Source of the DNA: Microcaldota archaeon
GTDB taxonomy: Archaea; Micrarchaeota; Micrarchaeia; Anstonellales; Bilamarchaeaceae
Assembly (NCBI GenBank): GCA_023129075.1
Contig: JAGMCT010000012.1
Location: 16,849 to 80,848 of the forward strand
Length of the DNA stretch: 64,000 nucleotides
Direction of reading: 5' to 3'
The position numbers and the translations under genes were made by a program. Below, in pieces: positions 1 through 64,000 of this stretch. Position 1 is the stretch's first letter, and each line of letters begins with the position of its first letter. The notes below the pieces were generated by a model. That model was given only the letters and a program-made list of their open reading frames with translations. It searched no databases and was not told the origin of the DNA.

Positions 1-2
1 AA

Positions 3-425
3 ATAGGCCTTGTAGTTCCCTTTAACAAATTTACTATTTTGGGAAGAAGAAAGAATTATGATAGAGACCCTGAAAGAAAAATAATCAATAATCAGTTTGA
101 GGATGTTGTTGTTTATAGGTGCGACCAGCCTCTTGAAGCCTACAGTCTCCAGGAAGAGGAGCTTGATGGCATTCTTAAATTGCCTCTCAAGGACTTTATC
201 TCTTTGATGTTGGGGAAGATTAGTGCTCTTTCAGATATTGAGGCCTTCCTTTTCAATCCCAAGAGAGAACTTGAAAAAACCAGAATAGAAGTAACACCAG
301 AAGATGTGAGACCTTCCTCTGATAATTACCATCTAAAAACAGCAATATTAATATCACGTATAATTCAGGAAAAGAGTACACCTGTAAATCCTTACAGTAT
401 GAGTATTCCAGAACTTTTGGACTAA
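3..425 (+). CDS. NUDIX-hydrolase-like protein, C-terminal part (gene truncated by window start)
   Basis: Frame open from base 3 (IGLVVPFNKFTILGRRKNYD...), homologous throughout to the C-terminal half of the next gene. Confidence 0.75.
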   Translation: MGLVVPFNKFTILGRRKNYDRDPERKIINNQFEDVVVYRCDQPLEAYSLQEEELDGILKLPLKDFISLMLGKISALSDIEAFLFNPKRELEKTRIEVTPEDVRPSSDNYHLKTAILISRIIQEKSTPVNPYSMSIPELLD

Positions 426-439
426 AAAAGGATGATATT

Positions 440-1270
440 ATGAATATTAGAAAAAACCAGAAAGAAAAAAAATATGTGATTTTGGGGCCAAAGAATAAAG
501 TGTTCGGAAGGATACATTCTCCGGATGCAGAAACCCTGACTAGATATTATGAAAAAATCAAGCAGAGGTATGAGGGGAATCTGAAAAACGAGTTTTTTGA
601 AATTCTTGATAAGGATGGTAAAAAGACGGGTGAGCTCAAACTAAGAGACTTAATACATAAGGAAGGGGACCTGCATGGAGCATTCCATCTACATATCTAC
701 ACAATATCAAGAAAGGGTACTTATCTTCTTTTGCAGAAAAGAAAACACGATAAAGATATCTGCCCAAACAAGTTAGATACTGTTGTCGGTGGACACTATG
801 CCGTTGGGGAAGGTATTAAAGATGGAGTTAGGGAAGTCGAAGAAGAAATAGGCCTTGTGGTTCCCTTTAACAAATTTACTATTTTGGGAAGAAGAAAGAA
901 TTATGACCCCCAGCCGGAAAAGGATATATTCAACAACGAATTTCAAGATATTACCCTCTACAAGTGCAATCAACGGCTTGAAGATTACAAGCTACAGGAA
1001 AGCGAGTTGGCAGGTATCCTTAAGGTAAACCTAGAGAGTTTCATCAAATTAATGATGAGAAAAATAAACATTGTAGAGGGTATTGAGTCACTTTTTTTCA
1101 ATAATTTTGGAAATCTTGAGAAAGTAAAAACAAGCATAAAAAGAGAGGATGTCTGGTCTGCGCCATACGACAACTATTATCTGAAGACTGCACTTCTCAT
1201 ACATCAAATAATTAAAGGAAAAAAGATGCCTTCAAATCCATACCAGTTGGATGTTACATCTTTTTTTTGA
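440..1270 (+). CDS. NUDIX hydrolase (IPP-isomerase/NUDIX-like)
   Basis: NUDIX-box-like GGHYAVGEGIKDGVREVEEEIGL. Confidence 0.85.
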   Translation: MNIRKNQKEKKYVILGPKNKVFGRIHSPDAETLTRYYEKIKQRYEGNLKNEFFEILDKDGKKTGELKLRDLIHKEGDLHGAFHLHIYTISRKGTYLLLQKRKHDKDICPNKLDTVVGGHYAVGEGIKDGVREVEEEIGLVVPFNKFTILGRRKNYDPQPEKDIFNNEFQDITLYKCNQRLEDYKLQESELAGILKVNLESFIKLMMRKINIVEGIESLFFNNFGNLEKVKTSIKREDVWSAPYDNYYLKTALLIHQIIKGKKMPSNPYQLDVTSFF

Positions 1271-1344
1271 TACGAACCAGAACAAAGTTCAAATAAAATT
1301 TTTTTTGGGATAGCTCTATAAATATTTCAGTTAAAAACCATTTT

Positions 1345-3669
1345 ATGCTTGGAACTAGATATAATAATGAAATAGAAGAAAAGTGGCAGGATTACTGGCA
1401 GGAGCATCAAACCTATCAGTTTACAGAGCACGAAGGAAAACCGTATTATACAATAGATACTCCCCCTCCTTTCACAAGCGGGGAACTGCATATGGGCCAT
1501 GTTCTCAGCTATTCCTATTTTGATTTTGCAGCAAGGTACAAAAGAATGCGCGGTTATAATGTATATTATCCCCAGGGGTGGGACACCCAGGGTTTTCCAA
1601 CTGAGGTAAGAGTGGAAAAGAAATACGGAAGACTGCCGCCTGCAGAATTCAGACAGCGATGTGTAGAATGGACTGAAAAGATGATTGAATCCATGAAAGA
1701 TGCGATGGTGAAGATGGGTTTTTCCCCTGATTGGAATTACCAGTACCGGACAATGGATCCTTCTTATCATGAAAAGGTTCAGTTTTCTCTTATTGAAATG
1801 TATAAAAAGGACATGATTTACCGTGGAAAACATCCTGTTTACTGGTGTCCAAAATGCGGTTCAGCCCTTGCAAAAACAGATACGGATGATGTGGAAAGGG
1901 ATACATTTCTCAATTACATCTATTTTACAGATGAGGAAGGAATTAAATATGAAATCGCAACAACAAGACCCGAACTTATGCCTGCCTGCGTTGCGGTAAT
2001 ATATTATCCCGGAGATGAACGCTATAAGCATCTGGAAGGAAAACAGATAATTACTGCTTTGGGAAAAAAGGTTCCGGTATTTTCTGACAAGGATGTTCTC
2101 AAGGATTTTGGAACAGGTCTGCTGATGGTGTGCACTTTCGGCGACAAGCAGGACGTTATCTGGGTTAACAGGCACAACCTTCCTGTGATTGAGGTTATAG
2201 ATAAATACGGCAGAATGAAGAATACTCTTGATTTTGACGGTCTTAAACTAAGAGAGGCAAAAGAAAAAATCCTTGCACTTTTTGAGGAAAATGGAAAACT
2301 CGTAAAAAAGGAAAAACTCAGCCAGGTTGTAAAGGTTCACGATAGGTGCAAAACCCCCATAGAATTAATGACATCTATGCAGTGGTTTGCTAATGTAAAG
2401 GAGAACGCCCTGAAAATAAAAGAAAATGCAAAGAAAATAAAATGGATACCTGAATTTGGAATAAATTATCTCAATGATTGGGCGGATTCTGTTGAATGGG
2501 ATTGGGTTATTTCAAGGCAGAGGGTATTCGGAACACCGATTCCTTTTTATTACTGCGAAAAATGCGGCAAGATTGAGCCTGCGAAAAAACTTCCTTTTTA
2601 TCCTGAGAAAGCAGAGGAAAAGAGCTGTTCATGCGGAGAGAAGATGACTCCTGAGAGCTCTACCTGCGACTGCTGGGTTGATTCTTCCATCACTCCGTTG
2701 ATTGTTTCAGGCTGGCCGGATAAGGAAAAGATGAAGAATCTTTATCCAGCTACTTTAAGACCCCAGGGAGTTGAGATAATCCGCACCTGGGCATTCTATA
2801 CAATATACCGTTCCTATGCTCTTACTGGAGATATCCCCTTTAGGGAGGTGCTTCTGAATGGAAATGTGCTTGCTCCCGATGGGAAGAAGATGAGCAAATC
2901 AATAGGAAACGTAATCTCTCCGAAAGACCTTCTTAAGCAGTATCCCACAGATGCAATAAGGCAGTGGGCTGCGATGAGCGGTGCGATGGCAAAGGACCGG
3001 CCTTTTAGTTATGAGGACCTTAAATATTCCAAGTCTTTTCTTACAAAGGTATGGAATGCTTCCCGTTTTATAGAAATGAATAAAGGAGAGATTAAAAAAA
3101 GAAAACTCAGAAAAGTAGACCAGTGGATTCTGCAGGAAACCAACAATACTATAAAGGAGGTTACGGATTTTCTTGAGAGGTATGAATTCCATCATGCCAT
3201 AAGGAAACTGCAGTCCTTCTTCTGGAGCGATTTCTGTGATGATTATCTTGAGTATGTAAAATACAGGATATATGAAGGAAGTGAAGAAGAAAAAGCAGAT
3301 GTAAGATATGTTCTCTTTAAGGTTCTTGAGAATTTTATTAAGCTGATGGCCCCCATCACACCTCATCTTTCCGAAGAGTTGTGGAGTGTTCTTTTTGAAA
3401 AGAAAGAAAGCATAAATCTCTGTTCCTGGCCAATAGTTGAAGAAGAATATGAGGTAGATATGGGAATAGAATTCATGAGGCGGATAATAAAGCAGGTAAG
3501 GCAGTATAAAGCAGCAAATCAACTTCCGCAGAATGCACAGCTTCAGTTTCTTGAGGTTTTTTTGGAAGATTCAGTGGATGAAGAACTGCAGCAGGAAATA
3601 AAGAGAATCGCAAAGCTGGAAAGAATAGAATTAAAAAAAGGAGAGTTTCAAGTTAACTGTACACAATGA
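1345..3669 (+). CDS. valS: Valyl-tRNA synthetase, short archaeal type
   Basis: Class I aaRS HIGH-like TPPPFTSGELHMGHV and KMSKSIGN; ValRS-like zinc-binding cysteine sites. Confidence 0.9.
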   Translation: MLGTRYNNEIEEKWQDYWQEHQTYQFTEHEGKPYYTIDTPPPFTSGELHMGHVLSYSYFDFAARYKRMRGYNVYYPQGWDTQGFPTEVRVEKKYGRLPPAEFRQRCVEWTEKMIESMKDAMVKMGFSPDWNYQYRTMDPSYHEKVQFSLIEMYKKDMIYRGKHPVYWCPKCGSALAKTDTDDVERDTFLNYIYFTDEEGIKYEIATTRPELMPACVAVIYYPGDERYKHLEGKQIITALGKKVPVFSDKDVLKDFGTGLLMVCTFGDKQDVIWVNRHNLPVIEVIDKYGRMKNTLDFDGLKLREAKEKILALFEENGKLVKKEKLSQVVKVHDRCKTPIELMTSMQWFANVKENALKIKENAKKIKWIPEFGINYLNDWADSVEWDWVISRQRVFGTPIPFYYCEKCGKIEPAKKLPFYPEKAEEKSCSCGEKMTPESSTCDCWVDSSITPLIVSGWPDKEKMKNLYPATLRPQGVEIIRTWAFYTIYRSYALTGDIPFREVLLNGNVLAPDGKKMSKSIGNVISPKDLLKQYPTDAIRQWAAMSGAMAKDRPFSYEDLKYSKSFLTKVWNASRFIEMNKGEIKKRKLRKVDQWILQETNNTIKEVTDFLERYEFHHAIRKLQSFFWSDFCDDYLEYVKYRIYEGSEEEKADVRYVLFKVLENFIKLMAPITPHLSEELWSVLFEKKESINLCSWPIVEEEYEVDMGIEFMRRIIKQVRQYKAANQLPQNAQLQFLEVFLEDSVDEELQQEIKRIAKLERIELKKGEFQVNCTQ

Positions 3670-3678
3670 GGGGATACT

Positions 3679-4047
3679 ATGGCGGAAAAACCCGAAGAAA
3701 AAAAATTAAAGAAACTATTGAAAAAATTAAAGGTTGAGCATACGCGGGATAAGGATTTTAAGGAGCTTTATGTAACCGGGGCAATGGGCGGTTTTGATTC
3801 GCAGGGTGCATTCCACATGATATTCTATTCACCGGCGGTTAAGCCAGAAACATTAAACAAAAAACCAAATGAACAGGTTATAGAAATAAAACACACTGTA
3901 AAGGTTATTATGACGCCGGCAACACTGAAACAACTGCAGTTATGGATTAACAAGAACATAACAGAGCTTGAGAAGAAATTAGGTCCTTTAAAAGCCAAGT
4001 ATTCCGAAGAGGCAGGCATGGCCGCCCCTGAAAGTATGTACGGGTGA
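3679..4047 (+). CDS. DUF3467-like conserved protein
   Basis: Small protein with YVTGAMGGFDSQGAFHMIFYSP...MTPATLKQLQLWI pattern. Confidence 0.55.
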   Translation: MAEKPEEKKLKKLLKKLKVEHTRDKDFKELYVTGAMGGFDSQGAFHMIFYSPAVKPETLNKKPNEQVIEIKHTVKVIMTPATLKQLQLWINKNITELEKKLGPLKAKYSEEAGMAAPESMYG

Positions 4048-4051
4048 AACA

Positions 4052-4588
4052 ATGGAAAAGAAAGGTTTATTTCATACGGTTTATCCAGGTACTGGGAGAT
4101 TCATTAATGTAATAGTGGAAATTCCAATGGGTTCAAGAAATAAATATGAATACAATAAGGAAAATGATGCAATAGTTCTTGATAGGGTGTTGTATAGCCC
4201 GTTTTTCTATCCTGTAGATTATGGTTTTCTTCCCCAAAGCTGGTATGATGATGATGACCCCTTGGATGTAATGGTATATACGAGATACCCTACTCTTCCA
4301 AGATGTATTGTTGAAGCAAGACCTATCGGTCTTTTGAGAATGAAGGACGAAAAAGGAACCGACGATAAGGTTCTTGCGGTTCCTACTTCGGACCCCCAAT
4401 TTAATCAGGTCGAAAAATTAACAGATTTGCCTTCATCCCTTCTGGATGAGATAAGCCACTTCTTCAAGAGGTATAAGGATTTGGAGAAAGGAAAATATGT
4501 GGAAGTAGTTGGATGGTTTGGACTGGATGAAACAACGGCAGCAATAAAGAAATCAATGGAGATGTATAAAGAAAAATTCAGTGATTAA
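4052..4588 (+). CDS. ppa: Inorganic pyrophosphatase (family I)
   Basis: EIPMGSRNKYEY, YPVDYGFLPQSW, DDDPLDVMV signatures. Confidence 0.95.
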   Translation: MEKKGLFHTVYPGTGRFINVIVEIPMGSRNKYEYNKENDAIVLDRVLYSPFFYPVDYGFLPQSWYDDDDPLDVMVYTRYPTLPRCIVEARPIGLLRMKDEKGTDDKVLAVPTSDPQFNQVEKLTDLPSSLLDEISHFFKRYKDLEKGKYVEVVGWFGLDETTAAIKKSMEMYKEKFSD

Positions 4589-5037
4589 TCCTGTTTTTTC
4601 ATTCTTCTTCCTTTTATTATCTTTCTCCTTCTTTCAGGTCTTTTTTCCCTCTTTTTTCCAATATTTATTGGGTAAGGCCCTTTTTTTCCTTCAATATCCA
4701 GGATAATCCATTTCTTTTTTGTTTCCAATTTCTTTGTAAGCACTGCCCAAGCAGTTCCCATATTCATTGAGCTGGCTGTTCTGGAGCTCATTATAATTAT
4801 TCTATAATTCATTTGAAGGGAATCCAAGTATATAATAGTATTGTAAAGGTCTTTTCCTCCTCCGAATTCAAACCTTGCCTCAGCCGTTTCTCCGCTTTCA
4901 ATGTAAAAACCTTTTTCCCTTTGCTGGAATTTTATTTTCCTTTTCTCAGCAAGTTCCTTTGCCTGTGCAATAAGTTTAGGTATAATAGGGGGGTTTTCAG
5001 GTTTTCTTAAGTTAGAAAGAAAAGAAAGAATATCCAT
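4585..5037 (-). CDS. Hypothetical protein with basic C-terminus
   Basis: Intact ORF convergent with ppa; no recognised family. Confidence 0.6.
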   Translation of the reverse strand: MDILSFLSNLRKPENPPIIPKLIAQAKELAEKRKIKFQQREKGFYIESGETAEARFEFGGGKDLYNTIIYLDSLQMNYRIIIMSSRTASSMNMGTAWAVLTKKLETKKKWIILDIEGKKGPYPINIGKKREKRPERRRKIIKGRRMKKQD

Positions 5038-5070
5038 ACATACTTTTCTTCCTTGCTTTTAAAAAAGTAA

Positions 5071-5790
5071 TCATTTTGCAAGCGGATATTTCTCCATATA
5101 AATATTTGTCTGGAAAACTATAAGGAACGGGAGCAGAATCAGGGAATTAAAAAATAGTACAAAGTAAGGCCCGAAGGGGTAAGGCAGTATGAACAGTACT
5201 ATCTCAGAAAGCAAAAGAAAAAAGAATCCAATCAAAAGCCATGCTGTTACCTCCATCGGCCTTTTAAATAATATATTTATGGAGGTGTTTATTGCCTTCC
5301 ATACTTTAAGGTCATCAATGACCATTGCAGGAGGAAAGAAAAGGAACGGCATAGTAACTGCAAATACAAGTATTGGGAATAATATTGATTGGGCGGGAAG
5401 CAGGTAGGTAAGCAGCTGAAGTGTAAATATCAGCAGTGAAAGAAATACATAGATAAGAAAAAGATTTACTGCGTATTTTCCCATTCCTCCTAGTATTTCT
5501 TGTGTAATCTTTGTTCTTGTTCTTCTTGTTTTTATTATAATATTTATATTTACTATCGTATCTGCTATTATGAACAACGAAATAAGATATGCAAAAAGAG
5601 TAATTGCCATATCAAAATAATTTATATCTGGAATGCTTCCGGTTCTTATGAAAACAGCTCCCATGGATAAATATGTTGGGGTTGAAGCGAATATTGGTAT
5701 CAAAAAGGCAAGTATAAAAGGAATTGAAAAGAGCAGAAGAAGAACATACTTTTCCTTTATGAATGAAATTGTATCCTGCAAAGCCTTCAT
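5071..5790 (-). CDS. Multi-pass membrane protein
   Basis: About six hydrophobic segments. Confidence 0.7.
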   Translation of the reverse strand: MKALQDTISFIKEKYVLLLLFSIPFILAFLIPIFASTPTYLSMGAVFIRTGSIPDINYFDMAITLFAYLISLFIIADTIVNINIIIKTRRTRTKITQEILGGMGKYAVNLFLIYVFLSLLIFTLQLLTYLLPAQSILFPILVFAVTMPFLFFPPAMVIDDLKVWKAINTSINILFKRPMEVTAWLLIGFFFLLLSEIVLFILPYPFGPYFVLFFNSLILLPFLIVFQTNIYMEKYPLAK

Positions 5791-5823
5791 ATTATTTCTA
5801 CTATTTGGTAGTATTTAAAAACC

Positions 5824-6450
5824 TCACTTCTCAACCAATCTTGCATTTTTTATCTCCGCCGTCCCTCTTACGCCGTCCCATTCTATATTCCATCCTTCAA
5901 TCTCTATTCTTTTCTCAAAGAAAGGAGCATCCGCCACAAAGGTTTCTCCTTCTCCGCCCTCAAGAAAGGGATGTATATCTCCTTTCTGCAGTTCAAATCT
6001 TTTTCCCAATAGTTCTTTTCCCATTCCCTGTGCAGAAACCGCAGTGAAATAAGTCTCAAAATATTCCATTACTTCTGAATAAAGCCCCTCCCTTTTTCTC
6101 CACAAAGGATTGTAGGTTGGAAGCCCGAGATTTTCTCCTATCTGTTCTATTCTCTGCCTCTGGTATTCGCTGTCCAGCGCTCCCGCCACTATCCCGTCTA
6201 CATGCAGATTTCCTATTGTTTCCTCAAGAACTCTTAATTCATCTTTTCCCTTTGTTTCCATAAACACATGCGGAAGTCTCATTGCTTTTGCCTGCAGTTT
6301 GGTCCATTCTACATTAGGGTGGTGGAACATCATTGAATAAGGCTCAGGCTTTATTGTCACTAGTGTAGGGTCCCACCCTGAAAACATCGCCCAGAATGCT
6401 GAGAATACGCTGTCCTTTCCTCCTGAGAAGAGGCATGCAATCTTGAACAT
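5824..6450 (-). CDS. dph6: Diphthine--ammonia ligase-like ATP-binding protein
   Basis: N-terminal [17 protein letters not shown]-loop; [27 protein letters not shown]. Confidence 0.85.
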
Positions 6451-6462
6451 ATCCTAAAACTC

Positions 6463-6912
6463 ATGCAAAAAGAATATAAAATAATAACTGAATATGCTTT
6501 TATGAAATCCAAAACAGAATACCTGGTTTTTAACACAAAGGAAAAGGTTCAGTTCATTAATATAACCACAGATATTAGGAGAATAGTACAAAGTTCAGGG
6601 ATAAAGGAAGGCCTTGTGCTTGTGAATCCCATGCATATAACCTCTGCAGTTATTGTAAACGATGATGAGCAGGGGCTTATAAGGGATTTTAAGCGCATTT
6701 TAGAAAGGCTGGTTCCTTACAATGACCACTATGACCATAATGTTGGCGAGGACAACGGCGCCGCTCATATATGGCGTCAGTTCATGGGCCACCAGATTGT
6801 GATGCCGATTACTAAAGGAGAGCTTGATTTCGGCCCCTGGGAGCAGATTTTCTATGCGGAGTTTGACGGCATGAGAGAAAAAAGAGTTCTTGTAAAAATA
6901 ATAGGAGAATAA
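6463..6912 (+). CDS. YjbQ/UPF0047 family protein
   Basis: [16 protein letters not shown] ... [45 protein letters not shown]. Confidence 0.9.
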
Positions 6913-6915
6913 AAA

Positions 6916-8019
6916 ATGAATATTCTGGAAAAAATAAAAGAAAACCCGGAAAATTTTATAGTTGAGGAAATAACAAAACATGGGGAAATTCTTGAGCTGG
7001 ATAAAACAATAGAGAAAGAAGACAATGGAGGAGGGTTCACCTGGTTTGTTCTGCAAAAAAAGGATTGGAATACTGATGGCGCCGTAAGAAGGATAGCCAG
7101 AGCCCTCAGAATAAGCCAGCGAAGATTCAATTACGCAGGTACAAAGGACAAAAAAGCGCTAACCACCCAGCTTGTTTCAGTAATAGGAAACCTAAAAATT
7201 GAATTGTTGGAATTAAAACTACAGGACATTTCAATAAATGGAGCATGGCTTGAAAACAGGAAGATAGGTCTTGGGGAGCTTTTGGGGAATTGTTTTACTC
7301 TTAATCCTTCTTTTTCCTATTCTATAAATGAAATCTCAGAATTCCCTAACTTTTTTGGAGCCCAGAGGTTCGGATTCAGAAAAAACAATCATGTCGTAGG
7401 GAAGCACATCATAAAAACAGAATTGGAAAGCGCAGTAAAGGAATTTCTTCTCACCTCTTCCGAGAGGGAAAAATCAGAGGTAAGAGAAGCAAGGCAAAAA
7501 CTTAGTGAAGATTGGGACCCTTCAGCTGCATTAGCTTATTTTCCTGGTTTTATGCATATGGAAAGGGTTCTCCTGCATTCCTTAAAAGAAAACCCGGCTG
7601 ATTATGCCGGCGCCCTGAGAAAGCTTCCCAGAGGAAATCTTCTGATGTTTTTGCATTCCTATCAATCCTATCTTTTCAACATCCTGCTTGAGAAACACGG
7701 AAAGAAATTAATGGTTGCAACCTGCGGAAAGAATGAATTCGGCTTTCCTTCAGTTGAAAAGCAGGGAAAAGAGTTTTTTCTTGGAAATCTAATTGGCTAC
7801 GAAACAGAATTAATACAGGAAGAAAAAGAAATTCTTGAGAAAGAGGGAATCACTCAGGAGGATTTTATGGTGGGTTCAATGCCAGAATTAAACCTGAAAG
7901 GAGGAAAAAGACTGCTCTATGCACCTTTAATAAACAGAGAAAAATTAAGATTTTCTTTGCCTTCAGGATGTTATGCTTCTATTGCTGTTCAGCACCTTAT
8001 TCTTGAAAAGAAAGAATAG
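6916..8019 (+). CDS. truD: tRNA pseudouridine(13) synthase TruD
   Basis: NPENFIVEEI, FNYAGTKDKKALTTQ, NFFGAQRFG, HSYQSYLFN motifs. Confidence 0.93.
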   Translation: MNILEKIKENPENFIVEEITKHGEILELDKTIEKEDNGGGFTWFVLQKKDWNTDGAVRRIARALRISQRRFNYAGTKDKKALTTQLVSVIGNLKIELLELKLQDISINGAWLENRKIGLGELLGNCFTLNPSFSYSINEISEFPNFFGAQRFGFRKNNHVVGKHIIKTELESAVKEFLLTSSEREKSEVREARQKLSEDWDPSAALAYFPGFMHMERVLLHSLKENPADYAGALRKLPRGNLLMFLHSYQSYLFNILLEKHGKKLMVATCGKNEFGFPSVEKQGKEFFLGNLIGYETELIQEEKEILEKEGITQEDFMVGSMPELNLKGGKRLLYAPLINREKLRFSLPSGCYASIAVQHLILEKKE

Positions 8020-8326
8020 TTTCTGCAATATCTCCGTTATGCTCTTTCAGTGCTTCAACCGCCTTTTCCCTGTTCACTCCTGCCTTCTCCATAACCATTA
8101 GTACATCCTGTTCGTTTATCTTTTCTCTTTTGCTTACTATTCCGCCAACCTGAAATGAGGTCTGCCCCTGCATGGTTATCTGCGTAACATTGGGATTATC
8201 TATATGTATCTCCTCTCCTTCGGTATAAATAACAACTTTTTCTGCATTTATCTCTTTGGAGTTGATTCCCATCTGCTTCATCATCTTTTCCATCTGTTTC
8301 GGATTCATATTTGGAAGCATATTCAC
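7997..8326 (-). CDS. nac: Nascent polypeptide-associated complex protein (archaeal alpha-NAC, UBA C-terminus)
   Basis: MNPKQMEKMMKQMGI...VTQITMQGQTSFQV plus UBA-like EKAVEALKEHNGDIAETIL. Confidence 0.93.
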   Translation of the reverse strand: MNMLPNMNPKQMEKMMKQMGINSKEINAEKVVIYTEGEEIHIDNPNVTQITMQGQTSFQVGGIVSKREKINEQDVLMVMEKAGVNREKAVEALKEHNGDIAETILSFQE

Positions 8327-8994
8327 ACCTCAACAATAAGATTGTTTTCTATAATCCTGATAATCTTCTCTTCTATTTCCTTTAATATTTTTTCTCCCTC
8401 TTCCTTTGAGATATTCTCAACATTTCCAATATATCCGGAAGGAGTAAACAGTTTCTCAGGGGTAGGAATTACAACTCCAAGGTAATCCTTTCTCTCTTCC
8501 TGCACTGGTGTTTCCTTTAATTTTCCCCCAAGTGCAAGATAGAGTGCAGATTCCACCCTGTCCGCATGTCCTGCTTCAGCTTCTGTAAGCCTCCACCATT
8601 CAATTACATTTGCCCTGAAATCCCCTTTGAGTTCCTTAAGGGCGCTCTTTATTATGGATGTGTTTCCTCCATGTCCGCTCAGAATAAGAAATTTCCTGAA
8701 TCCGGATCTTAGAAGTTCTTTTACAATATCCTTCACTATATTATATAAGGTTCTTGAGGTAAGACTTATTGCTCCGGGATACTTTCTTAATGTATATACA
8801 TATCCAAAAGGAACAGTTGGAAAAACAACCACATCCTCTCTTTCCCCAAGCCTCTCAGCCATTTTTGTAGGGATATAACTGTCTATCTCAAGAGGAAGAT
8901 GTTTTCCATGGGGCTCCAAAGCCCCAAAAACTAATAGTGCAGTCTTATCCTTGTGTTTTTCAAATTCTTCCCAATTCAGTTTTTCAGCAAACAT
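8323..8994 (-). CDS. Creatininase family protein (ArfB-like)
   Basis: VFGALEPHGKHLPLEID; LSGHGGNTSIIKSALKEL; EAGHADRVESAL. Confidence 0.9.
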   Translation of the reverse strand: MFAEKLNWEEFEKHKDKTALLVFGALEPHGKHLPLEIDSYIPTKMAERLGEREDVVVFPTVPFGYVYTLRKYPGAISLTSRTLYNIVKDIVKELLRSGFRKFLILSGHGGNTSIIKSALKELKGDFRANVIEWWRLTEAEAGHADRVESALYLALGGKLKETPVQEERKDYLGVVIPTPEKLFTPSGYIGNVENISKEEGEKILKEIEEKIIRIIENNLIVEV

Positions 8995-8996
8995 GA

Positions 8997-9587
8997 TTAT
9001 GCAAGCTCCTCAAATAATTCGGTTTTTTTGAATTCAACTCTTTTCATTGGTGTTACTGTCTTTAGTCTGTTGAATAGCCTTGTAGCCATCTTTCCATAAA
9101 TAATGTCATCCATAAGGGTTTTGTAATCTGCTTCTTTTGTTGCATTCATTACCTCTTCAAGCAGAGCAGTTTTCACATTCTTCTTCATGGTCTGGCTTAT
9201 CTTTTCCCTTGTTATTGCAACTATTTTCAATCTGACTTTTTTATCATCTTTTGTAGTTATATCCATAACACTGCTGAGAAGGCTTCTCCTTCTTCTTGCC
9301 AGTGTTTTTATGTAATTAGGTGAGAGTTCGTGCCCTATAAGAGAAGTGTATGCATTGTTTCCTTTTACTTCTTTTACCCTTAGTTTGAGTGTTGTGTAAA
9401 GATTTGCCTGGCTAAATTTTCCTGTTATGTCACAAAGGGATATCGGAACTATTCTGTTGATAAGAGCATCCTCATCCGTTCCTGTTATCTCTCCAAGTTC
9501 TTTTGATTCAAATGCTTCAGGAGCAATAACAGTATACCAGTGCTTTATCTTTTTCTTTTCAGTCTTTTTTCTTCTTTTTATTGCCAT
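8997..9587 (-). CDS. rps3ae: Ribosomal protein S3Ae (eS1)
   Basis: KHWYTVIAPEAFESKELGEITGTDED...GHELSPNYIKTLARRRRS. Confidence 0.93.
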   Translation of the reverse strand: MAIKRRKKTEKKKIKHWYTVIAPEAFESKELGEITGTDEDALINRIVPISLCDITGKFSQANLYTTLKLRVKEVKGNNAYTSLIGHELSPNYIKTLARRRRSLLSSVMDITTKDDKKVRLKIVAITREKISQTMKKNVKTALLEEVMNATKEADYKTLMDDIIYGKMATRLFNRLKTVTPMKRVEFKKTELFEELA

Positions 9588-9595
9588 TAATTCAC

Positions 9596-10051
9596 CTATT
9601 TAATGAGTAATGCTGCCGTCTCTGGGTCATATTTCCAGCCGGTTGGAATCTTCCCTTCTTTTTTGTAATACTTTGCAGACCTGTGTATCTTTGATTCAAC
9701 ATGTTTTAGCTTCACCTTGTTGCTCAAATCCGGTTTGTTGGTTTTCAGGTGCGCCCTCATTTTTATTGCTTTTTTAATAAGACTAAGCAAATCATCAGGG
9801 AATTTTGGGAGAAGATTCTCCTCTTCAAGGAATTTTGAGATGCTCTTCTTAAGAACAATTTCTGCAAGCGGAATTGCATATTCATCTCTGAGCATGTGCC
9901 CTATTCTTGTAGGACCAAATCCTTCAGTTGCAAGTTTTCTTATGATGTCTTTTATCTCTTCCTCTTTATAGTTGACTCCTTCAGGTATTGAAAGTACCTT
10001 TGGTTTTCGTGAGCCAGCCTTACCTTTTTTCTTTGAATGTAACTTTGCCAT
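9596..10051 (-). CDS. rpsO: Ribosomal protein S15 (uS15)
   Basis: MAKLHSKKKGKAGSRKP...GFGPTRIGHMLRDEYAIP; internal ATG preferred over the 10174 ORF start. Confidence 0.92.
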   Translation of the reverse strand: MAKLHSKKKGKAGSRKPKVLSIPEGVNYKEEEIKDIIRKLATEGFGPTRIGHMLRDEYAIPLAEIVLKKSISKFLEEENLLPKFPDDLLSLIKKAIKMRAHLKTNKPDLSNKVKLKHVESKIHRSAKYYKKEGKIPTGWKYDPETAALLIK

Positions 10052-10589
10052 TTCTACACCAACTAACAAAATTTTTGAATGCTCTCTTTCTATGTGACAT
10101 AAGGTTTTTAAATACTGCGTCTTCTGAAAATGTTTTTTTCCTTCCTTCTGGTATGAATATTGGGTCATACCCAAATCCCTGCTTTCCTTTCTCTTTTTTT
10201 GCTATTTTTCCTTTTACAATTCCTGAGAAAAGTTTTACCCCTCTTCCGTTTGTATATGCTATTACTGATTTGAAATATGCTTTTCTATTTTTTTCCACAA
10301 GCCTTAGAATTCCTTTATTTCCGAGCTTTTTGAAAACCCATGCAGAATAAGGTCCTGGGAAGCCTTCTAACCCTTCAATAAAAAGCCCGGCATCTTCTAC
10401 TATCAACGGTTTCCCAACCTTCTTATACGCCTTTAAGGCGGAATCTTTAGCTATTTCCTCAAGGTTCTCAGCCCTTTTTTCCTCTATATTCAGCTTTCTT
10501 CCCTTTACTTTTATGCCTGCCTCTTTAAGTATCTCTTTTGCTTCCTTAAGTTTTCCTTTATTAGAGGTTACAAAGATTATTTCCTTCAT
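10020..10589 (-). CDS. rdgB: XTP/dITP diphosphatase (Ham1/RdgB family)
   Basis: IIFVTSNKGKLKEAKEIL; LIVEDAGLFIEGLEGFPGPYSAWV; GFGYDPIFIPEG. Confidence 0.93.
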   Translation of the reverse strand: MKEIIFVTSNKGKLKEAKEILKEAGIKVKGRKLNIEEKRAENLEEIAKDSALKAYKKVGKPLIVEDAGLFIEGLEGFPGPYSAWVFKKLGNKGILRLVEKNRKAYFKSVIAYTNGRGVKLFSGIVKGKIAKKEKGKQGFGYDPIFIPEGRKKTFSEDAVFKNLMSHRKRAFKNFVSWCRNGKVTFKEKR

Positions 10590-10593
10590 AAAT

Positions 10594-11166
10594 TCACTTC
10601 ACAAGAGAAACAAAATTCTTGTACATTTCTTCCCCATGCTCGGTATGCCATACCTCAGGATGAAACTGCACCCCAAAAATATTCTTTTCTTTATGTTTCA
10701 TTGCTTCTACAGGGCATTTTTCAGAATGTGCAAGCGAAACAAATCCCTCCGGCAGACCCTTTACCTCATCAAAATGAGATGTCCATACCTGGAGTTCTCC
10801 TTTAATTCCCTTAAAAAGAAGGTCTTCCTCGTCTATAAATACCTTTCCAAGCCCATATTCTGCACTTGGGCCCTTTCCTACCTTTCCACCGAGTACATGC
10901 GCAATTAATTGGTGCCCGTAGCATATTCCGAGCAAAGGGATGTTCCATCCTTTATAAACCTCTTTTATAATCCTGCTTCCAAGAGAATTCTCATCCTTGA
11001 ATACTGAGGAAGGGCCTCCGCTCAGGATAATTGCACAGGGATTTTTTTCCTTTATCTCTTTAAAAGAAATAGTGTTGCTAATAATCTCAACCTTGATATC
11101 CAATTCCCTTATGGTTCTCTTTATGAGATGTGTATATTGCGAACCGTTGTCAATTATTATTATCAA
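10594..11166 (-). CDS. guaA: GMP synthase glutamine amidotransferase subunit A
   Basis: Class I GATase: DNGSQYTHLIKRTIRE, LSGGPSSV, LGICYGHQL, GVQFHPEVWHTEHGE. Confidence 0.93.
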   Translation of the reverse strand: MIIIIDNGSQYTHLIKRTIRELDIKVEIISNTISFKEIKEKNPCAIILSGGPSSVFKDENSLGSRIIKEVYKGWNIPLLGICYGHQLIAHVLGGKVGKGPSAEYGLGKVFIDEEDLLFKGIKGELQVWTSHFDEVKGLPEGFVSLAHSEKCPVEAMKHKEKNIFGVQFHPEVWHTEHGEEMYKNFVSLVK

Positions 11167-11280
11167 AGAATCAACCTTGAAAATCTATAAGGGATATCTT
11201 TTTAATAGCTTTCAGGAAAATACATTTAAGGTGATTAAATAACACAAACGTTTATAAACTATAACATTCATAATATTATC

Positions 11281-11802
11281 ATGAGAAAAATAAGAAATAC
11301 TCAAAAAAGGGCTGTTCCGATTCACAAAAAGGGAATAATTCCTAAATTAGGAGAGAAATATAGATATGACTGCGATAGACCAAAGCCTTTTGTTGTTGAT
11401 GATAACGGCAATCCTTTAACTCCCATTCCCGTAATAAAGAAAGAAGAAGCAAGAAAGCCAAAAGTTATTATAGACCCTAACATTATTATAGAATACGAAA
11501 GAGAAAAGAAGAAAAGAAAAGAAGAAGAGAAAAGACCAAGAAAACATATTCATGAAGAAGAACCGAATAAGAATACTACTTCTTTAAAAGATATGGAAAA
11601 ATTGGGATGTGGTTCCTCTTATTATCCAGGCACGGAGATAATAGACCAGGAAACAGGCATAGGTCCAACCGATTCAATTTTGGATATAGATGAAGGGGAA
11701 AATGATGATGAAGATATGGGCTTCCCGGTTATAGAAGATAGAAAAGAGTCAGGGGACGAAAAAAGAAGGAGAAAAAAAGAAAGAGAAACCCCAAAATTGT
11801 GA
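11281..11802 (+). CDS. Charged hypothetical protein
   Basis: Lys/Glu-rich 173-aa ORF in an otherwise empty region. Confidence 0.55.
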   Translation: MRKIRNTQKRAVPIHKKGIIPKLGEKYRYDCDRPKPFVVDDNGNPLTPIPVIKKEEARKPKVIIDPNIIIEYEREKKKRKEEEKRPRKHIHEEEPNKNTTSLKDMEKLGCGSSYYPGTEIIDQETGIGPTDSILDIDEGENDDEDMGFPVIEDRKESGDEKRRRKKERETPKL

Positions 11803-11881
11803 AGTTTCCTTACTATTCCTTTAATTGTTCAATCAATAAAACAAATTCCTTTTTTAATTCTTCTTTTCATCTTGAAAACAA

Positions 11882-13270
11882 ATGATAAGGAAAAGGTATG
11901 GGAAAAGCAAAAAATATTCCATCGTAGATGGTGCTTCTTATTCTGCAATGTCAGGACTTGTAGATACTTATATTCCTGCATTTCTTGTTGAACTTGGAAG
12001 CAGTAATTTTTTGATAGGCGCCCTTTCTGCTCTTCCTCAATTTGCAAGCGCCCTATCTCAATTTTTTATAATTCCAATAATGAAAAGATTTAATACAAGA
12101 AAGGGGTTGAATGTGCTTTTTGCATTATTCCAGGCGCTGACAATCCTTATCATAGCTTTGCTTGCCCTCTCCAATCTCAACCCAAATTTCATTGCCGTAA
12201 CTACCGTAATCATCTATTCCTTTTACTTCATGTTTGTTACCTTTCCACATCCTGCATGGGGGAGCTGGATGAATGACCTTGTTCCTCAAAAGGAAAGGGC
12301 GGAGTTCTTTTCAGTAAGGCAGAAATTCAGCAACACAACCCTGTTTCTTTCCACTGCAATAGGAGGGCTTGCGCTTGAATTCTTTGCAGGCTTTAACATG
12401 TTTCTTGGATTTGGGATAATATTTCTTGCAGGCCTTTTGTTTAGACTGGTTTCCACCCTTTCTCTTTCCAGAATGAAGGAGCCCTCTAGAGATATGAAGA
12501 AGATTAAGGAGCTCAACCTTTCCTATATTCTTAAGGAAGACCCTGCAAAACTCAATCTGCTCATTTACCTTGGCCTTAGTATGTTTGCAGTAAAGTTAGC
12601 AGCTCCTTTCTTTGTTGTTTTTTCTCTTGAAATTCTTAATTTTACTCTTTTGGATTATGGTCTGCTTATGACAGCTTCCATCATAACAAGGGTTTTCACC
12701 CTTTCTTACTGGGCAAAGATAATAGACAGGTTCGGAAATAAAACCTGCCTTTATGCAACAGGCCTTATGATATCATTAGCGCCGATACTCTGGATACTTT
12801 TCCCAAATTTCATAGCACTTCTCTTTGTTCAGATATTTACTGGTTTTGTATGGGGCGGGTTTGAACTGGTTTCACTTAACTATGTTCTTTCTTCAGAAAA
12901 GGCAGATAAAGAACCCTCTTTTGTTGCACTTTACAATACAATGAACGGTTTTTTCCTCGGTCTTGGTTCAATTACAGGAGGTTTGTTTCTTACTGTTTTT
13001 TCCTCATTCACCTTCTTCGGTTTGACAAGCATCTCCCTTTTGTTCATTCTTTCAGGAATCCTTAGATTCATACCTGCATTTATTATGATTCCAAGGATGA
13101 AGGAGGCTATGCACATAAAACCTTTCAACCACCGTAATATTCTCCGGAGGATTATTGTATTCTATCCTGCACAGGGCATAATCAGCAAATTAACCCATGC
13201 TTTTAATTTCATAGAAACAGAAGGAAAAAAGACGGAAAAAGACCTGAAAAAGACATCATCCCTTATGTAA
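11882..13270 (+). CDS. MFS transporter
   Basis: Many TM segments, DRFGNKTCLYATGLMIS motif. Confidence 0.8.
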   Translation: MIRKRYGKSKKYSIVDGASYSAMSGLVDTYIPAFLVELGSSNFLIGALSALPQFASALSQFFIIPIMKRFNTRKGLNVLFALFQALTILIIALLALSNLNPNFIAVTTVIIYSFYFMFVTFPHPAWGSWMNDLVPQKERAEFFSVRQKFSNTTLFLSTAIGGLALEFFAGFNMFLGFGIIFLAGLLFRLVSTLSLSRMKEPSRDMKKIKELNLSYILKEDPAKLNLLIYLGLSMFAVKLAAPFFVVFSLEILNFTLLDYGLLMTASIITRVFTLSYWAKIIDRFGNKTCLYATGLMISLAPILWILFPNFIALLFVQIFTGFVWGGFELVSLNYVLSSEKADKEPSFVALYNTMNGFFLGLGSITGGLFLTVFSSFTFFGLTSISLLFILSGILRFIPAFIMIPRMKEAMHIKPFNHRNILRRIIVFYPAQGIISKLTHAFNFIETEGKKTEKDLKKTSSLM

Positions 13271-13783
13271 AAGTTTCTTTAATACTCTAGTGCTCATTCC
13301 GAGTACATTTTCCCAGTCCCCTACATACAGCTCAACCATTTTCCATTTCTTATCTGCAATAGTATAAGCCCCTGCCTTGTCATACGGCAGGTCTGTATTT
13401 ATATATTCCTCAATCTCTTCATCGCTTATCTCCCTTATTTTTACAAGAGTAGTAGTTATCTCGTTTTCAATCCTTCCATTTTTTCTTACCGCAATACAAC
13501 TCACTACCATATGCCATCTGTTTCTAATCCTTTTGAGGATTTCTTCTGCCTCCTTTTTATTCTTCGGTTTTCCAAGCACTTTCCCATCCATATATACGAT
13601 GGTATCTCCTGCAATTGCATCCCCTTCCACAGCCTCAAGCTTCCTTAGTGCGTTCTCTTTTACTACCTCTTCTGGAAGTCCCTCTTTCACTTCCTCAACC
13701 CCCATAGGCATTACTATAAATTCAATCCCAAGTTTTTTCATTAATTCGGCTCTTCTTTTTGATGCAGAAGCAAGTATTATCAT
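13256..13783 (-). CDS. maf: Maf-like nucleotide pyrophosphatase
   Basis: IILASASKRRAELMKKLGI; AIAGDTIVYMDGKVLGKPKN. Confidence 0.92.
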   Translation of the reverse strand: MIILASASKRRAELMKKLGIEFIVMPMGVEEVKEGLPEEVVKENALRKLEAVEGDAIAGDTIVYMDGKVLGKPKNKKEAEEILKRIRNRWHMVVSCIAVRKNGRIENEITTTLVKIREISDEEIEEYINTDLPYDKAGAYTIADKKWKMVELYVGDWENVLGMSTRVLKKLLHKG

Positions 13784-13835
13784 ATCAGCAAGAATACCTT
13801 AAGGATTTATATCTTTTACTCTTTGAACATTAATT

Positions 13836-14228
13836 ATGGAATACAAAAAATATCCTGAGAGAACTCTTAGGCATTGGATTTCGGCGCCGTTCATCTATGG
13901 TTTGATGTTCCCTATGCTTTTGTGGGACATCTCGCTTGAAATCTACCACCAGATTTGTTTCAGGCTTTACCGAATTCCTTTGGTTCCGCGGGAATTCTAT
14001 ATACAGATAGACAGACAAAGATTAAGCTACCTCCCTTGGTACGAAAAGATAACCTGCGCCTACTGCGGTTATGCAAACGGCCTTGCTAGCTACTCAATGC
14101 GAATCGCAGGGGAAACCGAGAAATACTGGTGTTCAATAAAACACAAGAAAAAGAAGGGCTTTTTTGAGCCAGAGCACCACAAGGATTTCATAGAATACGG
14201 GGATGACGAGGCGTACAAGAAACTTTAA
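13836..14228 (+). CDS. Conserved hypothetical with CxxC...C zinc-like motif
   Basis: KITCAYCGYANGLASYSMRIAGETEKYWCSIKH. Confidence 0.65.
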   Translation: MEYKKYPERTLRHWISAPFIYGLMFPMLLWDISLEIYHQICFRLYRIPLVPREFYIQIDRQRLSYLPWYEKITCAYCGYANGLASYSMRIAGETEKYWCSIKHKKKKGFFEPEHHKDFIEYGDDEAYKKL

Positions 14229-14252
14229 AGTTTTCCTTCTATGGATTAACCA

Positions 14253-15323
14253 ATGAAATCCAAAAAGGCCAAATTCCCGTTTCTTGCGGTTTCGTTTATT
14301 TTCTTTATTATACTAACCTTTGGAATATTCATTTTTCAATTTTTCAGCATAGAGACTCTGAAGAACGAGCTTGCAGATGCAAATGAACAGCTCAGCACAC
14401 TGCAGGAGACTGCTGCACTCCAAAATACGCATTTCTCCGAATTGGAAAAAGAGCAGGAGAATACAAAGCAAGAATTGGATTCAAGGATTAATTCCCTTTC
14501 TGCAGAATTGAACAATACAAGGAATATGTTGGAATACCTGCAGGCTAATTTCACCTCCTTTGAGGAGGAATATATAAGTTTGCAGGAAGATTATGAAAAC
14601 CTACAGGTGAATTATGCGGAGAAAGAACAGGAATACGTTGCTCTTATGGGTGAGATAGAAGACTTTGAGCAGACGCTTGAGGAAAAGATGTTCTGGTATA
14701 CTGCAAATTCAGATTTTGATAATTCAGGAGAGAGGTTTCTTAGAAAAGTGAGAATAAATTGTATTGATGGAAGCAGTCTGAATATGCCCTGCCTTTATAC
14801 AATGCTTGAAGACCTGGATTATGAATATATAAGTGAAAAGGGGGACATGATAAAATCACTTGAGCAATTTGAGAAGGCTAAAGGCGGAGACTGCGAGGAT
14901 TGGGCTCTTTTTGTAAAAGCCATGGTAAACCATTTTGAAAATGAAGAGGGGGTGAAAAAACTCCGCATCATGAATCGTGAAGAAGAGGGCCACTTCACTA
15001 TATATATAAAAGACAATGTAGAATATTTTTATCCCTATGATTCAATGATTGTGGATATAGAAGACTTGAGAGTTGCGTGTTTTTCTATTTCTGAATATGA
15101 AGGCCACTGCGTTCTTGTCTCTGACAACATCTTATTTGAGCCCAGAGGGGGCTATTTCCTAAATGAGGTTCAGATGGAAGGAAATGAGTATATAATTGAT
15201 GAAGGGGGTTACATAGACGTCTTGATAAACAATGAAGATATATATGTAGCAACAGAAGAAGGGTGGATTTCATATGCCTTTTTTATAGAAAAATTACAGA
15301 GCATTACAGGGAATTCTGAGTAG
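14253..15323 (+). CDS. Membrane-anchored coiled-coil protein with transglutaminase-like domain
   Basis: N-terminal TM, long coiled coil, then KGGDCEDWALFVKAMV...GHFTIYIKDN...PYDS. Confidence 0.65.
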   Translation: MKSKKAKFPFLAVSFIFFIILTFGIFIFQFFSIETLKNELADANEQLSTLQETAALQNTHFSELEKEQENTKQELDSRINSLSAELNNTRNMLEYLQANFTSFEEEYISLQEDYENLQVNYAEKEQEYVALMGEIEDFEQTLEEKMFWYTANSDFDNSGERFLRKVRINCIDGSSLNMPCLYTMLEDLDYEYISEKGDMIKSLEQFEKAKGGDCEDWALFVKAMVNHFENEEGVKKLRIMNREEEGHFTIYIKDNVEYFYPYDSMIVDIEDLRVACFSISEYEGHCVLVSDNILFEPRGGYFLNEVQMEGNEYIIDEGGYIDVLINNEDIYVATEEGWISYAFFIEKLQSITGNSE

Positions 15324-15352
15324 AAACCCAGCAAAAGATATTTAAACCTCCT

Positions 15353-15790
15353 TTGAGAAATTATTCTATGGCAGATTTCAGCTATATTCCTTTCAAGAAA
15401 AAGAAGAACGAGGCGGTTATTGAGCTTAAAGAGAAAAGCGAGGTTGTGGTTGAGCTTATCAAGAAAGAGGAAAAGGAACCTGCATATATAATAATCATGA
15501 AAATGACAGGGAAGCAGTGGAAGGAATTGCAGAAGAAGGGAGGAATAAAAGACATTTTCCATCTTGCAAAGGTTCTTGATGATGCCAGATACGAAAAAAG
15601 TTTTGATTTTGAGATAAGAAAAATCCTTTCAGAAACTGAGTATGCCTTTGAAAATTTCAAAAGCTTCACAAATTATCTTACAAAGTTCGGGGAGCATTTC
15701 AAATATAATTATGACCTTAAGGTTACTGCACATCCCGAAGAGAAGGTTAAGCAGAAGGAGAAAAAGAAACCTGTGCTTGCAAAAAGGTAG
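15353..15790 (+). CDS. Hypothetical protein
   Basis: Intact ORF with upstream archaeal-type TATA-like tract. Confidence 0.6.
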   Translation: MRNYSMADFSYIPFKKKKNEAVIELKEKSEVVVELIKKEEKEPAYIIIMKMTGKQWKELQKKGGIKDIFHLAKVLDDARYEKSFDFEIRKILSETEYAFENFKSFTNYLTKFGEHFKYNYDLKVTAHPEEKVKQKEKKKPVLAKR

Positions 15791-15866
15791 AATTCTTCCA
15801 GAATATCTCACAAATGTTTAAAAAGCTAATCAGTTTTATCCCTACAGAGCTTAAGGAGGAAAGAAA

Positions 15867-17027
15867 ATGTCTTCTAAAAACTATCTATTCTCATCAGAGT
15901 CTGTAACAGAAGGACACCCAGATAAGATTTGCGACCAGATTTCAGATGCAATCCTGGATGAATTGATAAAAAAGGACCCAAATTCAAGGGTTGCGATTGA
16001 AACCGCAGTTACTACAGGCCTTGTTGTAATAATGGGGGAGGTTTCTACAAAAGGATATGTAGAATTTCAGGAGATTGCAAGGGGAGTAATCAAGGATATA
16101 GGTTACACCAATCCTGAATATCAGTTTGATTACAAATCCTGCGGGGTTCTTTCTGCTGTTCATGCGCAGTCCCCTGAGATTGCACAAGGAGTAAATTCAA
16201 CTGGAGAGCACGAGCAGGGTGCCGGAGACCAGGGAATAATGTTCGGTTTTGCGTGCAGGGAAACCCCTGAGCTTATGCCCCTCCCTATAATGCTTGCACA
16301 CAAGCTTGCTATGCGCCTTGCAGAGGTAAGAAAGAATAAAACCCTTTCATATCTTAGGCCTGACGGCAAAACCCAGATTACTGTTGAATATAATGACCAT
16401 AAGCCCAAAAGGGTTCATACGGTTGTTATGGCAGCACAGCACGATGAGGACGTTACCCTTGAAAAGCTTAAGGAAGACCTTGTTGAGCATGTAATAAAAC
16501 CAGTGTGCGGTTCCTATTTTGATGAGAATACCATTCTGCACATTAATGGAACCGGGAAGTTCGTTATCGGAGGTCCGCACGGGGATTCAGGTTTAACAGG
16601 AAGAAAAATCATTATAGATACTTATGGAGGAATGGGCCACCACGGAGGAGGCTGTTTCTCAGGAAAAGACCCGTCAAAGGTTGACCGTTCAGGAGCTTAT
16701 ATGGCAAGGTATGTTGCAAAGAATATCGTTGCTGCCGGCCTTGCGGACCAATGCGAGGTTCAGATTGCCTTTGTAATAGGCTACCATAAACCTCTCTCTG
16801 TATTCGTAGACACTAGAGGCACTAACAGGATTCCTGTAGAAAAGATAGAAGAGCTTGTAAAAAAACACTTTTCTTTCAAGCCTGCAGACATGATAAAAAA
16901 GCTTGATTTGCTCAGGCCAATATACAGGAAAACCTCTGTTTACGGCCATTATGGAAGGGAAGACCCTGAATTTACCTGGGAGAAAATAGATATGGCTGAA
17001 ACCCTTAGAAAAGATGCAGGCCTTTGA
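15867..17027 (+). CDS. metK: S-adenosylmethionine synthase, bacterial/eukaryotic type
   Basis: [63 protein letters not shown]. Confidence 0.96.
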
Positions 17028-17109
17028 TTTTTTTTTCGTGGACTGAGTTTGAACCATAATCTGCACCAGAAGCACCCCTTTTTAAACATTTCTAAACACT
17101 ATTTAACAT

Positions 17110-18279
17110 ATGGCTATTAATCTGCGGAAGCTCCATAGAAAGGCTCTGCTCTCCGCACCCACCAACGAGCAGACACTCAAAAATTTCAGAAAATGGCATC
17201 CAAATTCTGATGAAAGAGAACTCGTCAAGCTTGTTAATGCCCAGATTATAAGGGAAAAGGCCCACCACTCCCAAAAAAGACAGGATGGAACACCATATGG
17301 GTTCCACCCTAAAAGGACGGCCTATCTTGCTTCTGTAATCGGCGCCAGCCTTCACGAGGTTGCAGCAGCCGAGCTTCATGATGTTCTTGAGGACACTATT
17401 ATCCCCTACCATTACCTTGTGCCTGCAGTAGGTTTCAAAATAGCCAATATTGTATTTTACCTTACTGCTCCCAAGCTTGTTGAAGGGAAATGGATATATG
17501 CAAACCATCCCCGCTATGCAGAAAGTAAAAGCGAGCATACCAAAGAAACAAAACCAATGAGAAAAAAACTCCAGAAGGAACTTATCTACAAAAGCGGCAG
17601 TATTTCAGTGCTTATTGTGAAGTTACTGGACAGGCTTGATAATATACTTACCCTTCAGAATATTTCAGCGGAGAAGAAGAACAGCACTCTTGAGAAGATA
17701 GTGGAGAACACACTTGACCTGGCAAGGGTCATAGACAACCAGCTTTATCATATAATGGCAAACATAATCTCAGAGTCAGGATTAAAGGTTCCCAAAGCAA
17801 AAACAACAGATGCAAACATCCTGGTTCTTCCCCCGAGAAAGGCAATAATGCAGATGGGCAGGTACAATGTTCTTCCCCCGGCTCTCCAAAGCCATATCTC
17901 TATTTACATCGGAGCAAATCTTCCTCTGAATAAATATGAGGTTGCCTTTCCAAAAGGATGGGTTAGGAAAAAAGAGCTTTCAAAGCTTCTTGGAAAATCC
18001 CTAAAGAAAGGTAAAAGTTTCCTTCCAAAGGCGCTCAGCGGTTCGGAAGAGATTTTTATTCTTGAAACAGAACTCCAAACCAAGGATGAAGTCAAAAGAG
18101 AAAAGGAAAAACTGCTGAATATTCTGAATAGGAATTTTTTTGACAGCAAAGGAAAAACACATGAATTTTCATTTGAATATAAAAATGGGAATAATATAGA
18201 TGATCCTACCCTTCCTTCTTTTGATTTTGATACTCCTGCAGCATCCATGGATTTGCTTGGTTATATTCCTGTGGGCTGA
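17110..18279 (+). CDS. HD-domain protein, Rel/SpoT hydrolase-like
   Basis: QKRQDGTPYGFHPKRTAYL...AAELHDVLEDT...KLLDRLDNI. Confidence 0.75.
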   Translation: MAINLRKLHRKALLSAPTNEQTLKNFRKWHPNSDERELVKLVNAQIIREKAHHSQKRQDGTPYGFHPKRTAYLASVIGASLHEVAAAELHDVLEDTIIPYHYLVPAVGFKIANIVFYLTAPKLVEGKWIYANHPRYAESKSEHTKETKPMRKKLQKELIYKSGSISVLIVKLLDRLDNILTLQNISAEKKNSTLEKIVENTLDLARVIDNQLYHIMANIISESGLKVPKAKTTDANILVLPPRKAIMQMGRYNVLPPALQSHISIYIGANLPLNKYEVAFPKGWVRKKELSKLLGKSLKKGKSFLPKALSGSEEIFILETELQTKDEVKREKEKLLNILNRNFFDSKGKTHEFSFEYKNGNNIDDPTLPSFDFDTPAASMDLLGYIPVG

Positions 18280-18361
18280 AAAGGATAGCTTTTTCTCTCT
18301 CGTGTTCCAACCAGTTCCATCTTGTTCCGGCAAACCTATTTAAATACCCAAAAGGGAGTCC

Positions 18362-19480
18362 ATGCAGGTGATATATATGAAGATATTGCAGATATTTGGG
18401 ATTTTCCTGCTTTTTGCAGGAATGGTTTGTGCAGCAGGTGCAAATGAGAATATGACAGCAGTAAATGCAGTGGGTGCAGAGGCTGAGAATACAGCAACAA
18501 CAACTGCAGTAGTTTCAGCAGTAAATGTAGCGGTTGTGGGGGCTGACAGCACAGTAATGATAGATACAGATGCTTCGACCGAGAGTGAGGATGGTTCTAC
18601 AGCTAATGCGGAAAAAGAACGTGAAAATGAGAATATAGAACCTTTAATAGAATATATAGATTACAGCAGGGAATTCTCTATAGTTCTAAATCCAAAGAGC
18701 ATTGTTGTTGACATGTATTATGGAACTAGAATTTATGACCCATGCGGGATACAATTGCTTTATGACGATTCAACAGAAAAGGCAGAATGCAACGCTGAGG
18801 GCTATGTTCAAATAATATACTCCATTGGAGAACAGCCCAAAGTAATAAAGCTGGGAGAGTCCAGCAGGGAAGCAGAAGAGACAACAACAAGCACGGGATA
18901 TGCTGGGATAGAAGAGACAACTGCAAGCACAGGAGGATATGGTGAAGAAAAAGAGGATAAGCCAAGCCAAGCTTATGCAGAGGTCATGACCTCAGAAAAA
19001 TCAACCCAAACGGTTGAATTGGTAAAGGTTGAGGTAGGAGAGATACATGGAATTGAGGTTACCCAGGAAGTAGCAGTAAGCGCTGTTTCAGTGGCTATTT
19101 CAACTACTACAGGAACTTCTGCAATGGAGGTAACAACAGCAAACGGAAAGGTTGTTCTCAGCACTGATACGACTTCTGTAGAAACCAACGAGAAAATAGT
19201 TGTGGATGAGGAAAAGAACCTTCTTTATATAGAATCAGAAGGAAGCAACTATCAGATATATCTTAATCCTGAGGATGCAATGGAGATTGTGGAGGAAAAG
19301 GGATATGAACCTTCAGTTGGTGCAGAACTTGTTATGAGCAACAATATACCGGTATATAAAATAAATGCAAAGAAGCCGGTAAAGTTCCTGTGGTTCACTA
19401 TTTCTGAAGAAGAGGTAGTGCTCTCTGTTGACCAGACAGGAAAGGTTGTTGAAGAGGTTTCAATTGACTCAGCAAAATAA
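18362..19480 (+). CDS. Secreted Thr/Val/Ala-rich protein
   Basis: Signal peptide MKILQIFGIFLLFAGMVCAAG and low-complexity Thr/Ser-rich segments. Confidence 0.65.
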   Translation: MQVIYMKILQIFGIFLLFAGMVCAAGANENMTAVNAVGAEAENTATTTAVVSAVNVAVVGADSTVMIDTDASTESEDGSTANAEKERENENIEPLIEYIDYSREFSIVLNPKSIVVDMYYGTRIYDPCGIQLLYDDSTEKAECNAEGYVQIIYSIGEQPKVIKLGESSREAEETTTSTGYAGIEETTASTGGYGEEKEDKPSQAYAEVMTSEKSTQTVELVKVEVGEIHGIEVTQEVAVSAVSVAISTTTGTSAMEVTTANGKVVLSTDTTSVETNEKIVVDEEKNLLYIESEGSNYQIYLNPEDAMEIVEEKGYEPSVGAELVMSNNIPVYKINAKKPVKFLWFTISEEEVVLSVDQTGKVVEEVSIDSAK

Positions 19481-19517
19481 CCTCTCTTTTTATTTTTTTT
19501 CTTTTTTTATTTCTATT

Positions 19518-20291
19518 ATGCAAAAACCAATGCTGATATTTCTTTTTTGCCTGCTTCTTATTTCATTATCCAATTCCATTTCCACAGAATTATTTTTGAA
19601 TTATGACGGTTCGTGCGATGTGCACTACTATGATATTCCTCCTGCACTTTCTGTAGAACTGCCCGAGGATGCAGTAGATGTTTTTATGGAGAACTCTTCC
19701 TCAGATTATTCCCTTTCCTTTAGAACACAGTCGCTTACAAGAAAGCAGGGCCTTTTATGGAGTGTTGATTATGTTTCCCCTTTTGATGCAGAGCTTACCG
19801 TAATCCTTCCTGCTGGTGCAAGGCTTACACAGGGAATTGGAGAGGTCTCAACCAAAAACGGACTCATATATCTGCAGAAAGAGATTCTTTCAGGGGAAGC
19901 TCTTGATGTGGAGTATTCCCTTTATGCTGAAAAGGATGAGTTTCCTTTTTCCTATATTCTTCTTGTTCTCCTTTTTGCAGTAATATTTCTTATTTATTAT
20001 TTCTATTCCAGAAAACCATATTTAAAATTAGAGCAAAGGGTTTCTGCAGATGAAAAGAAACTTGAATTTTTCCCTGAAACAGAAAAAAAGATAATAAAAT
20101 TTCTTCTTTCCAATAATGGGGTTACCCAGAAAAAGCTTGAAGCAGGAACCTCCCTGCCAAAGAGCACACTTTCCAGGGTTCTTTCTTCTCTTGAGGTAAA
20201 AGGTTTTGTGGAAAGGAAAAAAGTAGGGCTTTCAAAGAAGATATTCCTTTCCCAGTCTTTTATAGAGCAGATAAAAAAGGAGAGTACTTGA
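19518..20291 (+). CDS. Membrane-anchored winged-helix regulator
   Basis: Signal/TM, extracytoplasmic domain, second TM, then wHTH IIKFLLSNNGVTQKKLEAGTSLPKSTLSRVLSSLEVKGFVERKKVG. Confidence 0.7.
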   Translation: MQKPMLIFLFCLLLISLSNSISTELFLNYDGSCDVHYYDIPPALSVELPEDAVDVFMENSSSDYSLSFRTQSLTRKQGLLWSVDYVSPFDAELTVILPAGARLTQGIGEVSTKNGLIYLQKEILSGEALDVEYSLYAEKDEFPFSYILLVLLFAVIFLIYYFYSRKPYLKLEQRVSADEKKLEFFPETEKKIIKFLLSNNGVTQKKLEAGTSLPKSTLSRVLSSLEVKGFVERKKVGLSKKIFLSQSFIEQIKKEST

Positions 20292-20327
20292 AACCCTTTT
20301 AAATATTTTAGTTCAATTCTCTTATTC

Positions 20328-20759
20328 ATGAGAGTATATCTTGTTCAGCACGGAAAGGCCGTTCCAAAGGAAGAAAACCCGGAAAAGCCCCTCAGCAAAG
20401 AAGGAAAAAAGGAAACCCAAAAGATAGCCGAATTTCTCAAGAAAAAAATCTCAATCTCAAAAATATACAGCTCAAAAAAGCCAAGAGCCGTCCAAACCGC
20501 AGAGATTTTTGCACAAACCTTTAGTGCAGAAAAAGAGGAAGTAGATTTCCTTAACCCTCTTGACTATCCTTTGAATGCTGTAAAAATCTTTGAAGAGGAT
20601 GTAATGATTGTTGGGCACCTGCCCTTTCTTGCTAAATTATGCTCCCTTCTTCTGAAAGCAAAGAATGAACCTGTGAATTTTGAAAATTCCGGAGTGGTCT
20701 GCCTGTTGAAAGAAGAGAATTGGAAACTGGATTTTATAATTAAGGAAAAGATGATTTGA
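20328..20759 (+). CDS. SixA-like histidine phosphatase
   Basis: VYLVQHGKAVPKEENPEKPLSKEGKKETQKIAEFL...IYSSKKPRAVQTAEIF...IVGHLP. Confidence 0.88.
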   Translation: MRVYLVQHGKAVPKEENPEKPLSKEGKKETQKIAEFLKKKISISKIYSSKKPRAVQTAEIFAQTFSAEKEEVDFLNPLDYPLNAVKIFEEDVMIVGHLPFLAKLCSLLLKAKNEPVNFENSGVVCLLKEENWKLDFIIKEKMI

Positions 20760-20804
20760 CCAGAAAACAAAGTATTTTAAATTAAAAATGACATATATTT
20801 ACTC

Positions 20805-22991
20805 ATGGCAGTAAAGTTGGCCGGGGAAAAGAAAAAGCCTCAGCCAAAAAAACTAAAGCAAATTCCATTTTTAAAGATTGATAAATTCCTTAAGCAAAAA
20901 ATGAATCAAATTCCGGAATGGGCGCAGGAGAAGATTCAGCAGAACAGGGAATTCAAGAGTGCGGTTTTTGAACTTATGCAGAGCACCCTTGAAAAGGGTG
21001 AAGGAAAGGGATATTCTTTAAAAGAAAGGGAGATTGCATTTGATGCACTCAAAGCCCTCGTCTCCAATAAAAAATTTAAAGAGAATTGGCTTAAAAAATA
21101 TTGGATTCCAATCCTGAAAACCCTTCCTCCTGCCTCAAAGGGCAATAAAGAAACACAAAGAATGAGGGCATTCTCCTTTCTTGAATTAACCCAGGTATTT
21201 TCAACGACACCCCCCATAAGAGTTCTGGACCAGAAATCAATGCTAATTGAATTGGTCCCTCCAAAGGAGCTCAATGAAAAAACCCTTGATGCGCTTGTGA
21301 ACACCCTAAAGAAGGTTGATGTAAATGATGTGGATAAAGTTATTCATGTATTTTGCAGTTTTATCAGAAGCAGAAATTTTAAAGAAGACTGGTTTGATAA
21401 GTATTGGAACCCCTCTTTACAAAAGATGAGGAAACCCATACTTTTTCTTCTTTTTGGAAAAAAGAAAGCCTCAGGAGAATACCTCAGGGCATTCTCCAAC
21501 CTTATAAGTACAAGAGATTTTAAGGGAGAATGGATTGAAAAATACTGGATTCCAATACTTGAAAATCTCAATAAGAATGATTCCCTAAAAGAGAACATCA
21601 AATCCTTTTCTGTTTTCCTTCGTGTACACTACAGTACTGTTAATGAAAAAACCCTTTCCATTGTCCTGGATTGCTCTAAAAAATTATCCGATGAATCTAT
21701 CGGCGATTCAATAGAGGCCTTTGACAGTCTTTTATTCAATCCAAACTTCAAGGAAAAATGGATTGAGAAATACTGGAACCCCATATTCACTGAACTTTCA
21801 AGGGACCCAATTACTGCATCTGGTTTTTTTGCTTTGTCAAACCTGATTAGAGATACTTCTCCTGATGAAAAGACTATAGGGCTTGTTCTTGATATCTCCC
21901 ATAATATGATTGGAGAATCAATTAGAGATTCAATAAATGCCCTGAGAAGTATTCTTTTGGATAAAGGATTCAAAAAGGAATATCTCTCAGTGGTTTCAGA
22001 TATCATCAGGGGTACGGCAGAGCATGAAACCTCGGGAGCATTAAGGGCTTTCCGCAGGCTTTTCAAGAACCCGAAATTCAGGAAGAGCTGGATTGCAGAT
22101 TACTGGGACCCATTATTTATGGATATTATAAAAAGGCAGGGAGGTTTTAGGAGCGGAGGAGTTTTCCATGCGCTTGCCTGGGTTCTTAAGAAACCGGAAT
22201 TCAAAATTGAATGGCTCAATCCCAAAAGCAATGAATATATAATTCCAAAATTAATCCAAAGAAATAGAAAATTCTTTAAAGAAATATTTCATAAACACAA
22301 AGCAAGATTGAGAGATGTCGGTTCAGCAATTGCATTTAATCTTTTTCATCCTTCTGAATTCCCTATTCTCTGGAATAAGTGCAGTATAAGATTTTTTGCA
22401 AGGTATCCTGAAAAGACCCTTATTGAGGTTTCAAGAAATATTTCAGATTCTTCATACAAAAAGGACCAGAAGCTTATGCTGGCCCTGCTTAACCAGAATG
22501 ACCCCAATAGGGCTTTCCACACACATTCTGATCTATATTCTGATGCAGTTGATAATAAGAATAAATTGATAATAATTGAAGTGAATGGTGAGCAGGCCTT
22601 TTTTGATTCCATTGTTGAAACAGCCTCAAACCAGGGAAGGTTGTTTGATTCGCTTATTATAGGGGGGCATGGAACAGCAGACAGTGTTACTTTAGGAAGA
22701 GGTAAAGGAGAGGAAAAACAGCTTGACTTGACAGATAAGGATATCTTAGGGGCAATAAACCAGTATTTCAATAATGATTCCTCTATTGTTTTTATTGCCT
22801 GCAGTACAGGAAAGGATGAGAAAGCGATAGCTGCTGAGTTCTCCCGTGCTTTTGGGGATAAAAAGGTAACTATTTATGCTCCAAAGGTGCCAACCAATGC
22901 ACCTAAGATTGAATATGGTAAGGATGGAGGAATACTATCCGTGGAATACGAGGAAAAGGGAGAAACCGCAACATTCACCAGCGGAAGATAA
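20805..22991 (+). CDS. Helical-repeat protein with C-terminal caspase-fold-like domain
   Basis: About six copies of FKxxWxxKYWxPIL-type motif; C-terminal SLIIGGHGTADSV...SSIVFIACSTGKDEKAIA. Confidence 0.65.
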   Translation: MAVKLAGEKKKPQPKKLKQIPFLKIDKFLKQKMNQIPEWAQEKIQQNREFKSAVFELMQSTLEKGEGKGYSLKEREIAFDALKALVSNKKFKENWLKKYWIPILKTLPPASKGNKETQRMRAFSFLELTQVFSTTPPIRVLDQKSMLIELVPPKELNEKTLDALVNTLKKVDVNDVDKVIHVFCSFIRSRNFKEDWFDKYWNPSLQKMRKPILFLLFGKKKASGEYLRAFSNLISTRDFKGEWIEKYWIPILENLNKNDSLKENIKSFSVFLRVHYSTVNEKTLSIVLDCSKKLSDESIGDSIEAFDSLLFNPNFKEKWIEKYWNPIFTELSRDPITASGFFALSNLIRDTSPDEKTIGLVLDISHNMIGESIRDSINALRSILLDKGFKKEYLSVVSDIIRGTAEHETSGALRAFRRLFKNPKFRKSWIADYWDPLFMDIIKRQGGFRSGGVFHALAWVLKKPEFKIEWLNPKSNEYIIPKLIQRNRKFFKEIFHKHKARLRDVGSAIAFNLFHPSEFPILWNKCSIRFFARYPEKTLIEVSRNISDSSYKKDQKLMLALLNQNDPNRAFHTHSDLYSDAVDNKNKLIIIEVNGEQAFFDSIVETASNQGRLFDSLIIGGHGTADSVTLGRGKGEEKQLDLTDKDILGAINQYFNNDSSIVFIACSTGKDEKAIAAEFSRAFGDKKVTIYAPKVPTNAPKIEYGKDGGILSVEYEEKGETATFTSGR

Positions 22992-23025
22992 AAACATTTA
23001 ATAGGATTCCTATTGTAAGCAAGAT

Positions 23026-23418
23026 ATGAAGCTGAAACATTTTCTTCTTGGTTTCCTTCTGGCCTTTTTTTTATTTGGATGCATCAAACCAGTAGAGAAT
23101 ATAGTTGACATTTCTTTTCTTAACCAAAACCTGGATTCTTATCTTGGGGAAAAGGTAACTGTTGAGGGTTATTTAGGGCACAAGGCTTACCACGGCTCCG
23201 CAGGTTTTCATATTCTTATCAAGGATTACAATGAATTCTTCATAAGAGAGCCTCTTCCTGAATACACTTATTTGCTTGTGGACGATGGAGATGCTCCCCT
23301 TTCAACGGATTTTGAAGGCATGAAACTAAAGATAACAGGAACCATAAATGAATACGACGGCTATTCTATTACAAGGGTCGCGGTTATAACCGTAGAAGAG
23401 CTTGAGGTTATAGGGTGA
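23026..23418 (+). CDS. Small lipoprotein, OB-fold-like
   Basis: Lipobox-like FFLFGC; LDSYLGEKVTVEGYLG...MKLKITGTINEYDGYSI. Confidence 0.55.
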   Translation: MKLKHFLLGFLLAFFLFGCIKPVENIVDISFLNQNLDSYLGEKVTVEGYLGHKAYHGSAGFHILIKDYNEFFIREPLPEYTYLLVDDGDAPLSTDFEGMKLKITGTINEYDGYSITRVAVITVEELEVIG

Positions 23419-23423
23419 TTACA

Positions 23424-25715
23424 ATGAATAAACTATTTCTCTTATTTCTTCTGTTTGTTTCGCTTTCCTTTTCAACATGGACAGATGCAGACTGCAAGTC
23501 TGCCTGTTCTGCAGAAGGGATGAAATTTACTGTATGGGTTATAGATGCAGACCCTGAACCCTGCGATGATGTGCAAAGAGCAGGCCCCAACTCTAACGGC
23601 CTTGTAACATTCTCATGCGCAGGTTCGGATGGAACCCTTGTATTTAAGTGCGGATGCTATACCCAGTGTGCGGACGGACTGGACAATGACGGCGGTGGAA
23701 AAACAGACCTTGAAGACCCCGGCTGTGAAGATAAGAAGGACAATGATGAAACCTCTGAATGCCAGGATGGAATAGATAATGATGGAGGAGGAAAGATAGA
23801 TATGGAAGACCCAGGATGTTCAGACCCTGAGGATAATAATGAGATTTCCCAGTGCCAGGATGGAATAGATAATGATAATGGAGGAAAGATAGATATGGCC
23901 GATGCAGGGTGCACCGGTCCAGAAGATAATGATGAAATAGGGGAATGCCAAGACGGAAAGGATAATGACCTTGGAGGAAAGATAGATATGGATGACCCTG
24001 GTTGTTCTGACCCTGAAACCGATGCTGATGAAACCTCGGAATGCCAGGACGGTCTTGACAATGATAAGGACGGCAAGATAGACCTGGAGGATAACGGGTG
24101 CATGAATGAGGAAGATAATAGAGAAGAGCAGAAAATATGCAGGTTTTCAATCCTTATTACAGGAGGAATAGATGACATCAATAATGACCCTTTCTTTTGG
24201 AGAGAAACAGAAAAGAAATACGAAATTATTACAAAAAACTGGGGAACCTCTTCTGCAGATACCTACCTCCTTTATTTTAATGGAAGCATAAATAAAACCC
24301 ATAATGATGCAAGGATAGACGGCCCTGCAACCCTTGCACAGATAGAAAAGGTATTTGAGGAGATTGCAAAAAAGGCAAAGGAATGCACAGACAGGTGCGA
24401 CCATGTTGAGATAACTATTTTTGGAGGAAACCATGGAGCCGAAGACGGCATGCATTTATTCGGAGCTGAAAAGCTCTCCCCTGCAAAACTCAGGGAATTG
24501 ATACAAAAAATACAGAATACTGCGAATAAGGATAAGGCTTCTGTATGGCTTGATATGTCCCATTGTTATTCCGGCCTGTTTACTGAACTTTCTGATGTTG
24601 CGGATGGGGTTGCCGCTGCAGTAAGGCATAATGAAACCGCAGGCTACAATTCTACTCTGGAGATGTCTTTTCAATGGGAGTTTTCTGATGCTATGGCAAA
24701 GAACTTGACTTGGAAGGAATGCTTTGACCATGCAAAGAAAAAGATACATGATTGGGGATGGGATGATGAAACCGTTTATGTATGGAATGAAACCGAGCAT
24801 CCTCAGTACAACGGTACAGACCCTGTATGCGGAGACGGAAAGATATCCAAATCTGTTTTCTTTGGAAATAAAAGCGAGGAATGCGACCCTGGAGATGCTT
24901 CTAAGAATATTATCCCTAAAAACTGCCCTGAACACCTTCTCTGCCATGAGTGCAAGTGTGTTCCTATTCACCATTATTTGGACTGTGTAAATGGAACCTG
25001 CATTATGAAGACCTCTCCTGCGCCCACTGAGAACCATCCTTTATGCACAGAAGAAGGTGCAAACTGCATCCCTATTGAGGAGCTTTTGGATACTGATAAG
25101 GATGGAATACCAAATTCCGAGGATAACTGTCCTGAAATAACAAACCCTTCCCAATCCGACCTAGATGAGGACGGCATTGGGGATGTATGCGACCCCTGCC
25201 CCCATGATTTCTTCAATGATATAGATGGGGATGGGGTATGCGGTGATGTGGATAACTGCCCCTATATAAGCAATGAAAACCAAAAAGATGAGGATGGGGA
25301 TGGCTTTGGAGATGTCTGTGATATGTGCCCTGAGGATGTAATGAATGATATGGATTATGACAGCTACTGTGAAAGCGAGGACAACTGCCCGTATACATAC
25401 AATCCTTCCCAGTCTGACCTTGATGATGATGGTATAGGGGACCACTGCGACCTTATTCCTGTGGATTGCGAATTATTCTGCTATGAGGAAGGCTACCCTG
25501 AGGTTCTTGGAGAAGGGGTGTCAGAATACGAATGCATGGCTCTTGGAGAGGAATACGAATCCGTGGAATGCCATACTACCTGCATATACATTTACTATAA
25601 GCCCTGGCAATGGACCTCAAATTCCTACAGCTGCTGCTGCAGAAATATAGAATATTATGCTTGTGAAGACTGCCCAGGGGAGAATCCTATATGCCCGGAA
25701 TGCCCTGAAAAATAA
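23424..25715 (+). CDS. Secreted multidomain protein: five Cys/Asp repeats, C13/caspase-like domain, thrombospondin type 3-like repeats
   Basis: Signal peptide from MNKLFLLFLLF; five CQDGxDNDxGGKIDxxDPGC repeats; FGGNHGAEDG...DMSHCYSG; DxDxDGIxxxxDNCP repeats. Confidence 0.75.
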   Translation: MNKLFLLFLLFVSLSFSTWTDADCKSACSAEGMKFTVWVIDADPEPCDDVQRAGPNSNGLVTFSCAGSDGTLVFKCGCYTQCADGLDNDGGGKTDLEDPGCEDKKDNDETSECQDGIDNDGGGKIDMEDPGCSDPEDNNEISQCQDGIDNDNGGKIDMADAGCTGPEDNDEIGECQDGKDNDLGGKIDMDDPGCSDPETDADETSECQDGLDNDKDGKIDLEDNGCMNEEDNREEQKICRFSILITGGIDDINNDPFFWRETEKKYEIITKNWGTSSADTYLLYFNGSINKTHNDARIDGPATLAQIEKVFEEIAKKAKECTDRCDHVEITIFGGNHGAEDGMHLFGAEKLSPAKLRELIQKIQNTANKDKASVWLDMSHCYSGLFTELSDVADGVAAAVRHNETAGYNSTLEMSFQWEFSDAMAKNLTWKECFDHAKKKIHDWGWDDETVYVWNETEHPQYNGTDPVCGDGKISKSVFFGNKSEECDPGDASKNIIPKNCPEHLLCHECKCVPIHHYLDCVNGTCIMKTSPAPTENHPLCTEEGANCIPIEELLDTDKDGIPNSEDNCPEITNPSQSDLDEDGIGDVCDPCPHDFFNDIDGDGVCGDVDNCPYISNENQKDEDGDGFGDVCDMCPEDVMNDMDYDSYCESEDNCPYTYNPSQSDLDDDGIGDHCDLIPVDCELFCYEEGYPEVLGEGVSEYECMALGEEYESVECHTTCIYIYYKPWQWTSNSYSCCCRNIEYYACEDCPGENPICPECPEK
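23667..24129 (+). repeat. Five in-frame about 93-bp coding repeats (CQDGIDNDGGGKIDMEDPGCSDPEDNDEISE)
   Basis: Read directly in translation; 31-32 aa per unit. Confidence 0.9.
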
Positions 25716-25880
25716 TTCTATTTTATTTTATTTCTTTTTGCAAATTCTTCTATTTCTTTTCCTTTTCCATAATAAATTTAATGTATTTTCATTTAAATAT
25801 TTATGTTAGGCACCTGGTTTTCCAAGGAGATTGGAGCAAGTTTTTGAACTTAATGGAAAGATTTTTTAAAAGATTCAATT

Positions 25881-26843
25881 ATGAATTCAATTAGTGGTTT
25901 TATGGTAACAGTCGCTACAAATGATTTTGGGTTGTTGTGTCTTGGGATTTTTGTTTTTGCGATTATTATTCTTTTCCTCTACAGCAAATTCCAGGGAGAA
26001 CAAAGGAAAAAACTATTAAAGTCAATAAAAGCAGGGGGAGAAGCATCCAAAAGCGAAGGTTCCCCGGTTCTTTTACTGGGAGAAACCGCAGACCCTGTGT
26101 ACGAACTTCCCTCTACAGGTGAAAAATGCGCATTCTATGCTGTTCGTATTCTCTCAAAGAAAACAGGAGTTAAAAAAGACTACTCATTTAGTGTAGGAAC
26201 CAGTGTCGCTGGAATTCCCATCGGAAAGAGATTCCAGAAGGGAATGTTGAAAGGTTTTGAAACCTCAAAGATTAGCGGAAACTTCACTATTCTTTCCCCT
26301 GAAAGAAACAAATACCTTGTTGATGTTGAGGGTTATTTCGATTCAATGCTTACAGGAATGAAAGCATTTGTTGAGCCTGCCGTTGACATTGCCACAAAAT
26401 ACACAATGGAAGATATAAAGAATGTTGATAAATCAGCAGAAATGGGAAAAATCAGCAAGGTCACCAAATCCCTGCTTGGTGCAGTTTTCGGCAACCGGGT
26501 TTCAAAATCAGTCTCAAAAAGAAGAAGCAAGATTCTGATAAAAAGCGAAAGCACAACCACCATTGCTGGAATTAATGCCTCAAGCAATGTAGACATCAAG
26601 GTGAGTGAATATATCGTTGGGCAGAACACCCCTGATGGAATTATGAAAATGCTGGAAGAAAAAGGAATCCTGAATGTTCTTGCAGAAACAGGAGATGAGA
26701 TTTATGTGCTGGAAACCTATATTCCTCTGCATAAAAAGGTTTATGTTGCAGGAACCTACACAGTAAAAGATGGAAAGGAAACTATAGCCATGAAAGACTC
26801 CAAGGTTCTTCTTTCTGTTTCCTATAATGATCCAAGTGTGTAA
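25881..26843 (+). CDS. Single-TM protein with GIDE/MUL1-BAM-like domain
   Basis: N-terminal TM, LPSTGEKCAFYAVRIL ... ETGDEIYVLETYIPLHKKVYVAGTYTVKDGK layout. Confidence 0.45.
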   Translation: MNSISGFMVTVATNDFGLLCLGIFVFAIIILFLYSKFQGEQRKKLLKSIKAGGEASKSEGSPVLLLGETADPVYELPSTGEKCAFYAVRILSKKTGVKKDYSFSVGTSVAGIPIGKRFQKGMLKGFETSKISGNFTILSPERNKYLVDVEGYFDSMLTGMKAFVEPAVDIATKYTMEDIKNVDKSAEMGKISKVTKSLLGAVFGNRVSKSVSKRRSKILIKSESTTTIAGINASSNVDIKVSEYIVGQNTPDGIMKMLEEKGILNVLAETGDEIYVLETYIPLHKKVYVAGTYTVKDGKETIAMKDSKVLLSVSYNDPSV

Positions 26844-26909
26844 TCTCTCTTATGCTGAATCTTTCTCTTCAGCAAAACCGAGCAAGGTTTTTAATGATTA
26901 GTAATTAAG

Positions 26910-27305
26910 GTGTATAATATGGTAGACATATTGGGGTGGAATGACCCTTTAATTCAGGTCTCAGAGAAAAAATATGAACGTATTTCAGGGGTCCTGTGGA
27001 AGATATCCAATATTTCATTAAGGTTTTTCTGGATATTCTTAGCGGTTTCATTTTTGGTGCTGTCTGCAGCTATTCTTCTCTGGTTATTGATACCTGGAAT
27101 CCCCCCTATAGTTGGAAACCTGTTTACCCTGCCCTTATTCGGCTCTCTTTCTATTGCTTTCCTTTGTTTTGGCATATACAACCTTTCAATGGTTATATTT
27201 GCAATAGCAGCAAAGGATTATCTCTGGGCTGTAGGGATTTTCATATTCTCCCTTTCATGGCTGTATAAGTTTATTAAAGGAGGAAAACTGAAAAAAGAGA
27301 CTTAA
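26910..27305 (+). CDS. Small multi-TM membrane protein
   Basis: Several hydrophobic segments. Confidence 0.6.
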   Translation: MYNMVDILGWNDPLIQVSEKKYERISGVLWKISNISLRFFWIFLAVSFLVLSAAILLWLLIPGIPPIVGNLFTLPLFGSLSIAFLCFGIYNLSMVIFAIAAKDYLWAVGIFIFSLSWLYKFIKGGKLKKET

Positions 27306-27382
27306 TTTATTTGTTTTTTATACACATGCATCTGCTCAAGATAAGAAAAGGATTTTAAATTCTCTCTATTCTATTTATTTTT

Positions 27383-27766
27383 ATGCTTCCAATAAAACCA
27401 AACTTCTTTCTTTTTGATCCTAAAGGCAGGAAAATAAACACCGAATTAGAATATACTCCTGAATCCCTTAAGAATAAGATGCAGAAGTATTCCTTTGCAG
27501 GGATGATGGAGAAATCAGTTGCTTTTTGTTGCGCCTCTGTCCACACCGACAGCGACCCCAAAGAGAAAACCCTTAAGATTAGGGAAGAACTCTCCCCAAT
27601 TATAGGCATGAAAGCCTATTCTCCCCCTATAAATAATCTTGGAGAAATAGCACCCAAAAAAGAAACCCTTCATTTTGAAAACAAAAATTTACCCGGCTTT
27701 ATGATTACCGCTATTGATAAAAGGGATAAAGAGATATTCAAAAGGATGACTGAAAACCTGCGTTAA
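27383..27766 (+). CDS. Hypothetical protein
   Basis: Intact ORF. Confidence 0.5.
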   Translation: MLPIKPNFFLFDPKGRKINTELEYTPESLKNKMQKYSFAGMMEKSVAFCCASVHTDSDPKEKTLKIREELSPIIGMKAYSPPINNLGEIAPKKETLHFENKNLPGFMITAIDKRDKEIFKRMTENLR

Positions 27767-27930
27767 TCAATATTCCATCTGCTTATTCCACAATTCTCAG
27801 GTGATTACATTTCCAATATTTTGTAGTCACCTTGTTATGATACATTTAGTTCAACACTCTGAACGAAATGCAACTCTCATTCAACCCAAAAAATAGAAAG
27901 CATTATAAAAATAGGTTATTCAATAAAATC

Positions 27931-29841
27931 ATGAAAAAATTATTCTTTATATTTCTGGTTTTTCTTTTAGTTTCTGCTGTTTCTGCAACTGCTCTTGAAC
28001 TGGCCGAATGCTATGTTCAGTGCCAGGAAGAATATGATTCGTATGTTTCTGAGGCTGAAAGAATGGCCTCTCAGGGACTATACACTGAACATCTGACTTA
28101 CGGCGGTACATGTCCAAGGGTAAGTACGTATGGAGGTTCCGGCCCATACAGCAACATTGCTAAATGTGTTGCTGTTCAGCAAATCTGTATTGCTGAGGGC
28201 TCAGCAGACTGCCAGGCGTTACTGCAAACCTGCTGTCTTGAGGAAGCAAAACTCACTGCAAGCAAGACGTTCAGCAACTGTAATGCTAATTGTGATTACA
28301 ATTACCCAGGGGATGTTCCTGATACTGTCCCTGAAGAAGATCTCTATGAAGGTTTCTGTAAAAATTGCTGTATAGGTGATACATACTATTATAATGGAGA
28401 ATATAGTCCTGAGGTGGGGATGTGTGCATACTCCGGCACCCAGCAGTGCCAGTATGGATGCAGTGATGAACTAGGCTGTTTAGAAGAAGCACCCGCAAGT
28501 GATAAGTGCGAAGCTGTTTACTGCCCTGAATATTATTGTGAATACAGCACCTATTATTATGACGGCTATTGTGATTCCAGTGATGGACAGTGTTATTATT
28601 ACTCCTTTGAGTGTGATTATGGCTGTGACCCTGCAACAAACCAGTGCAAACAGCCAGAGGTTAATACCCTTGCTCCTAATGTTGAGGTAAGTATTTCTCC
28701 TTCATCGGTTGTTCTTAAAGACGGTCTTAATGCTGCAGATATTCTTATTACTGTTATTGGTTCAGATGGGCCTGTTTCCGGGGCAAAGGTCCACATAAGG
28801 GTAACTGACCCTGAATTTACAGGAGTTTTGGGAAGCTGGGGTTTTGTTGATGTTGTAAGATATACTGATGCTTCAGGAACCACAAGCGGAAAACTTACAC
28901 TTCCTGAAATAACTAAGATAAAAAGCATCTATTGGGATGAATTCCCCTGCACTCTTGAAATCCAGGTTACTGTTTCAAAGCATGACGAACTGGAGGACTG
29001 GAGTGTGCAGGAATCCTCAAGCTTGGGAGTGAGTTCTCCTGCTCCAAAAATAACTGATGTAAGGATAGAACCAAGCCCTGCTTTAGCATTCTATACACAC
29101 AACGTTTTCATAACCATTGAGGATATGGATTCCACAGAATTTACTTATTTAGTAAGGAATTACGGGGGCAAATGGAAAGCCCATTCCAATGCTCTTGCAG
29201 GTGTAAACGAAAAGGTTTATGCCTTTAGTTCTACTCAACTAAATGAACTTATTCAATGGGAAAGCCCTGCAAGAGGCCTTTCCGAGGATGAGGTTATTAT
29301 GGCAAGGGCAATGGCTGGAAATTTAGAAGGGCTTGCAATAAACCTTGCTCTTACAGGAACTGAAGAAGCTTCCAAGAAGCTTGCTTTGAAATATGCAGGA
29401 AAAACCTTTGGAAAATACGCAGGAAACTTTGTTCCTATTGTTAATACAGGAAAATCCCTTTACGGCTTATATGGAAATGTAAAAAACCTTGGAGATGATG
29501 TTCTTGGAATAACTGAATCCCAGAGCTTTAAGGAGGGTGCATACAAAAGCATGGATTTTGTTTTGGAAGGGGGCAAAACCACTATTGGAGTGGTAACCCT
29601 TGCAGGCAAGCAGGTTCCTATTATAGGGGGGCTGGCAGGGCTTACACAGGACATGATTGATGCCCTTGTTGGAACCATGCAGGCAAAACTGAATGATTTA
29701 GCAGGAAGCGAAAGAATAAGGAATGCTGAAGCGCTTACTGCAGATTATGCTTTCAGCATTGTTGTAAAGGATTCGGATGGATTCCGTGATGAGTATTTCT
29801 ATGAATACCAGATGGAATATCTGGGCTTTAAGGAGGGTTAA
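27931..29841 (+). CDS. Secreted Cys-rich protein with Ig-like segment
   Basis: Signal peptide MKKLFFIFLVFLLVSAVSATA; Cys-rich N-terminus; VEVSISPSSVVLKDGLNAADILITVIGSDGPVSGAKV. Confidence 0.65.
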   Translation: MKKLFFIFLVFLLVSAVSATALELAECYVQCQEEYDSYVSEAERMASQGLYTEHLTYGGTCPRVSTYGGSGPYSNIAKCVAVQQICIAEGSADCQALLQTCCLEEAKLTASKTFSNCNANCDYNYPGDVPDTVPEEDLYEGFCKNCCIGDTYYYNGEYSPEVGMCAYSGTQQCQYGCSDELGCLEEAPASDKCEAVYCPEYYCEYSTYYYDGYCDSSDGQCYYYSFECDYGCDPATNQCKQPEVNTLAPNVEVSISPSSVVLKDGLNAADILITVIGSDGPVSGAKVHIRVTDPEFTGVLGSWGFVDVVRYTDASGTTSGKLTLPEITKIKSIYWDEFPCTLEIQVTVSKHDELEDWSVQESSSLGVSSPAPKITDVRIEPSPALAFYTHNVFITIEDMDSTEFTYLVRNYGGKWKAHSNALAGVNEKVYAFSSTQLNELIQWESPARGLSEDEVIMARAMAGNLEGLAINLALTGTEEASKKLALKYAGKTFGKYAGNFVPIVNTGKSLYGLYGNVKNLGDDVLGITESQSFKEGAYKSMDFVLEGGKTTIGVVTLAGKQVPIIGGLAGLTQDMIDALVGTMQAKLNDLAGSERIRNAEALTADYAFSIVVKDSDGFRDEYFYEYQMEYLGFKEG

Positions 29842-29842
29842 C

Positions 29843-30550
29843 ATGAAAAGAATGATTTTTGTTTTACTGCTGTTTGGTTTCTTTTTTGCAAATACTGTTG
29901 GTGATACGGTTAACGGCTATTACCTGGCCTCATATAATGAGGATATAGATGTATATATGGGTTATATGGATGTTTTGGATTTAACTGATGAAGAGGTCCA
30001 GACAACAAGAGAATTAACCCTTGGAATCTTCTCTGCTTATAATACTGAAGAATATATGGTGACTGATTTGGAGCATGTAGTTGACGGGAAGTATGCCCTT
30101 GCCCAGTATGAATTATATGCAAAGATTTCAGGAGCAGAGAGTGTAGAATATACCCTTGATTATGTAATGCTTCTGCACAACATTATGGGAGACTGGAAGA
30201 TAGTTTTTGTAATGCCTTTGGATGACTACCTTGAATCCTCCAACCAGATACAGATTATGGCTATTGCAGATGATATGCTTGAGACCGAGCATGAAGCCTA
30301 TCAGGAAGAACCTTCTGAAGACCCAGTTGTTTACTTTGATGATGAGCCCATGAGCGACTTAGAGTATGAGCTTGATGACAGCTTATATTCCTGCACCACG
30401 GATGCTTACTGCCAGAAGAACAACCTTGGAAATGTTTGTGCAGCAGGCACCTGCGCCTTTGCCCAGCTTCCTGATGATAGATTTTCTGGCTGCTGCGGTT
30501 CTATATTTATATTATTGGGGGTCCTGGTTTTTGCTGTCCTAAAGAACTAG
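29843..30550 (+). CDS. Secreted/membrane protein with C-terminal TM
   Basis: Signal MKRMIFVLLLFGFFFANTVGD; C-terminal CCGSIFILLGVLVFAVLKN. Confidence 0.6.
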   Translation: MKRMIFVLLLFGFFFANTVGDTVNGYYLASYNEDIDVYMGYMDVLDLTDEEVQTTRELTLGIFSAYNTEEYMVTDLEHVVDGKYALAQYELYAKISGAESVEYTLDYVMLLHNIMGDWKIVFVMPLDDYLESSNQIQIMAIADDMLETEHEAYQEEPSEDPVVYFDDEPMSDLEYELDDSLYSCTTDAYCQKNNLGNVCAAGTCAFAQLPDDRFSGCCGSIFILLGVLVFAVLKN

Positions 30551-30584
30551 GTTTATATCCCTTTCTTTATTATACCTTATTTCT

Positions 30585-31463
30585 ATGTTTATTGCTGTTC
30601 TTTCAGATAAACCTGATTCAAGAAAAGACCTTTGCAGAGCTATTGGAAAGAAAACCGGGGAGGGAGATATTAGCTTTTATTCCTCTAATTTCCAGGGGGT
30701 TATCCGCACCCTTGTTGAACCCTCTCTTTATCCAGATAAACTCCAGCCTCTGTTATATACACTCTCTATTGCAGACTATGTTATTCTTATTGTTGAAGAG
30801 CTTAATCCTTATATTGGAGAGATAATCGTTGCACTTGACTCCTTAAAAAAAGAAAATGGAGCTATTCTTTCCCAGATTGAACTGCCTGTTAAAGGAACAG
30901 TATTGGAAAATTACAAAAGAATCTCATCTTCTGAAGAAGCAAAACAGGAGGTCCTTTCTCTTCAGGATTCTTTGGATGAAGAGAAAACAATTGCACTTGT
31001 AGATGGAGCATTCCAGGTAAAGAGTGTAGGAAATGTAGCATTGGGTGCAGTAAAATCCGGTGTTATAAAGAAACATGATAAATTGATGTTTTTTCCTTTA
31101 AATTCAGAGATAGAGATAAAGACCATCCAATTAAATGACAAGGACGTAAATGAGGTTTCTGCCGGAGGAAGATTTGGAATATGCTATAAGGGGGACCCCA
31201 TTGAACGCGGAATCCTTTCTTCTTTATCCTTTCTTCTGGCTGATAAGATACCAGGAACCTTTTCCAAATCACAATTCTATACTAATGAGATTCCAAAGAA
31301 GATTCATGTTTATTCCAATTTTCAATTTGTAGGAGGAGATATTTCTAGTTCAGTTCTTTCTTTGGAAAAACCCCTTGCTTATACTGTAGATGATAGGATA
31401 TTGATTCTGGACCCTGGCAATAAAAAATTAAGGATTTGCGGTGTTTTTTTCCCAAAAACCTAA
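30585..31463 (+). CDS. EF-Tu/SelB-like protein with degenerate G domain
   Basis: Domain-2-like IALVDGAFQVKSVGNVALGAVKSGVIKKHDKLMFFP; no GxxxxGK[ST] or NKxD. Confidence 0.55.
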   Translation: MFIAVLSDKPDSRKDLCRAIGKKTGEGDISFYSSNFQGVIRTLVEPSLYPDKLQPLLYTLSIADYVILIVEELNPYIGEIIVALDSLKKENGAILSQIELPVKGTVLENYKRISSSEEAKQEVLSLQDSLDEEKTIALVDGAFQVKSVGNVALGAVKSGVIKKHDKLMFFPLNSEIEIKTIQLNDKDVNEVSAGGRFGICYKGDPIERGILSSLSFLLADKIPGTFSKSQFYTNEIPKKIHVYSNFQFVGGDISSSVLSLEKPLAYTVDDRILILDPGNKKLRICGVFFPKT

Positions 31464-31528
31464 TTTCTGAAAAAAGAAAGATATAAAAAAGTATATGGAG
31501 TATTACTAGATTATTAATTGGTGAAAAA

Positions 31529-31723
31529 ATGACAGAAGGAACAGTAAAATTTTATAACGACATGAAAAAATTCGGTTTTATTGCCGGAGACGACGGAAAA
31601 GAGTATTTCGTACACGAGACTGGACTCAAGGAGGGAACATCCCTTGCTGAGGGTGACAAGGTTAAATTTGAAGTCGTAGAAGGAGACAAAGGACCAAAAG
31701 CAGAACAAGTTGAAAAAATCTGA
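31529..31723 (+). CDS. Cold-shock domain protein, copy 1
   Basis: GTVKFYNDMKKFGFIAGDDGKEYFVHETGL. Confidence 0.92.
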   Translation: MTEGTVKFYNDMKKFGFIAGDDGKEYFVHETGLKEGTSLAEGDKVKFEVVEGDKGPKAEQVEKI

Positions 31724-31790
31724 TTTTTTTATGATTTTTTAATTTATTCTTTCTTTTTCTTTTTTTCTATTTTTTATAATTTTCTTATAA
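31721..31790 (+). terminator. Poly-T tract, likely archaeal terminator after csp copy 1
   Basis: TGATTTTTTTATGATTTTTTAATTTATTCTTTCTTTTTCTTTTTTTC. Confidence 0.55.
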
Positions 31791-31791
31791 T

Positions 31792-31878
31792 CTTTCCTTT
31801 TCTAAAGGAAGCTTTTTCAACATTCTTTCCTTTTCTAAAGGAAGCTTTTTCAACATTCTTTCCTTTTCTAAAGGAAAC
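31792..31878. repeat. 33-bp tandem repeat, about 2.6 copies, with internal inverted repeat TTCCTTT-TCT-AAAGGAA
   Basis: CTTTCCTTTTCTAAAGGAAGCTTTTTCAACATT starts at 31792, 31825 and 31858. Confidence 0.9.
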
Positions 31879-31944
31879 TAAGAGATACCTTTATCAGAGA
31901 GCACAAACCCCAGACCTTAAAAACATTACATTTGAAGATTCATC

Positions 31945-32256
31945 ATGAAAAAATATCTTATCTTATTTCTGCTTCTGAGCGCGCCTTTATTTGCGGTTAC
32001 CTTAGAACAATGTGAAACAGAGTATATCTCCTGTATAAAGCAGTGCTGTCCTCTTGTAGATGGGGAATGGGATGAAAGTATACCGGACTGCGCTTATGAT
32101 GCCAACAAATATTCTGATGCTGATTTGCAGGAAATATGCGGACACTGTTTTGACAGCCACGATGCATGCCTGGAGCAGGCCCAGTCAGGGGAATGCTGTT
32201 TACCTATATCCATACTTGGATTTATTGGCCTTGGTTTATTTGTATTAAAAGGTTAG
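31945..32256 (+). CDS. Small secreted Cys-rich protein with C-terminal TM
   Basis: Signal MKKYLILFLLLSAPLFAVT; paired Cys; C-terminal hydrophobic segment. Confidence 0.6.
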   Translation: MKKYLILFLLLSAPLFAVTLEQCETEYISCIKQCCPLVDGEWDESIPDCAYDANKYSDADLQEICGHCFDSHDACLEQAQSGECCLPISILGFIGLGLFVLKG

Positions 32257-32329
32257 ATTCTGGTTTGGATGCAATAGAAAGATATAAAAAAACATAGGGA
32301 GTATAAAAGGATTATTAATTGGTGAAAAA

Positions 32330-32524
32330 ATGACAGAAGGAACAGTAAAATTTTATAACGACATGAAACACTTCGGTTTTATTGCCGGAGACGACGGAAA
32401 AGAGTATTTCGTACACGAGAGCGGACTCAAAGAAGGAACATCCATCGGCGAAGGTGACAAAGTTAAATTTGAAGTTGTAGAAGGAGACAAAGGACCAAAA
32501 GCAGAACAAGTTGAAAAAATCTGA
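32330..32524 (+). CDS. Cold-shock domain protein, copy 2
   Basis: Nearly identical to the 31529 gene. Confidence 0.92.
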   Translation: MTEGTVKFYNDMKHFGFIAGDDGKEYFVHESGLKEGTSIGEGDKVKFEVVEGDKGPKAEQVEKI

Positions 32525-32590
32525 TTTTTTTATGATTTTTTAATTTATTCTTTCTTTTTTTATTCTTTTTTTCTATTTTTTATAATTTCT
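32522..32590 (+). terminator. Poly-T tract after csp copy 2
   Basis: Same T-rich sequence as after copy 1. Confidence 0.5.
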
Positions 32591-32669
32591 TCTTCTGAAT
32601 GTGTGGGGAAGGGAAAATTCATTGGTTATTGCCGAAAAGCTTAAATACCAAAATGCACTTTATAAGATA

Positions 32670-33182
32670 ATGACCTATGATAAGAACAAATTAGCGAACG
32701 TTCTGCATTATATTATTTCTGAAATTGGAGGCAAGTCCAATGTTGGAAAAACCGTTTTATACAAACTGCTTTACTTTGCTGATTTTGATTATTATGAACA
32801 TTATGAAGAAAAATTAACAGGAGAGCAATATAGAAAAATTGATAATGGTCCTGCTCCATCTCACTTTGATAAGATAATTGAACAACTAGAAAAAAAGGGA
32901 AAGATAGTAGAAGAAAAAATAGATCGTCCTGGTTTTACTCGATTTAGATATCTCTCATTCAAAAAACCAGATCTAAACAATTTAACTGCAAGGGAGATAA
33001 AAGTAATAGATGGAGTTATACAAAGACTAGGGGGGATGAATGCAAATAAAATAAGCGAATACTCCCATAGTGACATACCTTGGAAAGCTACAAAAGAGAA
33101 AGATATAATTGATTATGAACTCGTTTTTTACAGAGATGCTGCTTATTCAGTGAGGGAAGATGAAGGTGGAAATTCAGATTGA
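32670..33182 (+). CDS. Panacea/SocA-like (DUF4065) antitoxin candidate
   Basis: LANVLHYIISEIGGKSNVGKTVLYKLLYFADFDYYEHYEEKLTGEQYRKIDNGPAP. Confidence 0.75.
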   Translation: MTYDKNKLANVLHYIISEIGGKSNVGKTVLYKLLYFADFDYYEHYEEKLTGEQYRKIDNGPAPSHFDKIIEQLEKKGKIVEEKIDRPGFTRFRYLSFKKPDLNNLTAREIKVIDGVIQRLGGMNANKISEYSHSDIPWKATKEKDIIDYELVFYRDAAYSVREDEGGNSD

Positions 33183-33522
33183 TGATTTAGGGGTCTCAGA
33201 ATTTCAAAAGGACCTCAAAAAACTTTGTAAAAAGTATAGAAATCTTCAAAAAGACTTTGAGCGTTTGAAGAGTGTTTTAAGAGTCGAACCAACTAACAAA
33301 GCAAATCGAGTAGATGAATTAGGAAAAAGCGTTGAAGTTCCAATATACAAAGTAAAAAAATTTCGTTCTACTGATTTTAAAGGAAAAGGAAATAAAAGCG
33401 GTTTTCGGGTTATTTATGCATATGGTGAAGAGCAGGGGAAGATAATAATGATTCAAATTTACCATAAAAATAAAACCAAGGATTTAGATAGAGAAAGAGT
33501 ATATACATATTTTAAACGATAA
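33160..33522 (+). CDS. RelE/YafQ-like toxin candidate
   Basis: SEFQKDLKKLCKKYRNL...GKGNKSGFRVIYAYGEEQGKIIMIQIYHKNKTKDL; overlaps the 3' end of the antitoxin gene. Confidence 0.65.
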   Translation: MKVEIQIDDLGVSEFQKDLKKLCKKYRNLQKDFERLKSVLRVEPTNKANRVDELGKSVEVPIYKVKKFRSTDFKGKGNKSGFRVIYAYGEEQGKIIMIQIYHKNKTKDLDRERVYTYFKR

Positions 33523-33582
33523 AACCACGCTTTCTATTGCCATATGTGTCACATTTTTAAATAGCCTCGACCTTATCCAATT

Positions 33583-34257
33583 ATGCCTCTTAAAGCAATC
33601 CTCTTTGACCTGGATAATACCCTTATAGATTTCATGAAATTCAAAAAAGAAACCTCAAAAGCAGCTGCAAAAGCCATGATTTTTCACGGCCTTCCTTCTG
33701 ATGAAAAGACCATTTACAAGAGAATCTTCCAGATTTACGACGAATACGGCATAGAATACCAGAAAACCTTTTTCCGGGTAATAACACCCTTTAAATTAGA
33801 GATAAACAAGGCAGAGAGAATACAACAAGCAGCCATTCTTGCCTACTTAAAGAAGAAGTTCTCTGTGCTTAAGCCGTATGCCTCTGTAAAACCTATTTTA
33901 AGGCGTTTAAGGAAAAAATACAAATTAGCCATAGTTACTGATGCCCCAAGGAATAAAGCATGGCAGAGGCTTGTTTTATGCGGTCTGGAGGATTATTTTG
34001 ACCTTGTTATAACCTATAATGATACTAAGGAGAAGAAACCTTCCTCGAAACCATTCAAAAAGGCCCTTTCCTCTCTGAAATTAAAGCCCTCTGAGATTCT
34101 TTTCATCGGAGATAATCCCGGAAGAGACGTAAAAGGGGCAAAATCCCTTGGAATGAAAACAGCTCTTGCTTTTTACGGCTTAACAAGAGGTAAATCCAGG
34201 GTAAAACCTGATTATATTTTAAAGAGGTTTGAGGATATTCTGAAGGTGGTCAAATAA
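33583..34257 (+). CDS. HAD-superfamily hydrolase
   Basis: ILFDLDNTLID; LAIVTDAPRNKAW; ILFIGDNPGRDVKGAKSLGMKTAL. Confidence 0.9.
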   Translation: MPLKAILFDLDNTLIDFMKFKKETSKAAAKAMIFHGLPSDEKTIYKRIFQIYDEYGIEYQKTFFRVITPFKLEINKAERIQQAAILAYLKKKFSVLKPYASVKPILRRLRKKYKLAIVTDAPRNKAWQRLVLCGLEDYFDLVITYNDTKEKKPSSKPFKKALSSLKLKPSEILFIGDNPGRDVKGAKSLGMKTALAFYGLTRGKSRVKPDYILKRFEDILKVVK

Positions 34258-34333
34258 GCAACCTTCCCGGCTTTCTTTGTGTCTGTATTTCATTATAAAT
34301 AAATCTTTCTTGATTAAGCTGGGTTCCAAAAAG

Positions 34334-35923
34334 CTATTTTTTAGAATATAATACTACAGAAGGGTCTCCAAGTAAAATATTCCACCCTGAACCTCCTGTT
34401 TTCTTCATATCATAATTTTTATAATATGATTCTCCAACCGTATGTGAGTCAAATAAAAGTTCATAAAACACTTTAGAATCTGCAGGAGTTGCAACTATGA
34501 CCGGGCCTTTCTCTGATTTGATTAGATGTTCAGAAAATGAATCTTCATCCCTTTCAAAAAAACTTCCTACCATACAGGCCTTTACTTCAAAAAGAGGTAT
34601 TATTTCCTTAAAAACCATGTCCTCCTTACATATTGGTCCCCTGGGGAATATACAATTATAGCTTCCATGGGAATGTGCAATAACAAATCTTTTTTTAGAA
34701 ATCAATTCTTCAAGTATATCTTCCCTATCAGTACCATCACCATATTGAACAAAATCAAAATTAGAAGGTATTTCATCTTTTCTGTCATCAATCTCTTCTT
34801 CGCTCAAACCCTCCGTGTTTTCCATATATGTTACATGGATATCTGAGGGTACTGACGGAAACATATAATAGGTACCACAATTACAAGACCAACGCTCTTC
34901 AGGTAAATTAAGAGTTCTACAAGGTCTAGCAGAGGATGCAATTATTAACATTTCTTTAACAATTTCAAGGTTTTTTGTTTTTTCAATAATCTTTAAAAGT
35001 TCTTCATTGGTCCTCACCGGCCACCTTCCCAAATAGATTTCTAATCCTTTTTTATCTTTTATTACTTCATCCTCTTCATAAAACCCATTACCATTTGTAT
35101 CCCATTCATCTAAATCCGCATAGAATATGTCCAAGCCAGAAGAAAAGTAAACTGGATATTCATATGTTTTACCTTCTATGCTACCACTTGGCTCTATTTT
35201 CCTTAGATAATAACCTGTAGGCACATTCCAGCTGTTATCTAGGTTATAACTGTCCAGAAATCGTTTTATTGCTTTTTCAGGTGTATCTTCAACTACAATA
35301 GCATATGTAAATGGTTCTGAAAGTGGTTCTACTTTAGTGTCTCCTATAAGTAAAACATATTTGATTCCGTTTTTATTATAATAATTTCTTAGAGCACCCT
35401 TTATTTTTTCAGCCAAATGTTCTCCCTCATAATTCTCTGCAATATATTCCAATGTTAAAACCCCCACCTCAAAACCGAATTCATTTTTTTTCCATTGAAT
35501 AAATTCTTGCAAAGAGCCTAAAAATAGAGGTCTGGTAACAATAATAAAATCCAGTTTTTCATTATAACATTCTTCATTCAAACAAGAAGACAGTTCTCGA
35601 AAACAAGTGTTATTTGTACATACGTAGCCTTCATCACAAGGAGGATTATTATATTCACATCCTGATCTTAGAATACACATATTATTAAGGCACCGATAAT
35701 TTTCAGCGCAAGAAGGGTTACTATAAGCACAACCAATTTCCTCTTCTTCAATATTGATTTCATTATCTTCAACTGAAGGATATTCAGAAAGGTTGCTTAC
35801 GATTGTTTCATTAGAATACTCATACTCCTCTAATGGTCGTTGGATACAACCACTAAAGACTAACAGTACAATAAATAATCCAAAATATAACCTGTATTTT
35901 ATCACGTTTTTATTTTCAAACAA
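34334..35923 (-). CDS. Lipoprotein with Cys-rich repeats and C25 (gingipain)-like peptidase domain
   Basis: Lipobox LLVFSGC; KYVLLIGDTKVEPL; RFVIAHSHGSYNC; VKACMVGSFFERDEDSFSEHLIKSEKGPVIVATP; LLGDPSVVLYSKK. Confidence 0.7.
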   Translation of the reverse strand: MFENKNVIKYRLYFGLFIVLLVFSGCIQRPLEEYEYSNETIVSNLSEYPSVEDNEINIEEEEIGCAYSNPSCAENYRCLNNMCILRSGCEYNNPPCDEGYVCTNNTCFRELSSCLNEECYNEKLDFIIVTRPLFLGSLQEFIQWKKNEFGFEVGVLTLEYIAENYEGEHLAEKIKGALRNYYNKNGIKYVLLIGDTKVEPLSEPFTYAIVVEDTPEKAIKRFLDSYNLDNSWNVPTGYYLRKIEPSGSIEGKTYEYPVYFSSGLDIFYADLDEWDTNGNGFYEEDEVIKDKKGLEIYLGRWPVRTNEELLKIIEKTKNLEIVKEMLIIASSARPCRTLNLPEERWSCNCGTYYMFPSVPSDIHVTYMENTEGLSEEEIDDRKDEIPSNFDFVQYGDGTDREDILEELISKKRFVIAHSHGSYNCIFPRGPICKEDMVFKEIIPLFEVKACMVGSFFERDEDSFSEHLIKSEKGPVIVATPADSKVFYELLFDSHTVGESYYKNYDMKKTGGSGWNILLGDPSVVLYSKK

Positions 35924-35967
35924 AACAATTAAATACTTTAATAGTACAATAAATTTGGTGAAATAGA

Positions 35968-36129
35968 ATGGCTAAACCTATTAGGGCTACCCCTACCTTA
36001 CGGGGGGAAGATGCCATAAAATTTGTAAAGGAGACGATTAAAGAAGAAGAAACCCCTTCTAAAAATAGGGTAAGGACCATTCTAAGAGCTAGAAGAAACT
36101 TTTCTTATTTTGAGCAATTCATTTCATAA
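35968..36129 (+). CDS. 53-aa antitoxin-like small protein (MAKPIRATPTLRGEDA...)
   Basis: Complete ORF below the track length cut-off, read directly. Confidence 0.6.
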   Translation: MAKPIRATPTLRGEDAIKFVKETIKEEETPSKNRVRTILRARRNFSYFEQFIS

Positions 36130-36187
36130 TTGAGGATATTGCCCAATTTCTAGGATAATACTCAAAAATAGAACAAAATTGAGTACT

Positions 36188-36238
36188 CCATTCCCCAAAA
36201 ATGTAACAGTTTTGTGTATTCCATTCCCCAAAAATGTA
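36188..36238 (+). promoter_or_regulatory. Two direct repeats CCATTCCCCAAAAATGTA spaced 33 bp, upstream of a TATA-like ATTTAAAAATATT
   Basis: Identical 18-mers at 36188-36205 and 36221-36238. Confidence 0.6.
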
Positions 36239-36271
36239 GTATTTAAAAATATTACTGATAATAAAAACATC

Positions 36272-37585
36272 ATGGCAGAGATAAGCGAACTTATGGAAAT
36301 GTTCAATCCATGGTGGAAAACTAAGGAATATTCTACAGAACTTAAAAAAAGAGAAATTTTGAAAACACTGAATGAATACATTAAGGAAAAGCAGGTAATA
36401 ACCCTTAACGGCATGAGGAGAGCAGGAAAAACAAGTATAATGCGTCTTCTTATAGAAAAATTGGTAAAGGAAGAACCCCCTCAGAACATTCTTTTCTTCT
36501 CTTTTGACGGCTTAAAAAGAGACAGCACATACCTTGAGGAGGTTATAAAAGAATATGAACGGCTGGTTGCTCCTAAAGGAAAAAAATATATATTTCTTGA
36601 TGAAATACAATTTATAGATGGGTGGGAGTGGATAATAAAGAGATTTTATGATTCAGGAGACTATAAATTCATTCTTTCAGGTTCTTCCTCATTTTCCATT
36701 CTTAAAAGTGCAGGAAAGGCGCTTGTTGGAAGAACCTTTGATTTTCATGTAACCCCTCTTAAATTATCAGAACTCTTCTATTTTAAGAATAAAAAGATAC
36801 CAACAATAACCCTTGATGAAATAATAAGCGAAAGCATTTCCAATCTGGAGAAAAGATTCTTTATTTATAGAAAAGCGGCAGAAACAGAAACTGCAGAATA
36901 TCTTATGAATGGCGGACTGCCCGAAATAATATCCATTGAACATGAAAAAGCGGTTAGGTATGTAAGAGACAGCGTAGTTGATAAGGTTATTTTCAGAGAT
37001 ATAACAGAAACATTTGAGGTTGTTGAACCAACCAAGATAAAGGAATTGTTTTATTCGCTTTTAGAACACCCTGGAGCCCTAATTGAAAGCAACACCTTTC
37101 TTTCAAAGTTGGACATATCCAGAAAAACCCTATCAAAATACTTGGAATACCTAAAACTTTCATATCTTATAAAAGAGGTTCATAATTATACAGGAAGAGA
37201 ATCCAAATCTTTAAGAAAAACAAAGAGATATTATGTTGAGGATAATTCTCTTTTGATGTATCTGAAAAAGCCCCCCGAAATAGGAAGATTTGCTGAGAAT
37301 GCAGCAGTCCTAGCGTGTGATGCAAAATATTTCTGGAGAGAAAGGAATAAAGAAGTAGATATTATTCTTCAATCCAATGGAAATATTCTTCCTGCTGAAG
37401 TAAAATATACAAATAACATATCCAATAAGGACTTACAGGGATTATTCTCATTTGCTTCCAGGTTCAATATAAACAATGCTCTTGTGGTAACAAAAGATAT
37501 CTTATCTGATGAAGAAAGAGAATACTACGGCCAGAAACTCAAAATAAGGTTTATTCCTTTATGGATGTTTTTGTTGCAGAGTTGA
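36272..37585 (+). CDS. P-loop ATPase with DUF4143-like C-terminus
   Basis: VITLNGMRRAGKTSIMRLLI Walker A; YIFLDEIQFIDGWEWIIKRFYD; C-terminal EVDIILQSNGNILPAEVKYT. Start moved to the internal ATG after the repeats. Confidence 0.85.
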   Translation: MAEISELMEMFNPWWKTKEYSTELKKREILKTLNEYIKEKQVITLNGMRRAGKTSIMRLLIEKLVKEEPPQNILFFSFDGLKRDSTYLEEVIKEYERLVAPKGKKYIFLDEIQFIDGWEWIIKRFYDSGDYKFILSGSSSFSILKSAGKALVGRTFDFHVTPLKLSELFYFKNKKIPTITLDEIISESISNLEKRFFIYRKAAETETAEYLMNGGLPEIISIEHEKAVRYVRDSVVDKVIFRDITETFEVVEPTKIKELFYSLLEHPGALIESNTFLSKLDISRKTLSKYLEYLKLSYLIKEVHNYTGRESKSLRKTKRYYVEDNSLLMYLKKPPEIGRFAENAAVLACDAKYFWRERNKEVDIILQSNGNILPAEVKYTNNISNKDLQGLFSFASRFNINNALVVTKDILSDEEREYYGQKLKIRFIPLWMFLLQS

Positions 37586-37589
37586 TAAT

Positions 37590-38948
37590 ATGATTTCTAT
37601 TACACTTTACGGAGGAGCAAACGAGATAGGGGGAAGCAAAATCCTTCTGGAAGACAAGGATGCAAAAATTTATCTGGATTTTGGAGAGCCGTTTGGTTTT
37701 GGAGAGGATTACTTCTATGACTGGCTGAAACCAAGAAAGGTAAATGGACTTGAGGTTTATTTTGAACTAGGTTTAATGCCTAAAATAAAAAAAATATACA
37801 ATGAAAAACACCTGGAACTTACTGACTTAAAATATGAAAAGCCGGATATTGATGCGGTTTTTATTTCTCATTCCCACTCAGACCATACTGGACACCTAAA
37901 ATTTCTTGATGAAATAATCCCTGTCTATTTGGGCCATGGAACAAAGGCTGTCATGGACGCCTATAAACATCTTTATCCTCAATTTACTGACCATGGAAAA
38001 CATGAGGCTATCCATACATTCAAATCAGGAGACAAAATAAAGGTAAAGCACCTGACTATTGAACCAATCCATGTAGAGCATTCAGTTCCAGGAGCTTACG
38101 GCTTTATTATTCATACTTCCAAAGGCCCCCTTGTTTATACAGGGGACTTTAGAATGCACGGTCCAAAGGCCTCGATGACAAAGGAGTTTATAGAGAAGGC
38201 TTCTTTATGCAACCCTTATGCTATGCTCTGTGAAGGAACCAGAATGACTCCTGATGCTGAACATAATTATACAGAAAAGGAGGTGGAAGAAAGAGCATCT
38301 TCAATTATTAAGGATTCAAAAGGCCTTGTTCTTGCTTATTTTGCAATGACAAATGTTGACAGGTTTATGAGCTTTTACCATGCTGCTGTAAAAAATAACA
38401 GGATTTTGGTTGTTGATACTCGGTTGGCCTATATTCTAGACTGCTTTAAAGAGAAGATTTCTGCTCTTCCTGATGTTTTTTCTGATGAAAATATAAGAGT
38501 TTACTATAGATTATCTAAAAGCTGTACCTTTTGTGATAAGGATTATTATCCGTGGGAAAGAGAATATTTTTCTAAGAAAATTACATATGAAGAGATTAAT
38601 AAGAATCCTCTGAAGTATGTGATTCATTCGGGTTTTAATAAACTAATGGAATTGATTTATCTCAAACCAGAGAATGCTGATTTTATCTATTCTTCTTCAG
38701 AGCATTTCCTTGAAGGGGAGGATAATGAAGAGATGAGAACAGTTTTGGAGAACTGGATGGGGCATTTTAATATTAAATTTCATAAAACTCATTGTTCAGG
38801 GCATGCTTCTAAAAATGATTTAGTTGGGGCAATTAAGAAGATAAATCCCAATATTTTGATTCCTGTTCATACACAGAATTCTGAAGAGTTTAAGAAACAT
38901 CATTCTAATGTAATTATTCCGGAGAAAGGGAAAAGAATTGAGATTTAG
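37590..38948 (+). CDS. RNase J-like metallo-beta-lactamase-fold hydrolase
   Basis: YGGANEIGGSKILLE; VFISHSHSDHTGHL; PLVYTGDFRMHGP; HCSGHAS. Confidence 0.85.
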   Translation: MISITLYGGANEIGGSKILLEDKDAKIYLDFGEPFGFGEDYFYDWLKPRKVNGLEVYFELGLMPKIKKIYNEKHLELTDLKYEKPDIDAVFISHSHSDHTGHLKFLDEIIPVYLGHGTKAVMDAYKHLYPQFTDHGKHEAIHTFKSGDKIKVKHLTIEPIHVEHSVPGAYGFIIHTSKGPLVYTGDFRMHGPKASMTKEFIEKASLCNPYAMLCEGTRMTPDAEHNYTEKEVEERASSIIKDSKGLVLAYFAMTNVDRFMSFYHAAVKNNRILVVDTRLAYILDCFKEKISALPDVFSDENIRVYYRLSKSCTFCDKDYYPWEREYFSKKITYEEINKNPLKYVIHSGFNKLMELIYLKPENADFIYSSSEHFLEGEDNEEMRTVLENWMGHFNIKFHKTHCSGHASKNDLVGAIKKINPNILIPVHTQNSEEFKKHHSNVIIPEKGKRIEI

Positions 38949-39010
38949 GCGGAAATGATGAAAATAGGTTCCTATAAAGCTTTTTAAAGGATTTCTTATA
39001 AATTGATTCC

Positions 39011-41716
39011 ATGGCTATTTCTAAAGAAGAGGGGAAGGAAAGAATTGCTAAATTAGTAGAACAGTTTAGGAAAGATTTAGAATCCGGCAAGGCAAAAAGA
39101 TATAAGGAAGAAGAAACAAAAACCCGTTACATACAACCTTTTTTTGAAGCCCTTGGTTGGGATTTCAGTGCTGCTTCTGATGAATTCACAATGGAAGAGA
39201 ACATATCTAAAAAAAGAGTAGATTATGGTTTCAGAATCAATGGGATTCCTAAGTTTTTTGTTGAAGCTAAGAGAGTTAAAGAAAATCTGAATAATCGCAA
39301 ATTTATTGAACAGGCATTAGATTATTCCTGGCATAAAGGATGTACCTGGGCGGTTCTTACTGATTTTGAAGGTTTAAAGGTCTTTAATGCAGAATATAAA
39401 TCAAAAAACATCTTTCAAAATCTATTCTTTGGGCTTTCTTGGGAGAATTATCTGAATCCAGATTCTTTTGACAGGATATGGATGCTCAGTAGAGAAAGTA
39501 TGGAAAAAGGAATTATGGATAAAGAAGCTGAAAAATGGGGCAAGAAGATAAAGAAGGGAGCAGTCAAGAAAAAACCTGTAATGAAGCAACTTTTGGATGA
39601 TTTACTTTATTGGAGAAAAAAATTAAGGAACAACATAAAGAAGAATAACAAAAATCTCAGTGAATATGAACTCGGAGAAACAATTCAGAGAATAATAGAC
39701 AGGCTTATTTTCATAAAAACCTGTGAAGATAGGGGAATTGAATCCAATAGGCTTGTTGAATTGTATAGAACCTTTGATTCCAAGAGAAGAATTAATGTAA
39801 AAAGAGAGTTGAATAAGATATATGAATATTACAACGCAACTTATAACAGCAAGTTATTTGCAAGGCATTTGTGCGAGGATGTTAAGATTGATGATAAGGT
39901 TGTTGTAGAAGTTATTAAGGGATTAGATAAAACAAGAGATAATTCTATTAACTATGATTTTTCTGCTATAGATGCTGACGTTCTTGGAAGTATTTATGAA
40001 CAATATTTGGGGCATGTTATCTCTAAGAAAGGAGATTCTAAGGGGAAGAGAAAACAACAGGGAATTTATTACACTCCTTCTTATATCGTAGATTATATTG
40101 TTAAGAATACGGTTGGAGAGTATATTAAAGGGAAAAGAAAGGACACTGTCAAGAATATTAAGATTCTGGACCCTGCATGCGGTTCTGGCTCATTTTTACT
40201 TCGTGCTTTTGATGAATTAGATGGATATTGGAAGAGAAATTTAAAGGATGCTTATAAACAGACAAAATTAGGGGGGGAAACTCCAATTACTAAAAAGATT
40301 GAGATTCTTAAGAATAATATTTATGGGGTGGACTTGGATGAAAAGGCAACTGAAATTGCTCGTTTGAATTTACTTTTGAAAGCTGCTGAGAAGAGGCATT
40401 TGTTGCCTGCTTTGGATAAAAATATTAGAATTGGGAATTCTCTGATTGATTCTGAGGAAGTTGCCGGGGAAAGGGCATTTAATTGGGAAGAAAAGTTTCC
40501 AGATATAATCCAATATGACAAAACTGGAAACCTGAAAAAAGATTATGGTTTTGATATTGTTATTGGAAATCCTCCTTATGTTAGGCCACATAATTTAGAT
40601 GAAGATACTAAGAGGCATCTGTGGAAAAGAAGTAAAGTTATGAAAGCAAAGGGAGATTTATATGCTGCCTTTATTGAAAAGGGGATTGAATTATTGCAAG
40701 AAAAAGGAATTATCTCATTTATTGTGCCACACACTTGGTTATTTTTGGAGAGTTTTGAAGATTTAAGAGAATACGTTTTAGATACTACCAAGATTAAATC
40801 AATAACTCTAGCGCCACGTAAAGTATTCCAAGATGCAACGGTTGAAACATTAGTTTTTGTTTTTGAGAAATGTGATTCAGAGAATCTAAGAAAAAAGAAC
40901 GATATAAAAATAAGGAGAATAACAGATACTAGAAAAATAGAAGATATCGGGAAAAAGAAGCAAGAAGATTATTATTCAAATAGGATATTTGAGATTAATG
41001 TTGGGGAAGACAGCAAAGTATTATCTAAAATAGAGCAGAATACTAAAAAGCTAAAAGAGAATGTGGAATTCTTCTACGGATTAAAAACTGCTGACGATAA
41101 AAAATTTCTTACCTTTGACCCAAAAAATAAAATAGAATATAAAAAACTGTTGAGAAGAAGAAATATCGATCGATATTCTACTAATTTCAAAGGAGAGTAT
41201 GTGTATTACCGGCCCGATTTAATGAAAAAAAACAAAAAGACAGCAAGACCAGGAGAACCAAGTAGATTTGAAGGTGCAAAAATTGTGATTATGGATATTG
41301 CCAAAAAATTAGTTTGTACCTACGATGATGAAAACTATTTCATAAAAGATGCCCTGATTCTGAAAGAAAAAAATGAAAATGTCGACTTAAAGTATCTAGT
41401 AACTTTAATCAATTCTCGTCTCTTAAATTACTATTATAAACAGAAATACAAAGTTCTAAGTGTTGCAAAGAACGCATTCTTGGAGCTACCAATAAAAATA
41501 GTGCCTAGATCTCAGCAAGAATCATTTATCTCTCTTGTAAACAAAATGCTTTCTCTCAACAGACACATTAACAAAATTGAAGGTAAACAAACAGATGAAA
41601 AAATAAGATTAGAAAAAGAAATAGAAAAAACAGATAAACAGATTGACGAGCTTGTCTATAAAATTTACAGAATAACAGAAAAAGAGAAAAAAATAATTGA
41701 GGAGAGTTTGAAATGA
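39011..41716 (+). CDS. Type IIG (Eco57I-like) restriction-modification enzyme
   Basis: PD-(D/E)XK-like KKRVDYGFRINGIPKFFVEAKR; ILDPACGSGSFLLRAFDEL; IVIGNPPYVRP. Confidence 0.88.
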   Translation: MAISKEEGKERIAKLVEQFRKDLESGKAKRYKEEETKTRYIQPFFEALGWDFSAASDEFTMEENISKKRVDYGFRINGIPKFFVEAKRVKENLNNRKFIEQALDYSWHKGCTWAVLTDFEGLKVFNAEYKSKNIFQNLFFGLSWENYLNPDSFDRIWMLSRESMEKGIMDKEAEKWGKKIKKGAVKKKPVMKQLLDDLLYWRKKLRNNIKKNNKNLSEYELGETIQRIIDRLIFIKTCEDRGIESNRLVELYRTFDSKRRINVKRELNKIYEYYNATYNSKLFARHLCEDVKIDDKVVVEVIKGLDKTRDNSINYDFSAIDADVLGSIYEQYLGHVISKKGDSKGKRKQQGIYYTPSYIVDYIVKNTVGEYIKGKRKDTVKNIKILDPACGSGSFLLRAFDELDGYWKRNLKDAYKQTKLGGETPITKKIEILKNNIYGVDLDEKATEIARLNLLLKAAEKRHLLPALDKNIRIGNSLIDSEEVAGERAFNWEEKFPDIIQYDKTGNLKKDYGFDIVIGNPPYVRPHNLDEDTKRHLWKRSKVMKAKGDLYAAFIEKGIELLQEKGIISFIVPHTWLFLESFEDLREYVLDTTKIKSITLAPRKVFQDATVETLVFVFEKCDSENLRKKNDIKIRRITDTRKIEDIGKKKQEDYYSNRIFEINVGEDSKVLSKIEQNTKKLKENVEFFYGLKTADDKKFLTFDPKNKIEYKKLLRRRNIDRYSTNFKGEYVYYRPDLMKKNKKTARPGEPSRFEGAKIVIMDIAKKLVCTYDDENYFIKDALILKEKNENVDLKYLVTLINSRLLNYYYKQKYKVLSVAKNAFLELPIKIVPRSQQESFISLVNKMLSLNRHINKIEGKQTDEKIRLEKEIEKTDKQIDELVYKIYRITEKEKKIIEESLK

Positions 41717-41717
41717 G

Positions 41718-43208
41718 GTGCATATTTTGCGTGTAATCTTCGATACGAATATATTAATTGATGTTGAAGACCATAAAGAATTGAACCCCACTTTAGCGGA
41801 ATTATTAACTTTACTCGAGGAACATGAACATACAATACTTGTACATCCCGCTTCTATGGTTGACTTGGAAAAGGACAAGAATACTATAAGAAAAAAAATC
41901 GTCTTATCCAAAATTAAAGGTTATCCAATTTTGAAATCCGCCCCCACTCCAAATCTGGAATTTCTAAAAAATATTGGAAATTCAAAAAAATTAAACAACG
42001 TTGTAGATAATAGAATACTATATGCCGTTTATAGTAATAGTGTTCATTTTTTGATAACCCAAGACCGTGGACTCCATAAAAAAGCAATGAAAATGGGTAT
42101 AAATGATAGGGTTTTTGATATCTTATCTGCTTACGATTATTTCCGTAACCTTCATTTTAGGAGATGTTCAGATCACACTTTATTAAAAAAAGAACCTATG
42201 AGTAAACTGGATATTAATGATCCTTTTTTTGATTACTTCAAAAGGATATATCCTGGATTTAAAAAATGGTTCAAGGAAAGAGCTCAAGAAGGAAGAGAAT
42301 GTCGGGTTTATTATTTTAATGGTAGGATTGGGGCACTTATGATTATAAAAGAGGAGGATGAACAGATTAATGTGAATCCCCCCCTCCCAAAGAAAAAGAG
42401 ATTAAAGATATGCACTTTAAAATCTGCTGTTCATGGATCTAAATTAGGCGAATTGTTCTTAAAAATAGCCTTCAAATTCTGTCTAGATAACCATATCTCA
42501 GAAGTATATTTAACCCATTTTCCCGAAGAAGAGGAGGGAGAGGATCCATTAGTTTCTCTTTTGAATGGATATGGTTTCAAGGAGATTGGAAAAAAGATAG
42601 ATAATGGGGAATCGGTCTATCTAAAAAATTTCGACGACCAGGAAAATCTACACAGTACATGTCCTTTGAAAAGCTATCCTTTTTACAAAGAAGATGAAAG
42701 CAAGAAGAGGTTCCTAGTTCCGGTTAGTCCACAGTACCACAATCGACTTTTTCCAGATTATCAAAAAAGACAACAAACAATTACAGAATATATACATATA
42801 AATATTGTTGGGAATGCAATCAAAAAGGCATATTTGTGTCATTCAAAAATAAAAAAGATAAAAAAAGGAGACATTTTGCTTTTTTATAGATCACAAGACC
42901 AAAAAAGGATTACTTCTGTTGGTATTGTTGAGAATACTTTTAGGACACAGAACCCCAATACGATAATGGCCAAAATCGGAAGTAGAACGGTTTATTCTGA
43001 AACAGAGATAAAAGAAATGGCGAAGAAACCAGTTTTGATCTTACTCTTTGTCCACAATTTCAACCTTCCAGAACCAGTATCTTTAGTTTATCTCAAACAA
43101 GAAAACATCCTAAAAGGGTTCTTACAGTCTATACGTGAGGTTAGTTATGACGATTATAAAAAAGTAACAAGAAAAGGTGGTTTATATGGATTTGATATTA
43201 TCAATTAG
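41718..43208 (+). CDS. PIN domain - GNAT-like - EVE/PUA-like fusion protein (GTG start)
   Basis: PIN: VIFDTNILIDVED...FLITQDRGLHKKA; GNAT-like middle LKSAVHGSKLGELFLKIAFKFCLDNHISEVYLTHF; EVE-like KIKKIKKGDILLFYRSQDQKRITSVGIVE. Confidence 0.65.
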   Translation: MHILRVIFDTNILIDVEDHKELNPTLAELLTLLEEHEHTILVHPASMVDLEKDKNTIRKKIVLSKIKGYPILKSAPTPNLEFLKNIGNSKKLNNVVDNRILYAVYSNSVHFLITQDRGLHKKAMKMGINDRVFDILSAYDYFRNLHFRRCSDHTLLKKEPMSKLDINDPFFDYFKRIYPGFKKWFKERAQEGRECRVYYFNGRIGALMIIKEEDEQINVNPPLPKKKRLKICTLKSAVHGSKLGELFLKIAFKFCLDNHISEVYLTHFPEEEEGEDPLVSLLNGYGFKEIGKKIDNGESVYLKNFDDQENLHSTCPLKSYPFYKEDESKKRFLVPVSPQYHNRLFPDYQKRQQTITEYIHINIVGNAIKKAYLCHSKIKKIKKGDILLFYRSQDQKRITSVGIVENTFRTQNPNTIMAKIGSRTVYSETEIKEMAKKPVLILLFVHNFNLPEPVSLVYLKQENILKGFLQSIREVSYDDYKKVTRKGGLYGFDIIN

Positions 43209-43620
43209 ACCAAAATATGCAAGCTCGATATTTGAGGGTACTAAAAAGTACGAGTTCAGAAAATTCTTTCCTGTTAACCGGAGAATAAATAAAGTGTACA
43301 TTTATGTAACTTCTCCAGTTAAAAAGATAACTGGATTCTTCGTTATTGAAAAAATAATTAAGGATGAACCAAAGGAAATATGGAAAAGGTTCAGAAAGTA
43401 TTCAGGTTTGGATAAGAGAACATTCTTTGAATATTTCAACCGTTATGAAATTGGTTATGCGATCAAAATAAAAGAAGTTTATAAATGTACTGATGTAATT
43501 AATCCGTTTATTTCTTTTGAAAATTTTAACCCCCCTCAATCTTTCTGTTATATCGATCCTAAAATGAAGGGTTGTTTGGTAAATAAACCTTCGGAAATCA
43601 AAAACTTTTGTAGGTGTTAA
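43186..43620 (+). CDS. ASCH/PUA-like domain protein
   Basis: LILSIRPKYASSIFEGTKKYEFRKFFP; overlaps the preceding gene. Confidence 0.7.
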   Translation: MDLILSIRPKYASSIFEGTKKYEFRKFFPVNRRINKVYIYVTSPVKKITGFFVIEKIIKDEPKEIWKRFRKYSGLDKRTFFEYFNRYEIGYAIKIKEVYKCTDVINPFISFENFNPPQSFCYIDPKMKGCLVNKPSEIKNFCRC

Positions 43621-43697
43621 GATGGAAGTAACCTATCAAAACGAAAAACAGTTTTTTCTGGAAGATAACTGGATACTTCTCAAACTGAGGTAATACA

Positions 43698-44747
43698 ATG
43701 GTAGAATATAAAAATCAACACTATGTCCCTCAATTTTACTTTAGATTATTTTCAAAAGACAATAGAACAATTAATTTATTTAATCTAAAAAACAAGAAAA
43801 TAATTCAAAATGCAAAAATTTCAAATTTATGTTCAAAAGATTATTTTTATTCATATGATGGTGAATTGGAGGGTATTTTTTCTGGATTGGAAGGTCAATT
43901 TTCTAGTGCATTAAATAAATTAGTTCAAAAAATCGATTATACTAACTTGAGTTCTGATAAGAAACATTTTGTTCTTTCTTTCCTTTGTTTTCAACATAGA
44001 CGCACTTTGCAGGAGAGAGAAAAGATGGTCGGACTATGTGAAAACTTAATAAAAATTGTCTTAGAAAAATACCTTAAAACTAAGGGTTACACTAAAGAGT
44101 ATGCCCCCACCCCAGTTGTTGATGAGAGAAATCTCCACACGTTTCAAATGTTAGTTAGTCTCTTCGAACCAATTTTGATAGGAGACTTGGCTCCGTTGTT
44201 TCTATTAAACAAAACAGAGAATAAGTTTATTTTTAGTGATGCTCCAGTAATCTTCCACAATACCTTTTTTAATAAGTTAAAAAATATGGGGACCTGTGGT
44301 TGTGCGAATAAAGGATTGCAAATCTTTTGTCCTGTTGATCCAAATATTATGCTGGTTTTATATGACCCAAATCTATACAAAATGCAAAATAGTTACATAA
44401 GTACAATAGAAATTTTCAATTCCAGAGACATTGATTCTCTAAATTCTTTACAAATGTTATCTTGTTTGGATAATGTTTTTTTCTCGAATAACTCCCTAGA
44501 CTACATTAAAGATTTGTTTGAATATAATAAAAATAACATAATCAAAAAAGAATATCAGTATAGAGAAATCAAAGCAAATACAAGGTCTGGTCGTAAGGAG
44601 GTAATACATCATTTTCAACCAAATATCCCTTATAATCTAAAATTATCTTTTTTAAAAATTAACCCAATTAAAGAAACACCAGACATAAGAGATAAAAAAC
44701 GAATGGCATTTTTTGGTAAATTAATAAATAATAAAATTAATTTGTAG
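43698..44747 (+). CDS. DUF4238-like protein
   Basis: YKNQHYVPQFYFRLFSKDNRTINLFNLKNKKII...CSKDYFYS. Confidence 0.75.
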   Translation: MVEYKNQHYVPQFYFRLFSKDNRTINLFNLKNKKIIQNAKISNLCSKDYFYSYDGELEGIFSGLEGQFSSALNKLVQKIDYTNLSSDKKHFVLSFLCFQHRRTLQEREKMVGLCENLIKIVLEKYLKTKGYTKEYAPTPVVDERNLHTFQMLVSLFEPILIGDLAPLFLLNKTENKFIFSDAPVIFHNTFFNKLKNMGTCGCANKGLQIFCPVDPNIMLVLYDPNLYKMQNSYISTIEIFNSRDIDSLNSLQMLSCLDNVFFSNNSLDYIKDLFEYNKNNIIKKEYQYREIKANTRSGRKEVIHHFQPNIPYNLKLSFLKINPIKETPDIRDKKRMAFFGKLINNKINL

Positions 44748-44873
44748 TTTTTTAAGGAATCTAAATCATTATTGGAAAATCTTAGAATTTTGTAGATGAT
44801 AAGAAGTTGGTATAATAATTCGTTGAATTGGAACGTATAAACCTTTTAATAGCTTACCTTGTATATTATTCCA

Positions 44874-45791
44874 ATGAAGGTAAGGGATGATGCTCCCACC
44901 CTATCTAAAAACTTGATAAAAATGAAAAGGGACAAAGATTCACACCAAAGGATACATATTCTTGAACTTCTTAAAGAAAACTATTTGGAAAATCCCTTTA
45001 ATTATGTGACAAGTAAAAGTATTAGCGAAGAATTGGGCAATCCACCAAAATTTGATAGTTATGTAAAATATCTAGAAGAAAAAGGATATATAAACGCAAT
45101 GAGATCTCTTGGTACTACAAGTTGCATGATGCAAATTAATGCCTACGGAATAGATTTTCTCGAGAAGGAAGTTAGCAGAAAAGGTAAAGATCAAGAACCA
45201 TTAGAAATAAAGAAGAGTTATTCCATAGATATAGAAAAATATCTTCTTGATATATCTGAAAAAAAAGCAGTTATGGCGGGGGTAATCATAGCAATCCTTC
45301 TTACGTTATTTCTCACAGACTCAACTAGACAGTTTCTGTTTACCACTTTGGTAATACAACTTGTGGGAATTCCAATTATGTTAAATCTTGGCCTTATCTT
45401 AATAGTGTTTGCGTTTTATTTGGGCATATACATAATTCTTTACTGTTATGAAATTTCAACATTTGTTGATGAAAGAACATTTGTAGGTGCATATAGGGAT
45501 TCGATATTTTTTACAAGCATAATTTTTTTGTTATTAACTGCCATGATTTTCATAATAATTCTTATCTTATCACTAGAAGCTATAAAAGAGATGTTTATGA
45601 TTTTCATTGGGATGTTAATCTTATTGCCAGTAATTTTCCTATTGAACTCAACAAGATTTGGTAAAGAGTTCTTGGTAGGAACAATAACAGTTATTTTAGA
45701 TCCTATTAAGAGGGCTAAAAAATTACTTAATATTCTGTGCTCTTGGCTTGAAGAAATGAAAGGTGGTGCTAATGAAAAAAAGAAATCTTGA
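44874..45791 (+). CDS. Winged-helix protein with C-terminal multi-TM domain
   Basis: N-terminal SISEELGNPPKFDSYVKYLEEKGYINAMR; four or more TM segments. Confidence 0.6.
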   Translation: MKVRDDAPTLSKNLIKMKRDKDSHQRIHILELLKENYLENPFNYVTSKSISEELGNPPKFDSYVKYLEEKGYINAMRSLGTTSCMMQINAYGIDFLEKEVSRKGKDQEPLEIKKSYSIDIEKYLLDISEKKAVMAGVIIAILLTLFLTDSTRQFLFTTLVIQLVGIPIMLNLGLILIVFAFYLGIYIILYCYEISTFVDERTFVGAYRDSIFFTSIIFLLLTAMIFIIILILSLEAIKEMFMIFIGMLILLPVIFLLNSTRFGKEFLVGTITVILDPIKRAKKLLNILCSWLEEMKGGANEKKKS

Positions 45792-45876
45792 GGCGTTAGT
45801 TACTCTAGCATATACGATCATAGGTATAACATTATTGTTGTTTATTTTAAGTCTCATACTTTCTTTAATAACATGA
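45772..45876 (+). CDS. 34-aa single-TM small protein overlapping the upstream gene
   Basis: MKKRNLEALVTLAYTIIGITLLLFILSLILSLIT, read directly. Confidence 0.4.
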   Translation: MKKRNLEALVTLAYTIIGITLLLFILSLILSLIT

Positions 45877-45898
45877 TGTGTCCTTCTTAATACCTTCT

Positions 45899-46125
45899 CA
45901 GTAAACCAATCTCTCCAAATATACCCTTACAGTAAACCATTTCCCCAATTCCAGGCCATTTTCTCATCTTTTTACCTATTTCCAACCCAGAACCATGCTT
46001 AAGTTTTCGACTTTCCCCAAATCACATCATATCAGTAAACCAACTTGCAAAAAACCATAAACCAAAAAATAAATGAGTTTACCATAACAGTAACCAAACC
46101 ATGTTCCAGTTTACTATAATGGTAT
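45899..46125. repeat. Interspersed CAGTAAACCA motifs and an inverted copy
   Basis: CAGTAAACCA at 45899, 45930 and 46033; CATAAACCA at 46056; CAGTAACCAAACCA at 46088; CCAGTTTACTATAATGG at 46106. Confidence 0.65.
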
Positions 46126-46446
46126 ATTCTAATACTCTTTTGGATATTCCAGAAAAATTTTAAGAAAAATTTAGCATAAAAATAAAGCCTGGAAGTAGGG
46201 TTATGGGAAGAGAATATATCAAAAAATAAGAATTCAGACGTAAGGAAAGGGCAGTCTTATGTCTATTCTAAATATCTATTAGAAAATATAGAAAAATATA
46301 AGAAAAAATAAAAACAAAGAAAAAATTAGAAAAATTTAAACAAAGACAATTGAAATCCTAAAATAATAAAATTGGAAAAAAACAATAGAATATAGTAATT
46401 CTAAATATTTGTTGGAAAATATAAAAGAATAAAAGAAATAAAAAAA

Positions 46447-46971
46447 CTAAAGTCTTTTTCTTCTTTTATTTTCTTCTTTCAATGCTATTTTGTATTCATT
46501 GCTATTTTTGCCGAACATTTCCTTAATCTTTTCAAGTTTTTTTTCCTGAGCTCTTGAAATAATTCCTTTTTTACTTAAATCTGGTTTTTTTATTTTAACT
46601 GGAACAACCTCGCTTGCTTGTATCTTTCTTCCTTCCATAAATTCACTCAGGGGATCTTCCCCCATAAGAGCCGTTCTTGCTTTTGGTGAAATCTTTATCA
46701 ATGCCCGTTCTATTTCATCAAATTTTGTAGTTCCCTGATCAATTGCTGCCTGAGAAATTGCAGCAGTAAGGACCGTTTTGGCAATTTCAACTTCGCTTTT
46801 GGCAGAATCATTAAAAAATTTTCCAAAACCCGCCCAACTATTGTTTGCTTTTGCCAGCTCCTTTTTTGCATTAACAGCAAAATCAAGTGCATATTGAACA
46901 TCTGGATTCTTTAGAATAGTTTCTGCTATTTTGGTTGCTTCATTTTGTCCTTTTTTGAGTTTTTCGACCAT
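46447..46971 (-). CDS. Hypothetical protein
   Basis: Intact ORF 2 bp downstream of the metallopeptidase-like gene. Confidence 0.6.
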   Translation of the reverse strand: MVEKLKKGQNEATKIAETILKNPDVQYALDFAVNAKKELAKANNSWAGFGKFFNDSAKSEVEIAKTVLTAAISQAAIDQGTTKFDEIERALIKISPKARTALMGEDPLSEFMEGRKIQASEVVPVKIKKPDLSKKGIISRAQEKKLEKIKEMFGKNSNEYKIALKEENKRRKRL

Positions 46972-46973
46972 AA

Positions 46974-47762
46974 TTACATCCTCCCATCATATATTTTTTC
47001 AATATTATTTAAATCTATCGGAACTGAGGTCTGCTCAATAACTGAATTATTTACAATATCTGAGTAAATGTATTCTAATCCTTTTGGGATTCCAAGTCCC
47101 TCAACAGTTGGGAGAGATGCATATATCTCTGAAGCGATATTTTCTTCAAAACGCTCCTTAGATTTGCTACTAAGTGTCCATTCAAATCCACCTGTTGCTA
47201 GAATAAGAGTGCCCAGGAAATCAGTAACATCCTGCCCAAAGAGTTCAATCTTTTTATCGTAAGGAATCTGGGTTATTTTATGAAGTTTAAGAAGTCTCTT
47301 CTTTACCTCTTCTTTATTTTTGATATGGTCAAATGCCTTGTGCAGAACCTCATGGAGAACTATTGTTCTGCATGCTGAGGGGTAAAGTTTGATGTTTCCT
47401 GTTGAAGCATCGTATTGTCCTATCATCTCTGCACTCCTAAAAGGAAAGATTATGAAATTGGAATCCTCAAGGGCGCTTATGAATTTCCTATTACTCATAT
47501 TCAAATAGCCTGAAAGGGAGGCTATTGCTTTTGCAGTCTGGAGTGTTCCATCCTTTTCCCAATGAGAAACCATTCCTGACCTTTCTGAATAAGAATAAAT
47601 ACCTGCTTCCCAGAAGGGGAAATTTCTGCTGCAGTAGTAATAAGAGAGAGCGGAGATGGTTATAGCTGCTACCGTTGCAATAAAAGGCTTTTTTCTCTGG
47701 AAGAAACCTTTTTTCTTTTTAGGTGTTTCCTTTCTTGCAGAGGAATAAGCTAATTTCTTCAT
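46974..47762 (-). CDS. Membrane-anchored HExxH metallopeptidase-like protein
   Basis: N-terminal TM; ACRTIVLHEVLHKAFDHI zincin motif. Confidence 0.6.
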   Translation of the reverse strand: MKKLAYSSARKETPKKKKGFFQRKKPFIATVAAITISALSYYYCSRNFPFWEAGIYSYSERSGMVSHWEKDGTLQTAKAIASLSGYLNMSNRKFISALEDSNFIIFPFRSAEMIGQYDASTGNIKLYPSACRTIVLHEVLHKAFDHIKNKEEVKKRLLKLHKITQIPYDKKIELFGQDVTDFLGTLILATGGFEWTLSSKSKERFEENIASEIYASLPTVEGLGIPKGLEYIYSDIVNNSVIEQTSVPIDLNNIEKIYDGRM

Positions 47763-47956
47763 AGTAATATAGTGTATATAAATGTTTTTAAATATATGTA
47801 TTTATGGTAATGTGTGGAAATAGTATATATCTATTCTTAATGAATATTAGATATTCTTATAATATATTAGAATAATGAATTCCGACCGACTGAAAGCGAT
47901 TTTTAAAGAAAGCTTTTTAAGAATGTTACTGTACTCTATTCTCCAGGGTGCGTTAA

Positions 47957-49249
47957 ATGTATGTTCCTATAAAGGAGATTCTTGAAGGAAAACACGACGG
48001 AAAAGAGGTCCAGGTAAGGGGCTGGGTTTACAGGCAGAGAACAAGCGGAAACCTTAATTTTGTAATTATAAGGGATTCTACAGGAGTATTGCAGACCGCC
48101 ATAAAGAAGGATAAGGTGGATGAAAGGAGCTGGGAGGATGCTTCAGAAGTATACATAGAGAGTTCTGTGGAGCTGAAAGGAACCGTGAAGGACGACCCAA
48201 GGGCCCCTGGAGGCAAGGAGATAGCTGTAACAGGGTTTAAGACAGTATGCAGAGGAGAACCATATAAAATTCAGAAGGACCTCAGCGAAGAGTTTTTACT
48301 GGATGTAAGGCATCTTTGGCTCAGAAGCAGGAAAATGACAAGGATAATGCAGGGAAGGCACCATATATTAAGGTATTTAAGGGATTTCTTTGAAAAGGAA
48401 GGATTTTATGAAATGACCCCGCCGATAATTACCAAATCTGCATGTGAAGGAGGTTCTACATTATTTGAGTTTGATTATTTTAAAGATAAGGCATATCTAT
48501 CACAGAGCGGGCAATTATATGCAGAGAGCTTTGTATTCTCTTTGGAAAAAGTGTATGTGCTCGCACCATCATTCAGGGCCGAGAAATCAAGGACTATAAG
48601 GCATCTAGCTGAATACTGGCATCTTGAACCTGAGATGGCATGGTATTCACAAAAGCAGAATATGGAATTACAGGAAAAAATGGTAGAATATGTGGCCCAA
48701 AAACTGGTTAAGGAAAATAGTGAACTGCTTGAAGAAATGGGCAGGGACGTAGAAGAATTGAAAAGAGTAAAGGGGCCGTTTCCGAGGATGGATTATGAGG
48801 ATGCAGTGGCAAAGGTAAATGACTTGGGAGGAAAAATGGAAACTGGGGAGGATTTCGGAGCAGATGAAGAAGCACTTCTTATGAAAGAATATGAACTGCC
48901 GTTATTCGTGCATAACTTTCCAAAGAAAATAAAGGCATTCTATATGAGGGAAAACCCGGATAAACCAGGAACCGTGCTGGCCAATGATTTAATTGCGCCG
49001 AAAAGGCATGGAGAGTTAATAGGGGGAAGCGAAAGGATTTGGAAACTGGATGAATTGCTTGGAAGATTGAAGGAAGAGAAATTGGATCCAAAAGACTACG
49101 AATGGTATGTTGATTTGAGAAGGTATGGTTCGGTTCCTCATTCAGGGTTTGGGCTTGGAATAGAAAGGCTGGTGAAATGGATGTTTGATTTAGACCATAT
49201 AAGGGATACAATTCCTTATCCAAGAACCATTAAAAGATGTTATCCGTGA
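47957..49249 (+). CDS. asnS: Asparaginyl-tRNA synthetase
   Basis: Class II: VRGWVYRQRTSGNLNFVIIRDSTG; PSFRAEKSRTIRHLAEYWHLEPEMAW; HSGFGLGIERLVKWM; IPYPRTIKRCYP. Confidence 0.93.
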   Translation: MYVPIKEILEGKHDGKEVQVRGWVYRQRTSGNLNFVIIRDSTGVLQTAIKKDKVDERSWEDASEVYIESSVELKGTVKDDPRAPGGKEIAVTGFKTVCRGEPYKIQKDLSEEFLLDVRHLWLRSRKMTRIMQGRHHILRYLRDFFEKEGFYEMTPPIITKSACEGGSTLFEFDYFKDKAYLSQSGQLYAESFVFSLEKVYVLAPSFRAEKSRTIRHLAEYWHLEPEMAWYSQKQNMELQEKMVEYVAQKLVKENSELLEEMGRDVEELKRVKGPFPRMDYEDAVAKVNDLGGKMETGEDFGADEEALLMKEYELPLFVHNFPKKIKAFYMRENPDKPGTVLANDLIAPKRHGELIGGSERIWKLDELLGRLKEEKLDPKDYEWYVDLRRYGSVPHSGFGLGIERLVKWMFDLDHIRDTIPYPRTIKRCYP

Positions 49250-49253
49250 GAAA

Positions 49254-49781
49254 ATGAAGATTGAGCTAAAGGATGGAAAGGAGGTTGAGATAGTTCAACT
49301 CTCCAGTGAAATTCCTGTGATAAACTTATGTGAATACATAAATACTCTTGTAGAAGAAGATATATTTATTCGTACGGACAGGCCTTTTTGTTTTGAGGAA
49401 GAAGAAAGGTATATATTTGATGTACTGGAGGGAATGAGAAAAAACGAGCAGGATTACCTTGCTGTTCTTTATGGAAAAAAGGTTGTAGGGGGAATCACAG
49501 CAAGAAGAGGGATTGGAAAAGAAAGAAACAATGTTGAGATGGGAATTGGTATTCTCAAGGAATTTAGGGGAATTGGGCTTGGGGAAATACTCCTGAAAGA
49601 GATGGTAAAAAGAGTAAGGGAAAAAATGAATCCTGAAAATATTTATCTTCATACAGCTTCAGGGAATAAGCCTGCAATATGTTTGTATGAAAAGATGGGT
49701 TTTAGAAAGATTGCAACCCTTCCAAAATGGATGAAACATAAGGGAGAATATTATGACATGTATTGGATGGTTTTAGTATGA
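49254..49781 (+). CDS. GNAT acetyltransferase
   Basis: EMGIGILKEFRGIGLGEILLKEMVKR...LYEKMGFRKIATLPKWMK. Confidence 0.9.
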   Translation: MKIELKDGKEVEIVQLSSEIPVINLCEYINTLVEEDIFIRTDRPFCFEEEERYIFDVLEGMRKNEQDYLAVLYGKKVVGGITARRGIGKERNNVEMGIGILKEFRGIGLGEILLKEMVKRVREKMNPENIYLHTASGNKPAICLYEKMGFRKIATLPKWMKHKGEYYDMYWMVLV

Positions 49782-50257
49782 TTTTGGTGATATTTGGACT
49801 TCCGGGAGCAGGAAAAACAACACTCGCAAAAGCGGTGGCTGAAAGGCTGGACTGGAAGCACATAAATACAGATATAATAAGGAATGAATTTATCAAGGAA
49901 AAAACATATTCCGAAGAAGAAAAACAGAAAGTGTATGATTTGCTTTTTGAGCAGGCAGGGAAATGGGCGGAAAAAGGAGTTGTGCTGGACGGCACCTTTT
50001 ATATGAAAGAATTAAGAGAGAAAATAAGGGATAAAGGGGATGTTGTTTTTATCAAATGCACTGCTCCGGAAGAGATTGTAAGAAAAAGAATGGAAGATAG
50101 AGGCTTGAGTACTGAAAGCGATGCGGATTTTGTAGTTTATTTAAAGATAAAAGAGGTTTTTGAAGAAGGAGAAGGGGAAGAGGTTGATACAACCCTGCCT
50201 TTGGAAGAACAGATTAAAAAGATTCTTGGAATTCTGAAGAATGTTGGAACTCTATAA
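49778..50257 (+). CDS. P-loop kinase (AAA_33/zeta-like)
   Basis: ILVIFGLPGAGKTTLAKAVAERLDWKHINTDIIR. Confidence 0.85.
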   Translation: MILVIFGLPGAGKTTLAKAVAERLDWKHINTDIIRNEFIKEKTYSEEEKQKVYDLLFEQAGKWAEKGVVLDGTFYMKELREKIRDKGDVVFIKCTAPEEIVRKRMEDRGLSTESDADFVVYLKIKEVFEEGEGEEVDTTLPLEEQIKKILGILKNVGTL

Positions 50258-50267
50258 GTTATCCGGT

Positions 50268-50816
50268 TTATGTATTTTTGTTTTCGTTTTTATTCTCCTT
50301 ATTTTCCTCTTTACCTCCGAACAGCAATCCTGTTATGCCAGCTTCGATTAACCATCCTGTTATGCCAGCTCCGATTACGCTTCCTACAAACAAGGCAAGA
50401 AATAGTGCCATTTTTCTGTCATTCTGTTTCCGTTTCTCTTCCAGTCTCTTCGCTTCTGCCTTTATTTCTTCGTTACGTTTGCGCTCTGCGTCAATCAGAG
50501 CCTGCGGTTCATTGACCTTTTTTCTCACTTCCCTATTAAGCTCGTCCATTCCTATGATTAAATTGCCGTCCTTGTCTTGTAAACCTTTGTTTGAAATAGA
50601 ATATGCTCCACCCTTATTCCCCTTTTCCTCTGCTTCCCTGTCTCCAGGCCCCTGTTTTTGTACATCTACCTTCTGATCTGTTTGGGCGGTCTGTGCATGC
50701 ACCATCGGAGCGGTAAGCATTAGTGTTTCAGTAAGAAGAACGATATGAGCGAATTTCCTGAGTCTATTTCCCTTCCTCTTATTTGCCTTGGTTTGGGATT
50801 TGGATGATGTTTTCAT
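50268..50816 (-). CDS. Secreted/membrane protein with C-terminal TM
   Basis: N-terminal hydrophobic segment and C-terminal FLALFVGSVIGAGITGWLIEAGITGLLFGG. Confidence 0.55.
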   Translation of the reverse strand: MKTSSKSQTKANKRKGNRLRKFAHIVLLTETLMLTAPMVHAQTAQTDQKVDVQKQGPGDREAEEKGNKGGAYSISNKGLQDKDGNLIIGMDELNREVRKKVNEPQALIDAERKRNEEIKAEAKRLEEKRKQNDRKMALFLALFVGSVIGAGITGWLIEAGITGLLFGGKEENKENKNENKNT

Positions 50817-50935
50817 GTTTTATATTGTGTTTGTTAACATTTATAAACTTTTGTGTATTTTCTGGAAGTGCCAGGGGAGGATAAAAAGGTGAAGAAAACA
50901 GATAATTATTAAAAGCTGAATGGTGAGGGAATTCT

Positions 50936-51883
50936 ATGAGCAAACCACTTAATCTAGAAAGTAAAGGTTTTGAGTTAATAGAAACACATATCTCGTGGGT
51001 TCTTTTGAAGGATAAACACGCCTACAAGATAAAAAAACCTGTTAAATTCTCTTTTCTGGATTTTTCTACTCCTGAAAAAAGAAAATACTATGCTGAAAAG
51101 GAGGTAGAATTAAACAGAAGACTCTGCCCGGATATGTATGAAGGAGTAGTTGAAGTAAAAAAAAATAAAGATAATATCTCATTTGGAGGCGGAGAACCAA
51201 CCGGGGAGTATGCAGTAAAAATGAAAAGACTCCCCCAGGAGAAGATAATGGCCAATCTTTTGAAGGAAAATAAGATAACTGAAGAAGAGATAAAGGAGCT
51301 TGCAGGCATAATTGTAAACTTCCATTCATCTGTTGAGGACAGCGAGGAATATAATTCTGCAAAACTCATAAAAGAACAGTATGATGATATTGGTTCTTTT
51401 TCAAAAACCATAAAAGAGGCTGCAGAAAAGGACGTAAAACACCTGCTTGAGATGGTTGATAGATTCATAGAGAAAAACCAGGGCCTTATAGAGAAGAGAA
51501 GGATGAGGGGAAAGGTAAAAAACTGCCATGGAGACCTTCATTCTGGAAACATATTCATAGACGATGGAATAAAGATATTTGACTGTATAGAATTCAATGA
51601 AGATTTCAGGTATGTTGATGTCGTAAGCGAAATTGCATTCCTTTCAATGGACTTGGAATACCAAGGAAAAGAGGAATTTGCAATGATTCTTGAAAATGAA
51701 TATGTGGAAAAAAGCATGGATGATGAATTCTCTTTATTGATTGATTTCTATAAATCTTACAGAGCAAGTGTAAGGGCGAAGGTTGCCGCAATCTCCTATT
51801 CGCAAAATCCTTCGGAAGAGGAAGGAGAAAAAATAAAGAGATATCTTAATCTTGCCGAAAAATACATTAAGAGGGTAGCATGA
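50936..51883 (+). CDS. APH-like phosphotransferase
   Basis: THISWVLLKDKHAYKIKKPVKFSFLDFSTPEKRKYYAEKEVELNRRLCPDMYEGVV; NCHGDLHSGNIFIDDGIKIFDCIEFNE. Confidence 0.88.
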   Translation: MSKPLNLESKGFELIETHISWVLLKDKHAYKIKKPVKFSFLDFSTPEKRKYYAEKEVELNRRLCPDMYEGVVEVKKNKDNISFGGGEPTGEYAVKMKRLPQEKIMANLLKENKITEEEIKELAGIIVNFHSSVEDSEEYNSAKLIKEQYDDIGSFSKTIKEAAEKDVKHLLEMVDRFIEKNQGLIEKRRMRGKVKNCHGDLHSGNIFIDDGIKIFDCIEFNEDFRYVDVVSEIAFLSMDLEYQGKEEFAMILENEYVEKSMDDEFSLLIDFYKSYRASVRAKVAAISYSQNPSEEEGEKIKRYLNLAEKYIKRVA

Positions 51884-52395
51884 ACAAAAGAGGGATTCTT
51901 GAGATTTTTTTAAGTATTCTTATCGTTGCTCTGATTATTTTTCTCTGGAACTATGCAAAGGAATTGGGAGCCTATGGGTATCTTGGGATATTTATAATAA
52001 GTATTTTGAGTTCTGCAACAATTTTTATTCCTGCTCCTGGGTGGCTTAGTGTTATAGCCCTTGCTAATTCACACAATCCTCTATTACTTGGGGTTATTGC
52101 AGGAGCTGGTTCTGCATTAGGCGAGCTTACCGGTTATTTAGGAGGGCACGGGATAGGAAAACTCATTGGAATTGAAAAAAAAGAATTTAAAAAATATCTG
52201 GAGTGGATAAAGAAAAATGATGCATTGGGGATAATATTCTTGTCTTTCTTTCCTAACCCTCTATTTGATGTGGCTGGAATTGCTGCAGGAGTTGCCAAGG
52301 TTCCTTTATGGAGGTATCTCTTGTTCTGCAGTATCGGAAGAATAATAAGATATATGTTGGTTGCTTATGGATTTTCTTTGACAGTACTAATATAG
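51880..52395 (+). CDS. DedA/VTT-domain membrane protein
   Basis: AGAGSALGELTGYLGGHGIG; FFPNPLFDVAGIAAGVAKVPLWRYL. Confidence 0.85.
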   Translation: MNKRGILEIFLSILIVALIIFLWNYAKELGAYGYLGIFIISILSSATIFIPAPGWLSVIALANSHNPLLLGVIAGAGSALGELTGYLGGHGIGKLIGIEKKEFKKYLEWIKKNDALGIIFLSFFPNPLFDVAGIAAGVAKVPLWRYLLFCSIGRIIRYMLVAYGFSLTVLI

Positions 52396-52397
52396 AA

Positions 52398-53399
52398 TTA
52401 AATGAGATTTATTTCAATAACCTTATTCTTGAACCTCTTTTTTATTGAATCAGTAAATACATCAAATACCCTTCTTAAGTCTGTATTAGGGAGAACTATA
52501 AATTTCACGATAAATTGGGTTTCTCCTTTTTTAACTCCGGAATAGTAAACCTTTGGTTTATAATCGTTGAAAACTTCCTCAAGGTCAAGGGCGGTTTTTC
52601 CGCAGACCAGTGCAAGTTCTTCCTTGGTTTTTTCAGATGAATTGGAAAGGACAACCTTCATAGTAATCAAATTTCCTTCAGAGAAATAAGCGTTCCTGAA
52701 GATATTATCTATAAAATCTGTATTTGGTACTACCATACTTGTACCGTCAATATCTCTTATAAATGTGTGCTGGTCAAGGATTTTTTCAACAAATCCTTTT
52801 TTTCCTCCAATCTCTACATAATCTCCTTCCTGGATTCTATCATCCATAAGCTGCAGTCCTGCAAGCGTATTCTTTATCTGTTTATAAAAGATTATGAAAA
52901 AGAAAATCAACAGCACAACGGTGATTATAAGTATTACTGAACCAACTTCATAGCTAAGATAGCTTATTATAACCAGTGCTGCAAGACTGGAGAGGGAAAT
53001 GCCTACTGCCCTTTTTAACAACTGCACCAACTTGGGTAAAAAATCAGCTTTCTTTGATTTTCCATAATAAGCATCTATTATATTTAATATTATTCTTGCG
53101 ATTATGTTACTTATGGAAATTATGAGGAGGATACCCCATATCTTCAGGAATGGGTCTACAAGGAAGGCCTTATCGTAAAAGGATATTCCAAAATATAAAC
53201 TTACCAAAAGAAAAACAACGATTATGGAGGTTTTTATTTCTCTGAGAATAGTTGAAATGAAATGAAATTTTGATTTGGAAAAAAGAGAGGTCATTGCCCT
53301 TACAAATACCTCCCAGACCATGGAAAGAAATATAAAAGAGACTATGAAGGCTAGCATTCCATATACTGCCGAATCAATCGGAATACCAAGAAATTGCAT
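52398..53399 (-). CDS. MscS-family mechanosensitive channel
   Basis: LQLMDDRIQEGDYVEIGGKKGFVEKILDQHTFIRDIDGTSMVVPNTDFID. Confidence 0.88.
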   Translation of the reverse strand: MQFLGIPIDSAVYGMLAFIVSFIFLSMVWEVFVRAMTSLFSKSKFHFISTILREIKTSIIVVFLLVSLYFGISFYDKAFLVDPFLKIWGILLIISISNIIARIILNIIDAYYGKSKKADFLPKLVQLLKRAVGISLSSLAALVIISYLSYEVGSVILIITVVLLIFFFIIFYKQIKNTLAGLQLMDDRIQEGDYVEIGGKKGFVEKILDQHTFIRDIDGTSMVVPNTDFIDNIFRNAYFSEGNLITMKVVLSNSSEKTKEELALVCGKTALDLEEVFNDYKPKVYYSGVKKGETQFIVKFIVLPNTDLRRVFDVFTDSIKKRFKNKVIEINLI

Positions 53400-53435
53400 A
53401 TATCCCTTTTCTTAATTCAAAAAATATATAAAGCT

Positions 53436-54767
53436 ATGGCGAGTTTGAAAGATATGGTTGTAAGAAAGAACGCACTCGTCGGAATTGAATCTGAATTTTT
53501 CACAGTTAATAAGGAAGGGGAGCTGCTGAACAAAGCTGATAGGATACTGGATTTATTGAAGAATACAAAGGTCGCCGGGTTTATTCAGGAAGAAATTGGC
53601 CATTCAATGCTGGAAATCAACAGCAAACCAGAAAAAAATATTAGTATGCTTGCGGTAAATTACTTGAAACAGCTCAGGAGCGTGATTGAAACTGCAAGGA
53701 AAGAAGAGATATTCCTTCTTCCGCTTGGTTGTTATCCGGCAAAATCCAAACCCAAAATAAGAAAAAGGAGTTGGTATAGTAATCAAACTGCAGTATTCGG
53801 AAAAGAAAATATTCATTATGTATCAAAGATATGCGGACTGCATTTCCACTACACACTTCCAAAGGGAATCGTTGGAAGAGAGAGTAGAGGTATAAAATCA
53901 TTAAGAAAATCTTATGCAAAAGACATTTTTCTAAACCAATATAATTTTGTGATAGCTGCAGACCCTGCCTGCACCACATTTGCCCAATCATCTCCTTTTG
54001 TAGATGGAAAATACATTGCAAAGGACTCCAGAACCCTGATATATAGAGATATGTCGATTAAGAATGGAATACATGGATTATATTCAACACATCCAATACT
54101 TGGAGGTCTGCCGAATTATGAATTCACTCTAGAAGACTTAAGACATCTAGCTTCAAAAAGAAAGAATCTTTACCTGGATATATTACATGAAAGGGGCATC
54201 TCAGTAAAGGACACCATACTTTATCCTGAACTCAAATTCATGTGGGGTCCTCTGAGAATCAACAAGATAGGAACCCTGGAATATAGAGGATTAGATATGA
54301 ATCTTCCTAGTTATATATTTGCACTCACTGCACTGCTAAGAAGTGCGCTCAGGGGGATTATGGAGCTTAACCTGCAGGTCCTGCCATCGGATATCGGAGA
54401 GAAAGAACCCTTTAAGATAGAGGACCAAATAGTTTACCTGCCTCCTTTCTCCATTGTAAAGTCCACAGAATTTCTTTCTACCGTATATGGATTTGAGAAT
54501 TCTTCTGTTTATTCGTATTGTGAAGCCCTTCTCCGTTTTGTTTCAAAGATATCGGAAAAGGAGGAAACAGAACAGTTTTCATTTATAAAGGATATGCTTA
54601 AGAAAAAGAAAACACTTTCTGATGAAATTCTTGGGCTTGTGAAAAAGAACGGCTATTCTCCGGATGATGTTCCTGATGAGTTTTTGCAATATATTGCAAT
54701 TTATTATGCAAGGCTTCTTGAGAAAGATATAGACAAAACTATTGAATTTTTTGAGTCTAAGCAATAG
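53436..54767 (+). CDS. GCS2-family carboxylate-amine ligase
   Basis: LVGIESEFFTVNKEGEL; ICGLHFHYTLP; GTLEYRGLDMNLP. Confidence 0.75.
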   Translation: MASLKDMVVRKNALVGIESEFFTVNKEGELLNKADRILDLLKNTKVAGFIQEEIGHSMLEINSKPEKNISMLAVNYLKQLRSVIETARKEEIFLLPLGCYPAKSKPKIRKRSWYSNQTAVFGKENIHYVSKICGLHFHYTLPKGIVGRESRGIKSLRKSYAKDIFLNQYNFVIAADPACTTFAQSSPFVDGKYIAKDSRTLIYRDMSIKNGIHGLYSTHPILGGLPNYEFTLEDLRHLASKRKNLYLDILHERGISVKDTILYPELKFMWGPLRINKIGTLEYRGLDMNLPSYIFALTALLRSALRGIMELNLQVLPSDIGEKEPFKIEDQIVYLPPFSIVKSTEFLSTVYGFENSSVYSYCEALLRFVSKISEKEETEQFSFIKDMLKKKKTLSDEILGLVKKNGYSPDDVPDEFLQYIAIYYARLLEKDIDKTIEFFESKQ

Positions 54768-54779
54768 AATGGTGGCATA

Positions 54780-55604
54780 ATGAGCATCAAAATGATTTTT
54801 ATGAACAAAAAGAAGAACAAAACAAGTGCAAATTCACCTAAAAAGTCATTACCCAAGAAATCCTTTTCCAAAATCGGAATCCTTAACTGCTACGACAAAC
54901 TTGAGTTACGAACATATGAATTTAACGGAAAGAAGGTTAATGAGGTGGAGCTTCTTTCCTCAAGGATTGAATCATTTTCCGGTGTTTCTACCCAAATATT
55001 CAATATCTGTTTTGAGGAATTTCCTGAAACAGATTGTGATGCGTATATAATATCTGGTTCTTTATATAATCCGGACAGAAAAACAATCTCAGAGAATAAA
55101 TGGATAAGAGATTTGCTTTCTTTCATAAGAAAAACACACGAGAAGAGAATACCTCAATTAGGGATATGTTTTGGGCACCAGATGATTGCTGTAGCGTTTG
55201 GGGGCAGGCCCTTTAAGCTTCATGAATGGGAGATAGGTTTCCGAAAGATTGTGCTGAAAGAAGCAGGAAAAAAAGAGTCTCTTTTTCATTCTGTTAATGA
55301 AATCTTCTGGGGGATATTTATTCATGGGTGGGGAATCTACAGAACCTCTCTTCCTTTTGGAAGCAGGCTCCTTGCACTGAGCCCTGAGATTCCAGAGCAG
55401 GCTGCTGCATTCTCTATTGGTGAAACGACTTATGCACTGCAATTTCATCCTGAACGGACTGCAGAAGATATAACGATTATGGCTGAGTTGTATAAGGATA
55501 AAATCTCTAAAGATGTAGAAATAGATGATGAGAAATCATCTGATGATAATGTAAAAATTCTTGAGAATTTTGTGAATATTGTAAAGAAAAGAAAACCTAG
55601 ATAA
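54780..55604 (+). CDS. Class I glutamine amidotransferase-like protein
   Basis: YIISGSLYNP; QLGICFGHQMIAVAFGG; YALQFHPERT. Confidence 0.85.
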   Translation: MSIKMIFMNKKKNKTSANSPKKSLPKKSFSKIGILNCYDKLELRTYEFNGKKVNEVELLSSRIESFSGVSTQIFNICFEEFPETDCDAYIISGSLYNPDRKTISENKWIRDLLSFIRKTHEKRIPQLGICFGHQMIAVAFGGRPFKLHEWEIGFRKIVLKEAGKKESLFHSVNEIFWGIFIHGWGIYRTSLPFGSRLLALSPEIPEQAAAFSIGETTYALQFHPERTAEDITIMAELYKDKISKDVEIDDEKSSDDNVKILENFVNIVKKRKPR

Positions 55605-56454
55605 CTAGAATAGAAGAAACCATCTCTACTTCCTCTGGTTTAACTCCGATACTTTTTCTTTCATTTAATGAATAACCTCTTTCAAAAACACTTACATGCG
55701 AGGAGAGAAATCCATCCGTTGAATAATAAGAAGAATGCATCCTATGGCCTCTATTTATCATGAGTTCCTCTTTTGAAGGAATTTCAATAAACTTTATATT
55801 CTTTTTATATGGTTTGAGTTGTTTGTAAATCTCCCTGAATTCATCAATACTTTCATCAAGTTCAAAATTCGCTAGGCTTGCGATAATTCTTGCATTTCCT
55901 ATCTCTTCTTCTCCAAGTCGTTCAAAAAAATCAAAAAGCTCTTTTTTCATGTTTTCCAAAGGTTGGAGTTGTACTAATATCTTTGTATTCTTAATCCTTC
56001 TAAAACCCCAATCAAAAAAGAAATCATCTTCTCCTTTATCAATCATGGAATGTAATTCCACGGCAAGAATTTTCTCCTTATCAGCATCTTGCAGAACTGT
56101 TCTTAATGTTTTTACTCTAATGAGGTAATCCTGCAAAGTTAGAACGAGGGTAACTGCATCGCTAGCTTTTGGGATATCTGAATTTAGATGGTCGGCGAGC
56201 TGAAATCGTATTAATTTCTCTCTTAATCTCCAGCATCTTTCAATTAAATTATCAATAGTTATTTTTTCAATTTCCTTGCCCTTTTTCGTCAGTTTTTCTG
56301 AAAGTGCTTTTTGGAAGGGAAAAACCGCAGGGTGTTCATTGGTATGGGGCATTATAAAAACTACTTTGCTCGGTTCTTTTCCCTTTCTCCTTCTGTATGT
56401 TTTTACATCTCCAAATGTTGGGGGTCTTATTGATAAACGTAAACCTAACTTCAT
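55597..56454 (-). CDS. Hypothetical protein, possibly zinc amidohydrolase/AstE-like
   Basis: VVFIMPHTNEHPAVFPFQKAL and ILAVELHSMID resemble HxxE...H arrangement. Confidence 0.45.
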   Translation of the reverse strand: MKLGLRLSIRPPTFGDVKTYRRRKGKEPSKVVFIMPHTNEHPAVFPFQKALSEKLTKKGKEIEKITIDNLIERCWRLREKLIRFQLADHLNSDIPKASDAVTLVLTLQDYLIRVKTLRTVLQDADKEKILAVELHSMIDKGEDDFFFDWGFRRIKNTKILVQLQPLENMKKELFDFFERLGEEEIGNARIIASLANFELDESIDEFREIYKQLKPYKKNIKFIEIPSKEELMINRGHRMHSSYYSTDGFLSSHVSVFERGYSLNERKSIGVKPEEVEMVSSILVI

Positions 56455-56586
56455 AATTATATTGTGTCCAAAAGTATTTATAAATGTTTGTAAAAATAGG
56501 ATTAGAAAAAATTTTGTGTTAAAAAATAATACTGAAATTTAAATCACCCAAGAGGATGATAAAACCTCAGCGTTCACTACGTTTAC

Positions 56587-56622
56587 GCCAAGGAGGTTGA
56601 ATAACCTGCGGTTATAGCCCTC
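56587..56622 (+). repeat. Left copy of tRNA-flanking hairpin element
   Basis: GCCAAGGAGGTTGAATAACCTGCGGTTATAGCCCTC with hairpin ATAACC-TGC-GGTTAT. Confidence 0.85.
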
Positions 56623-56638
56623 CATGACTCATTTTATT

Positions 56639-56764
56639 CGCCAAGGAGGAGATTTGAACTCCTAAGCCCCGAAGGGCACCAGATGTCTGCCATGCTTCAT
56701 CTCCATACATCGGAGCTGTTGCATGCCTCAAGTCTGGCGCGTTACCGGATTCCGCCACCTTGGC
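56639..56764 (-). tRNA. tRNA-Ser(TGA), intron 56685-56726
   Basis: Minus strand GCCAAGG...CCTTGGC-G73; long variable arm; CCAGA-CTTGAG|intron|A-TCTGG; T-arm AGGAG-TTCAAAT-CTCCT. Confidence 0.8.
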
Positions 56765-56782
56765 ATGAGTGTAACGAATGCC

Positions 56783-56817
56783 GAGGGCTATCACCAAAAA
56801 GGTGATTCAACCTTGGC
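56783..56817 (-). repeat. Right (inverted) copy of tRNA-flanking hairpin element
   Basis: GAGGGCTATCACCAAAAAGGTGATTCAACCTTGGC with hairpin ATCACC-AAAAA-GGTGAT. Confidence 0.85.
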
Positions 56818-56922
56818 ATGAATGCAACAATTCTCTCCGTAATGTATATAAACGTTTCTCCTCATAAAGTAGAAAACTTACTTAAGTCCGTTAGGGGCAA
56901 GCCGTAGGGCGAAGGTGTTGAG

Positions 56923-57270
56923 ATGAAAAGAATACCCGAAAATAAAAGATTACTCTCTCTTATAGAAATGTTAAAGAAAGAGAAAAAGCCGTTCTGGAAG
57001 AAGATTGCACAGGAACTTTCCAAACCAACGAGAAGAAGACCTGCAGTAAACGTTAGTAAGATAGATAGATATGTAAAGGAAAACTCTTTGGTAGTGATTC
57101 CAGGGAAGGTTCTTGCTTCAGGAAACCTCTCAAAGAAGGTTAAGGTTGCTGCATTCAGTTTCAGCGAGGCTGCAAAGGATATCATAACGAAGAGAGGAGG
57201 CGAAACCATCTCAATAGAAGATGCGCTTAAAAGCGACCCAGAAGCAAAGACTTCAATCCTTTTGATATAG
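56923..57270 (+). CDS. rpl18e: Ribosomal protein L18e
   Basis: Family-typical sequence PAVNVSKIDRYVKENSLVVIPGKVLASGNLSKKVKVAAFSFS. Confidence 0.92.
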   Translation: MKRIPENKRLLSLIEMLKKEKKPFWKKIAQELSKPTRRRPAVNVSKIDRYVKENSLVVIPGKVLASGNLSKKVKVAAFSFSEAAKDIITKRGGETISIEDALKSDPEAKTSILLI

Positions 57271-57280
57271 AGGTAAAAAA

Positions 57281-57700
57281 ATGATAATAATTGATGCTGA
57301 AAACGCAAGAATAGGAAGGGTCGGTACCTTTGCTGCAAAGGAACTCCTCAAAGGAGAAGAAGTTCACATAATAAATGCAGAAAGGGCAATCATTTCAGGA
57401 AATAAAAAAGAGATAATAGAGAAATACAAACTGAGAAGGTCCTTCAAGAACAAAGGAAATCCTGAAAGGTCGCCAACCTGGTCCAAAGTGCCTTATATGT
57501 TTGTAAAAAGGCTGATAAGAGGAATGCTGCCCAGAGAAACCAAAACAGGAAGGGATGCTTTCAAAAGACTTAAAACCCACATGGGCAGACCGGCAACACT
57601 GAAGGGCGATTCAATAAGGGTGAAGGGCTCTGATAGGGGAAACCTTATGAAATACATTTCCATAAATGAGTTGTGCTCCAACTTGGGTTATAATGGGTGA
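57281..57700 (+). CDS. rplM: Ribosomal protein L13 (uL13)
   Basis: IIIDAENARIGRVGTFAAKELLKGEEVHIINAERAIISG. Confidence 0.95.
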   Translation: MIIIDAENARIGRVGTFAAKELLKGEEVHIINAERAIISGNKKEIIEKYKLRRSFKNKGNPERSPTWSKVPYMFVKRLIRGMLPRETKTGRDAFKRLKTHMGRPATLKGDSIRVKGSDRGNLMKYISINELCSNLGYNG

Positions 57701-57705
57701 TATTT

Positions 57706-58152
57706 ATGGCGAAAAAAACAAAAACCACAAAAACAAAAAGGAAGGTAAAAAAGAAAACAGAAGTTAAACATGTAAGAGGAAAAAGAAAAGAGGCCATTGC
57801 AAGAGCAACCATAAAGGAAGGCTCTGGAAAGGTAAGAATAAACTCAAAACTTCTGGAAGCTTTTGAGGATGAATTCATAAAAGAGATTATAAGGGAGCCT
57901 GTTGCAATAGCAGGAGCAGATGCTGTTAAGGTTGATATTGAGGTAAATGTCAAAGGTGGAGGAATATTTGGACAAGCTCAAGCATCCAGAACAGCCATTG
58001 CAAAGGCACTTTCAGAATACTTTGGTGAATCCCTTACAAAGAGATATGAAGAGATAGATAAATACCTCCTTGCAGAGGACTCAAGAAGGGTTGAATCCAA
58101 AAAGTATGCAGGGCCCAAGGCAAGGGCGCGCTACCAAAAATCCTACAGGTGA
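57706..58152 (+). CDS. rpsI: Ribosomal protein S9 (uS9)
   Basis: VRGKRKEAIARATIKEGSGKVRIN...KARARYQKSYR. Confidence 0.95.
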   Translation: MAKKTKTTKTKRKVKKKTEVKHVRGKRKEAIARATIKEGSGKVRINSKLLEAFEDEFIKEIIREPVAIAGADAVKVDIEVNVKGGGIFGQAQASRTAIAKALSEYFGESLTKRYEEIDKYLLAEDSRRVESKKYAGPKARARYQKSYR

Positions 58153-58156
58153 ACAT

Positions 58157-58351
58157 ATGGAATTTCCAGTAAGATGTTTTACATGCGGTTCTGTTATAGG
58201 CCATAGGTATGAAGAATACAAAGAAAAAGCAAAGAATACAAGCCAAAAGGAAGCTTTGGATTCTATGAACATAACAAGATATTGCTGCAGGAGAATGTTC
58301 TTGACTCATGTGGAATTGATTGATTTAGTAAAAAAATATGGAAAAATATGA
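58157..58351 (+). CDS. rpoN: DNA-directed RNA polymerase subunit N
   Basis: MEFPVRCFTCGSVIGHRYEEY...ITRYCCRRMFLTHVELID; start trimmed to the internal ATG. Confidence 0.95.
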   Translation: MEFPVRCFTCGSVIGHRYEEYKEKAKNTSQKEALDSMNITRYCCRRMFLTHVELIDLVKKYGKI

Positions 58352-58358
58352 ATAAAAA

Positions 58359-58472
58359 GGGGCCGTAAGGTAACCTGGCATCCTGCAAGCTTGGGGTGCT
58401 TGTTATCCGAGTTCAAAGGCGCCTTTTTCGTTGAAAATCAGCAAAAAAGGGCTGAAAATCTCGGCGGCCCCA
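58359..58472 (+). tRNA. tRNA-Pro(GGG) with a 41-nt intron in the T-loop (58418-58458)
   Basis: Acceptor GGGGCCG/CGGCCCC; anticodon arm CAAGC-TTGGGGT-GCTTG; T-stem CCGAG/CTCGG; splicing restores TTCAAAT. Confidence 0.85.
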
Positions 58473-58490
58473 ATATATTAAGGTGAAAGA

Positions 58491-59336
58491 ATGGAGGAAA
58501 AAGTTGAGGAAAAAAAAGAATCTATGCTGCTGCCGCAGGAAAGATATCTTGAGGCAGGAATACACATCGGTACGAGAATGAAAACCATAGATATGAAGAA
58601 TTTTATTTTCAAAAAAAGAGATGATGGCCTTTATATACTGGATCTCAGAAAGATAGATAAAAGAATAAGGCTTGCAGCAAAGCTTCTGAAGAAGTATAAA
58701 CCTGAGGATATAGTTATTGTAGCTTCAAGAACATATTCTGCAAACGCTGCAACTAAGTTTTCAAAGCTTACTGGCGTACCTGTTCTTAAGGGAAGATTCA
58801 GGCCAGGCCTGTTTACAAATACCTCTTTGAAAGGATTTATGGAACCAAAAATAGTATTTGTATGCGACCCAAAGGGAGAAGCAAATGCAGTAAGGGAAGC
58901 ATCCAGGGTAGGTACACCAGTAATTGCCCTTTGTGATACGGATAATCTCACAAAATTCATTGATTTCGTAATTCCAGTGAACAACAAAGGAAGAAAGGCT
59001 CTTGCAACCATTTTCTATCTGCTTACAAGGGAGCTGATGCTTGCACAGGGTAAGATAAAATCCTATGATGAATTTGAATATAGGATAGGTTACTTTGAAA
59101 AATTTGAGATTGCAACAGAAGAAAAGAAAGAAGAGCCAAAAGAAGAGCCCGTTATAGAAGAAGAGCCTAAGGAAAAACCAGCTAAAAAACAAGAAGAAAA
59201 GGAAAAGGAAGTTATTGAAGAATTAAAGCAGGAAAAAGAGAAAAAGCAGAAAAAGAAAACCACCAGGAAAAAAACAACAAAGAAACCAGCAAAGAAAACA
59301 GAGAAAAAAACAACAAAAAAGAAGTCATCTTCTTAA
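58491..59336 (+). CDS. rpsB: Ribosomal protein S2 (uS2) with Lys/Glu-rich C-terminal extension
   Basis: YLEAGIHIGTRMKTIDMKNFIFKKRDDGLYILDLRKID...FRPGLFTN; roughly 70-aa K/E/T tail. Confidence 0.93.
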   Translation: MEEKVEEKKESMLLPQERYLEAGIHIGTRMKTIDMKNFIFKKRDDGLYILDLRKIDKRIRLAAKLLKKYKPEDIVIVASRTYSANAATKFSKLTGVPVLKGRFRPGLFTNTSLKGFMEPKIVFVCDPKGEANAVREASRVGTPVIALCDTDNLTKFIDFVIPVNNKGRKALATIFYLLTRELMLAQGKIKSYDEFEYRIGYFEKFEIATEEKKEEPKEEPVIEEEPKEKPAKKQEEKEKEVIEELKQEKEKKQKKKTTRKKTTKKPAKKTEKKTTKKKSSS

Positions 59337-59819
59337 CCCCCTTATCTCCATTGAATAAGCAAGGGTTTCTGCTTTCCTGAATAAGGAATGCAAAAACGGA
59401 ATTAGGCCTTCAATCCTTTTTCCCCCTCTCATTTTTCTTGCATTTTCTATTCTTTTTATTTTTTTCATAGCCAGAATTTTATATGGAAATATCACCTTCA
59501 CCATCAATATAATATCTTTAGGAAAACCCATTTTCCTCATTTCTTCCCCTATTTCTTCAACATGTTTCCTACCTATATAAATAAACGGAGGAAACACAAG
59601 AAGAGAAGCGTGTATAGTTCTGCTCAAAACAGTTTCCATAGAGCTTTGTTCTATAAAAGAGGAAATAAAAAAGATAATGCCCATTCCTGCAAGCAGGGGA
59701 AGCAGAGGCCCAATTTTTTCCAGTGAATAAGCAGTGTAGGCAATGAATAGAAGTACTGAAAATGGATAAGGCAGAACGGCCCCCACAATTATCAGAAAAA
59801 ACATCACTTTAATATCCAT
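59325..59819 (-). CDS. ECF transporter T component (short)
   Basis: TM segments plus EVH-like ARKMRGG and AYSMEIRGLRR coupling motif. Confidence 0.65.
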   Translation of the reverse strand: MDIKVMFFLIIVGAVLPYPFSVLLFIAYTAYSLEKIGPLLPLLAGMGIIFFISSFIEQSSMETVLSRTIHASLLVFPPFIYIGRKHVEEIGEEMRKMGFPKDIILMVKVIFPYKILAMKKIKRIENARKMRGGKRIEGLIPFLHSLFRKAETLAYSMEIRGLRR

Positions 59820-60520
59820 GGAATCTTCACCCCAGCCTTTTTCATAATGGATTTCTTTAGAACCTCTTTTGAAGGGCCATCATCAAGTTTTTTTCCTTCG
59901 TATATGAGAATTGTTCTTTCTATATTTTCTATAATTTTATCTGTATCATGTTCAACAATAATTATTGTTTTTCCTTCTTCATGCAATTCCTTTACAAGCA
60001 AGTAAATCTCCTCGCTGGTTTTGTAATCCAAATTAGATGATGGTTCATCAAGAAGGATTATCTCTCTTTCAAGAGCAACCATTGAAGCCAGCATCACCTT
60101 CTGCTTCTGTCCTTCCGAAAGGTCAAATGGACATTTATCCTTAAAATTTTCCAGTCCAAGCCTCTTTAGTGCATTTCCAACTCTCTCCTCAACTCCCTTT
60201 GCATTCTCATTCTTCAATCCGAATGCAATTTCTTCCTTTACAGTATTACAGAACAACTGCTCATCTGGATTCTGAAAAAGATGGAAAACCTCTTTGTTCA
60301 TTATTCTATCCACCTTTTTGCCGTTCAATAGAACCTCTCCCTCTCTTTCAAAATTTTTCCCATATGGTATTATCCCTGAAATCGTCTGTAATAAGGTGCT
60401 TTTTCCGCTTCCTATTCCCCCTACAAGGGCAACACACTCCCCTTTTTTGATATTAAGATTTATCTTTTTAAGAATAGGTTTTTTTTCCGAGAGTATACTC
60501 AATTTGTTTATCCTTATCAT
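59804..60520 (-). CDS. ECF transporter ATPase
   Basis: Walker A VGGIGSGKSTLLQTIS; signature LSEGQKQKVMLASMVALEREIILLDEPSSNLD. Confidence 0.92.
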   Translation of the reverse strand: MIRINKLSILSEKKPILKKINLNIKKGECVALVGGIGSGKSTLLQTISGIIPYGKNFEREGEVLLNGKKVDRIMNKEVFHLFQNPDEQLFCNTVKEEIAFGLKNENAKGVEERVGNALKRLGLENFKDKCPFDLSEGQKQKVMLASMVALEREIILLDEPSSNLDYKTSEEIYLLVKELHEEGKTIIIVEHDTDKIIENIERTILIYEGKKLDDGPSKEVLKKSIMKKAGVKIPWILK

Positions 60521-61239
60521 CCATATCTCTCTGCAAATCCATATTTGTATGCAAGAATCCAGGCTATTCCAAATTCAATAGTCCCCTGCACAACATTCCA
60601 TATGAATATTAAGTATGCTCCCCATCCAGCGCCGAGTCCAATGAAATCTACTGAATCCAGAAATCCCATAAATTCATCAGGAGTTAGGTTAAAGAAAAGA
60701 GGTCCTGCAAAATAAAGATTTACGATTATCATGAATATGCCCCTTAATGCTACTGCTATAACCAATGCAAAAAGGGCCGTCGTTGTGTTACTTAAATCTA
60801 TTTTCCGGATTTTCTTAAGCATATATCCAACAAAAACTAATCCTGCAACAGTAATTAATCCGCTCATATAAGAAAGATAAGATGAGTACTGTATTGCTAC
60901 AACAGGTATCAACAAAAGTATTATCAGAGAACTCAAAGTAAGCAAATCTCTTCTTTTCATTATCACCGGGACAATAAGCATTGGAAGTGTTGCTGCAATC
61001 TTCATAATTGCTCCTATGTATCCAGTAGGGGATGTAAAAAGAATGAACAATCCAACCAATCCAAGAGAATAAAGGGCAGCTTCGTAACCAAGCACAAAAA
61101 ATGCAAGCAGAATGGGAACTGCAACCAAATCTACAGTCATTCCAAACCCAGTGGGGATTCCCAATATGCCATTTCCAATTTGAAAAATAAAGGCAAGAGC
61201 AGCAAGCATCGCAGCAGCTATTAGTGTTTTCGTTTTCAT
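60517..61239 (-). CDS. ECF transporter S component (substrate unknown)
   Basis: IPTGFGMTVDLVAVPILLAFFVLGYEAALYSLGLVGLFI; operonic with A and T. Confidence 0.75.
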   Translation of the reverse strand: MKTKTLIAAAMLAALAFIFQIGNGILGIPTGFGMTVDLVAVPILLAFFVLGYEAALYSLGLVGLFILFTSPTGYIGAIMKIAATLPMLIVPVIMKRRDLLTLSSLIILLLIPVVAIQYSSYLSYMSGLITVAGLVFVGYMLKKIRKIDLSNTTTALFALVIAVALRGIFMIIVNLYFAGPLFFNLTPDEFMGFLDSVDFIGLGAGWGAYLIFIWNVVQGTIEFGIAWILAYKYGFAERYG

Positions 61240-61285
61240 ACTTCCCCATTCTATTGTTACCATTTAAATTGTTTTCACTAATTTA

Positions 61286-62413
61286 TTAGTTAAATTTATT
61301 GTGGCAGGTGCTCTTTGCACTCTCACTCTCTATATAATTGCAGATGAGTGGGTCATTTTCCCTTTCAGCAAGAATAGTATAACACTTATTTTTCCAATCA
61401 GGAGGAATTATTCCAGAACATTTTGCCAGATTGAGGCCGTTCTCTACAAATAGGGTTTGGGAATAACAATTTATCCCAAGATTTCCGCTTATTGCATATA
61501 CCTCATTGCATATCCTTGGGTCATTAAGCAATACTGCCAGCTCATTATAGCATTTCACTTTTGATGCTGATGCAAGGTCATCTATCTTATCGCATCCGCC
61601 TACATCCAGGGTTTCAATTGCGTAATCCGTATAGCAGTCCCATCTCTGCAGTACAAACAGGCCTTCGCAATAATTGGGTTTTGATTCCCTTATTGCAAAA
61701 TAGGTAAAGCATTCCAGTGCTATGGTGCTCTCAAAATCCATCTTATAACAATAAGAAGCCGATTTTTTTTCTTCTGCAACCAGCCAATAGCAGTAATCCC
61801 TGTTACTTTCTTCCAATCCTGAACAATTATTTTTGTCAAGCACAATAGTAAGACAGGCGCTCATCCTTGGAAGCTCCTCTATTTTTTCACAACTTTCTGC
61901 ATTGCTGTTTTCTATTGCATACCTAAAAAAGCAGTCGTCTTCTATACAAGAAGAATCATTTCCGTATAATTCTGCAAGGCAGAGTTGTTTCTCAAGGCTT
62001 CCATTTACCAATGTACACGGTGGAAGCAGTTCCTCAAGGCACTCATTCTTATCTTCTGTGCTCATAAGGTCGCATATCGTCTGGTCCTTTAGAGTATATG
62101 CATGATAAAATAAACATTCTCTCTTGTATTCGTACCCTTCAAGCATAAGGCAGTTTTCAAGACTTATATTTGAAAGAGGAAGAATGCACTCATCCCTATT
62201 TTCCTTTTCCAATTTAAGGCAGAAGGAAGGGTTATTCTGCTCCAATGCTTCTTTGGCCCAATCTATTTCTATTGTTTCATTTTCTTCATCTTCTACTGGA
62301 ACTTCAGGAGTGTCTATCGTTACATTTGAGGTCTGGCCATCATCCACAGGAGGTTTTACACAACCTGAAAAAAATAGCATTCCGGCCAGGAGGATAAATA
62401 TGAATCTCTTCAT
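61286..62413 (-). CDS. Lipoprotein with degenerate Cys repeats
   Basis: Lipobox LLAGMLFFSGC; recurring C-x(n)-CY/CL-x-x-x-A...xxC pattern. Confidence 0.65.
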   Translation of the reverse strand: MKRFIFILLAGMLFFSGCVKPPVDDGQTSNVTIDTPEVPVEDEENETIEIDWAKEALEQNNPSFCLKLEKENRDECILPLSNISLENCLMLEGYEYKRECLFYHAYTLKDQTICDLMSTEDKNECLEELLPPCTLVNGSLEKQLCLAELYGNDSSCIEDDCFFRYAIENSNAESCEKIEELPRMSACLTIVLDKNNCSGLEESNRDYCYWLVAEEKKSASYCYKMDFESTIALECFTYFAIRESKPNYCEGLFVLQRWDCYTDYAIETLDVGGCDKIDDLASASKVKCYNELAVLLNDPRICNEVYAISGNLGINCYSQTLFVENGLNLAKCSGIIPPDWKNKCYTILAERENDPLICNYIESESAKSTCHNKFN

Positions 62414-62471
62414 ACAAGTATTTTCTTAGTAATCCTTTAAAAACCTTTTACTGAAGAATAATCTTACTTCA

Positions 62472-62594
62472 GCAGGGGTGGCGGAGCGGTCAAACGCGCC
62501 AGACTCAAGAGAAACCTTCTTTAGGGTTGCCAAAAGAAATTTTGAGAAATCTGGTGACTTAGAGTCTACGAGGGTTCGAATCCCTTCCCCTGCA
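62472..62594 (+). tRNA. tRNA-Leu(CAA), intron 62510-62548
   Basis: Acceptor GCAGGGG/CCCCTGC-A73; CCAGA-CTCAAG|intron|A-TCTGG; T-arm GAGGG-TTCGAAT-CCCTT. Confidence 0.88.
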
Positions 62595-62646
62595 CTTTCT
62601 TTTCCTTTCTTTTAGAAAATCAGAGAAACCTCAGATGGCTCGTTAG

Positions 62647-63282
62647 TTATTTCCTTCTCATCAAGTAATACTTTTCAGGGCTGACAGTTATACCATATTC
62701 CCCAGCTGTCCCATCTCCATATTTGTCACTATCTAACCGCCTTGATATCTTTCTTATTTTAAACCCTATTTCCTCTGCCATCTCTTTGGTGAACATCAAT
62801 GGTCGGAGATATACTTGGAAAATACATTGACCTGCTTCATCCAATAGCTCATTAATTCTTTTCAACATTTTCAAAGGTGGATTTTTCTTCTTCATTTCTT
62901 TATGAAAATCATCCCTCCTAAGACCTGCCGGCGAATAAATAGCACAATTTTCAAACACCCCAAACGCAAAGATAAAATCATACGGTCCTTTGAGAGGCAC
63001 ACTCATAAAATCCCCTTTTATTATCCCCTCGACCATGGGTTCACGAAACAGATCTACTCCAGTAACATCAGCGCCAGAATTTCTGAATAGTTGTACCATC
63101 CCTCCTCCTCCGCTTCCAATTTCCAAAACGCGTTTATTTTGAATATCCTCTTCAAGTGTTGGGAAAAGCAAAAACAAGTTTGACTTCATATCTCTTCCCG
63201 TTCTATCAGCATTCCTCCACTCTCTACAATATGCATGGGTGAATTTTTTGGAATTCCTTACTTCTAGGGCCTTTTTTCTCAT
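62647..63282 (-). CDS. Class I SAM-dependent methyltransferase
   Basis: RVLEIGSGGGGMVQLFRNSGADVTGVDLF. Confidence 0.85.
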   Translation of the reverse strand: MRKKALEVRNSKKFTHAYCREWRNADRTGRDMKSNLFLLFPTLEEDIQNKRVLEIGSGGGGMVQLFRNSGADVTGVDLFREPMVEGIIKGDFMSVPLKGPYDFIFAFGVFENCAIYSPAGLRRDDFHKEMKKKNPPLKMLKRINELLDEAGQCIFQVYLRPLMFTKEMAEEIGFKIRKISRRLDSDKYGDGTAGEYGITVSPEKYYLMRRK

Positions 63283-63465
63283 ATGTTTATTATATCCAAA
63301 CCCATATTTAAAGGTTTGCTAACACTAATTCCCAATAATTTTCCATATCAAAAACAGTCTATTTTTCGATACTGCTCCACACATCTCAATAGATACAATG
63401 TAGTTTCTGAGCTCCCTGAATTTTCAACATAAAATTTCAAGATTAAAAAATTTGTAGAGTGAGGT

Positions 63466-64000
63466 TCAGCGCTTATATGGAAACTCCCCTAACATTTCGT
63501 TTGCTCTGTTTTTTGCATCATCATATTCTGATTCTTCAGAAATCTTAAAAAATATCAATTTATATATTCCTGCGTGTCTATCCCTTTGCGCAAGGAAGGT
63601 CAAACGGTCTAAAGCAGCTATCCTAATCTCGGAATTTTCATTATATTTGGCTTTTTCCTCTAATTTATCCAAATCCTTGCTCTCTTTTATTAATTCCACT
63701 TCAGCTAAAATTTCTTTTTGTTTTATCCGCTCCAATTTTGAAGGTTTTGAAATTGCAAAAATTGGCCTGTATTTATTGTACCATTTTTCCTTATCCAGAC
63801 GGACATTCACCAATCCTATCTGGAGTCCTTTTGACCTTTTGGAATTCTCTACAACCGTTATAGGTGCAATTATAACCCCTCTTAATTCCTTTACACGGAT
63901 GAATAGACCTACTGCGAATCCCTTAAGCCGTTCCTTTACTACAGAAACAGCTGAGAGCATTCCACCTGCAACATTCTCAGCAGCATTGTATAACCCTGCT
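63466..64000 (-). CDS. GLxIGLxN-type repeat protein, C-terminal part (5' end outside window)
   Basis: Frame stays open to the window edge (AGLYNAAENVAGGMLSAVSVVKERLKGFAVGLFIRV...KGLQIGLVNVR). Confidence 0.6.
   Translation of the reverse strand, partial: AGLYNAAENVAGGMLSAVSVVKERLKGFAVGLFIRVKELRGVIIAPITVVENSKRSKGLQIGLVNVRLDKEKWYNKYRPIFAISKPSKLERIKQKEILAEVELIKESKDLDKLEEKAKYNENSEIRIAALDRLTFLAQRDRHAGIYKLIFFKISEESEYDDAKNRANEMLGEFPYKR

Follow-up and report, generated by a model that had tools for sequence, protein, structure and literature searches.

A tRNA-Pro(GGG) gene, very probably functional, split in the T-loop by a BHB intron in a Micrarchaeota genome

Within a ribosomal-protein cluster (L18e-L13-S9-rpoN-[tRNA]-rpsB) in the genome of an ultrasmall archaeon of the Micrarchaeota (G000; 987,661 bp in 25 contigs, assembly 93% complete) lies an apparently single-copy tRNA-Pro(GGG) gene whose T-loop is broken at 59/60 by a 41-nt intron with a bulge-helix-bulge (BHB), the motif read by the splicing endonuclease. 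We put the probability that the gene is functional and its intron removed by protein enzymes at about 93%, judging by sequence comparison. As the sole recognisable CCC/CCU tRNA of the genome, it is very probably a real gene that is hard to detect, and with it we recover an apparently essential tRNA that the detectors run, ARAGORN and the Rfam model, overlook. The window is the 64,000-nt stretch of one contig that was analysed, and the features of the locus are given in its coordinates.

58157..58351, + strand: rpoN (RNA polymerase subunit N), 7 nt upstream of the tRNA, from translation and conserved synteny
58359-58472, + strand: tRNA-Pro(GGG) gene, split at 59/60 by the 41-nt intron
58359..58417, + strand: 5' exon, positions 1-59 (acceptor, D arm, anticodon arm, 5' strand of the T-stem, TTCAAA), from sequence
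58412..58415, + strand: 5' strand of the BHB central helix, TTCA, exon positions 54-57, from cut-position scoring
58416..58418, + strand: 5' bulge AAG, predicted cut after its second base, from scoring, with the cut site placed by analogy with characterised BHB substrates
58418..58458, + strand: 41-nt intron at 59/60, GGCGCCTTTTTCGTTGAAAATCAGCAAAAAAGGGCTGAAAA, with an internal hairpin, from sequence, folding and BHB scoring
58453..58456, + strand: 3' strand of the BHB central helix, TGAA, in the intron, from scoring and its presence in the 59/60 introns of relatives
58457..58459, + strand: 3' bulge AAT, predicted cut after its second base, from cut-position scoring
58459..58472, + strand: 3' exon, positions 60-73 (T, CTCGG, CGGCCCC, A), from sequence
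58491..59336, + strand: rpsB (ribosomal protein S2), 18 nt downstream of the tRNA, from conserved synteny

The acceptor stem pairs GGGGCCG (58359-58365) with CGGCCCC (58465-58471) and is followed by A73 at 58472. The anticodon stem CAAGC/GCTTG carries the loop TTGGGGT with anticodon GGG, and the T-stem is CCGAG/CTCGG, with the insert placed after TTCAAA. Removal of the intron gives a canonical tRNA-Pro(GGG) of 73 nt with all stems and a TTCAAAT loop, in agreement with intronless orthologs, and the predicted exon-exon junction is CCGAGTTCAAATCTCGG. The whole pre-tRNA folds far better than its dinucleotide shuffles (z = -5.7). The original prediction had described a tRNA-Pro(GGG) with a 41-nt T-loop intron whose excision restores the 7-nt loop TTCAAAT; positions 58359-58472 read as it described, and the loop is regained when the insert is taken out.

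The splice motif it had proposed, a central helix TTCA:TGAA with bulges AAG and AAT and flanks GAG:CTC and GC:GC, is present in every structural detail, with 3/3 pairs in the outer helix, 4/4 in the central helix and 2/2 in the inner helix. As in archaeal BHB introns generally, a 4-bp central helix lies between two 3-nt bulges with flanking helices on either side, and its position at 59/60, other than 37/38, places the intron in the non-canonical subclass. When all T-loop cut positions were scanned, 59/60 was the single clear optimum (score 16, next register 4), and the full 3+4+2 pattern appeared in 0.24% of shuffled introns of the same composition, the best of 8 positions being taken for each. 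The TGAA strand is also present in the 59/60 introns of G031, G038, G077, G023 and G014. Counting against a spliced intron, the inner helix is just 2 bp long and is followed by a bulged G. A plain thermodynamic model gives the central helix a low pair probability, and its most stable T-arm fold leaves that helix unpaired, with the BHB conformer 2.3 kcal/mol higher. This modelled gap counts weakly against a spliced intron; in related introns it is 0.3-2.3 kcal/mol.

It had been anticipated that a default tRNA scan might miss the gene, and both finders do. ARAGORN fails to call it, also in an intron-tolerant run, and Rfam RF00005 misses it at the gathering score, at E<=5 and in a whole-genome scan. 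A custom covariance model whose training set allowed for inserts in the T-loop and anticodon loop scores the gene at 71.5 bits, a score that is not independent because the gene itself is in that set. Two tRNAs outside the training set, which Rfam's model calls only partially, were extended by the same model, each with a T-loop insert of about 30 nt near 59/60.

G000 C3:11220-11323 (L093), - strand: tRNA-Ala(CGC)
G000 C13:40013-40117 (L091), - strand: tRNA-Lys(CTT)

The Ala(CGC) insert fits a 59/60 BHB with 3/4 central pairs, and in the T-loop of Lys(CTT), read by eye, exon TCC stands opposite intron GGA where the Pro gene has TTC/GAA. Together with Pro(GGG), these two genes therefore bring the T-loop inserts in the genome to at least three. 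Anticodon-loop introns are found in its Ile, Arg, Met, Trp, Leu, Ser and Cys tRNAs, including two genes in the window.

56639-56764, - strand: tRNA-Ser(TGA), anticodon-loop intron
62472-62594, + strand: tRNA-Leu(CAA), anticodon-loop intron

Every one of the three tRNA genes identified in the window is therefore interrupted. A likely tRNA-His(GTG) with an insert of ~70 nt near the anticodon (about 38-186 of L190; G000 C2:25287-25435) is missed by RF00005 and is marginal with the custom model, and Gln(TTG) runs off the end of a contig (L191). Expected tRNAs not found in G000 after this recovery include Tyr, initiator Met, Glu(TTC), Leu(TAA) and Gly(TCC). Further hidden introns in the tRNAs of this genome are possible, and tRNA gaps in similar small archaeal assemblies merit a recheck with intron-tolerant models.

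An intact tRNA-Pro(GGG) elsewhere in the genome, which the original prediction had named as a check, was looked for with RF00005, ARAGORN and sequence searches and no second GGG gene was found in the 93% complete assembly; seven T-arm-like sequences resembling the spliced product belong to other tRNAs. The genome also encodes Pro(TGG) and Pro(CGG), and each relative in which a match turned up has a single GGG gene. The 5' exon is 93-97% identical to those of the intronless orthologs in G021, G024, G016 and G009, and the 3' exon is identical to those of G024 and G016. In a set of 18 distinct orthologs in spliced form, pairing holds in 99.7% of cloverleaf cells, and double changes occur at 8 of the 20 pairs, with none of 500 shuffles doing as well.

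These data bear on whether the insertion could have destroyed the T-loop and left a pseudogene, with CCC/CCU read by another tRNA, which we consider very unlikely. The failure of standard detectors to call the gene would fit a pseudogene, and a second copy might lie in the ~7% that the assembly lacks. However, broken stems and relaxed exons are not what is seen: once spliced, the exons form complete cloverleaf stems without a single broken pair, their identity to intronless orthologs is 93-97%, compensatory changes run across the orthologs, and a precise BHB restores the T-loop. Moreover, T-arm inserts occur in 37 of the 51 genomes scored, and a single GGG gene was found per genome. These indirect tests favour a functional, spliced tRNA-Pro(GGG) over a pseudogene. 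A real intron that is spliced in another register, or through relaxed (hBH/HBh') recognition, is about equally improbable: epsilon2 enzymes accept relaxed motifs (PMC6379350), and cuts at 56/57, 57/58 or 58/59 would yield an identical spliced loop, but the full BHB is found at 59/60 only, by the 16 to 4 margin in score given above. Least probable of all is that the insert is a mobile-element scar or an assembly error that forms a hairpin by chance and is not a spliced intron. Although tRNA genes are common integration sites and a mobile-element origin of introns has been proposed (PMC3293823), the insert has no good second match in the genome, the rpoN-tRNA-rpsB synteny is undisturbed, and the same BHB geometry recurs with unrelated inserts in relatives. 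A group I or group II intron was rejected, given that the insert measures 41 nt and Rfam has no group I or II match at the locus.

Both a splicing endonuclease, EndA, and a ligase, RtcB, are encoded in the genome. EndA has 381 aa and is co-linear with the ARMAN-2 epsilon2 enzyme 4FZ2/9W2K (E 8.2e-118), its residues 3-381 aligning with 4-387 of 4FZ2, as expected of an enzyme of three fused units and about 390 aa. In the alignment to 4FZ2 it keeps the catalytic Tyr/His/Lys (Y236/H251/K282) and the ASL Tyr-Lys (Y160/K161), and the motifs FRIY, LHSKH, VKKTF and GTYK line up; residue roles are taken from PMC12397907 and PMC6379350. Enzymes of the epsilon2 type cut non-canonical introns at a range of sites in tRNAs (PMC4033280). 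We infer that tRNA-Pro(GGG) is transcribed, cleaved and ligated in the following order. With the TTCA:TGAA central helix as the link, the hairpin of the 41-nt intron would stack on the T-stem, the epsilon2 endonuclease would cut each 3-nt bulge after its second base, and RtcB would ligate the halves and so restore TTCAAAT. Splicing would probably precede T-loop modification and RNase P/tRNase Z trimming, because the T-loop is not expected to form before splicing. For an enzyme type whose structure has been solved, the locus provides clean pre-tRNA substrates. Most relatives encode, besides their epsilon EndA, a second EndA-like protein of about 154 aa (L120:1351-1815(-), L121-L126, L129) that, judged in alignment against the window genome's own EndA, is without the catalytic His, keeps the Lys and mostly keeps the Tyr; from its sequence it is possibly an accessory subunit.

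The Pro(GGG) T-loop intron belongs to a kind already known from other archaea, given that the 59/60 site, multi-intron tRNAs in ARMAN archaea and epsilon2 cleavage of non-canonical introns have all been published. Positions 53/54, 56/57 and 59/60 are listed among non-canonical archaeal tRNA intron positions (PMC4090602), multiple tRNA introns are recorded for ARMAN-1 and ARMAN-2 (PMC4033280), the endonuclease of ARMAN archaea is permissive (PMC4033280, PMC6379350), and in some Asgard genomes more than 90% of the tRNAs contain introns (PMC11291895). With the non-canonical introns of Thermoproteales and other archaea (PMC4090602; PMC8450103) the present intron shares a junction BHB, a T-arm site, an intron hairpin and poor detection by ordinary tRNA models, whereas here the host is from Micrarchaeota, the endonuclease is of the epsilon2 type, and the T-arm of one tRNA is hit repeatedly at three sites. 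The tRNAs and epsilon2 EndA of ARMAN-1 and ARMAN-2 (PMC4033280; PMC6379350; PMC12397907) are alike in phylum, endonuclease type, catalytic triad and ASL Tyr-Lys, but G000 belongs to another lineage of the phylum. The circularly permuted tRNAs of Thermofilum pendens are likewise joined at 59/60 in the T-loop (PMC3218864), although in G000 the exons are in normal order and the intron is in cis.

The relatives sharing this tRNA are mostly named Candidatus Micrarchaeota, and S2 adjoins it in nearly all orthologous loci. We scored 51 genomes of the order by hand for inserts in tRNA-Pro(GGG): 14 are intronless and 37 have T-arm inserts at 53/54, 58/59 or 59/60. Inserts at 59/60 occur, for example, in G000, G031, G038, G076, G077, G023, G014 and G002, those at 58/59 in G019, G025 and G008, and those at 53/54 in G001, G043, G044 and G027, while one large clade has two, at 53/54 and about 58/59. 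The T-arm inserts are about 18-225 nt long, and mostly have no obvious common sequence except the BHB strand; taken over the three sites together, most of the relatives' inserts have 4/4 central helices. Intronless orthologs lack the insert precisely, in the same synteny. This forms a well-sampled natural series at a single orthologous locus, running from no intron through one and two to three, in which the gain of BHB introns, their turnover rate and T-arm interruption as a shield from integrating elements can be tested. On an S2 tree with 47 rows, the position states require at least eight changes and presence or absence at least four; gains cannot be told from losses on this short, weakly supported tree, and its placement of G000 beside the long-branched family f8, also weakly supported, was not relied on.

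In 16 genomes, nearly all of them with two T-arm introns, the 58/59 intron contains a 9-bp stem, most of whose pairs have changed in both strands, and the 14-nt loop that closes it, TACAAANACCTGCG, is almost invariant (in L138, L139, L145, L148 and L149, among others). This pattern suggests that the stem-loop of the second intron is itself under constraint and may be a functional intron RNA. The loop motif is absent from the window's own Pro intron. When six genomes were searched for other exact matches, the two inspected lay in or near protein-coding frames; an exact match in G000 (C6), within a protein-coding frame, was dismissed as chance.

A wider proposal, which we offer tentatively and regard as rather unlikely, is that the T-arm of tRNA-Pro(GGG) in Micrarchaeota is a hotspot where introns have repeatedly been gained and lost at 53/54, 58/59 and 59/60, kept by selection, for example against mobile-element integration into the tRNA gene, and that in one clade the second intron, with its covarying 9-bp stem and near-invariant loop, is a functional RNA. 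Disruption of tRNA genes as a guard against integration is an idea of Randau and Soll, as discussed in PMC3293823. Such a hotspot in one tRNA, and a second-intron class with a covarying stem and conserved loop, are less expected than the Pro intron itself, and a literature search, itself incomplete, found no earlier report of either.

Three introns, one in the anticodon loop and two in the T-arm, occur in tRNA-Pro(GGG) of G062 (L140) and G010 (L162), and a D-arm insert is found in G013 (L164; D-loop and 53/54) and possibly in G065. G003 fits a single-intron reading poorly and may conceal two introns. Pro(GGG) and Pro(CGG) of G025 (L026, L180) have similar 28-nt introns at 58/59, which suggests that the gene was duplicated or the intron transposed.
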